DNA of 61,130 bases, taken from positions 1-61,130 of the IMG/VR virus record IMGVR_UViG_3300032050_000140; one strand, given 5' to 3'. The DNA is from a virus. Of the stretch, positions 1-61,130 are shown one piece after another; positions within the stretch are counted from its first letter, which is position 1, and the number at the start of each line of letters is the position of its first letter. Both the position numbers and the translations under genes were made by a program. Under the pieces are notes generated by a model that was not told where the DNA came from, searched no databases, and saw nothing but the letters and a program-made list of their open reading frames with translations.

Positions 1-240
1 CATATAAAGCACTTACAGCAGATACCAATTGACCTCCAAAATCAAGACCACCTAAATCATTATTTGTTCTTGAATAAAAAGATAAATGAGCTGAATTATT
101 TGTGTTAAATTGAGTATTTGGATTGAATCCTGTATTTGCATAACCATTAGAGCCTGATGTATAACCATTAGAGTTATGTGTTGCAGCACCATTAAATGAT
201 AATTGATATTGAGCTGTATTCTTTAAATTATATGTATGTG
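1..240. repeat. Terminal redundancy, left copy
   Basis: This stretch is repeated at 60891-61130. The two copies differ only at 128 (T) versus 61018 (C), a synonymous change in the glycine codon of the tail gene that crosses the junction. The redundancy shows the sequence closes into a circle of about 60,890 bp. Because it lies inside a coding sequence, it is more likely an assembly overlap of a circular or circularly permuted molecule than a true physical end repeat. Confidence 0.95.
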
Positions 241-457
241 ACGCCGCAAGTCCACCAACAAATGGATACAAAGCTTTCATCTTAGTCCAAATAGAATAAC
301 CTTTCAAGTCAGTTACCAAAGTATTAATAGCCGCTTGTTGAGTAGGGTCTGTAATTGAAGCAGCTGTTATAAATGCTTGAGCATCAGGGTCAAATCCGCC
401 AGCAGCAGTTACACCTCTAGAACCTATAGCATTTGATATGGATATCTGTAAAGGCAT
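1..457 (-). CDS. LamG-like tail/adhesion protein, N-terminal part
   Basis: The gene starts at the ATG at 455-457 and runs off the left edge; its C-terminal part is at the right end of the window (60547-61130). Joined over the circle it is about 266 aa. The N-terminal part carries DPDAQAFITAA and TDLKGYSIWTKMKALYPFVG, a pattern common in tail-associated proteins of environmental phages, followed by an Asn/Gly/Ser-rich beta-sandwich-like segment. I infer a concanavalin/LamG-fold adhesin or fibre tip. It lies in a block of other small tail proteins on the same strand. Confidence 0.8.
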   Translation of the reverse strand, partial: MPLQISISNAIGSRGVTAAGGFDPDAQAFITAASITDPTQQAAINTLVTDLKGYSIWTKMKALYPFVGGLAASHTYNLKNTAQYQLSFNGAATHNSNGYTSGSNGYANTGFNPNTQFNTNNSAHLSFYSRTNNDLGGLDFGGQLVSAVSALY

Positions 458-460
458 ATA

Positions 461-736
461 CTACCAAAGAGCTATAATGTTAGTAGCATCTGTAGTTGAT
501 GCAAATACTCGAACAACTTGAATTGGAATAAATGTTCCGTCAGCAACATTAACTAATGTTATGTCATTGCCACCAGCTGTTAAAACTCTCAACGTTCCAC
601 CTGTACCAACATACAATACACAAGGCCATTGAGAAGTGTTTGGTGCAGCCGTTGCGTCACCAGGAAATGGAATATTGACAGTGTTACTAGGTGTTACAGC
701 AGCAGCTACACTCGTTTGTAATTTTAAATTTGCCAT
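461..736 (-). CDS. Small beta-rich virion protein (hypothetical)
   Basis: A 91-aa protein with an ATG start, rich in Val, Thr and Ala, with alternating hydrophobic residues and no lysine clusters. This suggests a small all-beta virion or tail decoration protein. It sits 3 bp upstream of the LamG-like tail gene and directly after the basic 86-aa gene, so it is probably co-transcribed with the tail proteins. No catalytic motif is visible, and the function is inferred from context only. Confidence 0.75.
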   Translation of the reverse strand: MANLKLQTSVAAAVTPSNTVNIPFPGDATAAPNTSQWPCVLYVGTGGTLRVLTAGGNDITLVNVADGTFIPIQVVRVFASTTDATNIIALW

Positions 737-741
737 CTTAT

Positions 742-1002
742 TTATTTTTTAGTACTCTTACCATTAGCTCCATTTCGAGCTCTATTGGTAGATGCTTTTT
801 CTTTTACAAAGTTACCATTTTTTTTCTTACTCATGTCAGGACCACCCTTACCATACAAGTCAGCATCACGTCTTACCTTGACATGCTCTGCCCTATACTT
901 CTTGCGTTCAGGAGTAGCGTTAAGCTCTCTCTGATATTCACGCCTCTTCTCAGCAGCTTTAGGGTTCTCTGCATAGTATTTCGATGTCTTACTTGCTCCC
1001 AT
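742..1002 (-). CDS. Small basic conserved phage protein
   Basis: An 86-aa, very Lys/Arg-rich protein. The first half (about residues 8-45) has the SKYYAENP...KRREYQRE pattern seen in short basic proteins of marine and gut phages. Its ATG overlaps the TAA of the upstream DUF5872-like gene (TAATG), a translational-coupling arrangement used repeatedly in this late arm. The biochemical role is unknown; the charge suggests DNA or RNA contact, perhaps in the virion. Confidence 0.75.
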   Translation of the reverse strand: MGASKTSKYYAENPKAAEKRREYQRELNATPERKKYRAEHVKVRRDADLYGKGGPDMSKKKNGNFVKEKASTNRARNGANGKSTKK

Positions 1003-1391
1003 TAGTCTCTATATTTTTTAACCTTACTTGCAATACTATTTGGCTGCTTAACAACACTTCCTGTGCCACCGCCCTCACGCTTTGCTCTTGTTGTAGCAGC
1101 ATACTCACTACTGCTCAATGACTTTATAGCCTTCTCAGGTAAATACCTCTCGCCAGTCTCACTGCTAGGCTTACCACTCTTTGTTCGCCACTTCTGATCC
1201 GTCCATCTAGTCAAATCATTTGACTTGGATTTCTTTCCGACATATTGACCGCCTGCATCTTTATACTTAGCTACTGCCAATTGGGCCTTTCTCGCGGACC
1301 ATTTTCCTGGCTCACCGCCCTTTGTGCCAGCCTTAACGCTCGACACAACACGATCCCATAACGCTGGGTTTTTCTTCTTGGCAACAGACAT
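1002..1391 (-). CDS. DUF5872-like basic protein
   Basis: The 129-aa product starts at the ATG at 1391; the longer open frame upstream uses a non-ATG start and overlaps the neighbour. Motifs KGGEPGKWSARKAQLAVAKY, TGERYLPEKAIKSLS and EYAATTRAKR match my memory of the DUF5872 family of large viruses and phages, whose biochemical role is not known. It is lysine-rich. It lies in a run of four small basic genes (1692-1865, 1393-1695, this one, 742-1002) with 1-nt gaps or overlaps. Confidence 0.8.
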   Translation of the reverse strand: MSVAKKKNPALWDRVVSSVKAGTKGGEPGKWSARKAQLAVAKYKDAGGQYVGKKSKSNDLTRWTDQKWRTKSGKPSSETGERYLPEKAIKSLSSSEYAATTRAKREGGGTGSVVKQPNSIASKVKKYRD

Positions 1392-1392
1392 A

Positions 1393-1695
1393 TTAACTTC
1401 CCTTAACCCATTTTTTACTTGGACTCTTAGTGTCACTAGCGGACCATTTTTCTTTATTAGCCCAATATGCAGCCGACATCTTACCCTTAGCAATGTTCTT
1501 AGCATGACGACTTTTAAATGCCTCACGCTGACCTACCGTTTGATTGGTCTTAACACCCTGCTGCCCAAAACGTATCGTCTTAATTCGATCACCCTCCTTG
1601 GCCACAACAATATGACTTTTGGTAGGATGACTTGGCGTTCTCTTGGGCTTATTAAATCCCTCAACACCTGCTCGTTCTAATCTTGGGTCTTTCAT
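1393..1695 (-). CDS. Conserved basic phage protein with SRHAKN motif
   Basis: A 100-aa protein with the motifs KPKRTPSHPTKSHIVVAKEG, TIRFGQQGVK and KSRHAKNIAKGKMSAAYWA. This arrangement is shared by small proteins of cyanophages and other large phages (I recall the SFKARHxxN family). Function is unknown. Its ATG overlaps the stop of the 57-aa upstream gene (ATGA), and its stop lies 1 nt before the DUF5872-like start, so the genes form one translationally coupled unit. Confidence 0.75.
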   Translation of the reverse strand: MKDPRLERAGVEGFNKPKRTPSHPTKSHIVVAKEGDRIKTIRFGQQGVKTNQTVGQREAFKSRHAKNIAKGKMSAAYWANKEKWSASDTKSPSKKWVKGS

Positions 1696-1865
1696 TTCTT
1701 TTTTCCAAACAATATAGCACCAGCAACTCGCTTGCCTGCCTCCTTAGAGCCATACTTCTTAGCCGCCTTCTCAGCAATCTTCTCGAAGTTCTTACCCTTC
1801 TTACCGATATCTTTACCAGCAACTGCTTTCTTTACAATAGCTGATCGTTGTGTTTTGTTCATCAT
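1692..1865 (-). CDS. Small lysine-rich protein
   Basis: A 57-aa frame beginning with two consecutive ATGs (1863-1865 and 1860-1862) and ending in TGA overlapping the next ATG. It is almost entirely Lys/Gly/Ala, with KDIGKKGKNFEKIAEKAAKK and a C-terminal ILFGKKK. A TATATTTG box lies about 20 bp upstream on the same strand. It is the first gene of the basic-protein run. The function is unknown; a nucleic-acid-binding virion protein is possible. Confidence 0.65.
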   Translation of the reverse strand: MMNKTQRSAIVKKAVAGKDIGKKGKNFEKIAEKAAKKYGSKEAGKRVAGAILFGKKK

Positions 1866-1872
1866 TTCTTCT

Positions 1873-1880
1873 TAACTTTG
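1873..1880 (+). promoter_or_regulatory. Bacteroidetes -7 box (TAACTTTG) for the winged-helix gene
   Basis: TAACTTTG matches the Bacteroidetes -7 consensus TAnnTTTG and lies 18 bp before the ATG at 1899. A TTTTG at 1852-1856 is a possible but short-spaced -33 element. Confidence 0.5.
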
Positions 1881-1885
1881 AAATA

Positions 1886-1893
1886 CAAATATA
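1886..1893 (-). promoter_or_regulatory. Bacteroidetes -7 box (TATATTTG) for the basic-protein run
   Basis: On the minus strand this reads TATATTTG, 20 bp ahead of the ATG at 1865. It lies inside the short gap between two divergent genes, so the two promoters overlap and probably interfere with each other. Confidence 0.5.
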
Positions 1894-1898
1894 ATAAA

Positions 1899-2417
1899 AT
1901 GATTCCAAAAGTAAAAAAGAAGATTACACATAGACGTGATAATAATAAAGTATATAGCCGAACACAAGGTGAATACGACTTCTTGAAAAATTGGTCATTA
2001 ATTAAAAAATGGGCTATCGTAAATTACGAACTTAAATCAACAGCAGATCTAGAAATGATCCTGTTCCTGTACTCAGAAAAACTTTTTACAAGAACTCAAT
2101 TTGCAGATTATTCAAAATTTATGTCTTGGGATAAAGAAAGATTTAATAGATTGCTAAATAGCAATTGGATTTATATTTGGCGACATAGGAATCATCAAGA
2201 AACACATCTATACGAAGTGTCATACAAAGGTAAAAAGATGGTTAACTCCATCTATAAAAAATTGCTTGGACTAGAGCCTATACCTGAGAGTAAAAGAAGA
2301 AATAAAGTATTCTTAAAGACAGCTCCTTTTTCTCATAAGACCCTAGCCATAGCAATTAAAAAACATAATAAAGAACTTAAAGAACGCAAACAACGTCCTT
2401 CTCCTGAATTACGGTAA
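1899..2417 (+). CDS. Winged-helix-like regulator, orphan on the plus strand
   Basis: The 172-aa product starts at the ATG at 1899 (an upstream in-frame non-ATG start is less likely). Residues about 40-125 resemble a MarR/winged-helix domain: helices around DLEMILFLYSEKLFTRTQFA, a recognition-helix-like DKERFNRLLNSNW, and a wing near RNHQETHLYEVSYKGK. The C-terminus is basic. It is the only rightward gene in the leftward arm, and its 3' end overlaps the groES-like gene by 41 bp. I infer a DNA-binding regulator of the late arm, possibly controlled by its divergent neighbour. Confidence 0.7.
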   Translation: MIPKVKKKITHRRDNNKVYSRTQGEYDFLKNWSLIKKWAIVNYELKSTADLEMILFLYSEKLFTRTQFADYSKFMSWDKERFNRLLNSNWIYIWRHRNHQETHLYEVSYKGKKMVNSIYKKLLGLEPIPESKRRNKVFLKTAPFSHKTLAIAIKKHNKELKERKQRPSPELR

Positions 2418-2634
2418 AACGTTTATCTTCTATCAAAACGTCATGACCTGCCGCCTTATCGAAGTATATTTCATCTCCAACAGATATGCCTGACACCAAG
2501 TGACCATAATTAATAACTATTGCCTTATTATACCTCAACTCACGCTTGTCATCCATTGTCATTATTAAACCTGATTTATTTTCTGCTTTGTCAGCTATTC
2601 GCTCAACAATCAGAAACTTATTTAGAACCTTCAT
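2377..2634 (-). CDS. groS: GroES-like co-chaperonin
   Basis: An 85-aa protein with the size and pattern of GroES: N-terminal FLIVERI strand, a mobile-loop region (ENKSGLIMTMDDK, about residues 18-30), YNKAIVINYGH, then GDEIYFDKAAGHDVLIEDKR, which parallels the host GDKVLFDKYAGTEVKIDG segment, and a closing VIQEKDVVCVL. It would cap the adjacent GroEL. It lies downstream of groEL and overlaps its 3' end by 17 bp, the reverse of the usual bacterial groES-groEL order. Confidence 0.85.
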   Translation of the reverse strand: MKVLNKFLIVERIADKAENKSGLIMTMDDKRELRYNKAIVINYGHLVSGISVGDEIYFDKAAGHDVLIEDKRFTVIQEKDVVCVL

Positions 2635-4174
2635 AGTCTCTTACGTTTGTGATAATAGCATTTGTACTCATAATAGTTGTTGCAACTGACACAGCATTCA
2701 ATAGTGCGTTCTTAGTAACTTTTGTCGGATCAATTATACCCAACTTAACCATGTCACCATACTGCTCTCCCTTCACGTCATAGCCACATCCATTAGGACG
2801 GTTAAATAATATCTCGTCACAATTCTTACCTGAATTTGTGACAATCTGTCTAAATGGAGCTTCTAGTGCATCAATCATTATAGCAACAGCAGTACTTGAA
2901 TAATCAGCAGATATACTCGCATCCAACAATGCTACACCACCACCAGGCAATATACCATCCTCCAACGCAGCCTGAACCGCACACACAGCATCGTCAATCC
3001 TATCCTTCTTCTCCTTCTGCTCAATGTCACTCAACGCCCCTACATAGATGACACCAACACCACCAGACAAGTTGGCAATTCGCTCATTTAAAAACGCCTT
3101 GTCCTCAGCATTCGTACTCTCTTCACGCATCTCCTTCAAATCCTCAACCCTTTGGTTGATATACTCCTCCCTAGACTCATTATGCATGAATACTGTCATA
3201 TTACTACTAACAATAACCTTAGCGGCTCTACCCAAATGGTCAAGATCTATCAACGACAAATCATCACCAGTGTCCTCAGAGAAGTATACACCGCCTAGAG
3301 CGACTGCCAAGTCCTCTAGCAGATCTTTCTTTCTGTAACCAAAAGACGGAGGCATAATTGCACATGCCTTAATCTTACCTGCCGCTACATTCGCGTTCAA
3401 AGTGTTTAAAGCATTTTGACCCAACTCACCAATTATCAATAATGACTTCTGCTGTGTTACAATTGGTATCAATATCCTCTCTAAATTCTGTATGTTGTTT
3501 ATCTCATGGTCAGTGATCAAGATATACGGATTCTCTAATACACACTCCTGCTTCTTGTGGTCGTTGATAAATAATCTTGAGGCGTATCCCCTATCAATCT
3601 TCATACCCTTTATTATCTCAACATACGTGCTCGTTGTCATACTGTTTTCAACTGTAACCATGTCAACTTCACTAAAGGCATCAGCAATCATCTTACCTAC
3701 CTCCCTGTCATTGTTAGCACTTATTGTAGCCACATCAACCAACTTCTTGCCACTTAACTTCTTTGACTTCTTGTCTAGTTGTTGAACAACTTGACCAGCT
3801 ATCTGATTTATCTCACGTATTACCTCAGTTACATTGTCTGTCTCAGATAAATACTTGTCAGATGCATCAATAATAGCCTCAGCTAACACAATACTTGTTG
3901 TTGTGCCATCACCAGCAACAGTAGCCGTTCGCTCTGCCGCCTGACGCATCATCATAACAGCCAAATTCTCAGTCGGATCATACAAGTTGATCGACTTAGC
4001 AACAGTAACACCGTCCTTTGTCACCGTCATACCACCAATATGATTCTCTGATTCAATTAGTACAGTGCGACCTCGCGCCCCTAACGTACTTTTGACAGCT
4101 CCTGCTATCGTTTTGATGCCCTTCTTGAGCTTTTTTTGGCCATCATCGCCAAAATGTACCTGTTTTACTATCAT
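2618..4174 (-). CDS. groL: GroEL chaperonin (Hsp60)
   Basis: An ATP-dependent folding chamber protein of 518 aa from the ATG at 4174; a longer frame upstream uses TTG and is unlikely. Clear GroEL landmarks are KSTLGARGRTV, TVTKDGVTVAK, AGDGTTTSIVLAEA, ISANND, RIDDAV, EDGILPGGGVALLD and LGIIDPTKVTKNAL. The three ATPase aspartates (E. coli D52, D87, D398 equivalents) all appear present. The GGM-repeat tail is absent; the protein ends at DYEGSK. It follows an intrinsic terminator and precedes groES in the late arm. Likely role: folding phage capsid or tail proteins. Confidence 0.95.
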   Translation of the reverse strand: MIVKQVHFGDDGQKKLKKGIKTIAGAVKSTLGARGRTVLIESENHIGGMTVTKDGVTVAKSINLYDPTENLAVMMMRQAAERTATVAGDGTTTSIVLAEAIIDASDKYLSETDNVTEVIREINQIAGQVVQQLDKKSKKLSGKKLVDVATISANNDREVGKMIADAFSEVDMVTVENSMTTSTYVEIIKGMKIDRGYASRLFINDHKKQECVLENPYILITDHEINNIQNLERILIPIVTQQKSLLIIGELGQNALNTLNANVAAGKIKACAIMPPSFGYRKKDLLEDLAVALGGVYFSEDTGDDLSLIDLDHLGRAAKVIVSSNMTVFMHNESREEYINQRVEDLKEMREESTNAEDKAFLNERIANLSGGVGVIYVGALSDIEQKEKKDRIDDAVCAVQAALEDGILPGGGVALLDASISADYSSTAVAIMIDALEAPFRQIVTNSGKNCDEILFNRPNGCGYDVKGEQYGDMVKLGIIDPTKVTKNALLNAVSVATTIMSTNAIITNVRDYEGSK

Positions 4175-4221
4175 TTTATTATATTTTGCCGTAAAAATAG
4201 TAAATATTTGCGACAAAAAAC

Positions 4222-4246
4222 AAAAAACCCCGACTTTTTATCGGGG
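4222..4246 (-). terminator. Intrinsic terminator before groEL
   Basis: Minus-strand hairpin CCCCGA / TCGGGG (4228-4233 with 4241-4246, 7-nt loop), followed by a run of six U. It would end transcripts of the 397-aa gene upstream, so groEL-groES probably has its own promoter in 4175-4221, although no clean TAnnTTTG is visible there. Confidence 0.8.
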
Positions 4247-4277
4247 CTTGTTGTGCATTATTAAAATGTATAGGTGA

Positions 4278-5471
4278 TTAATTCTTTTTATCAGCCAATT
4301 TTACTTTTCTACCAAATGTTTTGTTTTGATTGACAGCATTGTCAGTAGATGATTTTATAGACTTGCTGTAAGCTGAATATTGCTCACCTAACTCAGGCTT
4401 GAAGAATCTAGCAGATCCATCTTTTTTAGCTTGAGTTATTGTTACCTCTTTGCCAGTGTCATATACGCTTCTAGACTCAATATTACCAGCCGCATATTTC
4501 TGAGCTTTACCTGTTGACCTAATGTCCTTCTTGACATTCTTCAACTCAGCTCGCAACTCAGACTTAGATGCTATTGGCGAACCCTTCTTAATGTCAGCCC
4601 TTAACTCTTTCTTAACACCTTTTAAACTCTCTCTTTCTTTAGCAACATCACTAGCAGTCATGCCAGACCTATCAGAACCAGAAATGCTAGATGGTGCTCC
4701 GTAATATGACTTAAACTGCTTCTCCTCTTTGGCATATTTAACCTTACGCTTCACATTCTCAACAGCCTTTGAAACAACATTCCTAGTCTTGTCCTTACCA
4801 GACACAGATGTAAATTTGCTCTCAACGCTCACCAATGGCCTAGAAGGATTAACCCATGTAGGTTGCTCCGATTCTCTTTTAGACATTTTTAAACCACCAG
4901 TAGTCTTTGCAGATATAGCAGATGGTTTTTTGATTTCCATCTTAGGCAATTTAACATCTTTAAGCTCTTCCTTTAATTTTTTAATATCTTCTTCCTTTTC
5001 TTGCTTTATGTCAGCCTCAGTCTCATATCTAACACCACCATACTCAACCTTATTACCAACGCCGAACTTAGATACATATTCACCAACTTTACCACTCTTT
5101 GACGCAGCCTCAAATTCCTCAGGATTGAACTTATTACCCTTGCCATATATATCCTCATAACTAGTAACTCTAGACTTTTCTACAGGAATAGCATAATTCT
5201 TAACCTTGCCATACACCTCACTACCACGACCAATAGATTTAGACCACAACCTTTGCGATGTGGGATCTAATGATGACAATGGAACATATTTACCAGACTT
5301 TATCTTTTGCTCATAGTTTGGATTTTCAGTCTCCTGAGCTGCCTTCTTTCTAGCAATAGGGTCTTTTATATCAGCATAAAATACATTCTCTGTTTTAGCA
5401 CCTTTAATACTTATTTTCGAGTCCTTCTTGTTTGGTGGCTCATTATTACGCCTTGTTTTCATTAATGCCAT
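4278..5471 (-). CDS. 397-aa basic, low-complexity late protein
   Basis: ATG start at 5471. The protein is highly charged and lysine-rich, with a predicted coiled segment around ADIKQEKEEDIKKLKEELKD (residues about 150-175) and a second Lys/Glu helix with repeated LRA(D/E)(I/L)K motifs near residues 285-320. There are no membrane or catalytic motifs. It overlaps the 45-aa gene upstream by 10 bp and is followed by a terminator. It is the first long gene of the leftward arm. Function not recognised; possibly a virion or internal DNA-associated protein. Confidence 0.8.
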   Translation of the reverse strand: MALMKTRRNNEPPNKKDSKISIKGAKTENVFYADIKDPIARKKAAQETENPNYEQKIKSGKYVPLSSLDPTSQRLWSKSIGRGSEVYGKVKNYAIPVEKSRVTSYEDIYGKGNKFNPEEFEAASKSGKVGEYVSKFGVGNKVEYGGVRYETEADIKQEKEEDIKKLKEELKDVKLPKMEIKKPSAISAKTTGGLKMSKRESEQPTWVNPSRPLVSVESKFTSVSGKDKTRNVVSKAVENVKRKVKYAKEEKQFKSYYGAPSSISGSDRSGMTASDVAKERESLKGVKKELRADIKKGSPIASKSELRAELKNVKKDIRSTGKAQKYAAGNIESRSVYDTGKEVTITQAKKDGSARFFKPELGEQYSAYSKSIKSSTDNAVNQNKTFGRKVKLADKKN

Positions 5472-5599
5472 ACGAATGTAAATCTTAAAATTAATAAATT
5501 GATCTGCAACTCATTGAAGTCATACTCATCGTCAGGCCCATAATATTCAAAACCAACCAATAGACCGACATTTAGTAAATTCTCAACGATTATATTCAT
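5462..5599 (-). CDS. 45-aa small conserved-type protein
   Basis: A 45-aa frame starting at the ATG at 5599 and ending inside the start of the 397-aa gene. Its core GFEYYGPDDEYDFNELQINL is a pattern I recall from short phage proteins of unknown role; the C-terminus is hydrophobic. The ATG is only 3 bp from the TATATTTG box at 5603-5610, so translation would be practically leaderless. The gene has no better start codon. Confidence 0.6.
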   Translation of the reverse strand: MNIIVENLLNVGLLVGFEYYGPDDEYDFNELQINLLILRFTFVWH

Positions 5600-5602
5600 A
5601 GG

Positions 5603-5610
5603 CAAATATA
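5603..5610 (-). promoter_or_regulatory. -7 box (TATATTTG) opening the late arm
   Basis: This reads TATATTTG on the minus strand directly before the first leftward gene (ATG at 5599). No clear TTG is seen 19 bp further upstream, so it may need an activator. Confidence 0.5.
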
Positions 5611-6180
5611 ATTATTTTTTTTTAGATATGTGGATATTTTGGGTAATCCCCCCATTCCACGAAAAATTCCGCTCGGGGAAAACGGTTTGAAAATTGGGTA
5701 GGGGGTATGCAATTCGATCTTTTCGGCTGAGATTTTCAGCTTTTTACCTGCCTGCCTGCCTGCCATCATTACAGATATACCTGCCTGCCTGCCTGCCTTA
5801 TGATCTGTCCGCCTTTCTGTCGATCTGTCAATTAGTCTTTTGCCTTGCCTGTGTTGCTACATGTATTGAGACCAATACACATGCCGACCAATTTACTTGT
5901 AATATAACATCCATTATGTTAAATAGACCGACAGGCAAACCAACCGATCGACCGATCAAACCGCCTGCAATATCCGCTATCCTGTTAAGCGGTTAGAGTG
6001 TGGGGGTTATACCTCACTTATTTTGAAACCAATTAAACAATTTTCGGATCAATTATATTAATTCAACCTAACTATCTAATTTAAAGCAATTTAAGTCTAT
6101 AAAATAATCCTTTTACCTGTCATTCTTATTTAGAATCATTATAAATTAGCACTTTTTGAATAAATTTTTGTTGAAAAAGC
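5611..6180. other. Divergent non-coding region, candidate origin/control region
   Basis: No convincing gene lies between the two divergent arms. The segment holds homopurine/homopyrimidine stretches (about 5650-5710), two CCTG tetranucleotide tracts, several GATCTGTC-type words (5802-5835) and a cluster of ACCGATCG/ACCGATCA words (5940-5965), then AT-rich DNA. Direct short repeats beside AT-rich DNA resemble iteron-type origins; packaging or partition roles are equally possible. One open frame at 5694-5996 reads through the repeats and is rejected as a gene. Confidence 0.45.
5747..5799. repeat. Two CCTG/TGCC tetranucleotide tracts
   Basis: Two tracts of four to five CCTG units (5747-5764 and 5780-5798) are separated by a 15-bp spacer containing ATCATTACAGATATA. 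This is the most repetitive DNA in the window and lies in the non-coding divergent region. Confidence 0.85.
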
Positions 6181-6210
6181 TTGTTTATTTAAAATGTTGC
6201 CTTACCTTTG
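6181..6210 (+). promoter_or_regulatory. Early promoter TTG-N19-TACCTTTG
   Basis: TTG at 6181-6183 and TACCTTTG at 6203-6210, with 19-bp spacing, match the Bacteroidetes primary-sigma consensus well. A start near 6216 would give a leader of about 440 nt before the first early gene at 6656. Confidence 0.75.
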
Positions 6211-6430
6211 TTATAAGCAAACGAGCTAAACAATAAAGATCCTTACTAGCAATGTTAAAAGACTTAATATGTACGTGTGACGAGCATAGATTGATTAAGT
6301 AACTTTCAACAGAAATTTGTTAAAAAGTTTGGAAATGTCAAAAATAGTTTAGACCTTTGTTAAAGTAAAAGTTCTTTGATTCTCGGCAAGTGAAAAAGAT
6401 TGCAAACAAAAGATAGAACGTAAAATAGTT

Positions 6431-6565
6431 GCTTATATGCTTGTTCTAGAGGTGGAAGACCTTGGTACAATAGACCTAAATTTTCTCTATTGTTTCGATA
6501 ATATACCAAAGAAAATTACATAATACTTTAATAACTTGTGGTGGTTCGATTCCATCTATATAAGC
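6431..6565 (+). ncRNA. tRNA-like structured element in the early leader
   Basis: The ends pair as a 9-bp stem (GCTTATATG 6431-6439 with TATATAAGC 6557-6565, one G-U). Next to the 3' strand is a T-arm-like hairpin GGTGG-TTCGATT-CCATC (6540-6556). The middle is too long for a tRNA and contains a 7-bp hairpin (6468-6474 with 6486-6492) inside a TTGGTA/TACCAA stem (6462-6467 with 6504-6509). A normal D-arm and anticodon arm cannot be drawn with confidence. It may be a tRNA mimic or a leader control element. Confidence 0.5.
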
Positions 6566-6655
6566 GAGGTGCAAGTTAACATTATAGCTTCCGATTGAAT
6601 GACAATTTTATTCGAGCGATACGAACGGAAGCACTAACCATTTAAACCAATAGCC

Positions 6656-6838
6656 ATGAAAACAATGTTTTTATTGATGATGATCGCTTTCGGAAGCACT
6701 GCGATCGCAACGCCAATTGTAAGCTTTAACAATGAAAGCTTAATGATGAATCACGAGAGTCTAATTGCTACTTTGTTTTACGGTAGCGGATTTGTCGCGA
6801 TGATCTCTAGTATTTTTTACTCAATCAATAAAGGTTAA
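6656..6838 (+). CDS. Small membrane protein, first early gene
   Basis: A 60-aa protein with two hydrophobic stretches: residues about 4-20 (FLLMMIAFGSTAIA, signal- or membrane-like) and about 37-56 (LIATLFYGSGFVAMISSIFY). The ATG is preceded by TAGCC, the start context shared by this gene block. As the first gene of the early transcript it may act on the host envelope, for example in superinfection exclusion, but this is inference only. Confidence 0.7.
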   Translation: MKTMFLLMMIAFGSTAIATPIVSFNNESLMMNHESLIATLFYGSGFVAMISSIFYSINKG

Positions 6839-6905
6839 CTGATGAGATTTGAATAATCGAAACGACATTCAAAAGATGTCGTCTTAACCAATTAAATTTT
6901 TAGCC

Positions 6906-7016
6906 ATGTCAACAAAAATTTTAAAGATCGAAGGACGTTTCGAAATTTGGGGATTCTTTTTGAACGGAACGTTAATTAAAACAAGAAAAGTATTAATACC
7001 ATTTAACAATAGATAG
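6906..7016 (+). CDS. 36-aa early micro-protein
   Basis: A small frame beginning at an ATG preceded by TAGCC and ending in TAG, 2 nt before the next ATG. The product contains EGRFEIWGFFLNGTLIKTRK. It is supported by the shared start context and tight tandem packing rather than by recognised homology. Upstream, a 7-bp ACGACAT/ATGTCGT hairpin (about 6862-6883) lies between this gene and the 60-aa gene. Confidence 0.5.
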   Translation: MSTKILKIEGRFEIWGFFLNGTLIKTRKVLIPFNNR

Positions 7017-7018
7017 TC

Positions 7019-7165
7019 ATGAAAGCAATAATTGAATTTTATACACCATTTCATAAAGATTTGGTTATAGTTAACAGGGAATTCAACGACATTAACCACA
7101 TGAATAACTTCATTAAATATGTCTGTAAAAAATATAAGTACACGTTAAACGAAATATACTACTAG
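7019..7165 (+). CDS. 48-aa early small protein
   Basis: The frame starts at an ATG preceded by TAGTC (the TAG being the previous gene's stop) and ends in TAG 2 nt before the next start. The product is basic and aromatic, with IIEFYTPFHKDLVIVNREF and YVCKKYKYTLNEIYY. Function not recognised. Length, spacing and start context fit the surrounding run of short early genes. Confidence 0.55.
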   Translation: MKAIIEFYTPFHKDLVIVNREFNDINHMNNFIKYVCKKYKYTLNEIYY

Positions 7166-7167
7166 TC

Positions 7168-7242
7168 ATGGGAACATTTGTTTATTTATTACTACTGTAT
7201 TCAGTAGTTGCAACACTTAAAATTATAAACCTTAAAAAATAA
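7168..7242 (+). CDS. 24-aa membrane micro-protein
   Basis: A tiny frame with the TAGTC-ATG start context. Residues 4-20 are a continuous hydrophobic segment (FVYLLLLYSVVATLKII) ending in Lys-Lys, as expected of a single-pass micro-protein. The evidence is packing and start context only. Confidence 0.4.
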   Translation: MGTFVYLLLLYSVVATLKIINLKK

Positions 7243-7246
7243 AGTC

Positions 7247-7954
7247 ATGAAACTAATTTTTAGAATTGGAGATACCTTGCAAGTAATAAGCAAGTCAACC
7301 ACTAGCAACAATAAGATTGAAGCAGACAAGAAAAGAAAAATTGTTCAAACATACACATTTAGTAGAAAGCAATATGAATTGATTGCTAACGGAACGAATG
7401 ATGGCATGAAGACTTTCTTCAGTAACGCTGATACAAATTGTTTAGATTGTCCATTCAATGAATTCGGCAAATGTTATACGCATAAATTCAACCAATATGT
7501 TGGGTTTATCAGCATGCTAAAAAGTATTGCAAAAGAATTCGGAACATTCGAAAATATACCAACATTCAAATACGATATGATTCTTCAGGCAAGAGAAATG
7601 TCACAAGGTACATACGTTAGATTTGGTACATATGGCGAGCCTTCATTACACCCAATTAAAATGATTGAGGAAATGTCAAACGTAGCAGATAATTGGACTG
7701 GATATACTCACCAATGGATGCGTAACGATTTGAGTAAATTCTTCATGGCTTCAACACATGACATCAATGGAGAAATTGTTGCAAGGCTTAAAGGATATAG
7801 AAGTTACATTGCTACGGAATCAAAGATAGACGGAATTGTCAATTGTCCTGCAAGCAAGGAAGCAGGATTCAAATCAACATGCAGTAAATGCAATTTGTGT
7901 AGTGGTACACTAGGAACAAAATCAAACAAATCAATTTACATTTTAAATCATTAA
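7247..7954 (+). CDS. Cys-motif phage protein with YGEP / YTHQW motifs
   Basis: A 235-aa protein. It has an N-terminal metal-ligand-like cluster CLDCPFNEFGKCY (residues about 65-77) and a C-terminal cluster CPASKEAGFKSTCSKCNLC (about 200-218), flanking VRFGTYGEPSLHPI and WTGYTHQW. I recall the same motif order in uncharacterised phage and plasmid proteins (DUF7227-like). The eight or so cysteines could bind Zn or an Fe-S cluster, but no canonical radical-SAM CxxxCxxC is present. The enzyme role is unknown. ATG preceded by AAGTC. Confidence 0.8.
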   Translation: MKLIFRIGDTLQVISKSTTSNNKIEADKKRKIVQTYTFSRKQYELIANGTNDGMKTFFSNADTNCLDCPFNEFGKCYTHKFNQYVGFISMLKSIAKEFGTFENIPTFKYDMILQAREMSQGTYVRFGTYGEPSLHPIKMIEEMSNVADNWTGYTHQWMRNDLSKFFMASTHDINGEIVARLKGYRSYIATESKIDGIVNCPASKEAGFKSTCSKCNLCSGTLGTKSNKSIYILNH

Positions 7955-7956
7955 TC

Positions 7957-8232
7957 ATGAACATAATAATATCATCGAATTACGGATTCGATCACAACTG
8001 GACATTAATTATTAAGACTAAATCACGTTACAAATCATTCTATTTAGGACAAGATGTCAAATTTTGTCATCGAGTATTAGGCATGTCGCCAAGAGACATC
8101 GTTCAACAAATTGGTAGCGCACACATACAAGATGAAAAAGTAAATAGAAAGTTAGCAAGATTTATTGTCAAGCAGTTAGGAGGAACAAAAGCAATTATTA
8201 ACCTTCAGCCATGGGAATTATGCGCTGAGTAA
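7957..8232 (+). CDS. 91-aa early protein, hypothetical
   Basis: ATG start 2 nt after the upstream stop. A soluble alpha/beta-looking protein with NYGFDHNWTLIIKTKSRYKS and a basic helix around residues 60-75 (KVNRKLARFIVKQLGG). No known domain recognised. It is part of the early small-gene run, probably translated from the same message as the Cys-motif gene. Confidence 0.7.
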   Translation: MNIIISSNYGFDHNWTLIIKTKSRYKSFYLGQDVKFCHRVLGMSPRDIVQQIGSAHIQDEKVNRKLARFIVKQLGGTKAIINLQPWELCAE

Positions 8233-8243
8233 AACAAATAGCC

Positions 8244-8426
8244 ATGAAAGCTACACTAGAACAAATCGCTGAGGAATATGGGCATGTCTCAGTAATTGAA
8301 ATGATACAAGAATACATGTTTGACTCAATCGTTCCTGCATGCTGTACGGAAGGATGTGAAGTAGAACCCGATGGTAAATGTAGCCATGGGCATCCGTCAA
8401 TATTAATAGCAGCTGGTTTTGCATAA
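8244..8426 (+). CDS. Small Cys-rich phage protein
   Basis: A 60-aa protein whose second half, CCTEGCEVEPDGKCSHGHPS followed by ILIAAGFA, is a zinc-knuckle-like pattern I recall from many unrelated phages, always unannotated. The first half is a helix (LEQIAEEYGHVSVIEMIQEY). ATG preceded by TAGCC. A metal-binding early regulator is possible but not shown. Confidence 0.75.
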   Translation: MKATLEQIAEEYGHVSVIEMIQEYMFDSIVPACCTEGCEVEPDGKCSHGHPSILIAAGFA

Positions 8427-8439
8427 AAATAAAATAGCC

Positions 8440-9006
8440 ATGAAAGTAAAAACATACCTGCCTCTATTCAGAGGTTTCTATGGATCACATTGGGATGATC
8501 CATGCTTCGATGGAGAAGAAGATATCTATAACCTACCAAATGACAAAGAGTTTTGGGAATTTGTCGATTGGAATGCATACCATGAACACATAGCAATAGA
8601 AATGTGCAACGAAGTACAATACCTTTTATCAGACTTTGTATCCGATATTGAATTCGAAAGAATAAGCAGTCCTAAATACTATAACTTCGAGAATGATTCA
8701 ATACATTGCGAGATAACATTTGATGAAGAAAAGGTAATGGAATACCTTAACGAAAATCAAGATGCATTCTCAGTCTATATAAGAGAGCGATATACATCAA
8801 GAGATGGTTTTATGTCATTCTACGAGAATAACGCTTTAGAATGGCTTGAAGGATGGCAGGATGATAACCATAAAGTCGGATCAATACTACAATTCATTTG
8901 TGAGAATGAAGGATTCGAAGAGCCATGGGATTTGAATGATTGCCACATCTCATTATTTTATAACCAACAAATCAACCAATATGAAAGAACAAATTTTAGC
9001 GACTAA
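8440..9006 (+). CDS. Acidic conserved phage protein, FRGFY family
   Basis: A 188-aa product from the TAGCC-preceded ATG at 8440; a longer frame uses a non-ATG start. It begins TYLPLFRGFYGSHWDDP, the LP-F-GFY opening seen in a family of acidic phage proteins of unknown function, and is strongly acidic and aromatic throughout. Acidic early proteins can mimic DNA, so an anti-host or anti-restriction role is conceivable, but nothing here proves it. The next gene starts inside its 3' end. Confidence 0.75.
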   Translation: MKVKTYLPLFRGFYGSHWDDPCFDGEEDIYNLPNDKEFWEFVDWNAYHEHIAIEMCNEVQYLLSDFVSDIEFERISSPKYYNFENDSIHCEITFDEEKVMEYLNENQDAFSVYIRERYTSRDGFMSFYENNALEWLEGWQDDNHKVGSILQFICENEGFEEPWDLNDCHISLFYNQQINQYERTNFSD

Positions 9007-9205
9007 CGGACGATTCTTCTCGGTGTCATTTATAAAGAAAGATGGCATTGAAAGAAGAATGGTAGCCCGACTGGGCGTAAGAAAGAACATCAAAGGAGTT
9101 GGACTGAAGTTCAACCCCTCCGACCACAACCTAATGGTAGTATACGATGTTCATAAGCGAGCCTACCGAATGATTAACCTATTAACAATTTTTAAATTTA
9201 AATAG
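8981..9205 (+). CDS. Small SH3-like conserved phage protein
   Basis: A 74-aa product from the ATG at 8981, overlapping the previous gene by 26 bp. The pattern NGRFFSVSFIKKDGIERRMVA, then RKNIKGVG, then HNLMVVYDV...YRMINL is a compact beta-barrel-like family I recall from many phages. Function unknown. Its TAG stop forms the TAGCC before the next ATG. Confidence 0.75.
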   Translation: MKEQILATNGRFFSVSFIKKDGIERRMVARLGVRKNIKGVGLKFNPSDHNLMVVYDVHKRAYRMINLLTIFKFK

Positions 9206-9207
9206 CC

Positions 9208-9429
9208 ATGAAAGACCTATTTGAAACACCCGAATTAATACCTAGTGAAGTACAATTGATACTTGAATCGTACAACGAGGACGAAAGTACGAATGACTAT
9301 CTAGACCTACAAAGATTAACCAATGAGTTAGAACAAATTGGTTATACGTTAGATTATGGATTAGATGCCGAGCCGTTTGGATTAAGACCAATTGGAATAA
9401 AGTTAGAAAATTTAGAAGGATATGAATGA
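9208..9429 (+). CDS. 73-aa acidic early protein
   Basis: A short acidic protein containing LFETPELIPSEVQLILESY and LTNELEQIGYTLDYGLDAEP, a layout seen in other small phage proteins of unknown role. ATG preceded by TAGCC; the 3' end overlaps the next start by 8 bp, suggesting coupled translation. Confidence 0.75.
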   Translation: MKDLFETPELIPSEVQLILESYNEDESTNDYLDLQRLTNELEQIGYTLDYGLDAEPFGLRPIGIKLENLEGYE

Positions 9430-9640
9430 GATACTAAAAGCAAAAGAAGTCTTGCGAGATGCAGGATACTTTGTAGATAATTTATGGCATATACACGATG
9501 TGTATGTAGCTGCTGATGGAGCAATAAAGAAAGACCAAGCAAGACAAGTCTTAGAAATGGCGTTAACGAATAACGACACGACCGATCAAATTTGGTTAGC
9601 AATCAAAATGAGTATTAACATATTAAACGAGAAGCCATGA
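9422..9640 (+). CDS. 72-aa early protein, hypothetical
   Basis: ATG overlapping the end of the previous gene. A helical soluble protein with AKEVLRDAGYFVDNLWHIHD and a second helix DQARQVLEMAL. Small helical phage proteins with this layout are common and uncharacterised. Its TGA overlaps the ATG of a 17-codon frame. Confidence 0.7.
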   Translation: MNEILKAKEVLRDAGYFVDNLWHIHDVYVAADGAIKKDQARQVLEMALTNNDTTDQIWLAIKMSINILNEKP

Positions 9641-9690
9641 GAGACGAAGAAATAAACGATCTAATAAAAGAATGGTTGGATTGGAATTAA
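9637..9690 (+). CDS. Possible 17-aa micro-ORF
   Basis: The frame starts at an ATG preceded by AAGCC and overlapping the previous stop (ATGA). The acidic product MRDEEINDLIKEWLDWN could form an amphipathic helix. Support is limited to start context and coupling. Confidence 0.3.
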   Translation: MRDEEINDLIKEWLDWN

Positions 9691-9709
9691 TAACTAAAAA
9701 CCAAAAGAC

Positions 9710-9892
9710 ATGACAACAGAACAAAAGATTGAACTAGCGAGCGAACTAGCTCACGACAGAACGTTATATGAATCTGGAGATATATGTAACAACGAGGACG
9801 ATATGTATGAAGGTGAGAACTACACCGAAGAAATACAGGATCGCTTTAATCAGTGGTATGACTACTACTTGACTAAGATTGAGCAAATTTAA
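9710..9892 (+). CDS. 60-aa acidic early protein
   Basis: ATG start after AAAAGAC. Acidic, helical protein (EQKIELASELAHDRTLYESG then YTEEIQDRFNQWYDYYLTKI). It resembles short phage proteins of unknown role. It is the last gene of the first early block; a 327-bp gene-free stretch follows. Confidence 0.7.
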   Translation: MTTEQKIELASELAHDRTLYESGDICNNEDDMYEGENYTEEIQDRFNQWYDYYLTKIEQI

Positions 9893-10219
9893 AGTAATAC
9901 TTTAAGTATGTTATGGAAAAGTCTCACAATCAACAAGTTATGTTAACTGATGTTGATTTAGTGTCAACGAACTTTTGTTTAACTTGCTGATTATCAATGA
10001 GAATAGCGATAAAAATGTCAAATGTTAAAAAAATAACCCTATACGGAGAATATTATATCTCCGCCACTCCCCTTATCTCTTGTTCATTCTCTTATTATTT
10101 TTTTTCTTAAGTATAAAGTTTGTTAACTTAAAATCAACATAAGTAACTGATAATAAGAAGATTAAAAAACATTTAAATAACATTTTTCAACATTATTTTT
10201 AAATTCCAACATTATTTAA
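9893..10219. other. Gene-free stretch between early blocks
   Basis: No coding frame of note. It contains short self-complementary segments around 9930-9985, a 6-bp hairpin CGGAGA/TCTCCG (10044-10049 with 10058-10063), a T-rich tract (10093-10110), and AT-rich DNA leading into the promoter at 10220. The hairpin is not directly followed by U, so it is a weak terminator candidate. Confidence 0.5.
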
Positions 10220-10227
10220 TACATTTG
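10220..10227 (+). promoter_or_regulatory. -7 box (TACATTTG) for the HNH transcript
   Basis: TACATTTG matches TAnnTTTG. The predicted start is near 10233, exactly where the first strand of the leader pseudoknot begins, which supports both calls. Confidence 0.6.
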
Positions 10228-10230
10228 TAT

Positions 10231-10312
10231 ACCTCTCACAGGTATATTAGAAACATTAACAATCCCCTTGTGATGAAATAGAAGTGAGAGGCTATTGATT
10301 TGCGAGGGGATT
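10231..10312 (+). ncRNA. Pseudoknotted 5' leader of the HNH gene
   Basis: Two helices interleave: P1 CCTCTCAC (10232-10239) with GTGAGAGG (10284-10291), 8 bp perfect; and P2 (10261-10270) with (10303-10312), 10 bp including AATCCCCT/AGGGGATT and one G-U. Loops are 21, 15 and 12 nt or so. The P2 3' strand contains AGGGG, a Shine-Dalgarno-like word 8-11 nt from the ATG at 10320, so folding could hide the start region. Not a riboswitch or ribozyme class I recognise. Confidence 0.6.
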
Positions 10313-10319
10313 TTGCGTT

Positions 10320-10949
10320 ATGAAAGAATGTAAAAATTGCGGTCAATTGACTGACCGATATTACTCAAAGAGGCACAAGAAATGTGTCGAGTGTTTTAAC
10401 AAGGTATCCAAGCGAAAGATACTAGATGAGTTTAAGCCAATAGTTAGGAAGGGGAGATATGAAACGATTAAGTTTATATTTTCAGAACCAAAGAATGAAA
10501 TGGCGATCAACAGTTTGTTAGGTTGCAATCATAGAAAAGTTAGGCAACATCTTGAGAGCAAGTTTCAAAAGGGTATGAATTGGGATAATCATGGCGCGTG
10601 GCACGTTGACCATATCAGACCATTTAGTTCAGCGCGAACGATGAGAGAGTTAAAGATGTTGTTCAGGTGGCAGAACATTCAGCCGTTGTGGGCTGAGGCT
10701 AATTTGAGGAAGGGTAGAGATATGATAGGCGAATCAAAGCTAGACGCGATAAACAAAAAGATGGCTGATAGGTATGACGATCACATGGAGAAGTTGTCTA
10801 GTGATATAATAAAGACTAAGACGATTGACCAAATGCGCGAGACGTTGCGTGATTTTGGGGTAGTTAGTATTGGTGATTTAGAGGTATGTGCGAGTAGTAT
10901 AGGATATGAGCGCGAGGGTGATTTATTTATTAAAAGAAGGAAATTATGA
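10320..10949 (+). CDS. HNH endonuclease
   Basis: A 209-aa protein. The N-terminus has a zinc-ribbon CKNCG...KCVEC (residues 4-25). The HNH core is HVDHIRPF (95-102), with QNIQPLWAEANLRKG (118-132) supplying the later Asn/His-type positions. This is the layout of free-standing phage HNH homing nucleases. It has its own promoter and structured leader, lies between two blocks of tiny genes, and its stop overlaps the next ATG. A homing role is more likely than packaging, because it is far from terL. Confidence 0.85.
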   Translation: MKECKNCGQLTDRYYSKRHKKCVECFNKVSKRKILDEFKPIVRKGRYETIKFIFSEPKNEMAINSLLGCNHRKVRQHLESKFQKGMNWDNHGAWHVDHIRPFSSARTMRELKMLFRWQNIQPLWAEANLRKGRDMIGESKLDAINKKMADRYDDHMEKLSSDIIKTKTIDQMRETLRDFGVVSIGDLEVCASSIGYEREGDLFIKRRKL

Positions 10950-11149
10950 CAAAAGAACAAATTGAGCAAGCGGCAGGTAATCTTGCAGATCCGAACATCT
11001 GTAAGACTGACAATTGGATAGCAGGTGCAAGATGGATGGCTAGTCAGATGTATAGTGAGGAGGAGTTAAGGAATGCGGTTGAGGTATCTGTAGGTAAGAT
11101 AAACGATGAATCATTTAAACAATTTAAAAAATATGAAACGAATATTTGA
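10946..11149 (+). CDS. 67-aa early protein
   Basis: ATGA overlap with the HNH gene. A small soluble helical protein with NWIAGARWMASQMYSEEELR, a pattern frequent in short phage proteins of unknown role. The 3' end overlaps the next small frame by 17 bp. Confidence 0.7.
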   Translation: MTKEQIEQAAGNLADPNICKTDNWIAGARWMASQMYSEEELRNAVEVSVGKINDESFKQFKKYETNI

Positions 11150-11231
11150 GATTTACTTTGGTTGGCTGTTCATCAATGGAAGGAAGCAGCAAGAGTGGTA
11201 TAACTATTTAAGAGAAAGATATGGAAAATGA
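11133..11231 (+). CDS. 32-aa basic micro-protein
   Basis: ATG at 11133. The product is MKRIFEIYFGWLFINGRKQQ plus EWYNYLRERYGK: an amphipathic aromatic N-terminus and a basic tail. It overlaps both neighbours, which fits the compressed gene order here. No homology recognised. Confidence 0.45.
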   Translation: MKRIFEIYFGWLFINGRKQQEWYNYLRERYGK

Positions 11232-11406
11232 ATTTGTAGATAATGTATTAAGAAGGTTGCTTGAGCTACCTACTGATATACAGGAGATGTCGTTGCGGAA
11301 TGCAAAGATAATCATGGATAATTGGGCTGAGATCAGCAATTCGTTAACAAGCAGAGCGATAGAGCATGAGTACTATGAGCTGTGTGCAATACTGAGGGAT
11401 ATATGA
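11221..11406 (+). CDS. 61-aa helical protein with a partial UVR-like end
   Basis: ATG start. Helical protein whose last 16 residues, AIEHEYYELCAILRDI, resemble the UVR motif (paired helices in UvrB/UvrC that mediate protein contacts). A second gene nearby (11925-12236) ends with a better copy of the same motif. Its stop overlaps the ATG of the metallopeptidase-like gene. Confidence 0.65.
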   Translation: MENEFVDNVLRRLLELPTDIQEMSLRNAKIIMDNWAEISNSLTSRAIEHEYYELCAILRDI

Positions 11407-11756
11407 AAAGGCACACAATACACATACCGATTTACAATGGTATTCTACATGTTGTTGACTGTGAGGATTTGCAGCAGGCTATTAAGGACACTAAGTCTGA
11501 GCATGAATGCGAGGATCATGAACATTTCGATGCTTTTGTAACATCTAATCATGATATAAATCCAGGGAATTGGTTTTTGTTCATAGACTTAAAGAATTGT
11601 GATTTAAGTTTATTAGTTCATGAATTATTTCATGCGGCACATAGGGTTTTGGAATACTTTGGTATTAAGTTCACGACAAAGAATCACGAGCCATTTGCGT
11701 ACTTAATTGAGTATTTATTTAACGAATGCCTTAAACTTAAATCAGATGAAAGATAA
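11403..11756 (+). CDS. HExxH metallopeptidase-like phage protein
   Basis: A 117-aa product from the ATG at 11403. It carries HELFHAAHRVLEYFGI (about residues 76-91), an HExxH zinc motif, followed by EPFAYLIEYLF, where the Glu is a candidate third ligand. Such small single-domain HExxH proteins are frequent and uncharacterised in phages. The N-terminus is a short beta segment (HTIHIPIYNGILHVV). It might process a host or phage protein early in infection. Coupled by ATGA to the upstream gene. Confidence 0.75.
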   Translation: MKRHTIHIPIYNGILHVVDCEDLQQAIKDTKSEHECEDHEHFDAFVTSNHDINPGNWFLFIDLKNCDLSLLVHELFHAAHRVLEYFGIKFTTKNHEPFAYLIEYLFNECLKLKSDER

Positions 11757-11919
11757 AGGGTGTGCTTGTTACGGTAGTAATTCTTTGCATAAGTGTTTTT
11801 GCAAGTATTCACAACCAAATAAAAAAATGATTACTAATATCGTGTTAAATGAATCAGAAAAACAGGAATTGAATAATATCATTAATGAATTTCAAAAGCA
11901 ATTAATAAGAAAAATTTAA
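11746..11919 (+). CDS. 57-aa Cys-rich N-terminus protein
   Basis: ATG at 11746, overlapping the previous gene by 11 bp. The N-terminal half has CACYGSNSLHKCFC (four Cys and a His, zinc-knuckle-like), and the C-terminal half is a charged helix (ESEKQELNNIINEFQKQL). A later ATG at 11828 would give only the helix. Function unknown. Confidence 0.6.
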   Translation: MKDKGCACYGSNSLHKCFCKYSQPNKKMITNIVLNESEKQELNNIINEFQKQLIRKI

Positions 11920-11924
11920 ACATT

Positions 11925-12236
11925 ATGAAAACAGGAGATAAAGTAATCGCATTAACAGACAATCCGAATGACAGTTGTCAGTTCAGGAGGAAGGGCAGTG
12001 TATATATGGTGAACGCTACGACATTTTGTGTGATGTGTATGAAAGGTTTAATTAACATAGGACAAAGATCTCGGCATCAAGCAGTTATGTGTAAGTGTGG
12101 TACATTAATGGATTCAAATGGTTTAATGTGGACACCGAAAGATGAGTTCGTCTTGCTTTCTGATAAGCAAGAGGCACTACAAAAGGCTGTTGATTGTGAG
12201 GACTACGAGTTCGCTGCTAAATTGAGGGACTTATGA
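11925..12236 (+). CDS. 103-aa protein with zinc-like Cys and UVR motif
   Basis: N-terminal beta-rich part (GDKVIALTDNPNDSCQFRRKG) with Cys at CVMC and CKCG, suggesting a small zinc-stabilised barrel. The C-terminal 25 residues (KQEALQKAVDCEDYEFAAKL then RDL) are a good match to the UVR helix-pair motif. The same motif in weaker form ends the 61-aa protein at 11221-11406, so the two may interact with a common partner. Its stop overlaps the next ATG. Confidence 0.75.
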   Translation: MKTGDKVIALTDNPNDSCQFRRKGSVYMVNATTFCVMCMKGLINIGQRSRHQAVMCKCGTLMDSNGLMWTPKDEFVLLSDKQEALQKAVDCEDYEFAAKLRDL

Positions 12237-12355
12237 AACACGCAACAATAATTTACGTATCGTATTTGGTCTTACTGGGATCGGTATGTTACATCACTAG
12301 TTCAGCGTATCCGTTATTCGGATTATTATTAATTCAAAATATAAATGTAAAATGA
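12233..12355 (+). CDS. 40-aa membrane micro-protein
   Basis: ATGA-coupled at both ends. Residues about 5-37 are almost wholly hydrophobic (IIYVSYLVLLGSVCYITSSA then YPLFGLLLI), enough for one or two membrane passes. Unknown role. Confidence 0.5.
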   Translation: MKHATIIYVSYLVLLGSVCYITSSAYPLFGLLLIQNINVK

Positions 12356-12570
12356 CAGCAGTACAATGGGCATTAGACCAGCAGCATACATTATTTGCTT
12401 TAAAGGAGCTTGGTGGCATAGATGACATTGAATATTTTAATAGATCATCTAAGATACTTGAGGAAGCTATGGAGATGGAGAAGGAGCAAATGAAAAGAAT
12501 ATGTTTTAGGAGTTTAGAAGCTCACTTTGATGAGTTGTATTATGAAAATTTTAAAATAAAATGGAAATAA
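12352..12570 (+). CDS. 72-aa conserved small phage protein
   Basis: Opens with MTAVQWALDQQ and continues with EEAMEMEKEQMKRI and a C-terminal YYENFK. This MTAVxWL...A.EMEK.Q layout is common in phages of Bacteroidetes and marine bacteria. Helical and soluble, function unknown. Gene-free DNA of about 126 bp follows, without a clear terminator. Confidence 0.75.
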   Translation: MTAVQWALDQQHTLFALKELGGIDDIEYFNRSSKILEEAMEMEKEQMKRICFRSLEAHFDELYYENFKIKWK

Positions 12571-12696
12571 AATTAATTAACACTTATAAGGATTAGGATG
12601 TAATAGTTTTTACTCCTATGATTAATCTTGAATGTAAATGTTTGATGATAGCATTTATAATTTATCAAATTGAAATAACCTTTAAATCAGAATAGA

Positions 12697-12963
12697 ATGA
12701 AAGCTAAAGACAAGAAAAGATTACAGTCAGCCATTGAGGATATATTATGGATGGCTGCAAGGTATGCTCATGGTAGACATACTTATGCGCCTAGCATGGT
12801 GCGTGATTCGGTAGCTGTTTTTAAAGATGTGTTTCCTGACTTTAAGATAAAGCAGGATCATGTTATAAAGCCACCATCGGATGATGAGTTAGATGGAATG
12901 GTATTAAGGAGTGATTATTTAGATGATATATTTAACAACGGAGAACTATGGAAACAGGAGTAG
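12697..12963 (+). CDS. 88-aa conserved small protein
   Basis: ATG start. The core IEDILWMAARYAHGRHTYAP then SMVRDSVAVFKDVFPDF is a pattern I recall from phage proteins of many hosts. Its function is not known; the conserved Arg/His/Tyr set hints at a ligand-binding site. It overlaps the next gene by 16 bp. Confidence 0.75.
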   Translation: MKAKDKKRLQSAIEDILWMAARYAHGRHTYAPSMVRDSVAVFKDVFPDFKIKQDHVIKPPSDDELDGMVLRSDYLDDIFNNGELWKQE

Positions 12964-13094
12964 AGATGTTGGTCAGGGAGTTGACCGCTATGGGTATTGA
13001 TATACCTGATGAGTTAATTAAGCGAGCGAAGTATCGTGAGCAGATGTTGCGAGATATGGAGTGGCAGTTAGGATATGAAGATCAAATAAAATAA
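12948..13094 (+). CDS. 48-aa helical protein
   Basis: ATG inside the end of the previous gene. Product has VEMLVRELTAMGIDIPDELI and KRAKYREQMLRDMEWQLGY: two amphipathic helices. No known family recognised; accepted because of overlap packing and a protein-like composition. Confidence 0.55.
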   Translation: METGVEMLVRELTAMGIDIPDELIKRAKYREQMLRDMEWQLGYEDQIK

Positions 13095-13097
13095 ATT

Positions 13098-13235
13098 ATG
13101 AACAGATACCACATTTGCTACCTAATAGACAATGATTTGTGTACGGGTATAACATTAGATGCATCAAGTTATGGTGATGCTTTAAGTAAGTTTAAGTTAG
13201 ACAATCAAATTTTGTATATATGTTTAATGCGATAG
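13098..13235 (+). CDS. 45-aa small protein
   Basis: ATG three nt after the upstream stop. The product begins NRYHICYLIDNDLCTGITLD and reads like a small beta-alpha-beta fragment. It overlaps the following membrane gene by 16 bp. Confidence 0.5.
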   Translation: MNRYHICYLIDNDLCTGITLDASSYGDALSKFKLDNQILYICLMR

Positions 13236-13393
13236 TGATTTTTTTAATGCCAACAATTTTCTTTGCGATCATGTCGGCTAGCAGTTTAATCAAGAATGAC
13301 ATACTTCGGGTTGGTGGGGTATTTATTGGTTTTGCTGGCATGATGGCATCAGTAATTATTTTAATTGTAAATATAATATTATGGGTAGGTTAG
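13220..13393 (+). CDS. 57-aa two-pass membrane protein
   Basis: Two hydrophobic stretches, about residues 4-18 (IVIFLMPTIFFAIM) and 34-54 (VFIGFAGMMASVIILIVNII), separated by a short polar turn with LIKND. It overlaps both neighbours. A small inner-membrane protein of unknown role; too early in the map to be the lytic holin. Confidence 0.6.
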   Translation: MFNAIVIFLMPTIFFAIMSASSLIKNDILRVGGVFIGFAGMMASVIILIVNIILWVG

Positions 13394-13773
13394 TAGTTGC
13401 TATCTTGGCATTGAGTGTCAACATAGCGTTTGGACAATTAGGTTACATGCGTGACTTTAAGCAGAACAGTGATGGGTTATATGAGATGACGTTCAAGGAT
13501 GTCAAGCAGGCTATACACAAGTATAATTATGTGTTAAACATGAATGGTTCTGACACGATTGGTATTGTGTATAATGTAACCAACAATCCAATTGACTTTG
13601 GTTACTTCAGCAATGACCCGAACAGCGATAGTATTGTTGTGAGTATGTTTTTACGAGAGGGAAATAGGTACAAATTAATATTTGGCTATATTGACGGAAG
13701 TGTTGATAGGTATTTCTTTGACGTTCTTGATCAAGATGGTATTGAGACATCATTAGTATATAGAAAGCGATGA
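13381..13773 (+). CDS. 130-aa exported protein
   Basis: The N-terminus is a typical signal peptide (basic Arg, hydrophobic core VVAILALSVNIAFG, then QLG), so the product is predicted to leave the cytoplasm. The mature part is beta-rich (GIVYNVTNNPIDFGYF, RYKLIFGYIDGSVDRYFF). No lipobox. A periplasmic or envelope role early in infection, such as exclusion of other phages, is possible but unproven. Coupled to the next gene by ATGA. Confidence 0.7.
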   Translation: MGRLVVAILALSVNIAFGQLGYMRDFKQNSDGLYEMTFKDVKQAIHKYNYVLNMNGSDTIGIVYNVTNNPIDFGYFSNDPNSDSIVVSMFLREGNRYKLIFGYIDGSVDRYFFDVLDQDGIETSLVYRKR

Positions 13774-14141
13774 AAGCCTGGAAGGACTTAGAAGAAAACC
13801 CACACGTCTCACTCTATCACACTAGAGTGAGTCTGTGGTATCTTGACATGGGAGTTAAGATTGAGAAGTTTGATGAAGATGGCAAGATAGATATAAAAAA
13901 CACCATGACACCAAACGAGAAGTTCTATGACGTAAGTGATGATGAGTATAAGATATTTGAATATCAAGGATGGATTACAGGATGCTTGACTGTCAATATA
14001 AATATACTTAATCAGAGAATTGAATGGCAAGAGCATCTTATAGAATCAAATTGTTTAATTGGTCCTGAATCGATGCAAAAAAAAATAGAAAAAAATAAAG
14101 AAAAATTGTTGTATTATCAACAAAGATTGTTAAATTTGTAA
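13770..14141 (+). CDS. 123-aa hypothetical protein with C-terminal coiled coil
   Basis: The first two thirds are a mixed acidic domain (SLWYLDMGVKIEKFDEDGK). The last 30 residues are a charged helix (MQKKIEKNKEKLLYYQQRL), likely coiled coil. Its DNA end hosts the promoter of the replication block (14109-14138). Confidence 0.7.
   Translation: MKAWKDLEENPHVSLYHTRVSLWYLDMGVKIEKFDEDGKIDIKNTMTPNEKFYDVSDDEYKIFEYQGWITGCLTVNINILNQRIEWQEHLIESNCLIGPESMQKKIEKNKEKLLYYQQRLLNL
14109..14138 (+). promoter_or_regulatory. Promoter TTG-N19-TAAATTTG for the replication block
   Basis: TTG, 19 bp, then TAAATTTG at 14131-14138, inside the last codons of the 123-aa gene. The spacing is identical to the early promoter at 6181-6210. 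A start near 14144 would place the ATG of the next gene 17 nt downstream. Confidence 0.7.
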
Positions 14142-14160
14142 CCCCTTTAAATCAAATCAA

Positions 14161-14655
14161 ATGAGTAATCAAACACACTGGCGTAATTTAATGGCCGACA
14201 ACAAGTACTTAGGTGCTTGGGATTTAGAAGTAAATGGTAAATACGAGCCAAGAATCGTAACAATTGAGAAGGTATATCAAGACACCTTTGTTGGGGAGAT
14301 GGGTAAGGAGCAGAAGGTATTCATCAAGCTCAAGGAGTTTCCGAAGCCTATGGTAACAAACCGAACGAACTTTAAGAGATTGGAGACATTCTTTGATTCT
14401 TTCGATCCAAGTGATTACATAGGTAAGCAGATAGTATTGGGAGCTGAGAAGGTAAAGAGTCCGCAAGGAATGGTTGAAGCGTTAAGGTTCAGCACCAGAC
14501 CTTTACCAAAGAAGGAGCTACAGCCACTTCCTGACGATAGGTTTCAAGGTGCGATTGACTCTATTAAGTCTAAGCGATCAACATTTGAGGCAATCAATAA
14601 GTCGTTCAAGTTAACAGCAGAGCAAATTAAATTGTTGAAGGATGCTGAGGCTTAG
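14161..14655 (+). CDS. Recombination-associated conserved phage protein
   Basis: A 164-aa protein opening THWRNLMADNKYLGAWDL, with FIKLKEFPKPMVTNRTN, DYIGKQIVLGAEKV and EALRFSTRPLP. This layout belongs to a phage family that I recall sitting next to recombination exonucleases and looking like an OB-fold. The C-terminal tail (residues about 125-164) is a separate helical piece. It overlaps the exonuclease gene by 14 bp, so a DNA-binding accessory role in recombination is likely. Confidence 0.75.
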   Translation: MSNQTHWRNLMADNKYLGAWDLEVNGKYEPRIVTIEKVYQDTFVGEMGKEQKVFIKLKEFPKPMVTNRTNFKRLETFFDSFDPSDYIGKQIVLGAEKVKSPQGMVEALRFSTRPLPKKELQPLPDDRFQGAIDSIKSKRSTFEAINKSFKLTAEQIKLLKDAEA

Positions 14656-15418
14656 GGCATCTACAGCTAGTCCTGTATTCTTGGGTGATGATGGGCTAAC
14701 GGCAAAGCAGGCCGAACTACTGGAAGAGTTACTCGGTAAGATAAAACTAACAGAGAAGCAGGCTGAGAAGCGTGACGAGTTGATAGCCAAGCGCGACTCG
14801 CCTGTTGAACTGTCGACAGGAGCAAAGACTTTGATCGAGGATTATATTGACAAAATAGTTTATCAATATGAGGAGGACTTCTCTAATCCAAAGACACAGA
14901 AGGGATGGGCTGTTGAGGCTGACTCAATAGTTATATATAACAAGGTGTTCTTCACTGACTACAAAAAGATTGAGGAGACTGACAAGTATTATGAAATCAC
15001 ATACGGCATACTTGGCGGTCATCCTGACATTGTTGATTGTGATAGAAAGATGGTGATCGATATTAAGTCATCATGGACAAAAAAGACATTTCCAAAAACA
15101 CCTGAGAAAGCTTACGACACAGGGTATCAGTGGCAGGTCAAGTTGTATCTATATATGTTGAGTAAAATAACTGGTGAGGAGTGGAGGCATGGTGAGGTAG
15201 CTCATGTGTTGGTTAGCACACCTGAGAAGATAAAACCTGAGTGGGAGAGTGATACGTTGCACTTTATACCTGACGACTTTCCTTTGCATTTGAGAGCTAC
15301 TACTGTTCCTGTTGAGCTTACAGACGATGACATCTTAAAGATTGAGCGAAGGGTAAAGGTTGCTGAGGAATATGCGAATGACTATTATAATAAACTAATA
15401 AATAAAAACAAATGTTAG
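14642..15418 (+). CDS. PD-(D/E)XK exonuclease (YqaJ/Cas4-like)
   Basis: 258 aa. Nuclease core: GGHPDIVD (D129) followed by MVIDIKSSW (D140, K142) and the QWQVKLYLYM helix (Q163/Q165), the arrangement of phage recombination and Cas4-like exonucleases. The N-terminal 55 residues are a charged helix that may bind a partner. It would resect DNA ends for recombination together with the SSB at 15607 and the upstream DNA-binding protein. Confidence 0.8.
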   Translation: MLRLRASTASPVFLGDDGLTAKQAELLEELLGKIKLTEKQAEKRDELIAKRDSPVELSTGAKTLIEDYIDKIVYQYEEDFSNPKTQKGWAVEADSIVIYNKVFFTDYKKIEETDKYYEITYGILGGHPDIVDCDRKMVIDIKSSWTKKTFPKTPEKAYDTGYQWQVKLYLYMLSKITGEEWRHGEVAHVLVSTPEKIKPEWESDTLHFIPDDFPLHLRATTVPVELTDDDILKIERRVKVAEEYANDYYNKLINKNKC

Positions 15419-15585
15419 AGATAACACAAGTAAAAAATGGGTATATTGTTAGAGACAATACCCCTAACGCCAACATGTCTGTAAATCCAGCAATGGTGTT
15501 TCAAACAATGTCAGAGCTCCTTAAATATGTAAGCGAGCATTTCACACACAGACAACACGAAGTGTTGGTTGATGGTCCTTTTTAG
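15412..15585 (+). CDS. 57-aa small protein of the recombination block
   Basis: ATG at 15412, overlapping the exonuclease stop by 7 bp. Product reads LEITQVKNGYIVRDNTPNAN then MVFQTMSELLKYVSEHFTH, a short beta hairpin plus helix. I recall similar short proteins in phage recombination regions, with no assigned role. Confidence 0.65.
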   Translation: MLEITQVKNGYIVRDNTPNANMSVNPAMVFQTMSELLKYVSEHFTHRQHEVLVDGPF

Positions 15586-15606
15586 TAATCAATTAAATCA
15601 AATAAA

Positions 15607-15948
15607 ATGAGTGCATTTAAAATGAAGGGTGTGATCAAGGTGATCAAGCCGACACAACAAGTGTCAGAGAAGTTTAGTAAGCGTGAGTTCGTTGTAACTG
15701 ATATGTCAGAAGCACAATATCCGCAAGACATTATGCTAGAGTTTACGCAAGACAAAGTTAGCCTACTTGATAATTTTGGAATTGGTCAAGAAGTTGAGGT
15801 AAGCTTTAATTTAAGGGGTCGCGAGTGGACATCTCCACAAGGCGATGTTAAGTATTTCAATACGTTAAACGCTTTCAAGCTTGAGGCTATTGGTGCAGCA
15901 CCAGTTGCTATTGACATCTCAGGCGATGATGACGCATTACCTTTTTAA
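15607..15948 (+). CDS. DUF3127-type single-stranded DNA-binding protein
   Basis: 113 aa. The segment KPTQQVSEKFSKREFVVTD, then YPQDIMLEFTQDK, then VEVSFNLRGREW matches the DUF3127 OB-fold proteins typical of Bacteroidetes and their phages. It ends in the acidic DDDALPF tail that SSBs use to recruit partner proteins. It would protect single strands during replication and recombination, and supports a Bacteroidetes host. Confidence 0.9.
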   Translation: MSAFKMKGVIKVIKPTQQVSEKFSKREFVVTDMSEAQYPQDIMLEFTQDKVSLLDNFGIGQEVEVSFNLRGREWTSPQGDVKYFNTLNAFKLEAIGAAPVAIDISGDDDALPF

Positions 15949-15950
15949 TT

Positions 15951-16130
15951 ATGTGGTTGGTATTATTTTATTTGTTATTCTCAGCACTATTTTCGTTTGG
16001 GGTAACACATGCAGAGAACGATCGGTCGTTTGATGTTATAGCTAAATTATTTTTATGTCTATTAGCAGGTTGGCTTATGATGCCAGTGTATCTTGGTAGT
16101 TGGTTTGACTTAAATAACAGAAAAAAATGA
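15951..16130 (+). CDS. 59-aa two-pass membrane protein
   Basis: Hydrophobic residues 2-18 (WLVLFYLLFSALFSFG) and about 29-49 (VIAKLFLCLLAGWLMMPVYL) are separated by a charged loop AENDRS. Stop overlaps the next ATG (ATGA). Role unknown. Confidence 0.6.
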   Translation: MWLVLFYLLFSALFSFGVTHAENDRSFDVIAKLFLCLLAGWLMMPVYLGSWFDLNNRKK

Positions 16131-16282
16131 TTGAGATAAGAGTAATAATTGATGACAGCTCGTCAGCTACTTTAACTGTAGCTGATGATGCTGACATCTA
16201 TCAAGCAAGAGAGGTTATTGTACTTGCATTGATGGCTGCTGGTTATACAAAAGATGCTATTAATCAGATAATATTTTCTTAA
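16127..16282 (+). CDS. 51-aa small acidic protein
   Basis: ATGA-coupled to the membrane gene. Product: a beta strand (IEIRVIIDDSSSATLTV) followed by a helix (DIYQAREVIVLALMAAGY). A small soluble protein, function unknown. Confidence 0.55.
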   Translation: MIEIRVIIDDSSSATLTVADDADIYQAREVIVLALMAAGYTKDAINQIIFS

Positions 16283-16287
16283 ATTTG
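16280..16287 (+). promoter_or_regulatory. -7 box (TAAATTTG) abutting the DUF5856-like gene
   Basis: TAAATTTG overlaps the TAA stop of the preceding gene and ends only 4 bp before the ATG at 16292. No TTG is present at the expected -33 position. Confidence 0.4.
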
Positions 16288-16291
16288 TAAT

Positions 16292-16639
16292 ATGGAAACA
16301 GGAAAATTTATAGGATTGTTATTTCAATCGCGAGACATGATGCACTTACAGCATCTACAGACAACATCATTTGCAGAGCACAAGGCTTTGGGACATTATT
16401 ATGATGGAATTTTAGAGTTGACTGACTCATTTACTGAGAAGTATTTTGGTCGAAACAAGCGAATTCCAATTGTAATTCCTGAGTCAAAGGCAATGAATGC
16501 TATGGATCACTTAAAGTCAATGCAGAAATTGATTGAGGGTGAAGCTGACTCTGACAACTATCCATGTGACTTAGAGAACATATTGGATGAGATGTTGGGT
16601 CTTGTTAATAAGACGTTATATCTATTGACATTAGTTTAA
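16292..16639 (+). CDS. DUF5856 (ferritin-like) family protein
   Basis: 115 aa. FIGLLFQSRDMMHLQHLQTT then SFAEHKALGHYYDGILELTD matches the DUF5856 four-helix family of phages and giant viruses; the His/Glu spacing recalls Dps/ferritin folds. The activity in phages is not established. It is the last protein gene before the structured RNA region. A -7 box lies immediately in front of its ATG. Confidence 0.75.
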   Translation: METGKFIGLLFQSRDMMHLQHLQTTSFAEHKALGHYYDGILELTDSFTEKYFGRNKRIPIVIPESKAMNAMDHLKSMQKLIEGEADSDNYPCDLENILDEMLGLVNKTLYLLTLV

Positions 16640-16778
16640 TTGTGCCCGAAGTACAAGGGATCGTAGGTCGGTGAACGGTTATAACGTGTAGGGATTCTTG
16701 CAGGCCGCACCAGTCACTCCTAATCGTAGGTAGGCAAAGTTGGCAACTCTTTCGGACAGTAATAAAAGTTGCATTTAA

Positions 16779-16818
16779 AAGAGCCAAAATGTGTGTTTTT
16801 ATATGTGTTTTGGCTCTT
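16779..16818. other. 11-bp AAGAGCCAAAA hairpin
   Basis: AAGAGCCAAAA (16779-16789) pairs perfectly with TTTTGGCTCTT (16808-16818) around an 18-nt loop. It is not followed by a U run. A closely similar hairpin occurs at 48564-48596. Confidence 0.75.
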
Positions 16819-16900
16819 ATTAACACAATAAAAACGCTGATGTTCGTCATCGAAGAGTGTACCTGCTAGCAACTCAATAGGTTAAGCGTGTCCTAAAGGT

Positions 16901-17037
16901 TCTCAAGTGGCTGAGCGGTCTAAGGCGAAATGCGACATTAAAGATGGGAAGCTCGACCATCATTAAACCTGTAGGAGTTTCTACGTAAGTCGCGCAGGTA
17001 AACGGAAGCGGCAATGGTTCGAATCCATTCTTGAGAC
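16901..17037 (+). tRNA. tRNA-like gene with extended anticodon region
   Basis: Acceptor strands TCTCAAG (16901-16907) and CTTGAGA (17030-17036) pair perfectly. A class-II-like D-arm follows (GCTGAGCGGTCTAAGGC), and the T-arm is AATGG-TTCGAAT-CCATT. Total length is 137 nt instead of about 88. GCGAC (16932-16936) pairs with GTCGC (16989-16993) as a candidate anticodon stem, starting ATTAA (UAA, Leu, if read normally). About 45 nt of extra sequence with two hairpins (GATGG/CCATC, GTAG/CTAC) would be an insert. No CCA is encoded. Could be a tRNA with a short intron or a tRNA mimic. Confidence 0.5.
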
Positions 17038-17130
17038 AAGCAGTCGTTTGATGTCTGATAGTACAACGACAACCATTGGGAGATCGGGCAATTCCACGAA
17101 TGGGGGCGCAAGGTAAGAGGTACTTGCAAA

Positions 17131-17160
17131 GGTAGAGTGCCAATAGTTCAAATCTCTACC
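17131..17160 (+). other. Mini tRNA-end-like hairpin
   Basis: GGTAGAG (17131-17137) pairs with CTCTACC (17154-17160), enclosing a 16-nt loop that ends in TTCAAAT, the classic T-loop sequence. No anticodon arm fits. It may be a remnant of a deleted tRNA or a processing signal. Confidence 0.4.
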
Positions 17161-17165
17161 AATAT

Positions 17166-17328
17166 AGTCAGGTGGCGGAATGGTAGACGCACCGTAGTTA
17201 ACGCGACCTATACTATACGTATAGCGTGAAGTCAGGAGATACATGGAGACCGTAGAGGGTGTATCGCAACTTTGGAAACCTGTGCGGATTACTGACGAGT
17301 AATGCTGGTTCGAATCCAGCTCTGACGA
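17166..17328 (+). tRNA. tRNA-Leu-like gene with long insert
   Basis: Leu-type D-arm (GCGGAATGGTAGACGC), a perfect class-II variable arm ATTACT-GACG-AGTAAT, and T-arm GCTGG-TTCGAAT-CCAGC. Acceptor AGTCAGG pairs with TCTGACG with one mismatch and one G-U. CCGTA (17192-17196) can pair with TGCGG (17283-17287) as anticodon stem, giving GT-TAA (UAA, Leu). Between them lie about 79 nt more than a 7-nt loop, with CTATAC/GTATAG and GATACA/TGTATC hairpins. This is far too short for a group I intron. Either an atypical intron or a disrupted tRNA. Confidence 0.5.
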
Positions 17329-17391
17329 CAAAGTTCATGGCGAACGACAGTTATAGTTCTGTGGTTAACCCTACATACAGGGAAAAACTAT

Positions 17392-17422
17392 ATGCCGATA
17401 GGTATGTCTAGTCGGTATTTTT
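17392..17422 (+). terminator. Intrinsic terminator after the RNA region
   Basis: ATGCCGA (17392-17398) pairs with TCGGTAT (17412-17418), one G-U, followed by a U run. It would end the RNA-region transcript before the gene at 17441. Confidence 0.6.
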
Positions 17423-17440
17423 ACTTAAATCTAATGAAAT

Positions 17441-17812
17441 ATGCTTAATAAAGGACAGAAAGTACGTATTACGTTTTGTGATGTTAATAAGAATTACTTT
17501 AAACTAGGTCAAATTGTTGAGGTAGAAAAGCCAGATAAGTATGGTGCATGGTTGGTTGGTGACGATAAGGATGGTAACTTTACAATTTGGTACTACAAGT
17601 ACAATGAGTTTGAACTAATCGACAGTGTAGTCGAGAGTATAATCGAAAAATTTAGACAGCGTTCTGCTGTTGGAATCAAAAAGTATAACACAACATTAGA
17701 TAGGACTGACTTAAATGAGGTGGAATGGTGTAACCATTTGCTTGAGGAGATGATGGATGCCATCCTATATTGCTATCGTTTAAGAGAACAACTAAAAAAT
17801 AATAAGAAATGA
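17441..17812 (+). CDS. MazG-like / dNTP-metabolism helical protein
   Basis: The 123-aa protein has a beta-rich N-terminal part (KVRITFCDVNKNYFKLGQIV) and a C-terminal helical domain, VVESIIEKFRQRSAVGIKKY then TTLDR and EWCNHLLEEMMDAILYCYRL. The latter pattern is common in phage proteins annotated near dATP/dGTP hydrolases and MazG-type pyrophosphatases, whose E/D-rich helices bind Mg. The classical MazG ExxE...ExxD set is only partly visible, so the activity is uncertain. ATGA overlap with the next gene. Confidence 0.7.
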   Translation: MLNKGQKVRITFCDVNKNYFKLGQIVEVEKPDKYGAWLVGDDKDGNFTIWYYKYNEFELIDSVVESIIEKFRQRSAVGIKKYNTTLDRTDLNEVEWCNHLLEEMMDAILYCYRLREQLKNNKK

Positions 17813-18081
17813 AATTTATAAAAAAACCAGTAGAAATAGAAGCTGTTCAATTTACAATGAATAGTTTAGAAGATATTCGTAATGTAATTGACTTCATTAA
17901 AGAGTCAGATTATGATATATCATATTTAGGTGAAGGAAAAATATATATCGAAACATTAGAAGGAGTAATGTGTGCAAATGATGGAGATTGGATTATCAAA
18001 GGTATAAAGGGTGAATTTTATCCTTGCAAGCCAGATATTTTTGAAGCAACTTATGAAAAAGTAAATGAAAATAAAAATTGA
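17809..18081 (+). CDS. Conserved phage protein with KPVEIEAVQF / GDWIIKG motifs
   Basis: 90 aa. FIKKPVEIEAVQF at the N-terminus and NDGDWIIKGIKGEFYPCKP then DIFEATYE at the C-terminus define a very widespread, unassigned phage family. It is a small alpha/beta domain with a conserved Cys. Overlaps the next start by 17 bp. Confidence 0.85.
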   Translation: MKFIKKPVEIEAVQFTMNSLEDIRNVIDFIKESDYDISYLGEGKIYIETLEGVMCANDGDWIIKGIKGEFYPCKPDIFEATYEKVNENKN

Positions 18082-18253
18082 AGCAGTAATAGAAATTGAA
18101 GATGACTATTGGTATAGTCATGCAGATGAAGAAGAACTTGAATGGTTCAAGTCATTATTAAATGATAAAGAGCAGACAATGGTAGTACTACATAGTAATG
18201 AAGTAGGAGATGTAATAGGAGAAACGTTTAATTTTCAATGGGAGATATTATGA
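18065..18253 (+). CDS. 62-aa acidic small protein
   Basis: ATG at 18065 inside the end of the previous gene. KIKIEAVIEIEDDYWYSHAD then EELEWFKSLL, with a C-terminal VGDVIGETFNFQWEI, a recurrent small phage protein type without known role. Overlaps the next gene by 16 bp. Confidence 0.7.
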   Translation: MKIKIEAVIEIEDDYWYSHADEEELEWFKSLLNDKEQTMVVLHSNEVGDVIGETFNFQWEIL

Positions 18254-18723
18254 AATTCAAGAAGCCAATTAAGAAGTACTACTTTGGAAAGATAGTACAT
18301 GGATGTCCTTACTTTATGCCTATAAATTTTGATAGGAATATAGTAACGATACGTAGGATAAAAGATCCAGCAAGCGCACCGATGGTAAGACGATCTAAGA
18401 ATTGGATTGTAGAATTGTTAAATAGGTACTATTGGATACAGATAGGTTGGCCAATAAAGTTTAAAAAACTTGAGTTAGGTTGGAAGGATAAGTATGACAC
18501 GCCAAGATTCGAATGGTGTCCAGCTTTCTACATATACTTTTTCAGATGGCAGTTCTGTATCTTTTGGGTATCGCCAACTGGTGATCGTACTGATAAATAT
18601 TATGAACAGATATTATGGTGTGAACACTACTGTGATGGTGATATAAAAAAGGCAATAGAAACTTGGCCTTGGGTAAATAGTAAAACAAAAGTATCAACTT
18701 GGGATAATAATTTTTTAATATGA
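18238..18723 (+). CDS. Aromatic-rich conserved phage protein
   Basis: 161 aa, very rich in Trp, Tyr and Phe. Motif FEWCPAFYIYFFRWQFCIFW (about residues 95-114) followed by the charged YYEQILWCEHYCDGDIKKA is shared by unannotated phage proteins. Despite the hydrophobic core it lacks a clean membrane helix. Start at 18238, or the second Met at 18250. Function unknown. Confidence 0.75.
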   Translation: MGDIMKFKKPIKKYYFGKIVHGCPYFMPINFDRNIVTIRRIKDPASAPMVRRSKNWIVELLNRYYWIQIGWPIKFKKLELGWKDKYDTPRFEWCPAFYIYFFRWQFCIFWVSPTGDRTDKYYEQILWCEHYCDGDIKKAIETWPWVNSKTKVSTWDNNFLI

Positions 18724-19100
18724 GACAGTTAGTATATAATGCAGTAACATGTGTCGATTGTTTGGACACATTAGTAAGTTACCACAGACATGACTATAAG
18801 GTATGTCAATGTGAAAATCAAACAATGGTTGATGGTGGCCTTGACTACATAAGGTATGGTGGAAAGGATATGAATAAGGTTGTGCATCATGCTGTATACG
18901 CTGATGATGACTTTGAGAAAGTTCGGCAATATGCCACAAGAGGCAGTCGTGGTAAAGATGGATTGCAGCCGTTAACGTACATCGCGATTAAAGATATGGA
19001 TGATGACTACTTACAAGCAGTAGTTGATTATGGTGATGCTGATTGGCATATTGATTTAATTAAAAAAGAAATAAAATATAGAGCAAATGAAAAGATGTAA
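18720..19100 (+). CDS. Zinc-ribbon-like conserved phage protein
   Basis: 126 aa. N-terminal CVDCLDTLVSYHRHDYKVCQ with a further Cys (CxxC...H-H...CxC), followed by VDGGLDYIRYGG. This is a familiar phage motif set (DUF7695-like in my memory) consistent with a zinc ribbon. The C-terminal half is a separate acidic helical region (MDDDYLQAVVDYGDADWHID). It lies just before the DnaA-like gene, so a DNA-related role is plausible. Confidence 0.75.
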   Translation: MRQLVYNAVTCVDCLDTLVSYHRHDYKVCQCENQTMVDGGLDYIRYGGKDMNKVVHHAVYADDDFEKVRQYATRGSRGKDGLQPLTYIAIKDMDDDYLQAVVDYGDADWHIDLIKKEIKYRANEKM

Positions 19101-19434
19101 TTACTGCGGATCATTAATGAGAGATCATGATGTTAGTGCTTTTTTAGAAAAAGTAATGTTGTTAATAGAGCAAGATAATTTAAACATACCATCAAGGGCT
19201 CAAAACAAAACACACAAGAGATACTTCTTATATAAAAAGATGAGAGATTTCACAGATTTAACATTTGAGGAAATAGGTAAGTATTTTGGGAGAGATCACG
19301 CCACTGTTATGCATGGCATAAAAAAGCATGATTTGTACACAGATATAAAAGATTCAAAATATTTAAAAGATACCGATAAATATGATAACTTACTTCAAGA
19401 CTATCAGCGACACATCAACGCCATTTCATGTTGA
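19087..19434 (+). CDS. DnaA domain-IV-like protein
   Basis: 115 aa. Short CxxC head (CNYCG), then RAQNKTHKRYFLYKKMRDFT, LTFEEIGKYFG and RDHATVMHGIKKHD. The last two are the DnaA DNA-binding domain signature (helix-turn-helix plus RDHxTVxHxxxK, which contacts DnaA boxes). The AAA+ domain is absent. It overlaps the primase-helicase gene by 53 bp. It could bind phage or host DnaA-box sites and direct initiation, or interfere with host initiation. Confidence 0.85.
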   Translation: MKRCNYCGSLMRDHDVSAFLEKVMLLIEQDNLNIPSRAQNKTHKRYFLYKKMRDFTDLTFEEIGKYFGRDHATVMHGIKKHDLYTDIKDSKYLKDTDKYDNLLQDYQRHINAISC

Positions 19435-21745
19435 TTTGAATGTAGCCATTGATAGAATAAGAAATGGCAAGTCAAAAGATTTAGTTGAAGATGTAAGAAG
19501 TGAGTCTGAGAAAGACAAGCGAAATGAGAAGAAGAAAAAACTTCCTGCCATTTGTTTTTCAGGTACATTTTCCAAGCGTGCTGACAATGCAATCATTGAG
19601 CATAGTGGAATAATATGTATTGATTTTGATGGCTTCAGAGATGAGCAGCATTTATTTACAAAGCGTGAGGAGCTTATCAATGACAACTTCTCTTATTGTG
19701 TATTCATTTCACCATCTGGCGATGGTATAAAAGTTTTAGTTAGGATACCAAAAGATCCAATGAATCATAAGAAGTATTTCAACGCATTGAAAAAGTACTA
19801 TAACTGTGATGAGTTTGATGTTACTTGCAAGAACATATCAAGAGTATGCTATGAGTCTTATGATCCTGAGATATATGTCAATGAGTTATCATTTGTTTGG
19901 TCAGACATGGACAATTCAGATGAACATAAACCAATGGCAAAACCAATGATTCGTGTTGATGATAGCAATGAAATAGTAAGGAGGCTTACTCTTTGGTGGC
20001 AGAAAAACTACGGCATGATACCAGGGCATCGTAACAACAATCTATACATACTTGCATGTGCTTTCAATGAGTTTGGTATTGACAGGCAAACAGCTCGATC
20101 AATCATTGATTCATACGATACCAATGGAGATATGGCAAGAGAGATACCATCGCTATTTGAGAGTGCTTACAAAAATACATCGATACACAACACCAAATTC
20201 TATGAGGACATTGACAAGACTGTTGCTATAAAGAACGACATAAAGGTAGGTATGCCTTTAGACAAAGTAGCTGAGGTTTATAAAGATGTTCCTGCTGATG
20301 TTATTGAGCATATTAATAGCGAGGAAGATCCAAATAGATTTTGGACTAAATCATCCAAAGGTAAGATTGATATAGTTCCTCATTTATTTAGAAACTTTTT
20401 AACCAATGAAGGATTTTATAAGTATTATCCTGAAGGCTCTAATAACTTTGTATTTATACGCATACAAGACAATGTAATGAAAGACTCTAGTGAGGATTTG
20501 ATTAAGGATTATATACTTAAATATCTCGATAGTATAAATGACATGTCTGTTTATAATTACTTTGCTATAAACACTAAGTTTTTTACAGAGAACTTCTTAA
20601 ACTTTTTACCTAAGATTGACGCTAGGTTCATGATGGATGATTCTGAGAATGCTTATCTATATTATAACAACTGCGCTATTAAGGTTACTCGAAACGGTAT
20701 TGAACGAATTGAGTACAAAGATTTAAAAGGAATTGTGTGGGAAGAGCAAAAGATAAAACGAAACTTCTCTGAGTCTGCATTTGATGATTGTGAATATAAG
20801 AGATTCATAACAAACATTTCAGGCGATGACAAAGAACGAATCAAATCAGTTGAGTCAACACTTGGTTATTTAATGCACAGTCATAAACCAGCAAGCTACA
20901 GCCCTGCTGTTATTCTTAACGATGAGATTATTAGTGACAATCCTGAAGGAGGTACTGGTAAAGGTATATTTGTTAAGTCAGTTAGTCACATGAAAAAGAT
21001 GGTAATTATTGATGGCAAGGGATTCAGCTTTCAGAAGTCGTTCCCATATCAGAGAGTTCAGGTTGATACACAGGTACTTGTATTTGATGACGTTAGCAAG
21101 CACTTTGACTTCGAGAAATTATTCTCTATCATTACAGAGGGGATAGATCTTGAGAAGAAAAATAAAGATGAGATACGCATACCATTTGAAAGGTCACCCA
21201 AGATTGTTATAACAACAAACTATGCGATTAGAGGAGCTGGTAATTCATTTGATAGACGTAAGTGGGATTTAGAGTTAAAGCAGTACTACAACAAATCGTT
21301 TACTCCAGAGACTGAATTTGGACACATGTTGTTCAGTGGATGGGATGAGTACGAGTGGAATAAGTTTGACAACTACATGATAAGTAATTTACAGTCATAT
21401 CTTAATAAAGGACTATTGCGTAGTGAGTTTAAGAATTTAAAAACTCGTAAATTTATTGCTGAGACAAGTTCTGACTTTTGGGAGTGGGCTACATCTAATG
21501 ATAATGTACATACAAAAGCTGGTGTTAGATCTCTTGGTCAAGATTTATTTAATTCATTTACTCAAGAGTATCCTGACTATGCCACTTATGGTAGGTTTAA
21601 AATATCACAGAATAAGTTCTACCGATGGATTGATAGTTATGGGGAGTTTCAATTTGGCAAGAAACCAGTTGTCACACGTAATGCTCTTGGTAAGAATATT
21701 GAATTTGTAGTTAAAGAAGATGAACAATTAAACTTAAGGTTATGA
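19382..21745 (+). CDS. Primase-helicase (BT4734-like primase + SF3 helicase)
   Basis: 787 aa. N-terminal domain with GIICIDFDGF (residues about 76-85) and ISPSGDGIKVLVRI (109-122), the hallmark of BT4734/VirE-N-type primase domains. A middle helical region follows, then an SF3-type ATPase: Walker A EGGTGKG (about 521-527), Walker B VLVFDDVSK, and sensor-like KIVITTNYAIRG with an Arg pair (DRRKW). It would unwind the duplex and lay primers at the fork. It is the central replication protein; no polymerase gene accompanies it. Confidence 0.9.
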   Translation: MITYFKTISDTSTPFHVDLNVAIDRIRNGKSKDLVEDVRSESEKDKRNEKKKKLPAICFSGTFSKRADNAIIEHSGIICIDFDGFRDEQHLFTKREELINDNFSYCVFISPSGDGIKVLVRIPKDPMNHKKYFNALKKYYNCDEFDVTCKNISRVCYESYDPEIYVNELSFVWSDMDNSDEHKPMAKPMIRVDDSNEIVRRLTLWWQKNYGMIPGHRNNNLYILACAFNEFGIDRQTARSIIDSYDTNGDMAREIPSLFESAYKNTSIHNTKFYEDIDKTVAIKNDIKVGMPLDKVAEVYKDVPADVIEHINSEEDPNRFWTKSSKGKIDIVPHLFRNFLTNEGFYKYYPEGSNNFVFIRIQDNVMKDSSEDLIKDYILKYLDSINDMSVYNYFAINTKFFTENFLNFLPKIDARFMMDDSENAYLYYNNCAIKVTRNGIERIEYKDLKGIVWEEQKIKRNFSESAFDDCEYKRFITNISGDDKERIKSVESTLGYLMHSHKPASYSPAVILNDEIISDNPEGGTGKGIFVKSVSHMKKMVIIDGKGFSFQKSFPYQRVQVDTQVLVFDDVSKHFDFEKLFSIITEGIDLEKKNKDEIRIPFERSPKIVITTNYAIRGAGNSFDRRKWDLELKQYYNKSFTPETEFGHMLFSGWDEYEWNKFDNYMISNLQSYLNKGLLRSEFKNLKTRKFIAETSSDFWEWATSNDNVHTKAGVRSLGQDLFNSFTQEYPDYATYGRFKISQNKFYRWIDSYGEFQFGKKPVVTRNALGKNIEFVVKEDEQLNLRL

Positions 21746-22056
21746 AATTCTGCGAATGTATAATTAGAAAAAGATTAGAGTTTACTGAAAAAATCTATGG
21801 ATATGCCAAACATGGCACAAGAAGAAAGGCTGAACTATCTAAGATGATTGCAGACTACAAGGAGGCTCATGACTTTCTGACTGGTAAGATTAAGGCTGTG
21901 TCGTTTGTTCCTGACTACAGCCTCAGAGAACTGAGAAGGCAGTTTAATTGGCTTGACTATGACAAAGAACTACATGCCGATACAATAAATGAATTAAATG
22001 AATGTATAAATAAAATGATAAAGGATGGACAGAAAGATAACAGTAATAATAGGTGA
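21742..22056 (+). CDS. 104-aa basic helical protein
   Basis: ATGA overlap with the primase-helicase stop. Lys/Arg-rich, helical, with CxC near the start, RRKAELSKMIADYKEAHDFL and YSLRELRRQFNWLDY. No domain recognised. It lies between replication genes and overlaps the next by 32 bp, so it may be a helicase accessory factor. Confidence 0.65.
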   Translation: MKFCECIIRKRLEFTEKIYGYAKHGTRRKAELSKMIADYKEAHDFLTGKIKAVSFVPDYSLRELRRQFNWLDYDKELHADTINELNECINKMIKDGQKDNSNNR

Positions 22057-22465
22057 TTCCGACAGTGGAAAAACACTAAAAGCTAAAGAAATAGCAAGTT
22101 CGTATAATCAAGATAATGTTACTTGGTTCGATGGGCGTAATCTTAATAAGATATTATATAGGTATAGTATGGGTTTTTATTTTAGTCGCTGTAATTTAAA
22201 TACTGAATTAGTAATAATAGATGATTTTAAAGATGCATCAAATATAGATTTTTTTTATAGCTATATATGCCAGGGCCTTATGGTAGAAAAGCAATGTAAA
22301 GATCCATTTATAATCTACCCAGAAATAATTATTGGATGTTCATCAGAAGTATCTATAGATGACTTTCCTTTAGAATCAATGGCATTTAAAAGACGTTTTT
22401 CAATAATAAATTGTAATGATGGAACTAAGGGATTATCAGATCGACATAGCGAACAGGGCGGTTGA
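22025..22465 (+). CDS. Small P-loop NTPase
   Basis: 146 aa. Walker A IIGDSDSGKT (about residues 8-17) and Walker B LVIIDDF (about 61-67), with an arginine-containing C-terminus (AFKRRFSIIN). This is a minimal SF3/AAA-like ATPase core without other domains. It overlaps the SF2 helicase gene by 50 bp. Possible role: packaging-independent DNA translocation or a helicase loader; not resolved by sequence. Confidence 0.75.
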   Translation: MDRKITVIIGDSDSGKTLKAKEIASSYNQDNVTWFDGRNLNKILYRYSMGFYFSRCNLNTELVIIDDFKDASNIDFFYSYICQGLMVEKQCKDPFIIYPEIIIGCSSEVSIDDFPLESMAFKRRFSIINCNDGTKGLSDRHSEQGG

Positions 22466-23675
22466 CATATTAAAAGTAAACAAAATTGTTTATATTTCTA
22501 TGGAAGTAAGAACTGGAAAAACTTTGACAGCTTTAGAGACAGCAAAACTATATGGAGCAAAACGAGTTCTATTCTTAACCAAAAAGAAGGCAATTAGTTC
22601 TATTCAGTCTGACTATTATGACTTTGGTTATGATAAACATTTTGAAATACTTATAACAAATGATGAATCAATGCATAAAATAGTGCATCCTTTTTATTAT
22701 GAATTATTAATACATGACGAGCACCATAGGTACGGATCAACACGTAAACCAGGACTAGCAACTAAGACCTACAAGCAGATGTTCGCTGACAAGCCAATGA
22801 TATTTCTATCAGGAACAATGACACCAGAGTCATTCAGTCAAGTATACCATCAGTTTTGGGTATCTAACTACAGTCCGTTCAGACATTACGCAAACTTCTA
22901 TCGATGGGCCGATGACTACGTGTTTAAGTTTCAAAGGAAGATTAATGGCTTCATGGTTAATGATTACTCAAAAGGAAATGAGCTTAAGATAATGGCTGCT
23001 ATAGCACCTTATGTAATTACATTCACACAACAGCAGGCAGGATTTTCAACTGAGATTGAAGAGGAAGTACTGTATGTTGATATGTCAGATAAAACAAAGA
23101 TGATTGTGAAGAAGCTTGAGAAGGACTTGGTTGTGGAGGGCAAGGATGAAGTTATATTGGCCGACACACCAGTTAAGTTGATGCAGAAGCTTCACCAATT
23201 ATGGAGTGGTACAGTTAAGTTTGAGAGTGGCAACAGTATGGTTATTGATACCACTAAAGCTGAGTTTATAAAGTCGAGATTCTTAAACAACAAGATAGGT
23301 ATATTCTACAAGTTTAAAGAAGAACTAAATGTATTAAGTCAAGTATTTGGTGATAGCCTAACCACTGATCTTGATGAGTTTGATTCAACTAATAAAAATA
23401 TAGCCTTACAAATTGTGTCTGGACGTGAGGGTATATCCTTAAAAAATGCAGACTACTTGGTGTTCTATAACATTGATTTTAGTGCTACGTCATACTGGCA
23501 AGCACGCGACCGATTAACTACTATGGAGCGTAAGTTTAATAAAGTTTATTGGATATTCTCAAAGGGCGGCATTGAGGATAAAATATACAAGTCCGTCAAA
23601 GCAAAGAAAAAATATACTGTTAACATTTTTAAAAAAGATTATGAAAAGGAAAAGCAGAGAACAGAAATTATTTGA
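22416..23675 (+). CDS. SF2 (DEAD/SNF2-like) helicase
   Basis: 419 aa. LRDYQIDIA (Q-like motif), Walker A EVRTGKT (30-36), motif II LIHDEHHRYG (DEHH, 101-104), motif III LSGTM (131-135), a second RecA-like domain with VSGREGISLKNAD, and SYWQARDRLTTMER as motif VI. The compact form resembles phage-type SNF2/UvsW-like helicases found beside VRR-NUC nucleases. It would remodel replication or recombination intermediates. Two start ATGs at 22416 and 22419. Confidence 0.88.
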   Translation: MMELRDYQIDIANRAVDILKVNKIVYISMEVRTGKTLTALETAKLYGAKRVLFLTKKKAISSIQSDYYDFGYDKHFEILITNDESMHKIVHPFYYELLIHDEHHRYGSTRKPGLATKTYKQMFADKPMIFLSGTMTPESFSQVYHQFWVSNYSPFRHYANFYRWADDYVFKFQRKINGFMVNDYSKGNELKIMAAIAPYVITFTQQQAGFSTEIEEEVLYVDMSDKTKMIVKKLEKDLVVEGKDEVILADTPVKLMQKLHQLWSGTVKFESGNSMVIDTTKAEFIKSRFLNNKIGIFYKFKEELNVLSQVFGDSLTTDLDEFDSTNKNIALQIVSGREGISLKNADYLVFYNIDFSATSYWQARDRLTTMERKFNKVYWIFSKGGIEDKIYKSVKAKKKYTVNIFKKDYEKEKQRTEII

Positions 23676-23934
23676 TGCAGCAATGGATTGCTACAGAGAA
23701 TTGTATAAAGAGTCAACGCCATCAGCTGACTTTGATGAATTAGTAGCCAATGCTACAATTAATGAGCAAGGTCAGAAAATAATTGATTATAATGCCTACA
23801 GGCTGGATCGAATTAAATATGAAGAAATTGTTGAATCACATATCAAAAAAAATAAATTTAAAAGCTATGAAGCCAAAGGATTTAGGATAGAGATGTATTT
23901 GGGATGTGGGCCGTCAAGTAAAATTGATGATTAA
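23641..23934 (+). CDS. 97-aa basic phage protein
   Basis: The product starts at the ATG at 23641 inside the helicase 3' end. KRKSREQKLFDAAMDCYREL then YKESTPSADFDELVANA and a C-terminal GFRIEMYLGCGPS form a small helical-beta protein of a kind seen beside phage helicases. Unknown role. Confidence 0.7.
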   Translation: MKRKSREQKLFDAAMDCYRELYKESTPSADFDELVANATINEQGQKIIDYNAYRLDRIKYEEIVESHIKKNKFKSYEAKGFRIEMYLGCGPSSKIDD

Positions 23935-23950
23935 CTTTATTTTAAAAATT

Positions 23951-24127
23951 ATGAAAGAAGAAAAATTGTTCCCAGTTTACTTTAACGGTAAAAAGTTTTA
24001 TGAAAAGGATTGTGATGATGTTTTTTTAGCATTTTATCATTGTAAAGAGGCCTTAAATGAGATAGGTGGAGTTTATTTATCTGAAGGTACTTGGGTCTAT
24101 CCTGATGGCTCAATGGATGATTATTAA
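23951..24127 (+). CDS. 58-aa conserved small protein
   Basis: From the ATG at 23951: KEEKLFPVYFNGKKFYEKDC then DDVFLAFYHCKEALN, ending WVYPDGSMDDY. Recurrent small phage protein without assigned role. Downstream lies a short regulatory-looking gap with repeated ACCCGAT...GGTATAA motifs. Confidence 0.7.
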   Translation: MKEEKLFPVYFNGKKFYEKDCDDVFLAFYHCKEALNEIGGVYLSEGTWVYPDGSMDDY

Positions 24128-24129
24128 AT

Positions 24130-24185
24130 ACCCGATAAGGTATAATATAAGCTTATTGACTACAATTAAACCCGATTGGGTATAA
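24130..24185. repeat. Two 16-bp operator-like repeats
   Basis: ACCCGATAAGGTATAA (24130-24145) and ACCCGATTGGGTATAA (24170-24185) match at 14 of 16 positions and are 40 bp apart. Each is itself an imperfect palindrome (ACCC...GGGT / TACC...GGTA). Confidence 0.65.
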
Positions 24186-24190
24186 CAGTC

Positions 24191-24226
24191 GTGCAGGCGA
24201 TGCGATAGTTTCGCTTGCACTTTGTT
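24191..24226 (+). terminator. Hairpin, probable terminator
   Basis: GTGCAGGCGA (24191-24200) pairs with TCGCTTGCAC (24211-24220), one G-U, followed by TTTGTT. It probably ends the helicase transcript before the VRR-NUC gene. Confidence 0.55.
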
Positions 24227-24544
24227 ATGTTTTTATTTCAAACATTTGTCAATAATCTATATATTTGGCAAATATTGGCAACAGAACAGCAAATACAATC
24301 TAAATTAATCAAGCAACTTGAGAAGGATGGTTACTATGTCATCAAGCTATCTGTCACCAATAAGACTGGCATACCCGACCTATTGGCAATACCTAAAAAC
24401 TCAGACGTTGAATTCATTGAAGTCAAACGACCTGGACAAAAGCCTAGACCTTTACAAGTATATAGACTTAAAGAACTAAACAATCATGGTATCAAAGCTT
24501 CAGTATATGACGGCACACAATTCTATAACGTTTCAGAAGAATAA
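24227..24544 (+). CDS. VRR-NUC domain nuclease
   Basis: Core: QSKLIKQLEKDGYYVIKLSV, then KTGIPDLLAIP (catalytic Asp), VEFIEVKRPG (Glu-x-Lys), PLQVYRLKELNNHG. This is a compact VRR-NUC nuclease of the PD-(D/E)XK clan, often paired with phage SF2 helicases. The annotated ATG at 24227 gives 105 aa; homologues I recall begin near ATEQQIQ, which would use TTG at 24275, just after the -7 box at 24260. The true start is uncertain. Confidence 0.82.
   Translation: MFLFQTFVNNLYIWQILATEQQIQSKLIKQLEKDGYYVIKLSVTNKTGIPDLLAIPKNSDVEFIEVKRPGQKPRPLQVYRLKELNNHGIKASVYDGTQFYNVSEE
24260..24267 (+). promoter_or_regulatory. -7 box (TATATTTG) inside the VRR-NUC 5' end
   Basis: TATATTTG lies 7 bp before an in-frame TTG (24275). 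If active, the transcript would begin at or just before this codon, favouring the shorter VRR-NUC protein. No -33 TTG at standard spacing. Confidence 0.4.
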
Positions 24545-24848
24545 ATCACTTGCGAGAAAATTATGCCTAGAAGGAAAAACATTTGTTCAAATAAGCGATA
24601 TATTAAATACGAGCAGGTGGGCTGTTCAAAGATATTTAAGTGGTGCAATAATGAACCACTTTGGACATATTGAGTTAGGACAAAAAAATGGTCCATATTA
24701 TGACACAGAAGAAGAAATGTTTAATGATAAAGAGTATAATTTTAATAGTTTAAGCGATGGAGAAAGAGAAATTTATATCGAACGAGAAAAAACTGGCGAG
24801 CTTGGTAAGTATTTTGCCAGTCCTAATGGACTTCATGGAGGACATTAA
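24507..24848 (+). CDS. HTH protein
   Basis: 113 aa from the ATG at 24507, overlapping the VRR-NUC gene by 38 bp. KSLARKLCLEGKTFVQISDI then LNTSRWAVQRYLSG is a helix-turn-helix of the resolvase/terminase-small-subunit kind. The acidic C-terminal half (DTEEEMFNDKEYNF) follows. It could be a regulator or DNA-recognition subunit. Its 3' part overlaps the next gene by 92 bp, so one of the two starts may be downstream. Confidence 0.65.
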   Translation: MTAHNSITFQKNKSLARKLCLEGKTFVQISDILNTSRWAVQRYLSGAIMNHFGHIELGQKNGPYYDTEEEMFNDKEYNFNSLSDGEREIYIEREKTGELGKYFASPNGLHGGH

Positions 24849-25035
24849 AGATGTTTATCCAAAACTTTATGTAAAGCAAATTAAAAAAGCAGGTAATGAT
24901 TTTGCTGAACAAGTATTAAGACAGGGTGATAACTTATACAAAAAAATGGATATAGAGAATGACGAAGAACTTAAAGCATTCTTATATCAATTAGAGAACA
25001 TGGGATTAGCTTTTAGAAATTGGTTAAAAGATTAA
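24757..25035 (+). CDS. 92-aa helical protein
   Basis: ATG at 24757; an ATG at 24827 would avoid most of the overlap with the HTH gene but shorten the protein. Soluble, charged and helical (FMEDIKDVYPKLYVKQIKKA, FAEQVLRQGDNLYKKM). No known family recognised. Confidence 0.6.
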   Translation: MEKEKFISNEKKLASLVSILPVLMDFMEDIKDVYPKLYVKQIKKAGNDFAEQVLRQGDNLYKKMDIENDEELKAFLYQLENMGLAFRNWLKD

Positions 25036-25214
25036 TAAAATATACCATTGTTTGGATCAGTCAAAATCTATCAATACCATTTTGGGTAGTTGGGCATGTA
25101 CATTTGTCTTTAAATGTATATGATGATATAATCGAAGTTATTTCTTCGATCGGCATGAATATAATCGTAGCTATTGGCTTTTGGATTGATTATAAAAATA
25201 TTACTAAACAGTAA
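25020..25214 (+). CDS. Small membrane protein with non-ATG start
   Basis: A 64-aa frame overlapping the previous gene. The only start giving a full protein is TTG at 25020. Hydrophobic segments at about residues 8-26 (YTIVWISQNLSIPFWVVG) and 40-56 (VISSIGMNIIVAIGFWI), with a basic head and tail. A small membrane protein or minor holin-like protein; the lytic holin is elsewhere. A terminator begins at its stop codon. Confidence 0.45.
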   Translation: MVKRLIKYTIVWISQNLSIPFWVVGHVHLSLNVYDDIIEVISSIGMNIIVAIGFWIDYKNITKQ

Positions 25215-25237
25215 CTTACTGAATGGTAAGTTAATTT
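25213..25237 (+). terminator. Intrinsic terminator
   Basis: AACTTAC (25213-25219) pairs with GTAAGTT (25226-25232) around TGAATG, followed by AATTTTTA. Seven perfect pairs but AT-rich, so probably a leaky terminator. Confidence 0.6.
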
Positions 25238-25247
25238 TTATATTGTT

Positions 25248-25502
25248 ATGAATGATAAATCAGGTGTATATTGTGTAGATGTAATAGTAAAAGCTATTCC
25301 TATCTCTATGAATTCAAAGCTACCTAAAGTTCTTAAAAATCTTAAAGATATTCCAATAGCTTTAGATGACAACTTAAAAGCCATAGATGAATATTTCATA
25401 AAAGGGGTGATAAAAAAAGATAATCTTAATAAATATAGAATTAGTTATGAGTTAATTATAAAAAAATACTTGTCGGGTATTTGTTATAATGTTAATAAGT
25501 GA
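25248..25502 (+). CDS. 84-aa small protein
   Basis: ATG after a TATTGTT leader. Composition is Lys/Ile-rich: VDVIVKAIPISMNSKLPKVL, then DDNLKAIDEYFIKGVIKKD. Small soluble protein, family not recognised. Its 3' end contains the -33 element of the next promoter. Confidence 0.65.
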   Translation: MNDKSGVYCVDVIVKAIPISMNSKLPKVLKNLKDIPIALDDNLKAIDEYFIKGVIKKDNLNKYRISYELIIKKYLSGICYNVNK

Positions 25503-25510
25503 TATATTTG
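25481..25510 (+). promoter_or_regulatory. Promoter TTG-N19-TATATTTG
   Basis: TTG at 25481-25483, 19 bp, TATATTTG at 25503-25510: the same spacing as at 6181 and 14109. The ATG at 25521 is 10 bp beyond the box, so the leader is only a few bases. Confidence 0.7.
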
Positions 25511-25520
25511 TTCACAGTAA

Positions 25521-25691
25521 ATGGAGAATATCAACTATGTAAATGCAGTAATGACCGAGATTAATGATCTAACGGATTGTATATACGAGTCTTTAGTTGA
25601 TGGAGATTATAAAGAAATGAAATTAAATATACAGAACTTGATAAGAGTTCTTAGAGATCTAGACAGAACCCATGAAAGTATATCGGAATAG
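25521..25691 (+). CDS. 56-aa helical protein
   Basis: ATG at 25521 close behind a good promoter. A pair of helices (YVNAVMTEINDLTDCIYESL, YKEMKLNIQNLIRVLRDLD). Overlaps the phosphoesterase gene start by 20 bp. Not recognised; the two-helix form resembles small phage regulatory or adaptor proteins. Confidence 0.6.
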   Translation: MENINYVNAVMTEINDLTDCIYESLVDGDYKEMKLNIQNLIRVLRDLDRTHESISE

Positions 25692-26781
25692 AGCTGCTCA
25701 ATTGTTTTTTGAAGAGAATAAAAGTATTAATGAGATAGCAAAAATAGTATCAGATGAATTTAACTTAGATGATTCAATCAGTTCAATAACAAGAAATATT
25801 TACAATTGGACAAAAGACAAAGGTCTTTATGAAGCTTGTAAAGCAGCTGGAGTTAATTATGACAAAGTCAGTCATTATTGGTATAAAGGTAAACACTTCA
25901 GTATAAATGTCAAGAAGAACAATGAGTTCAACTATGATGAATTTAAGCAAGACTTAATAGATGAAGTGTCTAATTGGAGTCCAAAATATCCTACATTTAA
26001 AAGAGAACAATCAAGCGATCCACACTGCCTTGTTTTTGATCCTGCTGATATCCACATCGGTAAGATATGCTCAAGTTTTGAAACAGGTGAAGATTACAAT
26101 ATGCAGATAGCTATCAAGAGAGTTCGCGAAGGTTTACATGGTATATTAAATAAGTCAGCTGCTTTTAATATTGAAAAGATTATTTTTATTGCAGGTAATG
26201 ACATACTACATATCGACAACCCAAAGCGTACAACAACAAGTGGCACACCACAAGATACTGACGGCATGTGGTACGATAATTTTGTTACTGCCAAAAAACT
26301 ATTGATTGAAATAATTGAGACATTGATGACAGTAGCTGACGTTCACGTTGTATACAATCCAAGCAATCACGACTTTATGTCTGGATTCATGTTGCTACAA
26401 TGTGTTGAGGCATGGTTTGGTAAATGCAAGCAAGTTACTTTTGACAATGACATGAAACATAGAAAGTATGTATCTTATGGTAAAAATCTCATAGGGTCTA
26501 CTCACATGGATGGAGCAAAACAACAAGATCTTCCATTATTAATGGCACACGAATCAGGTGCTATGTGGCATGAGTGCAAACATAGGTATGTATATGGACA
26601 TCACGTACATCACAAAAGTTCGAAAGATTATATGTCTGTATGTGTAGAGACATTACGTTCACCTAGCGGTGCTGACAGTTGGCATCATCGTAATGGTTAT
26701 CAGTATGCACCCAAAGCTGTTGAAGGATTTATTCATCACCCTGAGCATGGGCAGATTGCCAGGCTAACACATTTATTCTGA
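25672..26781 (+). CDS. Calcineurin-like metallophosphoesterase with N-terminal HTH
   Basis: 369 aa. N-terminal helix-turn-helix-like region (residues about 4-50, INEIAKIVSDEF). The phosphoesterase signatures run in order: DPADIHIGK (D126, H128), AGNDILH (175-180), NPSNHDF (N232-H233-D234), GSTHMDG, and YGHHVHH near residue 310. These are the metal ligands of the calcineurin/Mre11/SbcD superfamily. A DNA nuclease/phosphatase role at the end of the replication arm is likely. No SbcC-like partner is seen. Confidence 0.85.
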   Translation: MKVYRNRAAQLFFEENKSINEIAKIVSDEFNLDDSISSITRNIYNWTKDKGLYEACKAAGVNYDKVSHYWYKGKHFSINVKKNNEFNYDEFKQDLIDEVSNWSPKYPTFKREQSSDPHCLVFDPADIHIGKICSSFETGEDYNMQIAIKRVREGLHGILNKSAAFNIEKIIFIAGNDILHIDNPKRTTTSGTPQDTDGMWYDNFVTAKKLLIEIIETLMTVADVHVVYNPSNHDFMSGFMLLQCVEAWFGKCKQVTFDNDMKHRKYVSYGKNLIGSTHMDGAKQQDLPLLMAHESGAMWHECKHRYVYGHHVHHKSSKDYMSVCVETLRSPSGADSWHHRNGYQYAPKAVEGFIHHPEHGQIARLTHLF

Positions 26782-26945
26782 TGATAACAGTTGAAGAAAT
26801 GATTGCTGTTGTAGAGAAATACATCTACGAGAAGAAAAAAGTAAGGGTACGCATCGAATTAAGATACCACCCTTTCTTTATACATTCAGACATGAGCAAA
26901 CTTAACTACTGTTATGGTATTGCTCTTGATTACTTTAAAATCTGA
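26781..26945 (+). CDS. 54-aa basic small protein, end of the rightward arm
   Basis: ATG touching the phosphoesterase stop. The product contains VEEMIAVVEKYIYEKKKVRV and RYHPFFIHSDMSKLNYCYGI. It ends inside the 3' end of the giant leftward gene (16-bp overlap of convergent genes), so no terminator separates the arms. Unknown function. Confidence 0.6.
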   Translation: MITVEEMIAVVEKYIYEKKKVRVRIELRYHPFFIHSDMSKLNYCYGIALDYFKI

Positions 26946-29900
26946 TCGGCTGTTTGGCCTTCCTTTATTTTCACTATATCTGAAATACTTGGCTCACCTA
27001 TAGCCTTCATAACTTTTAGGTATTCTCTTCCTTGACGTTCTGTCAAGCCACCGTTTCTTTCAATGAACTCTATTTCGGAAATGGCTGTTTCGGATTCCTT
27101 CTTATCTTTTACTAATTGTATTTCCCACGATTTCAAATTACGTCCAAGATCTTTTTTTACAGTTTCATATCTGTCATATTGTTTTTCTGTAACAGCTTTC
27201 TTCTTGATTCCCTTAACGTAGTTTTTACTAATTGAACCAATATCTTTTGGTAGTACACCAGTAGAGTATGCAATTAAAAATGGAACAGCATATCCAACTT
27301 TTTTCCTATCAGCCTCTAAAAGTACTTTAGGTGTTTCTCTTCCTTCATACTCATCCATGAATTTACCAGTTGTAGCTAAATTGGATATTTCAGCTAACTC
27401 TTGATAAGTACTCCCAGCAATTCCAATCATACCATAACTCCTATCAAAGTCATCTTCAAATACTTGATATGTTGCTTCTTTTTTAATGTTATCAATAAAT
27501 TCTTTTTCTTCAGATTCAGTCATAGCAGGCTCACCTTTTAATTCTAAAACCTTATTTCTACTTTCAACCGCATCTTTAATTTCTTTATCACTCATCCAAG
27601 GGTATTGTGCTAATGCTTTGTTTAATGCCCATGTTGATATAAAGTCTGTCATTGGAAGTGGTGACACAATATCATTAACAATACTTTTAATAGGGTATTT
27701 AGTAGCATTAATCATTTTCTTTTTCTTCGCTTCTTCATCCTCATCATCACCAAGCAATGATGCCGCAATAATATCATACAATCTTCTTACACCAAATCCA
27801 ATTAATTGGAATGTTGCAAGTTCGGAAGCTAGACCTGCTAATGATCTTCTTGCAATTACTTTATCTTCACTTGTAGCAGTTTTACTACTAATAGTCATTA
27901 TATCATTATACATCCTAGCTTTTTGGTTAAGAATAAATGATGCAAACGGAAGAACTATTTTTCTAGTTATTTGTTTGATTGGATCATCGCTTGCTAAAAA
28001 TTCACCAGCTAACATTGGATCAGATATGTTTTGTTGTCTGTCAATCATAGCTTGAGCATATTCAGCAGCCTCCATATCAATTTCATGTGTAGTCCAATCA
28101 ATATCAGTACTTAATCCTCTACGTTTTAAGTTTTGTAAATAGTAAGACTTAAATGATGATCTAGCAACAAATACATCTGGCCTTACTAGGAATTGTTTTA
28201 AGTACCATTGATTTAAATCAGCAATTGCTTTCAATACTTCTTGAGTTCCAGTTCCTGTCATATCAATTTTTCTGTCAATTGAATCAACTGTTGATTGTGA
28301 TTCAAGGCCACGATTTGAAATTGGAAGTCCAGTTTTATTTAACCACTCATTAAATTTAGCATCGGCTATATCAAACCTTCCTGAGTTAACTACAGTGTTT
28401 ACCATTACTGGTATTGTCTGACTAACAGCTTGACTTATACCACCCAAAGCCTTTCCAACACCAAGAGACGTGATATAATTTGTTAATTTATTAATGTATT
28501 GAATTGTATCAGATGCAACAATGTTTTTACCTTTTGATCTTCTTATATAAGTGTTAATTCTTTTAGTCATTATTGATCTATCCTCAGACTCAGGAATTAA
28601 CTTTTTAAATGACTTCGAATTAATAAACCCATCAACTTGTCTAATAGCAGAAGCTGTATTAATATCAACCAAAGCTGCCTTTAATGCTTTTGAGTTATTA
28701 GTATCAAAATCAAGGCTAATATATCTACCATCAGGCATAACATTTGGTCTTGTTGTTTCCATTAAAACACCAGTCTTTTTCTTATCAGTGTAATCAATTG
28801 TTATAGCAAAAGCACCATTTCTTTCAACTGCTCCCTCATCAAGTGATTGATTCTCTGAAGAAAGTCTTTTGTATTTATCTGGTGTATAATTTAAATCACT
28901 TCCAAGTTGAGTATTGTAAACAGATAAACTAATATCTGATAAATCAGAATAGTGCCTAGACCATTGATTAACCCACCAATTTACAGCATCTAAATTATTT
29001 TTTGATGCATTGGCATTAATGACATCCATGTCCATTTCTGCTACACCTAACTTATCATAAATTTTTTGATATAGTTCCCCCATTTTTTGTTCTTTGGCAT
29101 CCCCATCTTCAGTTAATTTATTGATAGATTCTTGAACCATTCTAACCCTTCTTTCAAACTCTGCTTTCATTTCAGCTGGTTTACCAACTAAATTTCTTTT
29201 TAAGAATGCAAGCATACCTCTTTCGTATACATTCTCAGCATCCATGAAGCCTTTATTCATAACATAACGACCAAGAGCATTTTTTGTAGAATAGAAAGGT
29301 TGCTTTACATACTGATCTAAAATATCATTATGCTGTCTATTGGCTTTATTGACTCCATTAATAAGTTTAACTAATCCCATTTTGCTCATCACATCAATTG
29401 AATTATTAACACCATCAAACATCTTTTCCATTAACATAGGAAGAGAGAACAATTGTTCGCTATATATTTTACCAACATAATTACTAAAGAATAGCCTCAA
29501 AGATTTAGCCTTTGTTCCTTTATCGACTAATTGCTTGCTATTTGTAGCTCCTTCATAAGAACTAACAGCCGCCTCAAGACCACTTGTAATTTGGTTGGTA
29601 ATAAAGTTTTCTACACTCTCAACTATTTTAATGGCATCTCTAACTGACATCTCATTAAGGTCAATCTTCAACGCTCTTTTAATTAATTCTTTTTGTTTCT
29701 CATCAAATGTTATTTCCTCTCCAGTCATAGGATCAATACCTGTCTTAAACATTGTATCAAGTATTGATGACATGATACCAAATCTACCGTTTAAGTAGTC
29801 TTTTACATACTTCTCTTTTTCAGTGGTTTCCATTTGACTTGTTGGATCTTTCAATGCATTGATAACATCTTGCATGTCTTTCAATGACATCTCGCCTTCC

Positions 29901-32900
29901 AAGAAATCATAAGTAGCTAATAACTCATCTTTAAGAATCTTATCTTGTCTTTCAATCTCATTGTTTATATATTCAGAAACCTCAGCAATATTTGCTGCTT
30001 CCTTCATTATAACATCAAGACCTTTTACTCGTGATGGCTTAACAGCATTCTTAACTTTCTCCGCAATTTCTAAATACGCATCAATATCCTCAACCATAGA
30101 TGGATCGATCTTTGTAAACTCCTTAGCCATACCAACTACCTCGGCTTGGTTATCAGTCTTTAATGCTTTACGAATTGCTTTTCTTAATGCAAACGCACCA
30201 TCTAATGTTTCTTGGTAGTCTGCTCTTTCGAATACTCTTTGAGCGTAATTTGTAAATCGCTCAACCATTACAGGATTTTCAAGGTTAAGGCTGCTAACTC
30301 TTTTAACCAATACAGCAGCCTGACTGGCTTTCATTTTACCAGTCTTAACCATATTACCAATAGCAGTAGCCAACATTTTACGTTTGGTATTTAAGTCAGT
30401 CTTTGCTTCACGAGCTGCTTTGGCTTCTAGTCTAATTTGGTCCTTAAGTGCTGACATCTCATTAACAGTAACCTGTTTTGGTTTTGGCTTACCTAATATC
30501 TTAGCAACTGTTGGTGCTTTAGGTTGTGCTTTAAATGCATCCTTTATTTCTTGCTCACTAAATCCTTCTTCTTTTAAATATTGTTTGATTGCAGCGTCAG
30601 ATATTCCATTGTCTCTAGCCACTATTACAATATCTACTGCTTCTTTTGGCCTTCCTTTTGAAAATAGAACGTCTATACCTTTTACTTCTTTCGATGTTAT
30701 CTCTTTACCTCCTAAAAGTGATGCAAGTGATCCATCAATAAATTCATTAAGACTAATGTCTTGGAATTGCTCAGGTGTTAATTTATTAAATGCTTTAAAC
30801 TTAGATTTGACATAAGTAAATACAGCATTTAACCAGTTTTTAAATTTAGATTTTTTACCTGCTTCAATTAATGTTTCTCCTTTATTTGCAATTAATTCAG
30901 CCATTGCTTCCTCTCTTGCCAACTCAATATCTCCTAACTCATCTATTTTTCTTTTTAAAACTTCAGTTCCTTCTAAAAGACTATATCCTTTAGTTAAAAG
31001 CTTTGGATTATTTTCTTTTAAGAAGTTCATCCAAATATGTGAGAACTCATGTATAGCCGTATTTGAGTTTGCTTTTTCAGGATTTAAAAATACTTTACCA
31101 TCTTTTGTAAAACCATAAACAACTTCACCATCTTTAACGAATTGTTTTACATCTGGATTTTCTAACGCACTGTTGAATTCTTCTTGTGTTTCAACTATAG
31201 TAACAGATGGAAATGCTTGCTTTAACTTACCTAAAAGTTTTTGAAGTTCCGTCATCTTAGTAGAAATCTTAGCTCCTCTAAATGCTTTAATAGCGGCAAT
31301 AGGTCCACTAGAAGCAACAGCCTGATCTACAACCTTACCTGGTGATGGTAATTTACCTGCTTTATCTTCTTTATTTAAATAGAAAGATTTAGCGTACATT
31401 TCTGGAAACACATCAGCAGCATGTACAGGTGATTCTAAAATACCAATTAATCCACCCTTAACACCATATGGGTAGTTTCTATGTTTTGGATTTGTTATTT
31501 GAGGGTTTAAAACATCAACACCAGTAATACCAATAATATGATTAGATGGAACTTCTTTTGTTGATTCATCTTGTATTGCGTTGTTTATTGTTTGTAAATG
31601 TATATACTTATAGTAAGAAGAATCTTTGTTACCAACTAAAGCAAGAGCCGATTTACTTCTTGGTTTCCCTGGCTTAGTTTCTTTATTAAGTTGAATGCCT
31701 CCAGTAAATAAAAATCTAGTAACATTTGCTCTTTCACCTATTGGTTTAAGATTATTCATGTTATCTAAAAGTTCATCAATAGTTTTATAATTATTTTCTT
31801 TTATAAATGATATAACTTTGCTTTCAGGATTTACAGCGGATATATCTTCTATCAATCCATTTAATGAGTTTGTTCTTTCTGCTTTATTAAATTTCTTCTT
31901 TATAGTATCAGCAGCAAATCTAAATATTGCTTCATTTGTTTGAATTGAATCTTGACCCATTTTAACAATAGCCATAGGTATTTGACCTTGCGGAAGTTTT
32001 CCTTCTGACCAAAGCCTATCGAACATGTCTTTATTTTTAGAGTATACTTCTTTGGCTCTAGATAGCATTTTTTCAGATTCTGCTTTATCAGTATTTGCCC
32101 AAGCACTACCTTCATTTCCTTCAGTAAGATTAAATCCTATACCTCCATTTACATCAATTGTATTTCCTGTAAATTCATTCTTTACATTGCCAGATGTTAA
32201 CTGATCAGAGATTGTAAATATCATTGGTATACCATTATACTCTGATATATTTTTTATTATGCCACCTTTAAATGTAGACTTTAACTTATCTCCAAATCTT
32301 TTTACAAGTGATTCTACATTTGTTTTGCTTTTAGTAGTCAAATCAGAAGGAACATCGAATTTAGCCACATCTTCTGGCATAGCATTCATTTCCTCAACTA
32401 CTGAATCAACTTCAGGTACTTGAGACACTTGCTCTCCTTTCTGAAACTTGGGTTCTTGACCAAATAGACCTCTTAGTTTATTTACTTCTTCTTGAACTAC
32501 TGTTTGAGGTTCTACTTCAGCAGGAGTTACTTCTTCTTGGACTGTGGCTTGACCTTCTTCGGTAACGACTTCAGGTTTTGCTTCGGGTTCTCCTTGCGCC
32601 ACTTCTCCGCCAACTCTGGCTTCTGGCTGTACAGGAACTTCACCTGTTGTTTGCTTTTGAACGGCATTTTTACTTATTATTTTTAGTTCATCATTAATCT
32701 CGTTTACTCTGTCTGTTTGAGCAGCAACGAGAGCAGGGTCTTTCCCTTCTATTTCTTTTTGTATCTTTTGTTTTTCAAGAATTAAATTAAATGAATCTCT
32801 TTGATCTCTTAAACTTAAGTTGTCAGGTATAGATTGCAGGATTGAATATGTTTTATTCATTGACTCAATTTGAGCCTTTGCTTCTTCTTTTGTTATATCC

Positions 32901-35089
32901 CCACTTACTATTTTAGATTTTATATCTGATTCAATAGAAGATCTAAGGTTATTGTCTTTTAATGAGTTTGAAAATATAGCAAAATCATCATCACTCTTTC
33001 TATTACTGTACCCATCTCTAATAGCTGAAACTGATTCAGATCCAGCAGACATAATTAAACCACCTAGAGCACCATAATAAGCATCAGTAGCAGCAGCCCC
33101 AATTGCTTGATTAATTCCTTTTGCTGTTGTAATGTCAGGAACATCTTGAAAGTAATCTTTATCTGTTATACCATTTGATATATCCTTTATTACTATTTCA
33201 TCTAATTGTTGAGTACCTTCAATAGCTCCTTCTACTAATGCACCACCAACTATTCTTAATCCAGCATTAGCCAACATAGCGGCAGTATTCCTTTTCAATT
33301 CATTTTGCATTAATGTTGCTGATGCATCTTTTGGTAAATTAGAGAAAGTTCTAAAAACTATATTATTTACTAACTTATTAAATAGTGGGCTTTTTGTTGC
33401 GCCAGTTGTAAATTTAAACCCTAAGTTTTCCAGTGCACCTATTGTTATTGCATAAGGAACAGATATTAATTTTTTCTCAAATTGATTTAATCCATCAAAC
33501 TGACTTGAGTTCATCTCATCCTCAATAGCATTATAAGATTGAGTAAAGAATGCTACTTTTTGCAATGTAGGGTTGCCACCTGCTGATAATGCAGTACCAA
33601 TACTCTCAGATAAAAATGAAGCTACTTTTTCTAAATCACCCCTATCTTTAGATTGAAGGTATTCATCTGTAGTTCCAAATGAAACCAAATCGGTCAATCC
33701 CTTTTCTATTTGTGGAACTATTTGTTTTCTAAGTTGTTTTGATGCATAATCTTTTATCTCAGAATCACTCATTCCAGATGCTTTTAATTTTTCTCTCTGT
33801 ACATCTGGCATTATTGATCCTTCTGGAAGAACATAAGGCATAACATCAGCAGTTATCCCTGCTAGTGCCTTTTCCATATTGAAAGCACCTTTTATAAAGC
33901 TCTTAGATATTAAACCTAGTGTATTACCTTGCTTTTCTTTATTCTTATAATATACAGCTGATGATACTTTTAGTTTATCATTTAATCTGCCTAAATCATC
34001 GTACTTGCTTTTTAATATATTCTTTCTTTCGTCAAGAGAATTTATTTTATTTTTTATTTCAGCTTCTTGTTCTGGACTAGTTGGATTTTTTATAAATTCA
34101 TTATATTGAGATAATAGTTGATCTTCATCTCTTTTTAAACTTTTTGATTCAATTACTAAATCTTTATATTGGTTATCAAACCATCTGTCAGTATCGTACT
34201 GATTTAAAAATTCTTCACCATACTTATATGGATTTTCAGCCATAAGATTAACAAGCTGACCATAATCTTTTACTTCCTTCTTTAAGAAATCTTTATCTGT
34301 CTTTTTAAGTATTGACTTACTCATAAAGTCAACAATCTCATTATATTTATCGTTGCTTAATCTGTTTAAATCTTCAGTTTGAGCAACTGGCATACCAGTC
34401 TGTGATTGACCATATAACGCTGAAGGAACTAACTCAAATTCTTTTGAATTTATTGTAGTTAATCCACCATTCGTAGATGTAGATATTTTTATTTTATTAC
34501 CAGCACCAGTGGTTTCAAAAATAAATCCACTTCCCTTAAATTTTTCTCTTAATTCTTTTACAGCCTCATCTTCAGTTTTAAAAGCAATATTTTTGTCTAT
34601 CTTATTGATATTCTGATAGGCATCGAATTCCTTTTTACCGAAATCTTCCTCCATCATTGTTTCGGCTTCCTTATAAGTAGGCACATCTAATTCTTCTACT
34701 TTTACTTCAGGAACGTATTTATCAGGCTGTACTGATACAACTTTCTTTTTCTTTAAAGGCTTATTTTCTAGTATGTCAATATAATCATCAGTCTTATATT
34801 TACTAGAGGTAACTTTTGGTTCAGTTACATTAGCCCACCTTCTTGCTGAAGATAAAGAGTCCGAACGCTTTTGATTTTCCGTCTTTGATCCATCCAAAGA
34901 AGTAACTTGATTGACTTGTGTTGATTGTGAAACCTCTTTTTTTTTTAATGCAGATTCAAAAGAAACTTCATTTTTATACTCAGGATACTTTTCAATCATC
35001 TTTTTAGATAATTCTAAATCATCAACATCACTATATTCAGGATATTTACTCTTTATTTTTTTTGCAAATTCTGTATAATCTAATGGCAT
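26930..35089 (-). CDS. Giant polyvalent ejection-type protein with metallopeptidase motif
   Basis: 2719 aa, 8.2 kb, the largest gene. The N-terminus has a duplicated KYPEY motif (residues about 14-40). A Pro/Glu/Val-rich linker follows near 810-910. A zinc-peptidase-like segment NTAIHEFSHIWMNF (H1347, E1348, H1351) lies near the middle, followed by long helical segments and an LPD-like C-terminal third (LPFASFILNQKARMYND). This is the layout of large polyvalent virion proteins that are packaged and injected. Adjacent genes upstream also look like ejection proteins. Expected role: DNA delivery and early action on the host. Confidence 0.8.
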   Translation of the reverse strand: MPLDYTEFAKKIKSKYPEYSDVDDLELSKKMIEKYPEYKNEVSFESALKKKEVSQSTQVNQVTSLDGSKTENQKRSDSLSSARRWANVTEPKVTSSKYKTDDYIDILENKPLKKKKVVSVQPDKYVPEVKVEELDVPTYKEAETMMEEDFGKKEFDAYQNINKIDKNIAFKTEDEAVKELREKFKGSGFIFETTGAGNKIKISTSTNGGLTTINSKEFELVPSALYGQSQTGMPVAQTEDLNRLSNDKYNEIVDFMSKSILKKTDKDFLKKEVKDYGQLVNLMAENPYKYGEEFLNQYDTDRWFDNQYKDLVIESKSLKRDEDQLLSQYNEFIKNPTSPEQEAEIKNKINSLDERKNILKSKYDDLGRLNDKLKVSSAVYYKNKEKQGNTLGLISKSFIKGAFNMEKALAGITADVMPYVLPEGSIMPDVQREKLKASGMSDSEIKDYASKQLRKQIVPQIEKGLTDLVSFGTTDEYLQSKDRGDLEKVASFLSESIGTALSAGGNPTLQKVAFFTQSYNAIEDEMNSSQFDGLNQFEKKLISVPYAITIGALENLGFKFTTGATKSPLFNKLVNNIVFRTFSNLPKDASATLMQNELKRNTAAMLANAGLRIVGGALVEGAIEGTQQLDEIVIKDISNGITDKDYFQDVPDITTAKGINQAIGAAATDAYYGALGGLIMSAGSESVSAIRDGYSNRKSDDDFAIFSNSLKDNNLRSSIESDIKSKIVSGDITKEEAKAQIESMNKTYSILQSIPDNLSLRDQRDSFNLILEKQKIQKEIEGKDPALVAAQTDRVNEINDELKIISKNAVQKQTTGEVPVQPEARVGGEVAQGEPEAKPEVVTEEGQATVQEEVTPAEVEPQTVVQEEVNKLRGLFGQEPKFQKGEQVSQVPEVDSVVEEMNAMPEDVAKFDVPSDLTTKSKTNVESLVKRFGDKLKSTFKGGIIKNISEYNGIPMIFTISDQLTSGNVKNEFTGNTIDVNGGIGFNLTEGNEGSAWANTDKAESEKMLSRAKEVYSKNKDMFDRLWSEGKLPQGQIPMAIVKMGQDSIQTNEAIFRFAADTIKKKFNKAERTNSLNGLIEDISAVNPESKVISFIKENNYKTIDELLDNMNNLKPIGERANVTRFLFTGGIQLNKETKPGKPRSKSALALVGNKDSSYYKYIHLQTINNAIQDESTKEVPSNHIIGITGVDVLNPQITNPKHRNYPYGVKGGLIGILESPVHAADVFPEMYAKSFYLNKEDKAGKLPSPGKVVDQAVASSGPIAAIKAFRGAKISTKMTELQKLLGKLKQAFPSVTIVETQEEFNSALENPDVKQFVKDGEVVYGFTKDGKVFLNPEKANSNTAIHEFSHIWMNFLKENNPKLLTKGYSLLEGTEVLKRKIDELGDIELAREEAMAELIANKGETLIEAGKKSKFKNWLNAVFTYVKSKFKAFNKLTPEQFQDISLNEFIDGSLASLLGGKEITSKEVKGIDVLFSKGRPKEAVDIVIVARDNGISDAAIKQYLKEEGFSEQEIKDAFKAQPKAPTVAKILGKPKPKQVTVNEMSALKDQIRLEAKAAREAKTDLNTKRKMLATAIGNMVKTGKMKASQAAVLVKRVSSLNLENPVMVERFTNYAQRVFERADYQETLDGAFALRKAIRKALKTDNQAEVVGMAKEFTKIDPSMVEDIDAYLEIAEKVKNAVKPSRVKGLDVIMKEAANIAEVSEYINNEIERQDKILKDELLATYDFLEGEMSLKDMQDVINALKDPTSQMETTEKEKYVKDYLNGRFGIMSSILDTMFKTGIDPMTGEEITFDEKQKELIKRALKIDLNEMSVRDAIKIVESVENFITNQITSGLEAAVSSYEGATNSKQLVDKGTKAKSLRLFFSNYVGKIYSEQLFSLPMLMEKMFDGVNNSIDVMSKMGLVKLINGVNKANRQHNDILDQYVKQPFYSTKNALGRYVMNKGFMDAENVYERGMLAFLKRNLVGKPAEMKAEFERRVRMVQESINKLTEDGDAKEQKMGELYQKIYDKLGVAEMDMDVINANASKNNLDAVNWWVNQWSRHYSDLSDISLSVYNTQLGSDLNYTPDKYKRLSSENQSLDEGAVERNGAFAITIDYTDKKKTGVLMETTRPNVMPDGRYISLDFDTNNSKALKAALVDINTASAIRQVDGFINSKSFKKLIPESEDRSIMTKRINTYIRRSKGKNIVASDTIQYINKLTNYITSLGVGKALGGISQAVSQTIPVMVNTVVNSGRFDIADAKFNEWLNKTGLPISNRGLESQSTVDSIDRKIDMTGTGTQEVLKAIADLNQWYLKQFLVRPDVFVARSSFKSYYLQNLKRRGLSTDIDWTTHEIDMEAAEYAQAMIDRQQNISDPMLAGEFLASDDPIKQITRKIVLPFASFILNQKARMYNDIMTISSKTATSEDKVIARRSLAGLASELATFQLIGFGVRRLYDIIAASLLGDDEDEEAKKKKMINATKYPIKSIVNDIVSPLPMTDFISTWALNKALAQYPWMSDKEIKDAVESRNKVLELKGEPAMTESEEKEFIDNIKKEATYQVFEDDFDRSYGMIGIAGSTYQELAEISNLATTGKFMDEYEGRETPKVLLEADRKKVGYAVPFLIAYSTGVLPKDIGSISKNYVKGIKKKAVTEKQYDRYETVKKDLGRNLKSWEIQLVKDKKESETAISEIEFIERNGGLTERQGREYLKVMKAIGEPSISDIVKIKEGQTADQILK

Positions 35090-35102
35090 AACTTATTATT
35101 TA

Positions 35103-36611
35103 TTAAATTCCTAAACCTAATGGATCACTTTTTGTTGATTGAATATTATCTCCCTTCTTATAAGTGCCTGGTAATGTATAATTATTTAACTTGAAGAAGT
35201 CATTCTTACCTGAATTATAAATAGATGTAGGTAAGTTTTTTTGTTTATCCATTCCTTTAATGTATGGAGCTAGTCCATCTGCTGAATATACTCTTATTTT
35301 TTTAGCTTTTGGGTCATTAACAAAAGTTTTAGATCTTTCATCATAAGCTCTTTTAGATACAACAACATAGTTCTTTCCACTTGAATCAATACCATTATCA
35401 AAATTATATTGATCTTGATCTAATGATGAAAAGTCTCCCTGCTCTAATGCCTTGTTTGCTGTTATATATGCAGACACAGCAAAATCATCAGTTTTGGTAG
35501 AGCCACCGCCACCGCCACCGCCGCCACCAGTACCTCTGTACTGTGGTTCATCAAACTCAACCTTTCTCTCTAATCTTGATTTTATTCTGTCTATTGTAGC
35601 ATCATTTGCTTTTTTAACTTGACTATTTGTTAGTATAGGTTGATATACACCTTGTTCATCTTGAGTAGAAAATATCATTTTATCTTTCTGGTCATTAATG
35701 AATTTGGTTAATTCATCACCACTTAAAGTAGGTTTGTTGTATTGAGTTCTAAATTGGTTTTCTTTAGCTACTCTATCTTCTATTTTAGCATTTAATTCTT
35801 TATCGCTATAATAAAAATCATAATCACCATCAGTGTTATCAGTTAAAACACCTGCAATTGCTCTAGGATTGTTTAATATAGCTTTACTTAAATCAAACAT
35901 CATGCGTTCTACAGCTGGGTTTAATAGTGGATCAGTTGTAGTTTTTCTTCCTTCTTCTTCAAGCCAAGAAGCTATTCCTTTTGTCTTTTCATCAACTATG
36001 GCATCTAAATCAATTCTATCGTCAAGTATATTCCCAGGTTTACCAATAGCCCTTAAATCCATAATACTTGAAGGGTCAAATAATCCATTGCTGCCTAACT
36101 CTCCAATTATAAAATTTCCATTAGAGTCATCAATGTCAGTTACTTTATTTCTTAAATTGGCTAATTCAGCAATTCTATTATTAATACTTAACTCAAAAGC
36201 TGAGCCCTTTCCTTCTTGTTGTCTTTTTAATGCTTCTTGTATTTGTGCATCAAATGTCTTAGTAGTATTGGCAAAAGTAGACCAAGAAGATTTTAGATTA
36301 TTTATTAAATTTTTATATTGAATAGGTTTAAGTTCTCCAGATTTCAATTTTTTATTCCATTCAAATATTTTATTTCTAGCTTTATCTGATCCAGCTAGTA
36401 TTAGTTGATCGTAAGTTTGAGTTTTACCTAGTTCTGTATTTTGAATAATCTCTGCGTTATCCGTAGCCAATTTGTCAAGAGCCTGACGTTCAGCCTCTCT
36501 TGATTCACCAATACCTGTAATGGTCTTAACTAATCCACCAGTGAGCGTAGCCCAATCAATTGGGTTATCGGCTGGTATAAATCCTGTATATTCGTTGTAT
36601 CTGCTTGCCAT
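35103..36611 (-). CDS. Internal virion/ejection-type protein
   Basis: 502 aa. The opening FIPADNPIDWATLTGGLVKT with a helical N-terminal half is typical of podoviral internal proteins. A nine-residue poly-Gly run (around residue 364) links the helical body to a C-terminal domain. No enzyme motif. It lies 13 bp before the giant protein gene and 3 bp after the 214-aa gene, suggesting one ejection-protein set. Confidence 0.75.
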   Translation of the reverse strand: MASRYNEYTGFIPADNPIDWATLTGGLVKTITGIGESREAERQALDKLATDNAEIIQNTELGKTQTYDQLILAGSDKARNKIFEWNKKLKSGELKPIQYKNLINNLKSSWSTFANTTKTFDAQIQEALKRQQEGKGSAFELSINNRIAELANLRNKVTDIDDSNGNFIIGELGSNGLFDPSSIMDLRAIGKPGNILDDRIDLDAIVDEKTKGIASWLEEEGRKTTTDPLLNPAVERMMFDLSKAILNNPRAIAGVLTDNTDGDYDFYYSDKELNAKIEDRVAKENQFRTQYNKPTLSGDELTKFINDQKDKMIFSTQDEQGVYQPILTNSQVKKANDATIDRIKSRLERKVEFDEPQYRGTGGGGGGGGGSTKTDDFAVSAYITANKALEQGDFSSLDQDQYNFDNGIDSSGKNYVVVSKRAYDERSKTFVNDPKAKKIRVYSADGLAPYIKGMDKQKNLPTSIYNSGKNDFFKLNNYTLPGTYKKGDNIQSTKSDPLGLGI

Positions 36612-36614
36612 TTT

Positions 36615-37259
36615 TTAAGGTTGTTGTTCAATTGGGCTCATAAATTGACTCATATATGGATTTGTCACTTTGTTAGTAGTCCAATTAGCATTTTTAGCAT
36701 ATTGTTGTTGCTTATACAAAGGAACTAGGCCAGCAGCACTAGTCAAAGCAGTTCCAGCAGAACCGAACATACCTTGAATGGCTTTATTACGTCTATTCTC
36801 AGCGTCAGCTCTTCGCGTTTGTTCGCTTATGAGTTGATTAGTCCCTATCATAAATTCACGCTCTGCTTTTCTAGCATCAACAGCTTGTCTACCAGCAGCC
36901 CTTTCAAGTTCAATTTGAGTTTGAATTTCAGCTTGTTTAGCTGCTCGATCTAAATCTGCTTGTGCTGTTGCGGCAACAATATTTCCTACACTACCAATAA
37001 CTCCCTCAGCACCTGCGCCTTTAGATGCCTCTATTGCTTGTGTTGTTGCTTGAGCTTGTCCTTGTTGAGCCAACTCAAATCCCAAAGTGGGAACTTGTAC
37101 TCTTCCATAAAAATCAGACTCTTTGATATTTTTCAAAAGATTTTGAACTTGTTTTGCTGATTCTGAATATGTTTTCATATCTTTATTAGCTTTAATAGCT
37201 TGAGCTGCACTCAAACCTAATCCACCTAAAGCCACCATTGTGCCTGTTACTGCTGCCAT
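36615..37259 (-). CDS. Ala/Gln-rich internal virion protein
   Basis: 214 aa from the ATG at 37259, one nt after the preceding stop; a longer non-ATG frame overlaps that gene. The N-terminus is hydrophobic (VTGTMVALGGLGLSAAQAI), followed by an Ala/Gln/Arg-rich helical body (AQADLDRAAKQAEIQTQIEL). This composition is typical of membrane-active ejection proteins that form the DNA channel. Position supports this. Confidence 0.75.
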   Translation of the reverse strand: MAAVTGTMVALGGLGLSAAQAIKANKDMKTYSESAKQVQNLLKNIKESDFYGRVQVPTLGFELAQQGQAQATTQAIEASKGAGAEGVIGSVGNIVAATAQADLDRAAKQAEIQTQIELERAAGRQAVDARKAEREFMIGTNQLISEQTRRADAENRRNKAIQGMFGSAGTALTSAAGLVPLYKQQQYAKNANWTTNKVTNPYMSQFMSPIEQQP

Positions 37260-37260
37260 G

Positions 37261-37662
37261 TTATAATATTTTAACCATTTCTTGGCAATTGCTGTCACCC
37301 TTTTGGAATCCACAATTGCTATATCTATCAATCAGACTTTTGCTTTTTAGTGATGTATAAACATATTTAAAATCACCAGTTTCTTTAATAATGTCAGTCA
37401 ATACATTTATAAGAAACTCAAGAGCGTCATGCCTGTCATTTTCCCTATAATGAAAGTTCGAAACTATAAATTCTATCCAAGCTGTTTTTGAGTTTGTAAA
37501 GTAAACAAATCCAGCACAAATCTCAACACCATCTTTGTAAACCATTACACCGCCCTTACCGTTTTGTGGCAACATATCAGCTGGCGGAGGTGTCCACCTC
37601 CAATCCTTCCACCATGATGATAATGTATTATAATCATCATCATTTAAGAATCGAACTTCCAT
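37261..37662 (-). CDS. GNAT-like acetyltransferase in the structural cluster
   Basis: 133 aa from the ATG at 37662. VRFLNDDDYNTLSSWWKDW, KGGVMVYKDGVEICAGFVYF (beta-4-like), a V-N-like pyrophosphate loop region REND, and the C-terminal SLIDRYSNCGFQKGD match GNAT-fold proteins common among phage tail/internal genes. Whether it is active or purely structural cannot be told. A TAAATTTG box lies 3 bp before the ATG. Confidence 0.7.
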   Translation of the reverse strand: MEVRFLNDDDYNTLSSWWKDWRWTPPPADMLPQNGKGGVMVYKDGVEICAGFVYFTNSKTAWIEFIVSNFHYRENDRHDALEFLINVLTDIIKETGDFKYVYTSLKSKSLIDRYSNCGFQKGDSNCQEMVKIL

Positions 37663-37665
37663 ATA

Positions 37666-37673
37666 CAAATTTA
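37666..37673 (-). promoter_or_regulatory. -7 box (TAAATTTG) abutting the GNAT gene
   Basis: TAAATTTG on the minus strand overlaps the stop of the 433-aa gene and ends 3 bp before the next ATG; it could start a leaderless ejection-gene transcript. Confidence 0.4.
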
Positions 37674-38972
37674 CAGAAAACTTTTGAATACTGAAGTTCC
37701 TATGGCAAACAATTTAACTTGCTCTATTGAATCGTTATAAAGATATACATTCATGTAGTATCCTCTTGTACCGAATGATTCAGCTTGACTGTTCTTAACA
37801 CATATCAAAAAGTCAGTAATTAATGGAACATTCCCAATGGTCGTGTCAATAGTAATTGAATTAATAGAAAGATCTACTATTGTACCAACAAGAATTAAAT
37901 TGCTTCCTGAATTTTTATACAAAAGATCACCAATACTTATTGATGAGTCTATATTAAAAGAGAAGTCTGCTACAACAGCAGATGGTGTTGTTGAATCAAC
38001 ATTGCTAGCAGAACCAACTCCTTGAGTAGATAGTGCTTTTACATCGATTGTATTGTCAAATCGTCTTATATAAGCAAACCATTGACCTTCCTTTTCTACA
38101 AAGTAAGTATAATCAATTGTACCTGCACTTATATTGGTATATAGATCAGCAGTCCAAGGATGAGTGCTGTTTAGAGACAAAGTGTTGAATACCTTAACTG
38201 TAAGCGGATCATTATTAAAAATTGTTCTTACGCTTGATTGGTATTGTTGTCCGTAAAAATTATTTCTAGTTGTATTGACATTATGCTGCCACAACTCACC
38301 ATTCTTAAATGTATAAAATATACTATTCATTTCAGTCATCCAATCAGGTTGATAAGACCAAAAAGAATTCCATCCTTCAGCAACTTTTGAATATGTTATT
38401 GTTCTTCTAGGGGTACATTCTTCTATGTCAAATGCTGAAAAATATGTTGTGTCGCCATTATTTACCCAATTGCCTATTGGACATTCTACATCTTCTGCTA
38501 ATGTCCATAACTCATCACCTAAATAAATACCCATTATCCATATAACTCCACCCCATGCAATTGTTAGAGTTTGCTCTGTTATAGGTTCTACAACAAATGA
38601 TTCAAAGATACTACCCTCTTCAATTGTATAAGTTCCGAAAGGGCAAGGGGTGTTGGAGGATAGTGTAGCTCCCAAACTATAATCAATAAGCCAATATCCC
38701 TCTACAGGAAACCAAGATAAAATACTTGCATCTAAAGAAGGAATTATATAAACATTCTTACCATTAGATTCACCATCTTTCTCCACCTCCACCGTAACAG
38801 GCTCTTCACCTATTAATTGATATGTAACACTAATCGTGTCGCACCCTGAGCTCTCTACTGGCGCACTAAACTCATAATAATTCTTACCATTTAGTACGCC
38901 AGTAGCAGTTACCTCTATTGACACAGGCTCTTGACCTATTGGGGTGTAGTTTATTTTTATACAATCACACAT
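37671..38972 (-). CDS. Tail/receptor-interacting protein with N-terminal tandem repeats
   Basis: 433 aa. The N-terminus holds two related segments of about 35 residues (INYTPIGQEPVSIEVTATG and VTYQLIGEEPVTVEVEKDG, each followed by NGKN). The rest is beta-rich with many Trp, Tyr and Asn, as in adhesins. It has several cysteines near residues 2-4 and 45. It lies 9 bp downstream of the tail-hub gene. Probable surface-exposed tail component. Confidence 0.7.
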   Translation of the reverse strand: MCDCIKINYTPIGQEPVSIEVTATGVLNGKNYYEFSAPVESSGCDTISVTYQLIGEEPVTVEVEKDGESNGKNVYIIPSLDASILSWFPVEGYWLIDYSLGATLSSNTPCPFGTYTIEEGSIFESFVVEPITEQTLTIAWGGVIWIMGIYLGDELWTLAEDVECPIGNWVNNGDTTYFSAFDIEECTPRRTITYSKVAEGWNSFWSYQPDWMTEMNSIFYTFKNGELWQHNVNTTRNNFYGQQYQSSVRTIFNNDPLTVKVFNTLSLNSTHPWTADLYTNISAGTIDYTYFVEKEGQWFAYIRRFDNTIDVKALSTQGVGSASNVDSTTPSAVVADFSFNIDSSISIGDLLYKNSGSNLILVGTIVDLSINSITIDTTIGNVPLITDFLICVKNSQAESFGTRGYYMNVYLYNDSIEQVKLFAIGTSVFKSFL

Positions 38973-38981
38973 ATTACAAAA

Positions 38982-41900
38982 TTATAAATCTTCTTCAGGT
39001 GGTGGAGGCAATATAAATCCATTTTGAGTCAACGTAAATGTAGCTGTCAAACCATCACAATATTCAACTACAAAGTCAACACTTCTTACTGATTCAGTTT
39101 CATTACTGTCAATATTAGCATATATATCTTGATCACCATAGCCCAGTTCTGTTACTAAATCAATCCAATCAGTACCATCACCAGTATCTTCAAGTGTAAT
39201 AGTCCAATATGTACTAGATAAAATACTAAACATAAAGAAGGGATCTCCGTATGTATTCCATCCTTTAGTTAAAGCAGTTTGACTTAATGACAAATTACAA
39301 ATTTCTTGTTCTGCATCAGTAAATGCTAAAACATAAGTTTCATTGTAAGGATCATACATTCCAAGTTTTTGAGTGTTTGGATTATCTTTCAACTCATCTC
39401 TAAAATAGTTCTTCATACCATTTGCTGATATTTCCATAACTTGATCACCTGTCATTTGTAATACAGCTCCTCTTCTTGCATCTGTAAAGAAAACTATGTT
39501 GGCAAACTTGGCAAAACTTTCAGGATTATTACTTATACCATATTCAGATGGATGAACAATTTGATTACCTAATACTTCAGGAACAGAAGCAACTTGACCA
39601 CCACCAACAGCATCTACCAACAAGTTTTTTCCATAAAGAACTGACGTTATTTTGTCTTGCTGTAATACCATTAAGTTGGTATCTAATGCGTACAACTTCT
39701 GTATCGGACCGTATTGCTTATCTAAATTCTTAAAGTTTGCTTGAGATAAATTAAATGAGTTTAATCGATTGGTTGATGTATCACCTTTATATATACCACT
39801 ATAACAAAGTGATGCAATTTTATCTTCCTGCTTATAGTCCTCAATAACACTTGTTGCTCTTGGACTATATTTCATAGTAGGTCTCAAGAAGTTATCGTAA
39901 ATTCTATATGACTCAACACCATTACCAAAAGCAAAAGCGTTGAAATCTGAGTTGTCTGACGTTACATTATTAAGTTCAACTATGAGTGGATCACCATTAT
40001 TAAAATCTTGGTCTGATTCCCATTGTTTATAATATACTTTACCTGGTGTTACAGGGCCAATTCCAGGAAAAGCAAGATCTATAACTATAGCATAATTAGT
40101 TACATATAATATAGTGTATTCACCACTAATAGGGCCTACTATAGGTGGAGTTATGTCTGAATTCTGTACCCATACTTTTTCACCAACATTAAATGAATGC
40201 ATTAAATCAGTTGATGTAGGTAAGTTAGGGTTTGCTGGACCTAATACTGTTTTACCTGATGCTTCTGGAACAGTTGGAAACACAGATCCACCTTCAGTAA
40301 AGTCAACATAAGGCCACGAAACCATGTGATTACCATTTTCTATTCGATAAGTCTTACGCATTTCGTAAAATATATCAATATCTGATTCTAATGGTACTGT
40401 TTCAGCTGATAATTGAACTGTAGGTGTCTGTGTAATAGATATTTCGCATAATATTTCATTCCTATTACAAATATATTTATCTCCAATTCCCCTAATTAAC
40501 ATACATAATACCCCATTGTCAGGATCTTCTAGTATGTAATTTGATGTAGGATTTCCAGTTACTAAAGGAACAGTTCCGTTTTGTGATCTTCTAAACATTA
40601 TATTATTAGCAGATGTAACTAAATTATCGCTAGAATCTTTATACTTGAATGATTGATATGCTCCTGACTTCCAAAACCATTCTTCTAAATTCTTATAATA
40701 ATTATCAGATACCCAATTATTAGTTTGGTTTCTAATTGGATCATTGGAATTGGGTGGAGTGTCTCTTATTATATTTATGTTAATGTTTGCACCAGGATAT
40801 ATTGGCCCATTAAATGGCAATATTGCATGCCCTCCATAATCATCTGGATCATAAGCTACTAATTCAGCACTACTATTTACTGGAATACCGCTTCCATAAG
40901 GAAATTGAGAAGTATATGCATCTATTACAGTTGATAATCTATAATCACTTACTGTATCCAATACTTTAAAATTTGCTCTTGCATTAAAAACATATATATC
41001 CCCTATATTGTAATTTCCACTATCAAATGTTAATTCAAATTCATAAACATTTAAAGTGATAGTATATGAAGATGTTGATACAGGTATTAAATATGGACCA
41101 TTCCATCCACTATCAGCATCTGGTGTAGTTGTCCATTGAAAATGTGTTCCAATATTTGTTGGATTAGATGGATCTGGAAGTATTTTTATTGATATTCTGT
41201 AATCTTTTGCCAAATACGAACTTGATAGATATGAAATACTTATATTTATATTTGGTGCATTATTTTGATTTGGATATATTAATGTATTATCACCATTGTT
41301 AGCATAATAGGCATATTCAAATTTTACAGAATTTGATCTATTTCTTACTGGTGTAACCGTTTCGTCTCCATCTACACAAGCACTAGGTCTAGGCCCTCTA
41401 CCACCTTGATATGTATAATATGTTTGAGATTGAGGATTATCTAAAAACACATCAGCTGGATCAGCCTTAATCTTAAAATATAATCCAGCAGTTGAAAAAG
41501 GTGATGTTGCATCTTTATATTCTAACTCAAGTACTTTGAATTGCTTGTTTGAATAAGTAGCTATGCCATTTGATGTTTTAAATATTATATATCCACCAAC
41601 TGTTATTTTATCTCTGTCGGATTCATTTATTAGAAAATATCTAAATACACCATCAGCAATAAATAATCTTGGAAATATATTATAATAATCACCTTGGGCT
41701 TGCTTTATTGCAAATCTATAGTTAGTGGCCCAAAATGGAGGCTCATTATTCAATGTTACTTCAATTGAATTTGCTTTATCTGAGTTTAAAGAAGGTATGT
41801 ATAGTGTGTTTTCTTTACTAGTTAACGCAGTAGTCATTCTACCATATTCATCAAGATAGATGATACCAATCTCATAATCACGATCACTCCTGAATGTTTT

Positions 41901-43028
41901 TTTAGGTTCAGTTGTTATAGACTCATCTCTAAGAATTAATGTATAATCAGGAACTATTTTTATACCATTAGCATTTACAATATCTCTAAATTGAACATAG
42001 TTTCCATAAACAAGTCTATTCCCTATTATCTCTTGAGCTTTTGCACTTAATGGAACATTGTCAAATAGTCTAGTTACCTCACTCGACTCTAAAGGAGTAT
42101 ATATTTTATTAGCACTAAAAGGTATAGTGTATCTATCATTGTCATTTATTTGTATATCAGCTTTATTATAGTTGTCTATTATATATACATTTAATCTGTA
42201 AGTATCAAAGTAAAGTAATTGAATTTGCTCAACAAACTCATTACCAGTATCAACAGTTACATCTACTTTATTATACTTATTCAACATTCCTTTGTTGTCG
42301 CCTGTGTTATAATCATAAGCAAATCCGCTTGCATGAAAAGCAACAGATGAAAAAGGAGATAGTGAACTATATTGATTGTCTTTATACTTAAATCGATATG
42401 AAAAGTATATAAACTTATCTTGAATGTTGTTTGATGTTTCTATTTCTGAATTAAAACTTAAATCAATCTTCGGACTATATAATGGCGGTCTTAAAATTAC
42501 ATTAATATCCTCAACAATTCTAGGATCGTCAGTAATATAACTTTTAGATCTTGCAATATTTATTCTTCTTGGAGGATTTAATCCATCCGTCCAATATATA
42601 AATGGTCCTTCATCTCTAGATACAGGAATGAAGTTTATACCAGTTACAGGATAGCTTTTGTTAAAATTCAACTGCCCTTGAGTACAAAGTAACACAATAC
42701 TAGTGAACTGATATATCTCACTGTACTCAAATATGGCATCAAATGTATCACTAGTAACCAACCAATATATTAGGTTGTCAGCCTCATAAGTCACTGCACC
42801 TATTGTTTTGGCGTTTGACCCTGTATATGTTACACCTCTACCTTCAACTAATTGTTGAATATTTGAAACTAATGTATTGCCTAGTGAATTTGATACAGCA
42901 CCTATATTAGATCCAGATGTTGTATCAATTGTTACGTTTAATGCATCGATATATTCACCATCAGGAACAAGTCTCTCATCAAGATCCTTATTCATCTTAC
43001 CTGCAATAAAAGTCTTTTTTAATTCCAT
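38982..43028 (-). CDS. Tail stabilisation/hub protein with BACON-like C-terminus
   Basis: 1348 aa. The opening KTFIAGKMNKDLDERLVPDG with EYIDALNVTID and later ESFAKFANIVFFTDARRG is the signature of P22 gp10-like tail hub proteins found in crAss-like and other podoviruses. The last about 70 residues (WTITLEDTGDGTDWIDLV to ATFTLTQNGF) read as a BACON domain, which may bind host glycans. Start TAATG-coupled to the 302-aa gene upstream. Confidence 0.8.
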   Translation of the reverse strand: MELKKTFIAGKMNKDLDERLVPDGEYIDALNVTIDTTSGSNIGAVSNSLGNTLVSNIQQLVEGRGVTYTGSNAKTIGAVTYEADNLIYWLVTSDTFDAIFEYSEIYQFTSIVLLCTQGQLNFNKSYPVTGINFIPVSRDEGPFIYWTDGLNPPRRINIARSKSYITDDPRIVEDINVILRPPLYSPKIDLSFNSEIETSNNIQDKFIYFSYRFKYKDNQYSSLSPFSSVAFHASGFAYDYNTGDNKGMLNKYNKVDVTVDTGNEFVEQIQLLYFDTYRLNVYIIDNYNKADIQINDNDRYTIPFSANKIYTPLESSEVTRLFDNVPLSAKAQEIIGNRLVYGNYVQFRDIVNANGIKIVPDYTLILRDESITTEPKKTFRSDRDYEIGIIYLDEYGRMTTALTSKENTLYIPSLNSDKANSIEVTLNNEPPFWATNYRFAIKQAQGDYYNIFPRLFIADGVFRYFLINESDRDKITVGGYIIFKTSNGIATYSNKQFKVLELEYKDATSPFSTAGLYFKIKADPADVFLDNPQSQTYYTYQGGRGPRPSACVDGDETVTPVRNRSNSVKFEYAYYANNGDNTLIYPNQNNAPNINISISYLSSSYLAKDYRISIKILPDPSNPTNIGTHFQWTTTPDADSGWNGPYLIPVSTSSYTITLNVYEFELTFDSGNYNIGDIYVFNARANFKVLDTVSDYRLSTVIDAYTSQFPYGSGIPVNSSAELVAYDPDDYGGHAILPFNGPIYPGANININIIRDTPPNSNDPIRNQTNNWVSDNYYKNLEEWFWKSGAYQSFKYKDSSDNLVTSANNIMFRRSQNGTVPLVTGNPTSNYILEDPDNGVLCMLIRGIGDKYICNRNEILCEISITQTPTVQLSAETVPLESDIDIFYEMRKTYRIENGNHMVSWPYVDFTEGGSVFPTVPEASGKTVLGPANPNLPTSTDLMHSFNVGEKVWVQNSDITPPIVGPISGEYTILYVTNYAIVIDLAFPGIGPVTPGKVYYKQWESDQDFNNGDPLIVELNNVTSDNSDFNAFAFGNGVESYRIYDNFLRPTMKYSPRATSVIEDYKQEDKIASLCYSGIYKGDTSTNRLNSFNLSQANFKNLDKQYGPIQKLYALDTNLMVLQQDKITSVLYGKNLLVDAVGGGQVASVPEVLGNQIVHPSEYGISNNPESFAKFANIVFFTDARRGAVLQMTGDQVMEISANGMKNYFRDELKDNPNTQKLGMYDPYNETYVLAFTDAEQEICNLSLSQTALTKGWNTYGDPFFMFSILSSTYWTITLEDTGDGTDWIDLVTELGYGDQDIYANIDSNETESVRSVDFVVEYCDGLTATFTLTQNGFILPPPPEEDL

Positions 43029-43936
43029 TATTTTATAATTTTATCACGCCCTCTTAGTGACATAAGTAATCTTGCTGGATGTAAGTTACTCAATCTTATT
43101 TTTGTATTTCGTAAAGAAGCCGTCTTGGCTTTTTGCACTCTATTTACAATATATTCTTGAACTCCTGTTTTATTGCTAAGAACCGCCCACTTCAAATAAC
43201 TGTAAATATACTCCTCGGCTAATTTGTTGATTGTGATAAGAGAATCATCACCATTCTCCATTCCATCTGAAATGTATTCAAGAACAATGTAACCATCTTC
43301 AACGCCAGTAGAAAAATCAATTACTCCTGCTGCTTTGTTTATAGTAAACTTAGGATTTCTATTTGCTTCATCAGTAGCTAGACCATAACGTCCACCCATA
43401 TTATAACCAAAGTACCACTCACCATTATAATCCCAACCATAATGACCATTGTAAGGCCCTGGCCCTGTGTATAACTGCTTGTCAAGTCGCATCATGTCAA
43501 TCTTTGATGTACCTGTAACTACTTCACCATTTAAATCGAAAATAATATTGTAGTTATTATCTTGTAAGTATGCTGTAGCTGACAACACTGATCTATTCTC
43601 AGTTAGTTGCAAAAGAACACCTTGTCTAAGTAATGATATCCTTACATAGTTAACATAGTCAGGAGGAAGCACCATCTTTAAGCTATCATCTAAATGCAAC
43701 TCAAGCACTTTTATGTTTCTTAATGCGTCATAGTTAATCTCTTGAATAGCTCTCTTTGCATGAAATAAGACAGTGTATCGCTCAACATTATTGACAAGTT
43801 TATCGTTACCAACATACATCAACATGAAGTTGTTAACTATATCCGCAAGGCTAACATATTGATATGAACCCCAATTCGTATCTTCAGGTATTATACCATT
43901 GTTAGTATAATATTGATAGTTAGTAATGTATGCCAT
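43028..43936 (-). CDS. Head-tail connector / ring protein
   Basis: 302 aa. Opening ITNYQYYTNNGIIPEDTNWG then YVSLADIVNNFMLMYVGNDK, and AKRAIQEINYDALRNIKVLE, resembles the conserved ring proteins between portal and tail in crAss-like podoviruses. A Tyr/Gly-rich loop (GPGPYNGHYGWDYNG) follows and a basic C-terminus. It starts 3 bp after the 236-aa gene. Confidence 0.7.
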   Translation of the reverse strand: MAYITNYQYYTNNGIIPEDTNWGSYQYVSLADIVNNFMLMYVGNDKLVNNVERYTVLFHAKRAIQEINYDALRNIKVLELHLDDSLKMVLPPDYVNYVRISLLRQGVLLQLTENRSVLSATAYLQDNNYNIIFDLNGEVVTGTSKIDMMRLDKQLYTGPGPYNGHYGWDYNGEWYFGYNMGGRYGLATDEANRNPKFTINKAAGVIDFSTGVEDGYIVLEYISDGMENGDDSLITINKLAEEYIYSYLKWAVLSNKTGVQEYIVNRVQKAKTASLRNTKIRLSNLHPARLLMSLRGRDKIIK

Positions 43937-43939
43937 TTA

Positions 43940-44650
43940 TTATTGTTTTTGTTGTATTTCTTGTAGCTCTTCAGCCTTAGCCGCTGCTATAACTTCTTGC
44001 TCTCTAATCGACACGCCAGCATATTGTAATATCTTAACCACCAAATCAGAGAAGTCACTCATAGGCATTTCAAAGTCTTGATAGTCCAAAGCTGATGGGT
44101 TAAATAGTGGATCTCCACCAACAGAAGTATATGTCCACTTAGGCTCTTTTGGATACCTTAAATAGTGAGCATCTACATTTGCTGTTATTGTATTAGGATA
44201 AACCATGAAGTTAGATCTTGATGTAGTTGTACCATCATTATCCATCAATGTATAAACAGGGTAAGCAACAGATGGAGCGGTTAAATTTGAAGTTAATAAA
44301 TAAAGGACTTTCTGTTGACTAACTTTCTCTATTTCCTTATTATTTAAAACTAGTTTTTGAATGAAATAGCTATCTGATGGTGCTTCAAAATATGGTGCTG
44401 TATAAGTTAATGTGTCTACCTTATAAAAGGTATCCAAAACTTCAGATAATTTTTTAGGTACGTCAGAATATCCTTCACCATGCATTCTTTGATTTTGCTT
44501 GATAATCGCATTGCTGTATAGATAGATATATCGTTCAAATACCTCTAACTGTGCCTGCTTGGCATATAGGTTGAACTCAAATGGTGTGATGTATCCCCTA
44601 TTGTCTTTCGCTAATATAGACAGAACTGTATTTCTAACTTCGTTTATCAT
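43940..44650 (-). CDS. Head-tail adaptor / ring protein
   Basis: 236 aa. MINEVRNTVLSILAKDNRGY then ITPFEFNLYAKQAQLEVFER is the start of a conserved adaptor family in Bacteroidetes podoviruses; the C-terminus is a Gln/Glu helix. It has its own terminator and promoter in front (44656-44693), so its level is set separately from the capsid genes. Confidence 0.7.
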   Translation of the reverse strand: MINEVRNTVLSILAKDNRGYITPFEFNLYAKQAQLEVFERYIYLYSNAIIKQNQRMHGEGYSDVPKKLSEVLDTFYKVDTLTYTAPYFEAPSDSYFIQKLVLNNKEIEKVSQQKVLYLLTSNLTAPSVAYPVYTLMDNDGTTTSRSNFMVYPNTITANVDAHYLRYPKEPKWTYTSVGGDPLFNPSALDYQDFEMPMSDFSDLVVKILQYAGVSIREQEVIAAAKAEELQEIQQKQ

Positions 44651-44655
44651 ACTTA

Positions 44656-44663
44656 CAAAGATA
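44656..44663 (-). promoter_or_regulatory. -7 box (TATCTTTG) for the connector genes
   Basis: TATCTTTG on the minus strand, with a TTG 18 bp upstream inside the loop of the preceding terminator. The ATG follows 5 bp after the box. Confidence 0.6.
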
Positions 44664-44666
44664 AAT

Positions 44667-44693
44667 AAAAAAAGGCACTTACAATAAGTGCCT
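44667..44693 (-). terminator. Intrinsic terminator after the 106-aa gene
   Basis: Minus-strand AGGCACTT/AAGTGCCT (44673-44680 with 44686-44693), 8 perfect pairs, 5-nt loop, then a run of seven U. One of the two strongest terminators in the window. Confidence 0.9.
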
Positions 44694-44717
44694 CTTCCTT
44701 TCTAGTTTGATAAATTA

Positions 44718-45038
44718 TTAAGCGATAGCTACAGATGTAATCAATTGTTGAGTTGCACCAACCAATGGTAATGCAGGAACAATGATAGCATCAGGATTTG
44801 AAGCTGCACTATTAGCTAAAGCCAATGCATTAACTACAGCATAGTGAGATGCGTAACTAGCATCAGCAGTAGTAAATGTAATCGTAATTACATCAGCAGT
44901 AGCAACACCACCAATAGCAGTAAGTACTAATGTTGATGTAGATGGCATTGTAATTAAATAATCAGCGTTAGCTGATATTAATGCCTTTGGAAGTGCATCA
45001 GCAGCTCCAATTGTAAATTGCAAAAATTTTCTGTTCAT
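44718..45038 (-). CDS. Small beta-rich head protein
   Basis: 106 aa, Ala/Thr/Ile-rich with alternating hydrophobics (YLITMPSTSTLVLTAIGG, ADVITITFTT), typical of capsid decoration or head-completion proteins. A monocistronic unit: promoter at 45069-45076 in front, terminator behind, so likely highly expressed. Function inferred. Confidence 0.7.
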   Translation of the reverse strand: MNRKFLQFTIGAADALPKALISANADYLITMPSTSTLVLTAIGGVATADVITITFTTADASYASHYAVVNALALANSAASNPDAIIVPALPLVGATQQLITSVAIA

Positions 45039-45068
45039 TTTAAAACGTTTTAAAAGTTAGTAACGATG

Positions 45069-45076
45069 CAAATATA
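45069..45076 (-). promoter_or_regulatory. -7 box (TATATTTG) for the 106-aa gene
   Basis: TATATTTG on the minus strand, 30 bp before the ATG. It is located just inside the gap after the 259-aa gene. Confidence 0.55.
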
Positions 45077-45856
45077 CTAATTATTTGATAATTTATCGTC
45101 TAAGAACTGATACAGCTCAATGCCAGCATCAGACTGTAAATATGAAGCTAAAACAGATGTAGCATTATCACCAAATGGAATGGTCAATAATTTCTTTTTG
45201 TTTTCTTTTAAATTGAAATACAAATCTTTACCATGATTCTTTAAAACCAAATAACCATCAGATAAAGCTCTAGCTGCAATATTGTTTATTTTTAATGATG
45301 GATCATTTACGGCCTCCAAGAAATCTTGCGGATACCTCTTAGCATAAATCATCATATCTCTTTTAATTTCAGAACTACTCATTTTATCAACTTGTCCACC
45401 AACTAAAATACGAGCTACTGCTTCTAATGTATTAAAGTCATTTGCAGCCAAATCTCTAGCGGCCAACTGTGCATCAAGTTCTGAGTACATTGATTGAATA
45501 TCTTCTTCAGCATCTTTTTCATTGTCAAATTCAAAAAACTCACTTCCATTTCCAGGATGATAATGTAAGAATTGTTGTAATACTGGATTAGTTCTAGGAA
45601 CTGTTAAAACACCATCTTCAAATACAATTGGTTCAACAATTACATTTTGATCTTGCTCTTCCTGAAAAGGAGTATTTGAATTTCGAGCGTAACGAAGTGG
45701 GTGATTTGTATTTGTTTCTGTACAATAGTAAAGTAAACGTTGTCTAGGTGTATCCTTTGAAGCTATATAATAAGACAAAGGAGATTGATTGTTTCGCAGA
45801 ATATAAGTTCTGTCTTTTGGTTCGAGGTTTACCCTCTTAATTTGTAATTTTTCCAT
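45077..45856 (-). CDS. Head protein downstream of capsid (hypothetical)
   Basis: 259 aa from the ATG at 45856; the longer frame begins at TTG inside the terminator. IKRVNLEPKDRTYILRNNQS then PLSYYIASKDTPRQRLLYY, a middle DNEKDAEEDIQSMYSELDAQ helix, and an acidic C-terminus. It follows the capsid gene after a terminator. A head-completion or capsid-associated protein is likely; family not recognised. Confidence 0.7.
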   Translation of the reverse strand: MEKLQIKRVNLEPKDRTYILRNNQSPLSYYIASKDTPRQRLLYYCTETNTNHPLRYARNSNTPFQEEQDQNVIVEPIVFEDGVLTVPRTNPVLQQFLHYHPGNGSEFFEFDNEKDAEEDIQSMYSELDAQLAARDLAANDFNTLEAVARILVGGQVDKMSSSEIKRDMMIYAKRYPQDFLEAVNDPSLKINNIAARALSDGYLVLKNHGKDLYFNLKENKKKLLTIPFGDNATSVLASYLQSDAGIELYQFLDDKLSNN

Positions 45857-45875
45857 TTTATATAATTTAAATTTT

Positions 45876-45909
45876 AAAAAAATAGAGAGGGACACTAATG
45901 CCCCTCTCT
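45876..45909 (-). terminator. Intrinsic terminator after the major capsid gene
   Basis: Minus-strand AGAGAGGG/CCCTCTCT (8 perfect pairs, about 10-nt loop) followed by A then seven U. It separates capsid mRNA from downstream genes. Confidence 0.88.
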
Positions 45910-45919
45910 GTATTTATTC

Positions 45920-47329
45920 TTATCCTTTGAAGATAAAGAAGTTGTTAGCACCAAGTGTACAAAGTGCACGCTCAGTTAACAAGTTAACCTCCATTGCATC
46001 TAAGTCACTAGTAGCAGCTCCACCAGCAGAACCAGTCATCCAAGTTTTGTAACGTCTGTTTTCAGTCTCAGAAGCTCGGTAACGAACGTGTAAGAATGGA
46101 CGTTTTGCGTTTTTACCAAGAACTTGGTCATAAACTGTTGTTGTACCAGCAGGAACTAATACTCCGTTTACAGCTCCACCAACTAAACCACCACGAAGAG
46201 TAGCATCATTAAGATATTTCCAGTCAGTTTTGTAGAACTCATAACCTCTACGGAATCCTGTGAATCCAAGATTCAAAGCCATTTGCTCGCTGTTATCAAA
46301 TAATCCGTAAGATGTTCCACCAACTCCGTAAGAGTTTTGAGCAGCTAACATATCATCGATATCGAAAGAGAACTGACGGTTCAAGAACAATGCATTCTCA
46401 GCGATAGCTCCTTGCTTGTCAAGACGTTGTACGATAGTATCAAAGTCAGACAAAGCAGATGGATTACCACCAGCCCATACATTTCCTCTTGATTCGATAG
46501 AAGCGAATAAACCTTGTGTACCTTTGTTACCTAAGTCACCAGTTGTTAATGCGATAGCACCAGATCCAGATTCAGCAACAACACCTTCTACCATTGCCAT
46601 TTCCATATAATCTTCGAAACGTAAACGGTTTTCGTGCTCTGACTTCATATACCATAAGTAACCTGTAGCTCCATTCTCAGTAGTTACTTCAACCCATCCG
46701 ATTTGAGCCATATCAGATCCTGATACAACATATTTATCTTTGATGATGATAGGAGATACTTCAAAAATGCTATCTTGAGCTTCTAATGAACCTGACATTC
46801 CGTTAGATCCTTTTTTGAATTCAGAACCATAAACGAAAGCAGTAAATGTAGCTCCAGTATCAGCTGTAGCAATACCACCAGCATTGTAGAAAGCAACTTT
46901 AAAACGAGTTGCATCTCCAGATACAGGACATTCAGTTACGATACCTTTGTAAGATGAAGATGAAGATGCATTGTTTGATAAGAATACAGTTTGACCAACT
47001 CGGAAAACACAAGTTGCTGAACCAATATCAAAAGTAACAACATCATCACCACCTGAAGCACCTACAGCTGTAACAGCAGTATACTTAGTATGTAAACGAC
47101 CTTGCTCCGCCCACTTAATTAAGTCAGAGTTAGAAGGAAGTTCAGCACCAACCATACGCAAGAAAGATGCGATAGATCGATTACCATAACGCTCGAATTC
47201 TTGCTCATAAGTATCAGGAAGATACTGATTCAAGAAATCAAAGTTTGTAATGTAGTTTGTAGGCAATGCTGCCTTAACGGAGCTAGGTGTAATTGCAACA
47301 CCAGGACTCGCTTGTAATGTACCAGCCAT
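45920..47329 (-). CDS. Major capsid protein
   Basis: 469 aa. Starts AGTLQASPGVAITPSSVKAA; KYTAVTAVGASGGDDVVTFD is followed by a long central region with DYMEMAMVEGV and RYRASETENRRYKTWMTG near the C-terminus. Length, high Ala/Gly content, GC-richer codons, and placement after portal and scaffold and before a strong terminator all indicate the HK97-fold capsid protein. I could not match exact HK97 motifs by eye, so the call rests on context and composition. Confidence 0.85.
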   Translation of the reverse strand: MAGTLQASPGVAITPSSVKAALPTNYITNFDFLNQYLPDTYEQEFERYGNRSIASFLRMVGAELPSNSDLIKWAEQGRLHTKYTAVTAVGASGGDDVVTFDIGSATCVFRVGQTVFLSNNASSSSSYKGIVTECPVSGDATRFKVAFYNAGGIATADTGATFTAFVYGSEFKKGSNGMSGSLEAQDSIFEVSPIIIKDKYVVSGSDMAQIGWVEVTTENGATGYLWYMKSEHENRLRFEDYMEMAMVEGVVAESGSGAIALTTGDLGNKGTQGLFASIESRGNVWAGGNPSALSDFDTIVQRLDKQGAIAENALFLNRQFSFDIDDMLAAQNSYGVGGTSYGLFDNSEQMALNLGFTGFRRGYEFYKTDWKYLNDATLRGGLVGGAVNGVLVPAGTTTVYDQVLGKNAKRPFLHVRYRASETENRRYKTWMTGSAGGAATSDLDAMEVNLLTERALCTLGANNFFIFKG

Positions 47330-47334
47330 TTTTT

Positions 47335-48444
47335 CTAATTTTTGTTTTTGTTTCTAATTACTAATCTGTTGCCACGATCATCATCTATAGCCGTAACTTT
47401 GAAACCTGGTGCTGGTGTGACTTGCGTAGCCTGTCGAGTCATGTCAATATTTTTTGACTCTTTAGCCACATTGTCAACCGCATCTGCCATTCCTTTCTCG
47501 TAGAAAAACTTGGCAAACTTCTCTGGGTTCGAAGCCACTGCAATAGCACGATGGAAAGATTCAGCGTCCTTAAGATAACCATCATCATTTAAGAACCTTG
47601 ATACAAAGTTCTGAAGATTAGATTGCTCTTTCAGCAGGTCTGGTGCTTCAGATGGTTTGTAAACTAACTTTTTATTCTCGTCTAAATTAAATCCGAAACC
47701 TTCGAACTTTTCAGAGAATAAATCAGAAGTCTTCTCACTGAAATACCTTGCCCTTTTTGACTGCTCTTCATCAGTTTGAGCCGCAGCTTGTTTATAACTC
47801 TTATATGCTTCATACGACTCTTTCTCTTCTTGCGGAACAAAAGATTCTCTTGACTCAAGAGGAACTTTATACTGTTCTTTTAAGCTGTTGAAATAGTCCT
47901 TAGCTTTTGTGAGTTCTTTTTTCTTAGCCAACTGCTTTTTCTTAATTTCCTTCTCTTCCTCAAAATCTGGATCGTATCCAAACTGAGTTTCAAGATCGAA
48001 CTTGATATCATCAATGTCAAGATCTTTATCTTGATTTCTTCGATACTCAAATAGCAATTGGTCCTGATCCATTGAATCGTAATCTTTATTCAATTTAATA
48101 AAGTCTTCGATTCCACGACCAGTCTCTTTTTTATATTTCAAATAGGTAGCAACCTCTGGATCTAAATCCTCATTGCTTGAACGTTGCTCAAACAACTCAT
48201 CAAGATTGCTAATCTCTTTGTTATATCTTTTTCCAATATATGAAAGAACTTTGTTGTCGTCTATCTCAATCTCTTGAGGTTCAACTGGTGTGTCTGTTGG
48301 CACACTAATATCAACTTTATCCACAGTTGGCTCATCTTGAACTTGTCCTGTTTCTTCAGCATGTTTATCCAACAACTGTTGTTCTATTTCTGCAACTGAC
48401 TTCTCCTCGAACTCAACTGCTCTTACTTTAAATTCTCCTTCCAT
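47335..48444 (-). CDS. Scaffolding protein
   Basis: 369 aa, strongly acidic N-terminal half with coiled-coil stretches (SVAEIEQQLLDKHAEETGQ; KKKQLAKKKELTKAKDYFNS) and a C-terminal domain with GMADAVDNVAKESKN and a basic tail (RNKNKN). This charge pattern and the position 5 bp before the capsid gene are typical of scaffolds, whose basic C-terminus binds capsid. It has the best-organised late promoter region in front. Confidence 0.8.
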   Translation of the reverse strand: MEGEFKVRAVEFEEKSVAEIEQQLLDKHAEETGQVQDEPTVDKVDISVPTDTPVEPQEIEIDDNKVLSYIGKRYNKEISNLDELFEQRSSNEDLDPEVATYLKYKKETGRGIEDFIKLNKDYDSMDQDQLLFEYRRNQDKDLDIDDIKFDLETQFGYDPDFEEEKEIKKKQLAKKKELTKAKDYFNSLKEQYKVPLESRESFVPQEEKESYEAYKSYKQAAAQTDEEQSKRARYFSEKTSDLFSEKFEGFGFNLDENKKLVYKPSEAPDLLKEQSNLQNFVSRFLNDDGYLKDAESFHRAIAVASNPEKFAKFFYEKGMADAVDNVAKESKNIDMTRQATQVTPAPGFKVTAIDDDRGNRLVIRNKNKN

Positions 48445-48459
48445 TTGATTAAATTTTTA

Positions 48460-48467
48460 CAAAGATA
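48460..48467 (-). promoter_or_regulatory. -7 box (TATCTTTG) for scaffold-capsid
   Basis: TATCTTTG on the minus strand, 15 bp before the scaffold ATG. Just upstream are TTTT-rich DNA and two 18-bp direct repeats, likely activator sites. Confidence 0.65.
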
Positions 48468-48502
48468 ATAATTATATTTTAAAACATATATAATTAGTAA
48501 AG

Positions 48503-48561
48503 TAGCTAATATATTATGCAAAAGCATATAATTTTAGGCAAAATAGCTAATATATTATGCA
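48503..48561. repeat. Two 18-bp direct repeats before scaffold-capsid promoter
   Basis: TAGCTAATATATTATGCA occurs exactly at 48503-48520 and 48544-48561, 41 bp apart (close to four helical turns). The inner part GCTAATATATTATGC is nearly palindromic. They lie about 36 to 95 bp upstream of the -7 box. Confidence 0.85.
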
Positions 48562-48563
48562 TG

Positions 48564-48665
48564 AGCCAAAATAAAGATTTTTTTGATGTTTTGGCTGTTT
48601 CTCAGTTGCCAAATCTGGAAAAATTCATGCAATTTGGCAAGTAAATAATCGGTAAAAATCCGATT
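48564..48665. other. Three consecutive hairpins between portal-side gene and scaffold
   Basis: Stems: AGCCAAAA/TTTTGGCT (48564-48571 with 48589-48596), TTGCCAAAT/ATTTGGCAA (48606-48614 with 48632-48640) and AATCGG/CCGATT (48647-48652 with 48660-48665). None has a strong U run on the minus strand; together they may act as a transcript end or RNA stabiliser for the packaging genes. Confidence 0.65.
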
Positions 48666-49305
48666 AATCTAGGTCTACGTTGTCATAAAACATAGCATCT
48701 GAATCTTCAGTATGCCACTTATCAAACCCTTCGCAGTTAAACCAAGTGTTATTAACCAAGTAGTCAGGCTTAGATGGAAACTCTTTTGTAACAAATGAAG
48801 GCTCATACCAGCGTACCCTGTTGTTTGGCTGTAAGGCTATCTTACCGTTATCAAGTAATATTATATGATGTGACTTGTGCTCTAGTGGATCTTCAGCCAA
48901 TGTAATATCAGTATTTATATCGTTAGACCCCCAATTTATTGTAGCGTAATAAGTTCCTTTGTGCCACTGCCTATCTTTCATATATACATCAACATTTGTA
49001 TCATACACATAAGAAAGTTGTGTCAATGTAAAACGATAGCTAAAACAGTTCCATATCTGTAAGTAATGGAAAGGTAGATCGGGATTTGGTAACTCTGGTT
49101 CAGTTAGTAACGCATGGCTAGGTAACTTATCTCTCATGACACCATTATCAAGTAAAACTTGAAATAATGCAGCTTGACCTGGCATACATCTTACCGATAT
49201 AATTACGCCTTCTGTAAATTCACCATACCCTTTTTTAAATTGATACATGTACTCATTCCTTACGAATACCTTCAAAGGAAAGAAATTGTGTTCTATATAT
49301 GCCAT
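48664..49305 (-). CDS. 213-aa protein between portal and scaffold
   Basis: Aromatic-rich soluble protein: EHNFFPLKVFVRNEYMYQFK, GEFTEGVIISVRCMPGQAAL, and WHKGTYYATINWGSNDIN. It reads like an all-beta domain. Position between portal and scaffold suits a head morphogenesis function (protease or completion protein), but no Ser/His/Asp protease triad is obvious. Confidence 0.7.
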   Translation of the reverse strand: MAYIEHNFFPLKVFVRNEYMYQFKKGYGEFTEGVIISVRCMPGQAALFQVLLDNGVMRDKLPSHALLTEPELPNPDLPFHYLQIWNCFSYRFTLTQLSYVYDTNVDVYMKDRQWHKGTYYATINWGSNDINTDITLAEDPLEHKSHHIILLDNGKIALQPNNRVRWYEPSFVTKEFPSKPDYLVNNTWFNCEGFDKWHTEDSDAMFYDNVDLD

Positions 49306-49348
49306 ATTTACATTATATTGGTTACAGTAAAATGTTTACTGTAAACAA

Positions 49349-51778
49349 CTATTTAGGACTAAATGATTCTAAATCGAAGCCATCCAAAGAATCTTCTGAA
49401 CTTTCGAAGTTCAATGGTGGTAAGTTATTCTTTCTCTGATTTATAAGTTCTGATTGTCTTGTTGCCTGAAGATCAACTCGCTTATCTTTAGCCTCTTCTT
49501 TTTTCTCTTCTCGCTTCATCAAGTTTTCAGTCTCAATACCTTTTAACTGCATATTGTACTGGAACTCTCTATCCATCAACTGAGCCTTAATAGCCGCCTC
49601 AGCCTGCATCTGTTGAACCGCAAAATTCATCTCAGCTTCTCTCAATTGTATTTTAGATTGAGCTTCAAGTTGAACTAACTGAGCTTTAGATTCAGCGGCC
49701 GCTTGCTGAGATTGGATATTACTCTGCATTTGCATTTGGAACTGCATTTCTTGATCCTTCTGCTTTTGCTCCATTCTCTTTCTTCGTTTCAATTTCAATA
49801 ACTCATTTGCTAGCTTAATGTTATTGATCATTCTAATGTCAATAGCATCTTCTAGATCAATTGTTTGTTGTTGCAACGATACCTGAATGTTAGCCTCAAG
49901 CATTTGCTTCTGCTCTTCATCTGGAGCTAACTCAATGAATATACCAAAGTCATGTAAATACAAATCTTTAATGTCATCAAGTATTGCCACATTATATTTA
50001 CCTATCTGCATAGCGAACTCTTCAGCAAAGTCAGAGTACTCTAATATATCAGCAATTCGTATTGATAAACACTCAGCCAGCTTCTTAGTAATATTAAGGC
50101 CTCCTTCTAATATATGTCGTGTAGCTGTGTTTGAGTTCAATGCAGCTAGTTTCTGAACACCAACTAATGCGTCAGGGCTAGGAGTTGATCCGTCTCTAAC
50201 TTCATTGATCCCAGTCACATCACGTATCATGTTTAAGTAGTGATTGTAGCTTCCTATCAATGCAGCCATTTTAGACTGACCACTATTTGAATTTAACTCT
50301 TGAATAGGAACTCTAGCATTATTGAATTCACCATCTTGAGTGTAACTTCTACCAATAACACTACCAGTTTGAAAGTATAGTTTTAACGCGTCCTCTGGAT
50401 TATACGCTGCTCCTGTACCAAGATCAACTTCGTTAATACCATCAGCATCAATGAACACACCATCAGGAACTACTCTTGCCATTACTTGTTGCAGCTTTAA
50501 GTGAGTAAGTTGTATCTGATCAGCAAAAGGAATCATACGTCTTACTAATGACTCGTTATTTCCTTTATACATTCTAGGTGCAAACATCACATAGTTAGGA
50601 AGTGCTTTCTGTGTAGCTGACTTAGGTCTAACCATGTTCTTCATCATATCCCATTTCAACATGATGTTAGATCCACCTACTAATATACCTTCGTACCAAA
50701 CATCTCTTACAGCCTCAACTTTCTCAAACATCATTCCTTCCTCAACTGGAGGATTGAACGTATCATTCTTTCTAATTACTCGCTCACCACCGTTCTCAAG
50801 GATTTTCTTCTTCCATACAAATCGCTTGGTAGTTTTGTAATTTAAGTATAGTAATGTTACTACTTCATTTAAGAAGGCATCATCTTGGTAGTTTCTAATA
50901 ATTGGAAAGTAGTCATACCAAGCAGATGAGGCATTTCGTATTTCTTTTAATTGCTCATCAGTTAAATTTGGATTAATCTTTAAAAGTTCAGTGTAATGAA
51001 CTTGCTTAACCTCACCAAAATAATAACAATCCGAAAAGTCATTTTTCTCAGTATAACTATGAATGAAATTTGCAGGATCTACATAATCAATTTTTAATCC
51101 ATCGTTAACTAAAAATGTATGTCTTGCAACAGCCTTACCTAATACAGTTAAATCATAATCAATTAACTTCTTTGTCTTTGAGTACTCATTCATCTTAAGA
51201 ATAGTATCAATGGCAACCTCCTCAGCAATCTCAATAGAAGGCTTGTATTTTAGCTGCATATAAAGAGCCAACTCTTCATCATTCTCTGGTAACTCGTCAG
51301 GACTTACATTGAATGCATCAATACCAAATTGATCTTTTGTCATTTGCAAAAAATCCTTGGCAACCATATCAGCCTCAATCATATCTTGAAATATGTTCCG
51401 CTTTTCAGCAGACATAACATCTTGAGATTCAGCTTTAATAGTAAACAACCTATCATTCATTCCATTGACAACAATGTCAACAAATTTTGGTATAATAGGT
51501 ATTGGAGTCCAGTCTAAATTCAACATAGACATATCCCCATTTACAGCTAATTCATCTTTATATTTTTGTACAGGTTGCTCACCCCTTGCATATAATCTTA
51601 AACGATGGAATTCACCCCATTGATCATAGAACCGACATGTATTTGCTTTACGCTTAAACCACTCACCCTCAATTGATTTTGCTACTTTCAAACCATATTC
51701 AACGGTAGATTTTTCTTCATCACTAGCCATTTGGTTTGGAAAGGGTGATTGATAAATTACAACTGATAATTTCTCCAT
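49349..51778 (-). CDS. Portal protein
   Basis: 809 aa. Central region with NPDALVG-like SPDALVGVQKLAALNSNTAT and GINEVRDGS, typical of P22/crAss-type portals, preceded by RMIPFADQIQLTHLKLQQVM. The C-terminal 150 residues are a long Gln/Glu/Met-rich helix (the portal barrel). Start is TAATG-coupled to the terL stop. It forms the dodecameric DNA entry ring. Confidence 0.88.
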   Translation of the reverse strand: MEKLSVVIYQSPFPNQMASDEEKSTVEYGLKVAKSIEGEWFKRKANTCRFYDQWGEFHRLRLYARGEQPVQKYKDELAVNGDMSMLNLDWTPIPIIPKFVDIVVNGMNDRLFTIKAESQDVMSAEKRNIFQDMIEADMVAKDFLQMTKDQFGIDAFNVSPDELPENDEELALYMQLKYKPSIEIAEEVAIDTILKMNEYSKTKKLIDYDLTVLGKAVARHTFLVNDGLKIDYVDPANFIHSYTEKNDFSDCYYFGEVKQVHYTELLKINPNLTDEQLKEIRNASSAWYDYFPIIRNYQDDAFLNEVVTLLYLNYKTTKRFVWKKKILENGGERVIRKNDTFNPPVEEGMMFEKVEAVRDVWYEGILVGGSNIMLKWDMMKNMVRPKSATQKALPNYVMFAPRMYKGNNESLVRRMIPFADQIQLTHLKLQQVMARVVPDGVFIDADGINEVDLGTGAAYNPEDALKLYFQTGSVIGRSYTQDGEFNNARVPIQELNSNSGQSKMAALIGSYNHYLNMIRDVTGINEVRDGSTPSPDALVGVQKLAALNSNTATRHILEGGLNITKKLAECLSIRIADILEYSDFAEEFAMQIGKYNVAILDDIKDLYLHDFGIFIELAPDEEQKQMLEANIQVSLQQQTIDLEDAIDIRMINNIKLANELLKLKRRKRMEQKQKDQEMQFQMQMQSNIQSQQAAAESKAQLVQLEAQSKIQLREAEMNFAVQQMQAEAAIKAQLMDREFQYNMQLKGIETENLMKREEKKEEAKDKRVDLQATRQSELINQRKNNLPPLNFESSEDSLDGFDLESFSPK

Positions 51779-53997
51779 TATTTTAATATTTCGCTTCTGA
51801 TTCCACGATTATCGTATTTTACAAATTTAATACTTATTTTTGATTCCTTTTTCTCTACATCAAACAAATGCTTACGTGTAGCCATAATAGCTAAACCTGA
51901 GCTAATGGAAGCATCATGTTTTGTTCTATTATTTGGATCGAATCTAGCCCAATCTTCCAAAGTCTTTGTAAAATACATCGATCCCATGCAGTCAGGATCT
52001 CTATAAGTTCCCTCAGTATCAAGGCCTACATATTCCTCAATATATGTTTCAATGGCTGATGCATGAGCCTGTCTTACATCTTCAGATGAGTTAGGTATTC
52101 CACCTATTTCTATTTCAGTTTTAGATAGTTTTGTTTTGTGTTTGTCAGGTCTATTCATTGAGAAAGCCCTGTACCCTCTATTTTTAAAGTGATATAATAA
52201 TCTAGCTTTGTTATTCTCAGCTAATAATGGCATACCATAAAAAACACAAGCCATTAAAACATCTTCAAAAAATATCTCAGCAGTCTGCGGTCTTGCTATA
52301 TACTCTAAAAAGAACTCATTCGTTGGTGCTTCCTCCATGTGAAATTTAGTCATGCCATGCAAAGCACCATTCGAACCTCCGCCGCCAACAACCCCTGATA
52401 TGTCATAAGGGTCACACCCAAAAGCACCCATGTGCTCATTACCAGGATACTTTTTACCACCTCTTGTTATAACTCTATTTCTCAGTTGTTGATTTGGAAT
52501 CCAAGATACTAAAAACCTGCCATTCTTATCAGGTGTCCATACTACCTCACTATCTAACTTACCATTCTTCCAATGAAAATATCCTCTTGTTAAAACACGA
52601 TCTTTTATAAGTGAATCATTATAGTCAATCTGTTGGTATATCTTTGTCAAGTTAAATACAGACTGCTTTGACTCATCTCTAAATGCATGCGATTCTGTTC
52701 TTGGAAATTGTCGATAAAATTCGTTTAATGCATCTGAGTCACTTTTCAATGCAGCGACCTCATTATTCCACCAAGTAATTACGCCTTGCGTTATCATCTC
52801 ACCATCAATACCTCTTACTGATTTGTCAGGATCTTCAAATACAGGCCAACCGAACTCATCAATATACCCCTCAATATTCCACTCCATTGGAATGAACAAA
52901 GAATATAAACCACTCTTCGTTTGTCCATTAGCAGACTTTAATGTTGGATTACTATCGTTGTATAACTTCTTAAAATTCTCTCCACCTTTTGATAATGCAT
53001 TTGATGTTGAACCCATCATACACTTACCAACTATCTTACTACCTAATCTAAGACATGTCTTTGTTACTCGCCAGTTGTTTAATATGTTCTCAGGCTTCTC
53101 CCATTTTCCTGATTCGTCATGTACAAGCATTAATAGCTTCTCACCATCGTAACTGTTGTCCGCTGTGTTCTTCCAGTCAATTGTTGTATCCAATCCATCA
53201 ATATCATCTTGATTTTCTTGGTCCATGTTCTTACGAGTAATCTTACTTGCAGGAACGCGAAACGCCAACTCAGTTTTTGGATTATCCATACCGTCCTGAA
53301 TTGGCTTGAAGAAAAATGGATAGTTTCTTACAATCGGAACAACCTTGTCAGTAAACATCTTTTTAGCATCCGATCCAGTCTTAGATAAAATACCAATTCT
53401 TGAGTCACGAACTATTGTACCTGTATTACTTATCTCAGAACTAGACATAAACGAGAAACCAGAACGCCTGTTTTTTAGGTAACACATACCAAAAGATCTA
53501 TTGTCAGCCTTGCATGCTTCCCAATAAATATAGAATATCCTATTTGATTCTCGGAAGTCAGGTAGACCAATATCAATCTTTGTCCATTGTAAATACATAT
53601 AATGTGTTCCTGTTATATATGTAGGAACATTATTATTCATAAACCAATAACCATTCTCTCTTTTGTCAAACTCACCTTCAATTAAGTCAACATACTTTGA
53701 TTTAAACGCATTATCTCTTCTATTCCAATCAAATATTGTCTTGATTTTCTGTAGTTCAGATGGATACTCTTGTGCTACCCATTTGTTGCCGTAATCGGTA
53801 ACTTTTTCAGGTGTTGAAGGAAGTGCAATCTTAACACTATTGATATCATATATCTGACCTATTGTACCATCTTTTGATATAACTACCAAATCATATTTTG
53901 GATCATAACCATACTCCCAAGACTTATGCCTATTCTTAGTTGTCAATACATTCTTAGGAATGTAATCATCAAGTATAACGTAAAGATTATTTTCCAT
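51778..53997 (-). CDS. terL: Terminase large subunit
   Basis: 739 aa. The ATPase part has a degenerate Walker A KNRRSGFSF (175-183) and Walker B LLMLVHDESGKWE (288-300; D294, E295). A coupling-type TSNA follows (331-334). The RNase-H-like nuclease begins GAFGCDPYDISG (D529) and continues to an Asp-rich C-terminus. It cuts and translocates genomic DNA into proheads. Adjacent portal and TerS-like genes support the call. Confidence 0.92.
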   Translation of the reverse strand: MENNLYVILDDYIPKNVLTTKNRHKSWEYGYDPKYDLVVISKDGTIGQIYDINSVKIALPSTPEKVTDYGNKWVAQEYPSELQKIKTIFDWNRRDNAFKSKYVDLIEGEFDKRENGYWFMNNNVPTYITGTHYMYLQWTKIDIGLPDFRESNRIFYIYWEACKADNRSFGMCYLKNRRSGFSFMSSSEISNTGTIVRDSRIGILSKTGSDAKKMFTDKVVPIVRNYPFFFKPIQDGMDNPKTELAFRVPASKITRKNMDQENQDDIDGLDTTIDWKNTADNSYDGEKLLMLVHDESGKWEKPENILNNWRVTKTCLRLGSKIVGKCMMGSTSNALSKGGENFKKLYNDSNPTLKSANGQTKSGLYSLFIPMEWNIEGYIDEFGWPVFEDPDKSVRGIDGEMITQGVITWWNNEVAALKSDSDALNEFYRQFPRTESHAFRDESKQSVFNLTKIYQQIDYNDSLIKDRVLTRGYFHWKNGKLDSEVVWTPDKNGRFLVSWIPNQQLRNRVITRGGKKYPGNEHMGAFGCDPYDISGVVGGGGSNGALHGMTKFHMEEAPTNEFFLEYIARPQTAEIFFEDVLMACVFYGMPLLAENNKARLLYHFKNRGYRAFSMNRPDKHKTKLSKTEIEIGGIPNSSEDVRQAHASAIETYIEEYVGLDTEGTYRDPDCMGSMYFTKTLEDWARFDPNNRTKHDASISSGLAIMATRKHLFDVEKKESKISIKFVKYDNRGIRSEILK

Positions 53998-54022
53998 TTA
54001 TACGCCTTATTGTTAAAAGTAT

Positions 54023-54295
54023 TTACTTCTTTTTTGCCCTGCCTTCTGCGAATCCACCATTTCCTACGTTTATCGTAGGAATCTGCGAATCGCTACTTTT
54101 ATTTTCCTCCTCCTCAATCTTAGCTAACATATTCAAAGCATCCTCAAATGCCAACCTTTTAGCCGATGCAGCGTTCTTTAATTTATCTGCTGATATATCA
54201 TCCTCAGATCGAGTTATAATTGGCTCTTTTAATACTTTTATCAGCTCATCAATAGCAACTTTTGCTGCCTCTAATATCTCTACTTTTTTAGACAT
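54023..54295 (-). CDS. Small terminase-like protein
   Basis: 90 aa, helical: KKVEILEAAKVAIDELIKVL then KNAASAKRLAFEDALNMLAK, acidic middle and a basic tail (AEGRAKKK). Size, helical build and position directly upstream of terL are right for a small terminase subunit. No HTH is clear, so the call is contextual. Confidence 0.6.
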   Translation of the reverse strand: MSKKVEILEAAKVAIDELIKVLKEPIITRSEDDISADKLKNAASAKRLAFEDALNMLAKIEEEENKSSDSQIPTINVGNGGFAEGRAKKK

Positions 54296-54840
54296 ATATT
54301 TCGATTGTACATTCTATAAAGAATCTCGTTATTTATTCTAAATTCATACTCGCTATCAGGAGTAAATGATACAATATCTCCAATCTCTACCTCATCTAAT
54401 TCATCATTCTTAAATACTAATTCACCCCATAATTCTTCAAGACCAGATATAGGGCTGAATATTTTATCTTCAGATGGAATAGGTCTAACGAAAACAAATG
54501 GAGATGGTGCACTCCAAAGGTTTTTATCTTTGGAGTATAGATATACTTGTTCTGGCTCAACAATGAACAAGTCATCTTTTAAGTGATGCCAACTACTCTT
54601 TTGTCTGCCTCGCATATCATAGTAAAACTTAAAAACATTATGGTGAACTACCACAATGTCTCCAGGAACTATTGGACCATTATAATAAACAGGTATAGAT
54701 AGAACTTCTGCAAATCTATTTGATACAGTATGATCTTCTTGGGAGGCACTTACAATAAACTCACGATCTCCGTAAGTCCTTATATTGTCATACCTCCTAC
54801 CATCAATTGGCTTGATGATAAAGCAGTATGGTGATTTCAT
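54280..54840 (-). CDS. 186-aa packaging-module protein
   Basis: Beta-rich, with YCFIIKPIDGRRYDNIRTYG, VYYNGPIVPGDIVVVHHNVF and LVFKNDELDEVEIGDIVSFT. The repeated GD-I-V turns suggest a small chaperonin-10-like or SH3-like barrel, but the family is not recognised. Coupled to neighbours by a TAATG start and a 16-bp overlap with the TerS-like gene. Confidence 0.7.
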   Translation of the reverse strand: MKSPYCFIIKPIDGRRYDNIRTYGDREFIVSASQEDHTVSNRFAEVLSIPVYYNGPIVPGDIVVVHHNVFKFYYDMRGRQKSSWHHLKDDLFIVEPEQVYLYSKDKNLWSAPSPFVFVRPIPSEDKIFSPISGLEELWGELVFKNDELDEVEIGDIVSFTPDSEYEFRINNEILYRMYNRNICLKK

Positions 54841-55019
54841 TAGAAATTTATATTAAATTCAATAGATACTGGCATTGAAACTGAAAACTCTTTCCATAGA
54901 GTAATCTCATCATTCTTAATAATATAAAGTTTTATGCCATCTTCAGTTCTTATAATCTGATATATATTATAAGTTTTATCTAGCACTTCTTGTCCAACAG
55001 TGTAGTTCATTGACTTCAT
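54840..55019 (-). CDS. 59-aa small protein before the packaging genes
   Basis: From the ATG at 55019; a GTG at 55058 would give 72 aa. MNYTVGQEVLDKTYNIYQII followed by RTEDGIKLYIIKNDEITLWK and MPVSIEFNINF is a short beta-barrel-like family that I recall upstream of terL in related phages. Unknown role. Confidence 0.65.
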   Translation of the reverse strand: MKSMNYTVGQEVLDKTYNIYQIIRTEDGIKLYIIKNDEITLWKEFSVSMPVSIEFNINF

Positions 55020-55044
55020 ATAATCAGGACCAACCGATATTTTT

Positions 55045-55281
55045 CTAATTATACTCACCTGTTTGTAGATTGATAGTTATATCACCATATTTAGCAACTA
55101 TATCCTCTTGGTACTTTGCTAAATCATGTGCTGCAATATCTAAATTAGCCAGCGTTGATTTTTTTTTGCTTTTAAGTCTTTCGAATGAAAGCTCAATGTC
55201 AGCTACTTCAAATTTAAGATCTCTAAAGTTGCGGTTAAGCTCTGTCAATTTAGACAGTTCGTCTTGTTCAATTTTTTTCAT
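55045..55281 (-). CDS. 78-aa coiled-coil protein, first of the packaging operon
   Basis: ATG at 55281. Charged helices (ELSKLTELNRNFRDLKFEVA, ELSFERLKSKKKSTLANL) predict an antiparallel coiled coil; KYGDITINLQTGEYN closes it. First gene after a TATATTTG box, so it opens the packaging transcript. Confidence 0.7.
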   Translation of the reverse strand: MKKIEQDELSKLTELNRNFRDLKFEVADIELSFERLKSKKKSTLANLDIAAHDLAKYQEDIVAKYGDITINLQTGEYN

Positions 55282-55300
55282 TTTATTAAATTTTATAATG

Positions 55301-55308
55301 CAAATATA
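55301..55308 (-). promoter_or_regulatory. -7 box (TATATTTG) of the packaging operon
   Basis: TATATTTG on the minus strand, 19 bp before the ATG at 55281. No -33 TTG at the standard distance. Confidence 0.55.
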
Positions 55309-55314
55309 ACTAAA

Positions 55315-55731
55315 TTAGTTATATACTCTAATCTCAATACTTGTCTTATTTAATTTATTATCTTGAGCTGCCCCTGAAGAATTATAAGTTATTAAACTTA
55401 ATCTATCTACATCACTAACACTAAAAGTATTTTCACCTGATGATGTTTGATTAATCATCAAATATGTTTTATTATTTGTAAATGCACCCAATAATGTAGC
55501 TAAATATTCTCCAGTTGTATCTCTAGCCCAAACAATATTTCCAATGGTGTTCTCTAGCACTATAGCAACAGGTGCGTTTGTTGACGTTTGAGTTAATAAA
55601 GCTGTATAAACTTTATATGTAGTGCTACTAAAGTTTGACATATCAAACTGAACTTGATCTCCATTTGAATCACTGCCAAATAGTCTATCACCTGCCGCAG
55701 GTAACTTTACTGGATAATTATTTACTTTCAT
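55315..55731 (-). CDS. Modular tail-tip protein, short version
   Basis: 138 aa. The first about 31 residues (VNNYPVKLPAAGDRLFGSDS then NGDQVQFDM) are nearly identical to the next gene upstream; the remainder is an unrelated beta-rich domain (VYTALLTQTSTNAPVAIVLE). The shared N-terminus probably docks to the same virion site while C-termini vary. A 95-bp near-identical DNA repeat underlies it. Confidence 0.75.
   Translation of the reverse strand: MKVNNYPVKLPAAGDRLFGSDSNGDQVQFDMSNFSSTTYKVYTALLTQTSTNAPVAIVLENTIGNIVWARDTTGEYLATLLGAFTNNKTYLMINQTSSGENTFSVSDVDRLSLITYNSSGAAQDNKLNKTSIEIRVYN
55637..55731. repeat. 95-bp repeat encoding the shared N-terminus (copy 1)
   Basis: Aligns with 56248-56342 with about eight differences. 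It encodes the common first 31 residues of two adjacent tail genes and could be a site for recombination that swaps C-terminal domains. Confidence 0.85.
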
Positions 55732-56342
55732 ATGCTAAATGTTCTTACAGCACGCACATAATAAGAGTTGTACTTAAAGTTGAAGCTGGCAAGCCCACTG
55801 ATGAAGTTGAAGTACCACGCGTAGTTGCTGATGTACTCCGTACTACTCCAATAGGAGGCATTACCTGTAAAACTATCTGTACCTAAAACTTTATTAACTA
55901 TAGCTGCTGAATTATAACACATGTTTAATTCCCAGTTTGAAGGTAAATACCAGTCATTATAACCACCACCAGAATGAAGTCTTGCTAAACCTGCCGCATA
56001 TGTATTTGCGGCTGGAGCAGTAGTTTGTGCTATAATAGCATTTGTATTACCTAGACCATCACTAAAGCTTTGAGCAGCAGGTCCTATAAGTGTAGATTGA
56101 AATGCTGGTAAAGCCCATTGAATACCAGTAGATAAGTTTGTTAAACTTGCTATAAGAGCTTTTTCAGTAGTACCTTCTTTCCAAAGAGCAACTACTATAC
56201 CTCCTCCTACAAGTTCTCCTATATAATGACTACCACCACCAAAATCAGTCATATCAAACTGAACTTGATCTCCATTCGAATCACTTCCAAATAACCTATC
56301 ACCTGCCGCAGGTGTCTTAACTGGATAATTATTTACTTTCAT
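55728..56342 (-). CDS. DUF1566 C-type-lectin-like tail protein (candidate DGR target)
   Basis: 204 aa. N-terminal docking module shared with the previous gene, then a DUF1566-type domain: GGYNDWYLPSNWELNMCYN and ASYWSSTEYISNYAWYFNF, ending YYVRAVRTF. That is the fold of Mtd-like receptor-binding proteins. The last 35 codons are unlike the rest, being dominated by TAC, ATC, AGC, AAC and TTC, as expected where AAC codons were mutagenised by a diversity-generating retroelement. It lies beside the lysis cassette. Likely the variable receptor binder. Confidence 0.8.
   Translation of the reverse strand: MKVNNYPVKTPAAGDRLFGSDSNGDQVQFDMTDFGGGSHYIGELVGGGIVVALWKEGTTEKALIASLTNLSTGIQWALPAFQSTLIGPAAQSFSDGLGNTNAIIAQTTAPAANTYAAGLARLHSGGGYNDWYLPSNWELNMCYNSAAIVNKVLGTDSFTGNASYWSSTEYISNYAWYFNFISGLASFNFKYNSYYVRAVRTFSI
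55750..55852 (-). other. Candidate DGR variable region
   Basis: Minus strand from TATTGGAGTAGTACGGAG to GTGCGTGCTGTA. Codons between are TAC ATC AGC AAC TAC, then TAC TTC AAC TTC ATC, then AGC TTC AAC and TAC AAC: nearly all differ from AAC only at positions 1 and 2. No second copy (template) is seen elsewhere in the window. Confidence 0.55.
56248..56342. repeat. 95-bp repeat encoding the shared N-terminus (copy 2)
   Basis: Second copy of the repeat at 55637-55731; begins the DUF1566 gene. Confidence 0.85.
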
Positions 56343-56476
56343 CTGCCTTGCGATTTATATTGTTTTTTATAATTCTTACTCGTCTTTGTCTTGCTAGTCT
56401 TTGTCTTAGCATGAACACCAGGTCGTTTTACCTTTGGCTTTGCTATAAATGATGATATGTCCTTCTGCTTTTTCAT
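56339..56476 (-). CDS. 45-aa basic conserved protein
   Basis: ATG at 56476, stop overlapping the DUF1566 start (ATGA). ISSFIAKPKVKRPGVHAKTK then TSKTKTSKNYKKQY is a very basic small protein type that I recall in marine and gut phages, always unassigned. It overlaps the amidase stop by one base (TAATG). Confidence 0.7.
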   Translation of the reverse strand: MKKQKDISSFIAKPKVKRPGVHAKTKTSKTKTSKNYKKQYKSQGR

Positions 56477-57123
56477 TACAAACTCTTTAACATCTCAATT
56501 ACTCGCGGACATGGATACATGTCAGACTTGTCTTTTCTTACTGAGTTATGTGTAAATATACCATTCTCACCCTTCATAGCCCTCTTCGATAAATCCCAAA
56601 TGTCATCATTATATTCTTTAGGAATGTCGTAAGTTTCACACAAATATACAACTAATTGACGTAAGCTCTCAATCTGCTTGTCAGTGTACTTATGCCAATA
56701 TGTATATCCCTTGAATGGCTTGTCTAGCTCAGTAACTTCACTGTCATCAACCAACCCACCAACGTAGTTGTAAAACTTACCGTTCTTCTCTTTTAACATA
56801 CCCCAGTTACATACCTCAATACCTACTGAGTTTTTGTCAAGTGCTTTGTAAGGAACTCCCATATTTGAGAACGGAGCGTTCTTTAATCCCAAATGATATG
56901 CCCATTCTCTTGATGAGAAGCACTGCACAATTGTACCTTGATTGCCTATGATAAATGCCGTAGCAATTCTATCTTTTGTGCTATCCCAATATTTAGCAAC
57001 TCCAACAGCATTACCATTACCTGCTGTGTGGTGCAAGTAAATCTGATTCTTAGGAGTTTCCTCCTGAAAGTATTGAGTAGATTTCAATCTGCTCTGAACT
57101 ATTTTTGTCGTATCTAACTTCAT
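56476..57123 (-). CDS. Endolysin, N-acetylmuramoyl-L-alanine amidase
   Basis: 215 aa, amidase_2 (PGRP-like) domain: IYLHHTAGNGN (H31/H32 zinc ligand region), GIEVCNWG, and HNSVRKDKSDMYPCP near residue 195 (second His and the Lys/Asp/Pro turn). It cleaves the peptide from glycan in peptidoglycan. No signal peptide, so it depends on the adjacent holin. ATGA overlap with the holin gene. Confidence 0.9.
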   Translation of the reverse strand: MKLDTTKIVQSRLKSTQYFQEETPKNQIYLHHTAGNGNAVGVAKYWDSTKDRIATAFIIGNQGTIVQCFSSREWAYHLGLKNAPFSNMGVPYKALDKNSVGIEVCNWGMLKEKNGKFYNYVGGLVDDSEVTELDKPFKGYTYWHKYTDKQIESLRQLVVYLCETYDIPKEYNDDIWDLSKRAMKGENGIFTHNSVRKDKSDMYPCPRVIEMLKSL

Positions 57124-57545
57124 GTTAATTTATCTGCTTCTTCTTTTGCTCTTGTTACAAAAGATCTTAACGATTTAAGTAGGTTCTTTCCTGTAACCTC
57201 CTCATATTTCTCATTAATAGATTTAATTTCTACAGCTACACAGAAAAATGCTACAATCTTTGTCATTACTAAATCAACAGCTATAAAGTGAGCTAGCAAA
57301 TCAGCAGCTATATATTTCTCTATTATAAAAACAAATAATATAGATCCACAATAAAGTAAAGACTTACTTAAAACGTGAGACAATCTTCTACTCCTAATAG
57401 CCTTCCAGCCTCCCTTTTTAACGCTTCTCCAAATGCCAAAACAAGTATCTAAAATGATTGCAAGAAGTGCAACATATATCATTGGTTTAACTGGTGATAA
57501 TACTGCTAGAAATGATGTTGCTAGTAGAAGTAATTTTGTTTTCAA
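57120..57545 (-). CDS. Holin (phage_holin_4-like)
   Basis: 141 aa with three membrane stretches: about residues 4-16, 21-37 (MIYVALLAIILDTCFGI) and 63-80 (LYCGSILFVFIIEKYIA), then a fourth near 90-105, and a charged C-terminal tail. FGIWRSVKKGGW is the pattern of the phage_holin_4 family. It opens the inner membrane for the endolysin. Lies between spanin-like and endolysin genes with 4-bp overlaps. Confidence 0.85.
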   Translation of the reverse strand: MKTKLLLLATSFLAVLSPVKPMIYVALLAIILDTCFGIWRSVKKGGWKAIRSRRLSHVLSKSLLYCGSILFVFIIEKYIAADLLAHFIAVDLVMTKIVAFFCVAVEIKSINEKYEEVTGKNLLKSLRSFVTRAKEEADKLT

Positions 57546-57991
57546 AGTAAGTAGTTTTTTATAATTCTGTACGTAATATATATTACTAGCAAAATTAATA
57601 AAATTCCTAGAACATTATTTAGCAGTATCTTATACCAAGGTGTCTTTTGATAATACTTAACAGGAATCTTTCTATATACCACCCTTTCTATTGGTTTTTC
57701 TATATATATAGTATCGCATTTACCATCTATATATACCTTGTCTTTTACTCGCCACACCTTTACTTTTACACGATCTTTCTCTAATACAATAGTGTCATAA
57801 AGCTCTTTTATACTCACTACAGTATCTACAGATACTTCGGGTACAATAATTCGAATTGTGTCTCGAATTGTATCTCTTACAACCAATGTATCACTAGTTA
57901 AAAGATATGGATACTTCTTTACTAACCTATCAAATCTTCTTTGAGGCGTGCATGATATAACTAAAAATAGTAATGGAACTAAGTAGCGCAT
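57542..57991 (-). CDS. Probable unimolecular spanin (lipoprotein + C-terminal membrane anchor)
   Basis: 149 aa. N-terminal lipoprotein signal with a lipobox-like LVISC (Cys about residue 14), a periplasmic middle rich in RDTIRDTIRIIV and charged beta segments, and a C-terminal hydrophobic helix (ILLNNVLGILLILLVIYITY). An outer-membrane lipid anchor plus inner-membrane helix in one protein is the u-spanin topology, which fuses outer and inner membranes at lysis. The position next to the holin supports this. Confidence 0.7.
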   Translation of the reverse strand: MRYLVPLLFLVISCTPQRRFDRLVKKYPYLLTSDTLVVRDTIRDTIRIIVPEVSVDTVVSIKELYDTIVLEKDRVKVKVWRVKDKVYIDGKCDTIYIEKPIERVVYRKIPVKYYQKTPWYKILLNNVLGILLILLVIYITYRIIKNYLL

Positions 57992-58108
57992 TAAGCCATA
58001 TCAATTATTACTTCATAACCTTGTTCTTCCATAAACTTCTGGTAACTCAATGTCAGTTCCTGAGATTGTAATCTTTTTTTCTTCTGTTCCTTTAATTAAA
58101 ATTACCAT
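57991..58108 (-). pseudogene. Small gene with a frame change at an A7 run
   Basis: The ATG at 58108 (MVILIKGTEEKK) leads into a frame that stops after 31 aa. A different frame beginning at the homopolymer A7 run continues LTLSYQKFMEEQGYEVIIDM-A and ends in TAA overlapping the spanin ATG (TAATG), the coupling used throughout this arm. One base fewer in the A run would give one 38-aa protein. A sequencing error, a recent mutation or a programmed frameshift are all possible. Confidence 0.5.
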
Positions 58109-58121
58109 AATATTTTTTTTG

Positions 58122-58129
58122 TAAAGATA
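58122..58129 (-). promoter_or_regulatory. Near-consensus -7 box (TATCTTTA)
   Basis: One mismatch from TAnnTTTG, 13 bp before the ATG at 58108; a candidate promoter of the lysis genes. Confidence 0.35.
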
Positions 58130-58137
58130 ATAAATTA

Positions 58138-58374
58138 TTAAAATGGATTTGGTACTATAACTTCAAATGTTATTGGAGAACCTAAAACTATATCTAAACT
58201 TTTGTCATAAGTAATATACCAAAATATTGGATTATCTAATTCTGCTATTTTATAATCAACCCAATTTTGTGTAACGTCATCTGGTGAAACTGGAATGCCA
58301 TAATAAGCATCACATAATTCTCTTGCATTAATAGCATCCTGTTCATTCGTGTATTTGTAGCCAATTATTTCCAT
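58138..58374 (-). CDS. 78-aa tail-region protein
   Basis: EIIGYKYTNEQDAINARELC then DAYYGIPVSPDDVTQNWVDY. A small soluble protein found beside modular tail genes in similar phages, possibly a fibre assembly partner. Start coupled by TAATG to the 279-aa gene. Family not assigned. Confidence 0.7.
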   Translation of the reverse strand: MEIIGYKYTNEQDAINARELCDAYYGIPVSPDDVTQNWVDYKIAELDNPIFWYITYDKSLDIVLGSPITFEVIVPNPF

Positions 58375-59213
58375 TAGTATATTGAATAGTAAGTATTTAT
58401 ATTTCCATTTATTCCTGAAACATTAGCTGATTGATTTGTTGGATATATAATTATTTCAGAAACATATTTAATACCATTAAATGTATTACCAAGAGCAGCC
58501 CCTATACTAATTGGATTACTAAATGTTAAACCACTAAGTGTAGTTATTGAAGAAAAGGCATTATTATTTAATGAAATATTAGATACTGCTCCATTTCTAT
58601 AAGCAGAAATTAAAAATTTTGTATTATTTGCTATAGATGGGAAAACTCCATAAGGAGGATTTTCTTGTTTCCAACCCCCTCCAATTGTATTAGAACCATC
58701 TGTAGCTCTACCTAACCAAAATCCATATTGATAATTATTATCTATTAATCTTGCAGCAATTACTTCACCTGACATTTGTTTAGCTACTGCAAATATGCTG
58801 CTATCTCCAAATTGAAAATTAACAGATGTTATTAATTGTTTTGAATTAAAATAAACAGCTGGTAAACCAGTACTTAATAAATCAATAACTCCAGATGTTA
58901 CTATTGATGGCTGTGCAGTAGCAGTTGATTGAGTAACATTATTTCCATTTCCACTTTGATCATACCAAGTAGTCACAAAACCATTACTGGCACCTACAAA
59001 AGTTAATAATGAGGCAGTGTCTAAAACATTATTTACAAATCCTATATCTTGTTCCGTATTATCACTTGAACGTCTTACTCTTATACAATTACCAGTGTAT
59101 GCAGTTCTTAATTTTCTAAGTGAATAAGCAACTGTTGCACCTGAGTAAGTATCAAGAAGATAACTAAAGGGTGCTGCCTTAGGCATTAATGATATCAAGT
59201 TATAATAACTCAT
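58374..59213 (-). CDS. Tail adhesin with arabinofuranosidase-B/LamG-like fold
   Basis: 279 aa. LLDTYSGATVAYSLRKLRTA then CIRVRRSSDNTEQDIGF and TTWYDQSGNGNN are the signature of AbfB-like/LamG beta-sandwich tail proteins common in environmental phages. The rest is Asn/Ser/Gly-rich beta structure. Likely carbohydrate binding on the virion tail. ATGA overlap with the 147-aa gene. Confidence 0.8.
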   Translation of the reverse strand: MSYYNLISLMPKAAPFSYLLDTYSGATVAYSLRKLRTAYTGNCIRVRRSSDNTEQDIGFVNNVLDTASLLTFVGASNGFVTTWYDQSGNGNNVTQSTATAQPSIVTSGVIDLLSTGLPAVYFNSKQLITSVNFQFGDSSIFAVAKQMSGEVIAARLIDNNYQYGFWLGRATDGSNTIGGGWKQENPPYGVFPSIANNTKFLISAYRNGAVSNISLNNNAFSSITTLSGLTFSNPISIGAALGNTFNGIKYVSEIIIYPTNQSANVSGINGNINTYYSIY

Positions 59214-59653
59214 GCCTCTGTAGTTACTCCAATTACATCAAACTTGTCGTCAGTAGCGTTATATATAACACCCAGATATGTCGTCTTACTAGCCGTTGTA
59301 GTAGTCGGTAATGTTACACCTATCGCTCTATACTTTGTATCATAAGCAATAGTCCTAGCCGAACCGTTGTCCTTTATTCTTATCATCAACGCCTGACCTT
59401 GTACCCATGTACCTGTTGGATTATTTAATGTCAGTCCTACCGCTTGTGCTGTTATTACGACAATGTCATTAGTTGCCACTGGCGTAACTGTTGCAGATGG
59501 AGCAACTGATTGTGCAACTGGTATTTTTGCTAGTTCTGAAATTTCTTCAATAGTGTAAACCTCTGATGGACTGTTAGCCTGAGCTGACTTCCTCTCTGCC
59601 GTATTTACATTTGGAGATATCCCTATAAATTTTGTTCCTACTGGTATACTCAT
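59210..59653 (-). CDS. Modular tail protein A
   Basis: 147 aa. The first 40 residues (SIPVGTKFIGISPNVNTAER to SEVYTIEEI) are shared with the next gene upstream; the rest is a Thr/Val-rich beta domain (VVITAQAVGLTLNNPTGTWV, RIKDNGSARTIAYD) of a type seen in phage fibres. Same strategy as the 55.3/55.7 kb pair: common attachment, different tips. Confidence 0.75.
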   Translation of the reverse strand: MSIPVGTKFIGISPNVNTAERKSAQANSPSEVYTIEEISELAKIPVAQSVAPSATVTPVATNDIVVITAQAVGLTLNNPTGTWVQGQALMIRIKDNGSARTIAYDTKYRAIGVTLPTTTTASKTTYLGVIYNATDDKFDVIGVTTEA

Positions 59654-59656
59654 TTT

Positions 59657-60286
59657 TTAATATGTTTTATTTAATACAAAGATATCTGAATAAATTGAAT
59701 TAGATGTAGATGCAGCTCCCCACTGAACAGTTATATCTAAAGTATTTCCTACAGTTGTGTCAAACGTTGTATTGTTAACTGCATTCCACGCAAACCCCTC
59801 AGTTACACCATTCGATGTCTTGGTGAAATGAAATGTGCCCAACGCTACAATAGATGCCACGCCTGCCACCCCCAATGATCTTACTGTAAAATCAATATTT
59901 AAAGAGAATACATCATTAACAATATTCGATATCGTTTTAGCTCCACTGTCAGCTAATATAGTGTTACCGTCCTTGATCTTTATTCTAATTGTCTGATTGT
60001 TACCAACGTTAATAACACCAGCAATCACAGCCCTAAAGCTATCACCAACCTTAAAACCATTCGCTGGAACAAACAAACTGCCTACTCCACCATTTATCAA
60101 CGATGTCTCTACAGCAGTATTGGTTATGGGCGTGCTATTGGCCGTTTGAGCGAATAATCCAACGTTACCTTGAATCTGATCAATAGTATATACTTCAGTC
60201 GGACTGTTAGCCTGTGTGGACTTCCTTTCTACCATGTCTACACCTGGTAAAATTCCTATAAATCTTGTTCCTGCTGGTACGCTCAT
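59657..60286 (-). CDS. Modular tail protein B
   Basis: 209 aa. N-terminal module VPAGTRFIGILPGVDMVERK then STQANSPTEVYTIDQI matches modular protein A; C-terminal part is a different beta-sandwich (FRAVIAGVINVGNNQTIRIK, TLDITVQWGAASTSNSIYSD). Its 3' end contains a TATCTTTG box that may give the next gene extra transcription. Confidence 0.75.
   Translation of the reverse strand: MSVPAGTRFIGILPGVDMVERKSTQANSPTEVYTIDQIQGNVGLFAQTANSTPITNTAVETSLINGGVGSLFVPANGFKVGDSFRAVIAGVINVGNNQTIRIKIKDGNTILADSGAKTISNIVNDVFSLNIDFTVRSLGVAGVASIVALGTFHFTKTSNGVTEGFAWNAVNNTTFDTTVGNTLDITVQWGAASTSNSIYSDIFVLNKTY
59677..59684 (-). promoter_or_regulatory. -7 box (TATCTTTG) within the 3' end of tail gene B
   Basis: TATCTTTG on the minus strand, 23 bp before the ATG of modular protein A; located in codons of the previous gene, so chance occurrence cannot be excluded. 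Confidence 0.35.
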
Positions 60287-60537
60287 ATCTCAAAAGGTGG
60301 TGGTGTTGGTTTCGGTTCGTACGGTATCAATTCAAGGTCTTTAACCCACATAAATTCAGGATTAACACATTGCTCCATTTCCTCAACTGAGATTACCCAA
60401 TTATTATTAATATCTTGAATAGGATTGAAATAAGAGTATGGTGCATACCATTGACCTATTAATTCGTCTTTTTGTACCTCTGTCAATAGTCCGACATACG
60501 TCAACTTTTGTTCCGTTGTTAAATCTGTTAGTTTCAT
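60283..60537 (-). CDS. 84-aa tail-region protein
   Basis: LTDLTTEQKLTYVGLLTEVQ then QDINNNWVISVEEMEQCVNP and a Pro-rich end (YEPKPTPPPFEI). This layout recalls small chaperone or connector proteins found between phage fibre genes. ATGA overlap with modular protein B. Confidence 0.7.
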   Translation of the reverse strand: MKLTDLTTEQKLTYVGLLTEVQKDELIGQWYAPYSYFNPIQDINNNWVISVEEMEQCVNPEFMWVKDLELIPYEPKPTPPPFEI

Positions 60538-60546
60538 ATATTAGTG

Positions 60547-61130
60547 TTAAACTTGGCGAGCCAAGGCTGTGTTGAAATTTTGTACCGCTGTGTAAAAGTT
60601 AGCTGCTTCGGTGTCTGTTAATCCATCACCTATTGAGGCGAAAGCATAATTTCTTTGAGCGTAATATTGTGGGTTACCTTGAAAATTTATAGCTGCTAAA
60701 AATAAATTTACCTCACCTCTTGCTCCACTTGCACCAGTATATGTGCTACCTAATTGAACATTATTTTTAAATAATTTTAAAGAACTTGCAGATGTTCTTG
60801 TTCCAATATAAAAACCAGTTGAATTTGTGTTTGCTGTTATCACACCTACACCTCCATGAATATAAGCATAAGCAGTATTTGAATACCGAGCATATAAAGC
60901 ACTTACAGCAGATACCAATTGACCTCCAAAATCAAGACCACCTAAATCATTATTTGTTCTTGAATAAAAAGATAAATGAGCTGAATTATTTGTGTTAAAT
61001 TGAGTATTTGGATTGAACCCTGTATTTGCATAACCATTAGAGCCTGATGTATAACCATTAGAGTTATGTGTTGCAGCACCATTAAATGATAATTGATATT
61101 GAGCTGTATTCTTTAAATTATATGTATGTG
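60547..61130 (-). CDS. LamG-like tail/adhesion protein, C-terminal part
   Basis: Continuation of the gene that starts at 457 at the left end: the frame is open through the right edge and ends at 60547. FYIGTRTSASSLKLFKNN, then QYYAQRNYAFASIGDGLTDT and EAANFYTAVQNFNTALARQV are typical of the C-termini of LamG-like tail proteins in marine and gut phages. The 240-bp overlap with the left end lies inside this CDS. Confidence 0.85.
   Translation of the reverse strand, partial: HTYNLKNTAQYQLSFNGAATHNSNGYTSGSNGYANTGFNPNTQFNTNNSAHLSFYSRTNNDLGGLDFGGQLVSAVSALYARYSNTAYAYIHGGVGVITANTNSTGFYIGTRTSASSLKLFKNNVQLGSTYTGASGARGEVNLFLAAINFQGNPQYYAQRNYAFASIGDGLTDTEAANFYTAVQNFNTALARQV
60891..61130. repeat. Terminal redundancy, right copy
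   Basis: Identical to 1-240 except C at 61018 instead of T at 128. Marks circular closure of the sequence. Confidence 0.95.

Follow-up and report, generated by a model that had tools for sequence, protein, structure and literature searches.

In the diversity-generating retroelement (DGR) of Bordetella phage BPP-1 (mtd/avd/TR/brt), the variable repeat (VR) lies at the 3′ end of a phage C-type-lectin gene and differs from its template specifically at adenines, Avd and a reverse transcriptase (RT) belong to the system, and plasmid-borne DGR parts can serve an infecting phage that lacks them (PMC3240598). The locus described here resembles BPP-1 in each of these respects, action in trans on an infecting phage being an inference in our case, but BPP-1 encodes every part, whereas here the target lies in a phage and the other parts lie on a bacterial contig. 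Diversification of bacterial DGR targets in trans is also known within one genome (PMC10907252). In Thiohalocapsa PB-PSB1 (PMC10907252) and Treponema denticola (PMC4891356), VRs are located far from the RT and the template repeat (TR) and match the template at non-adenine positions, as they do here; in both organisms, however, target and machinery share one genome instead of being divided between a virus and a bacterium. C-type-lectin targets, some of them distant from the RT, likewise occur in Hankyphage (PMC6199706), Quimbyvirus (PMC8008677) and gut prophages with a second, distal VR (PMC12629997), but all of these carry RT and template. DGR surveys look for an RT beside its repeats, and by its own account the largest of them cannot detect remote targets (PMC8144416). 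A literature search, which did not reach most subscription papers and bioRxiv preprints, yielded no description of a host-chromosomal DGR serving a phage target.

The window analyzed is the whole virus record IMGVR_UViG_3300032050_000140 (61,130 bases). It has terminal direct repeats of 240 bp (1–240 and 60891–61130) differing at one base, which suggests either a circular map with a polymorphism or imperfect terminal repeats. Because of these repeats, and because its relatives are about 60 kb in size, the record is probably a complete genome. The terminase shares 70% identity with its counterpart in a circular podovirus genome of 60,850 bp from Manatee Spring, and about 43% with terminases of Flavobacterium elemo phages; together with the terminal repeats, this identifies the virus as a probable podovirus of Bacteroidota. 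The nearest cultured relatives have Flavobacterium and Cellulophaga as hosts, and a host assignment by tRNA could not be made, as no tRNA was found in the phage. The genome also encodes a virion-protein candidate (58374–59213), part of whose N-terminal half matches ArabFuran-catal (PF09206, E = 9e-10).

The presumed target gene (55728–56342, minus strand) codes for a protein of 204 aa that belongs to the Lcl_C/DUF1566 family (PF07603, E = 4e-14; 53.3 bits against a Pfam cut-off of 34.9). Its AlphaFold model (pLDDT 86) has its best PDB match in the C-terminal domain of Lcl (8q4e, E = 1.2e-6), and C-type lectins rank below with weak scores. The combination of a C-type-lectin fold and a C-terminal VR expected of a DGR target is thus supported by both the Lcl_C HMM and the model. 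The protein starts with an anchor of about 34 aa (56241–56342, minus strand), which is common to a downstream tandem paralogue with a different C-terminal domain (55315–55731, minus strand) and resembles the anchors in this slot of related phages. The slot, which lies upstream of the terminase, combines a conserved anchor of about 34 aa with interchangeable C-terminal domains in the phage, L108–L114 and L152. In L108–L114 a related anchor carries another C-terminal domain, and in L152, a close terminase relative (98% in the best segment), a similar anchor is joined to a different DUF1566 domain of the type that has ordinary codons in L045 and L046. The lectin domain of the phage (about 505 bp) is about 90% identical to that of L004–L006, which outside this domain are only weakly similar to the phage or unalignable. 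Given the varied domains in the slot and the conservation of this one between otherwise divergent genomes, we infer that the lectin module has been swapped between phages; the ordinary-codon DUF1566 domain in the same slot of L152 implies that the VR domain probably arrived recently.

The VR comprises 108 nt (55746–55853, minus strand, read from 55853 down to 55746), and its differences from the template of a bacterial contig, L087 (see below), are mostly at adenines. Its invariant 5′ anchor, TATTGGAGTAGTACGGAG (55836–55853, minus strand), is identical in the TR and VR of L087 and in those viral VRs that the search pattern retrieved. The conserved 3′ end, TATGTGCGTGCTGTA (55746–55760, minus strand), is a candidate IMH region, of which TATGTGCGTGC also occurs in the L087 template and in almost every viral VR. 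Seventeen of the 36 VR codons end in C, compared with 7 of 162 in the remaining lectin gene (Fisher p = 9e-10). The C3 fraction over 14 other long phage genes is 0.10, and the highest count of C-ending codons among 9,690 windows of 36 codons from these genes is 12. The bias towards NNC codons in the last 35 codons or so, which had led to the original prediction of a hypervariable lectin domain, is therefore real. The fold as such does not account for it, because Lcl_C relatives without the invariant DNA skeleton of the VR have only 0–9 C-ending codons in the corresponding 36. Ordinary codon choice and conserved residues at the same sites in relatives had been named as grounds for rejecting the prediction; they are indeed encountered in distant relatives, whereas relatives that share the domain vary at the adenine sites.

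The phage itself lacks the machinery for such variation. It had been described as showing no RT, Avd or template, and the six-frame HMM search proposed at the time agreed, as RVT_1 gave no match at E ≤ 10. A tblastn search of the phage with the L087 RT was equally without result, and no second copy of the VR or TR exists in the record. Consequently, neither an RT encoded with the target nor a template in the same genome, both of which would define a complete DGR, is present. RVT_1 was also absent from 39 further virus records (40 with the phage), most of which are fragments, so that these negative results are weaker than that for the phage. The L087 RT recovered its own genome as a control but had no match in viral records of 68, 79, 120 and 296 kb that contain such VRs.

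A matching template, proposed to be sought in bacterial genomes, was detected by a template-specific scan (purines at the variable places) of the GTDB genomes, which cover 84,980 species. Exactly one contig was retrieved, L087 (CANNJE010000181.1), from the Chitinophagaceae MAG ZH-Oct18-54, where ZH presumably stands for Lake Zurich. It contains a complete DGR cassette consisting of an Lcl_C target with its own VR, an Avd (bAvd, E = 1e-21; DivGenRetAVD, E = 2e-18), an RT (RVT_1, E = 3e-18) and a template of 108 nt (TAT TGG AGT AGT ACG GAG AAC GAC AAC AAC AAC GCG TGG AAC TTC AAC TTC AAC AAT GGG AAT GCC AAC AAC AAC AAT AAG AAC AAC ACA AAC TAT GTG CGT GCG GTT). Over the 108 nt, the contig's own VR departs from this template at 20 positions, all of them template adenines. 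Skeleton and Lcl_C target domain are shared with the phage, but the L087 target has a signal-peptide-like start in place of the phage anchor, and RT, Avd and TR are missing from the phage. Finding a template accompanied by Avd and RT in a bacterial MAG bears out the view of the phage gene as a DGR-style target separated from its cassette. It also favors mutagenesis in trans by a host among the explanations originally offered for the missing RT and, together with the RT-negative larger viral records, disfavors a compact unrecognized RT in the phage.

The neighbors of the cassette, a T9SS sorting-domain protein and a TetR-family gene, are typical of a Bacteroidota chromosome and point to a chromosomal location, although this is inferred from 4.5 kb. 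The template is known from this single MAG contig, whose GC content is 0.385 compared with about 0.366 in the other contigs of the bin, and L087 could be misbinned. In a scan of 396 genomes of Chitinophagaceae and 93 from the genus of the MAG, the skeleton was found in this MAG alone, apart from a VR with one mismatch (L090) in G134; the latter genome yielded no match to bAvd or to the L087 RT. An RT 66% identical to that of L087 is encoded in G462 (L105/L106, on C157), with no template-like repeat nearby; a GAGGTTT-type minisatellite adjoins it. The template had no match in 50,697 phage records (INPHARED) and 72,556 plasmid records (PLSDB). A relaxed scan of IMG/VR gave one match, L102, which was rejected as a viral template because it is a coding VR without an RT.

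Over the first 103 nt, the phage VR and the L087 template disagree at 18 of the 43 template adenines but at only 2 of the 60 remaining positions (p = 1e-6). Since part of the skeleton had been prescribed in the scans, the test was repeated for positions outside the search pattern, where 13 of 25 adenines but only 1 of 27 non-adenines differ (p = 8e-5); the confinement to template adenines that marks a DGR target is thus observed in both cases. In a pattern-free check, a 20-kb phage query against the 93 genomes of the MAG's genus had the template as its top match (E = 2.5e-20), followed by the MAG's own VR (E = 2.4e-16), all others being short, with E-values no better than 3e-6. In the 93 genomes, these 20 kb of the phage revealed neither a prophage nor a clear CRISPR-spacer connection to this genus. 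The exact template variant of the phage was not found either, the L087 template showing the two non-adenine differences and two more at the 3′ end. A hairpin, CCGCGAAGCGG, follows both bacterial VRs (L087 and L090) but lacks conservation downstream of the phage VRs. Only a 6-bp palindrome, ACCTGCGGCAGGT (55690–55702), is located after the VR of the window, 58 nt beyond the start of its 3′ anchor, and none is conserved in other phages. The palindrome might form a hairpin or cruciform, but support for this is weak, and since it lies in the anchor coding sequence of the next gene it may be a coincidence.

The skeleton is not restricted to this phage. A protein-based search produced relatives, a few of which had VRs sharing the skeleton, and when IMG/VR was scanned for the skeleton pattern, 25 contigs were identified, all of them containing VRs. 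The codon pattern, the template match, the near-confinement of differences to adenines and the lack of RT, Avd and TR are observed in the phage, and many other viral contigs present a like situation. Besides the phage VR, thirteen ungapped viral VR types differ from the L087 template at 13–24 adenines and at 0–3 other positions; in two of them, L081 and L086, all differences over the 108 nt are at adenines. In 15 VR genes, the 99 nt preceding the VR average 54% identity, while identity is 96.5% at non-adenine VR sites outside the pattern, 96% at VR third codon positions and 50% at template adenines. The phage and L005 are 99% identical directly upstream of the VR and 47% identical at adenine positions. 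Furthermore, the viral contigs L074 and L076 (98.6% identical) are distinguished by 21 substitutions within the 108-nt VR, 20 of them at template adenines, compared with 1.3% difference outside it. On the strength of these three comparisons we regard the variation as retrohoming-like. VR lengths of 111 nt (L004 and L006) and 117 nt (L063/L078) with a common skeleton imply that more than one template exists, but those templates were not found. In L079, a 79-kb viral contig, a second template match (8537–8644, 66% identity) beside the main VR is possibly a second VR. L086 (7830–8180), L074 and L076 encode short DUF1566 proteins of 116 aa with template-matching VRs, situated in a phage replication neighborhood instead of among tail genes; this neighborhood (helicase-like and uracil-DNA-glycosylase-like ORFs) was called by reading the ORFs, without a family search.

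We consider it likely, though well short of certain, that the phage lectin is diversified in trans by a host DGR. According to this model, the C-type-lectin protein, probably attached to the virion via its short N-terminal anchor, would have a DGR variable repeat in its last 36 or so codons, and the phage would carry this target alone. Template RNA, Avd and the adenine-mutagenic RT would be supplied by the DGR of a Bacteroidota host, of the ZH-Oct18-54 type. During infection, this DGR might produce adenine-mutated cDNA from its own template, which would then replace the phage VR just as it would replace the VR in the target gene of the host itself. The identity of the host, retrohoming on phage DNA during infection, the chromosomal position of the cassette and a role of the lectin in receptor binding are all inferred. 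Several observations speak against this model: the template rests on a single contig and is not an exact match, a conserved downstream hairpin is lacking, no prophage or clear CRISPR link leads to the MAG's genus, and the cultured relatives infect Flavobacterium and Cellulophaga. Moreover, the VR is identical in the phage, L001/L064, L002 and L003 (four contigs, 99.98–100% identical), so that no recent diversification is seen in this phage strain.

The main rival explanation holds that the lectin domain and its VR originated in a bacterium through the action of a DGR in cis, were captured by phages through recombination and then spread horizontally among them without further diversification. 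The mobility of the 505-bp domain between divergent surroundings would fit such a capture, as would the identical VRs in these four contigs and in the viral pairs L077/L083 and L065/L082. We nevertheless judge it unlikely, because VR differences between domain-sharing phages cluster at template adenines while the upstream domain remains 91–96% identical, and because L074 and L076 differ mainly in the VR. In addition, the presence of the skeleton in unrelated gene backbones would mean that a segment almost coextensive with the 108-nt repeat was exchanged again and again. The VR could also be the remnant of a complete DGR in a phage ancestor that recently lost RT and template, a possibility already contained in the original prediction and in keeping with the well-documented DGRs of Bacteroidota phages (PMC6199706, PMC8008677). 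It appears improbable, however, as the skeleton recurs in many viral VRs, mostly in unrelated contexts and never with a detected RT, and no IMG/VR contig, including the 25 matches and L102, shows a template with it; the domain in the L152 slot also makes the VR domain a probable newcomer instead of a relic.

If template and RT resided on a helper element in the same host, such as another phage, a satellite or a plasmid, the phage would still be served in trans, but not from the chromosome. The short L087 contig does not prove its replicon, yet its chromosome-like neighbors, the absence of the template from the phage and plasmid collections and the lack of any template with the skeleton in IMG/VR leave little room for this alternative. 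That codon usage or selection created the pattern without any DGR can hardly be entertained. Many residues around the VR are indeed conserved in Lcl_C relatives, but those lacking the skeleton do not show its C-ending codons, VR third positions are nearly invariant across genes whose upstream regions have diverged widely, and the match to the template contradicts such an artefact. Diversification in trans by a host DGR hence remains our preferred interpretation.

The phage VR matches a bacterial template except mostly at adenines, and the corresponding retroelement was found in a lake bacterium but not in any of the phages examined. These findings suggest that phages diversify a binding protein with a borrowed bacterial hypermutation machine. 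We lean, if only slightly, towards the broader view that orphan VRs in many unrelated phages are adapted to a bacterial chromosomal DGR template and that these phages share this diversification of binding proteins in trans, the VR length classes (108, 111 and 117 nt) recording the last host template met. If phages do use host DGRs in trans, phage hypervariability has been undercounted, a VR would serve to link phage and host, much as a CRISPR spacer does, and cellular DGRs would constitute a resource usable by parasites.
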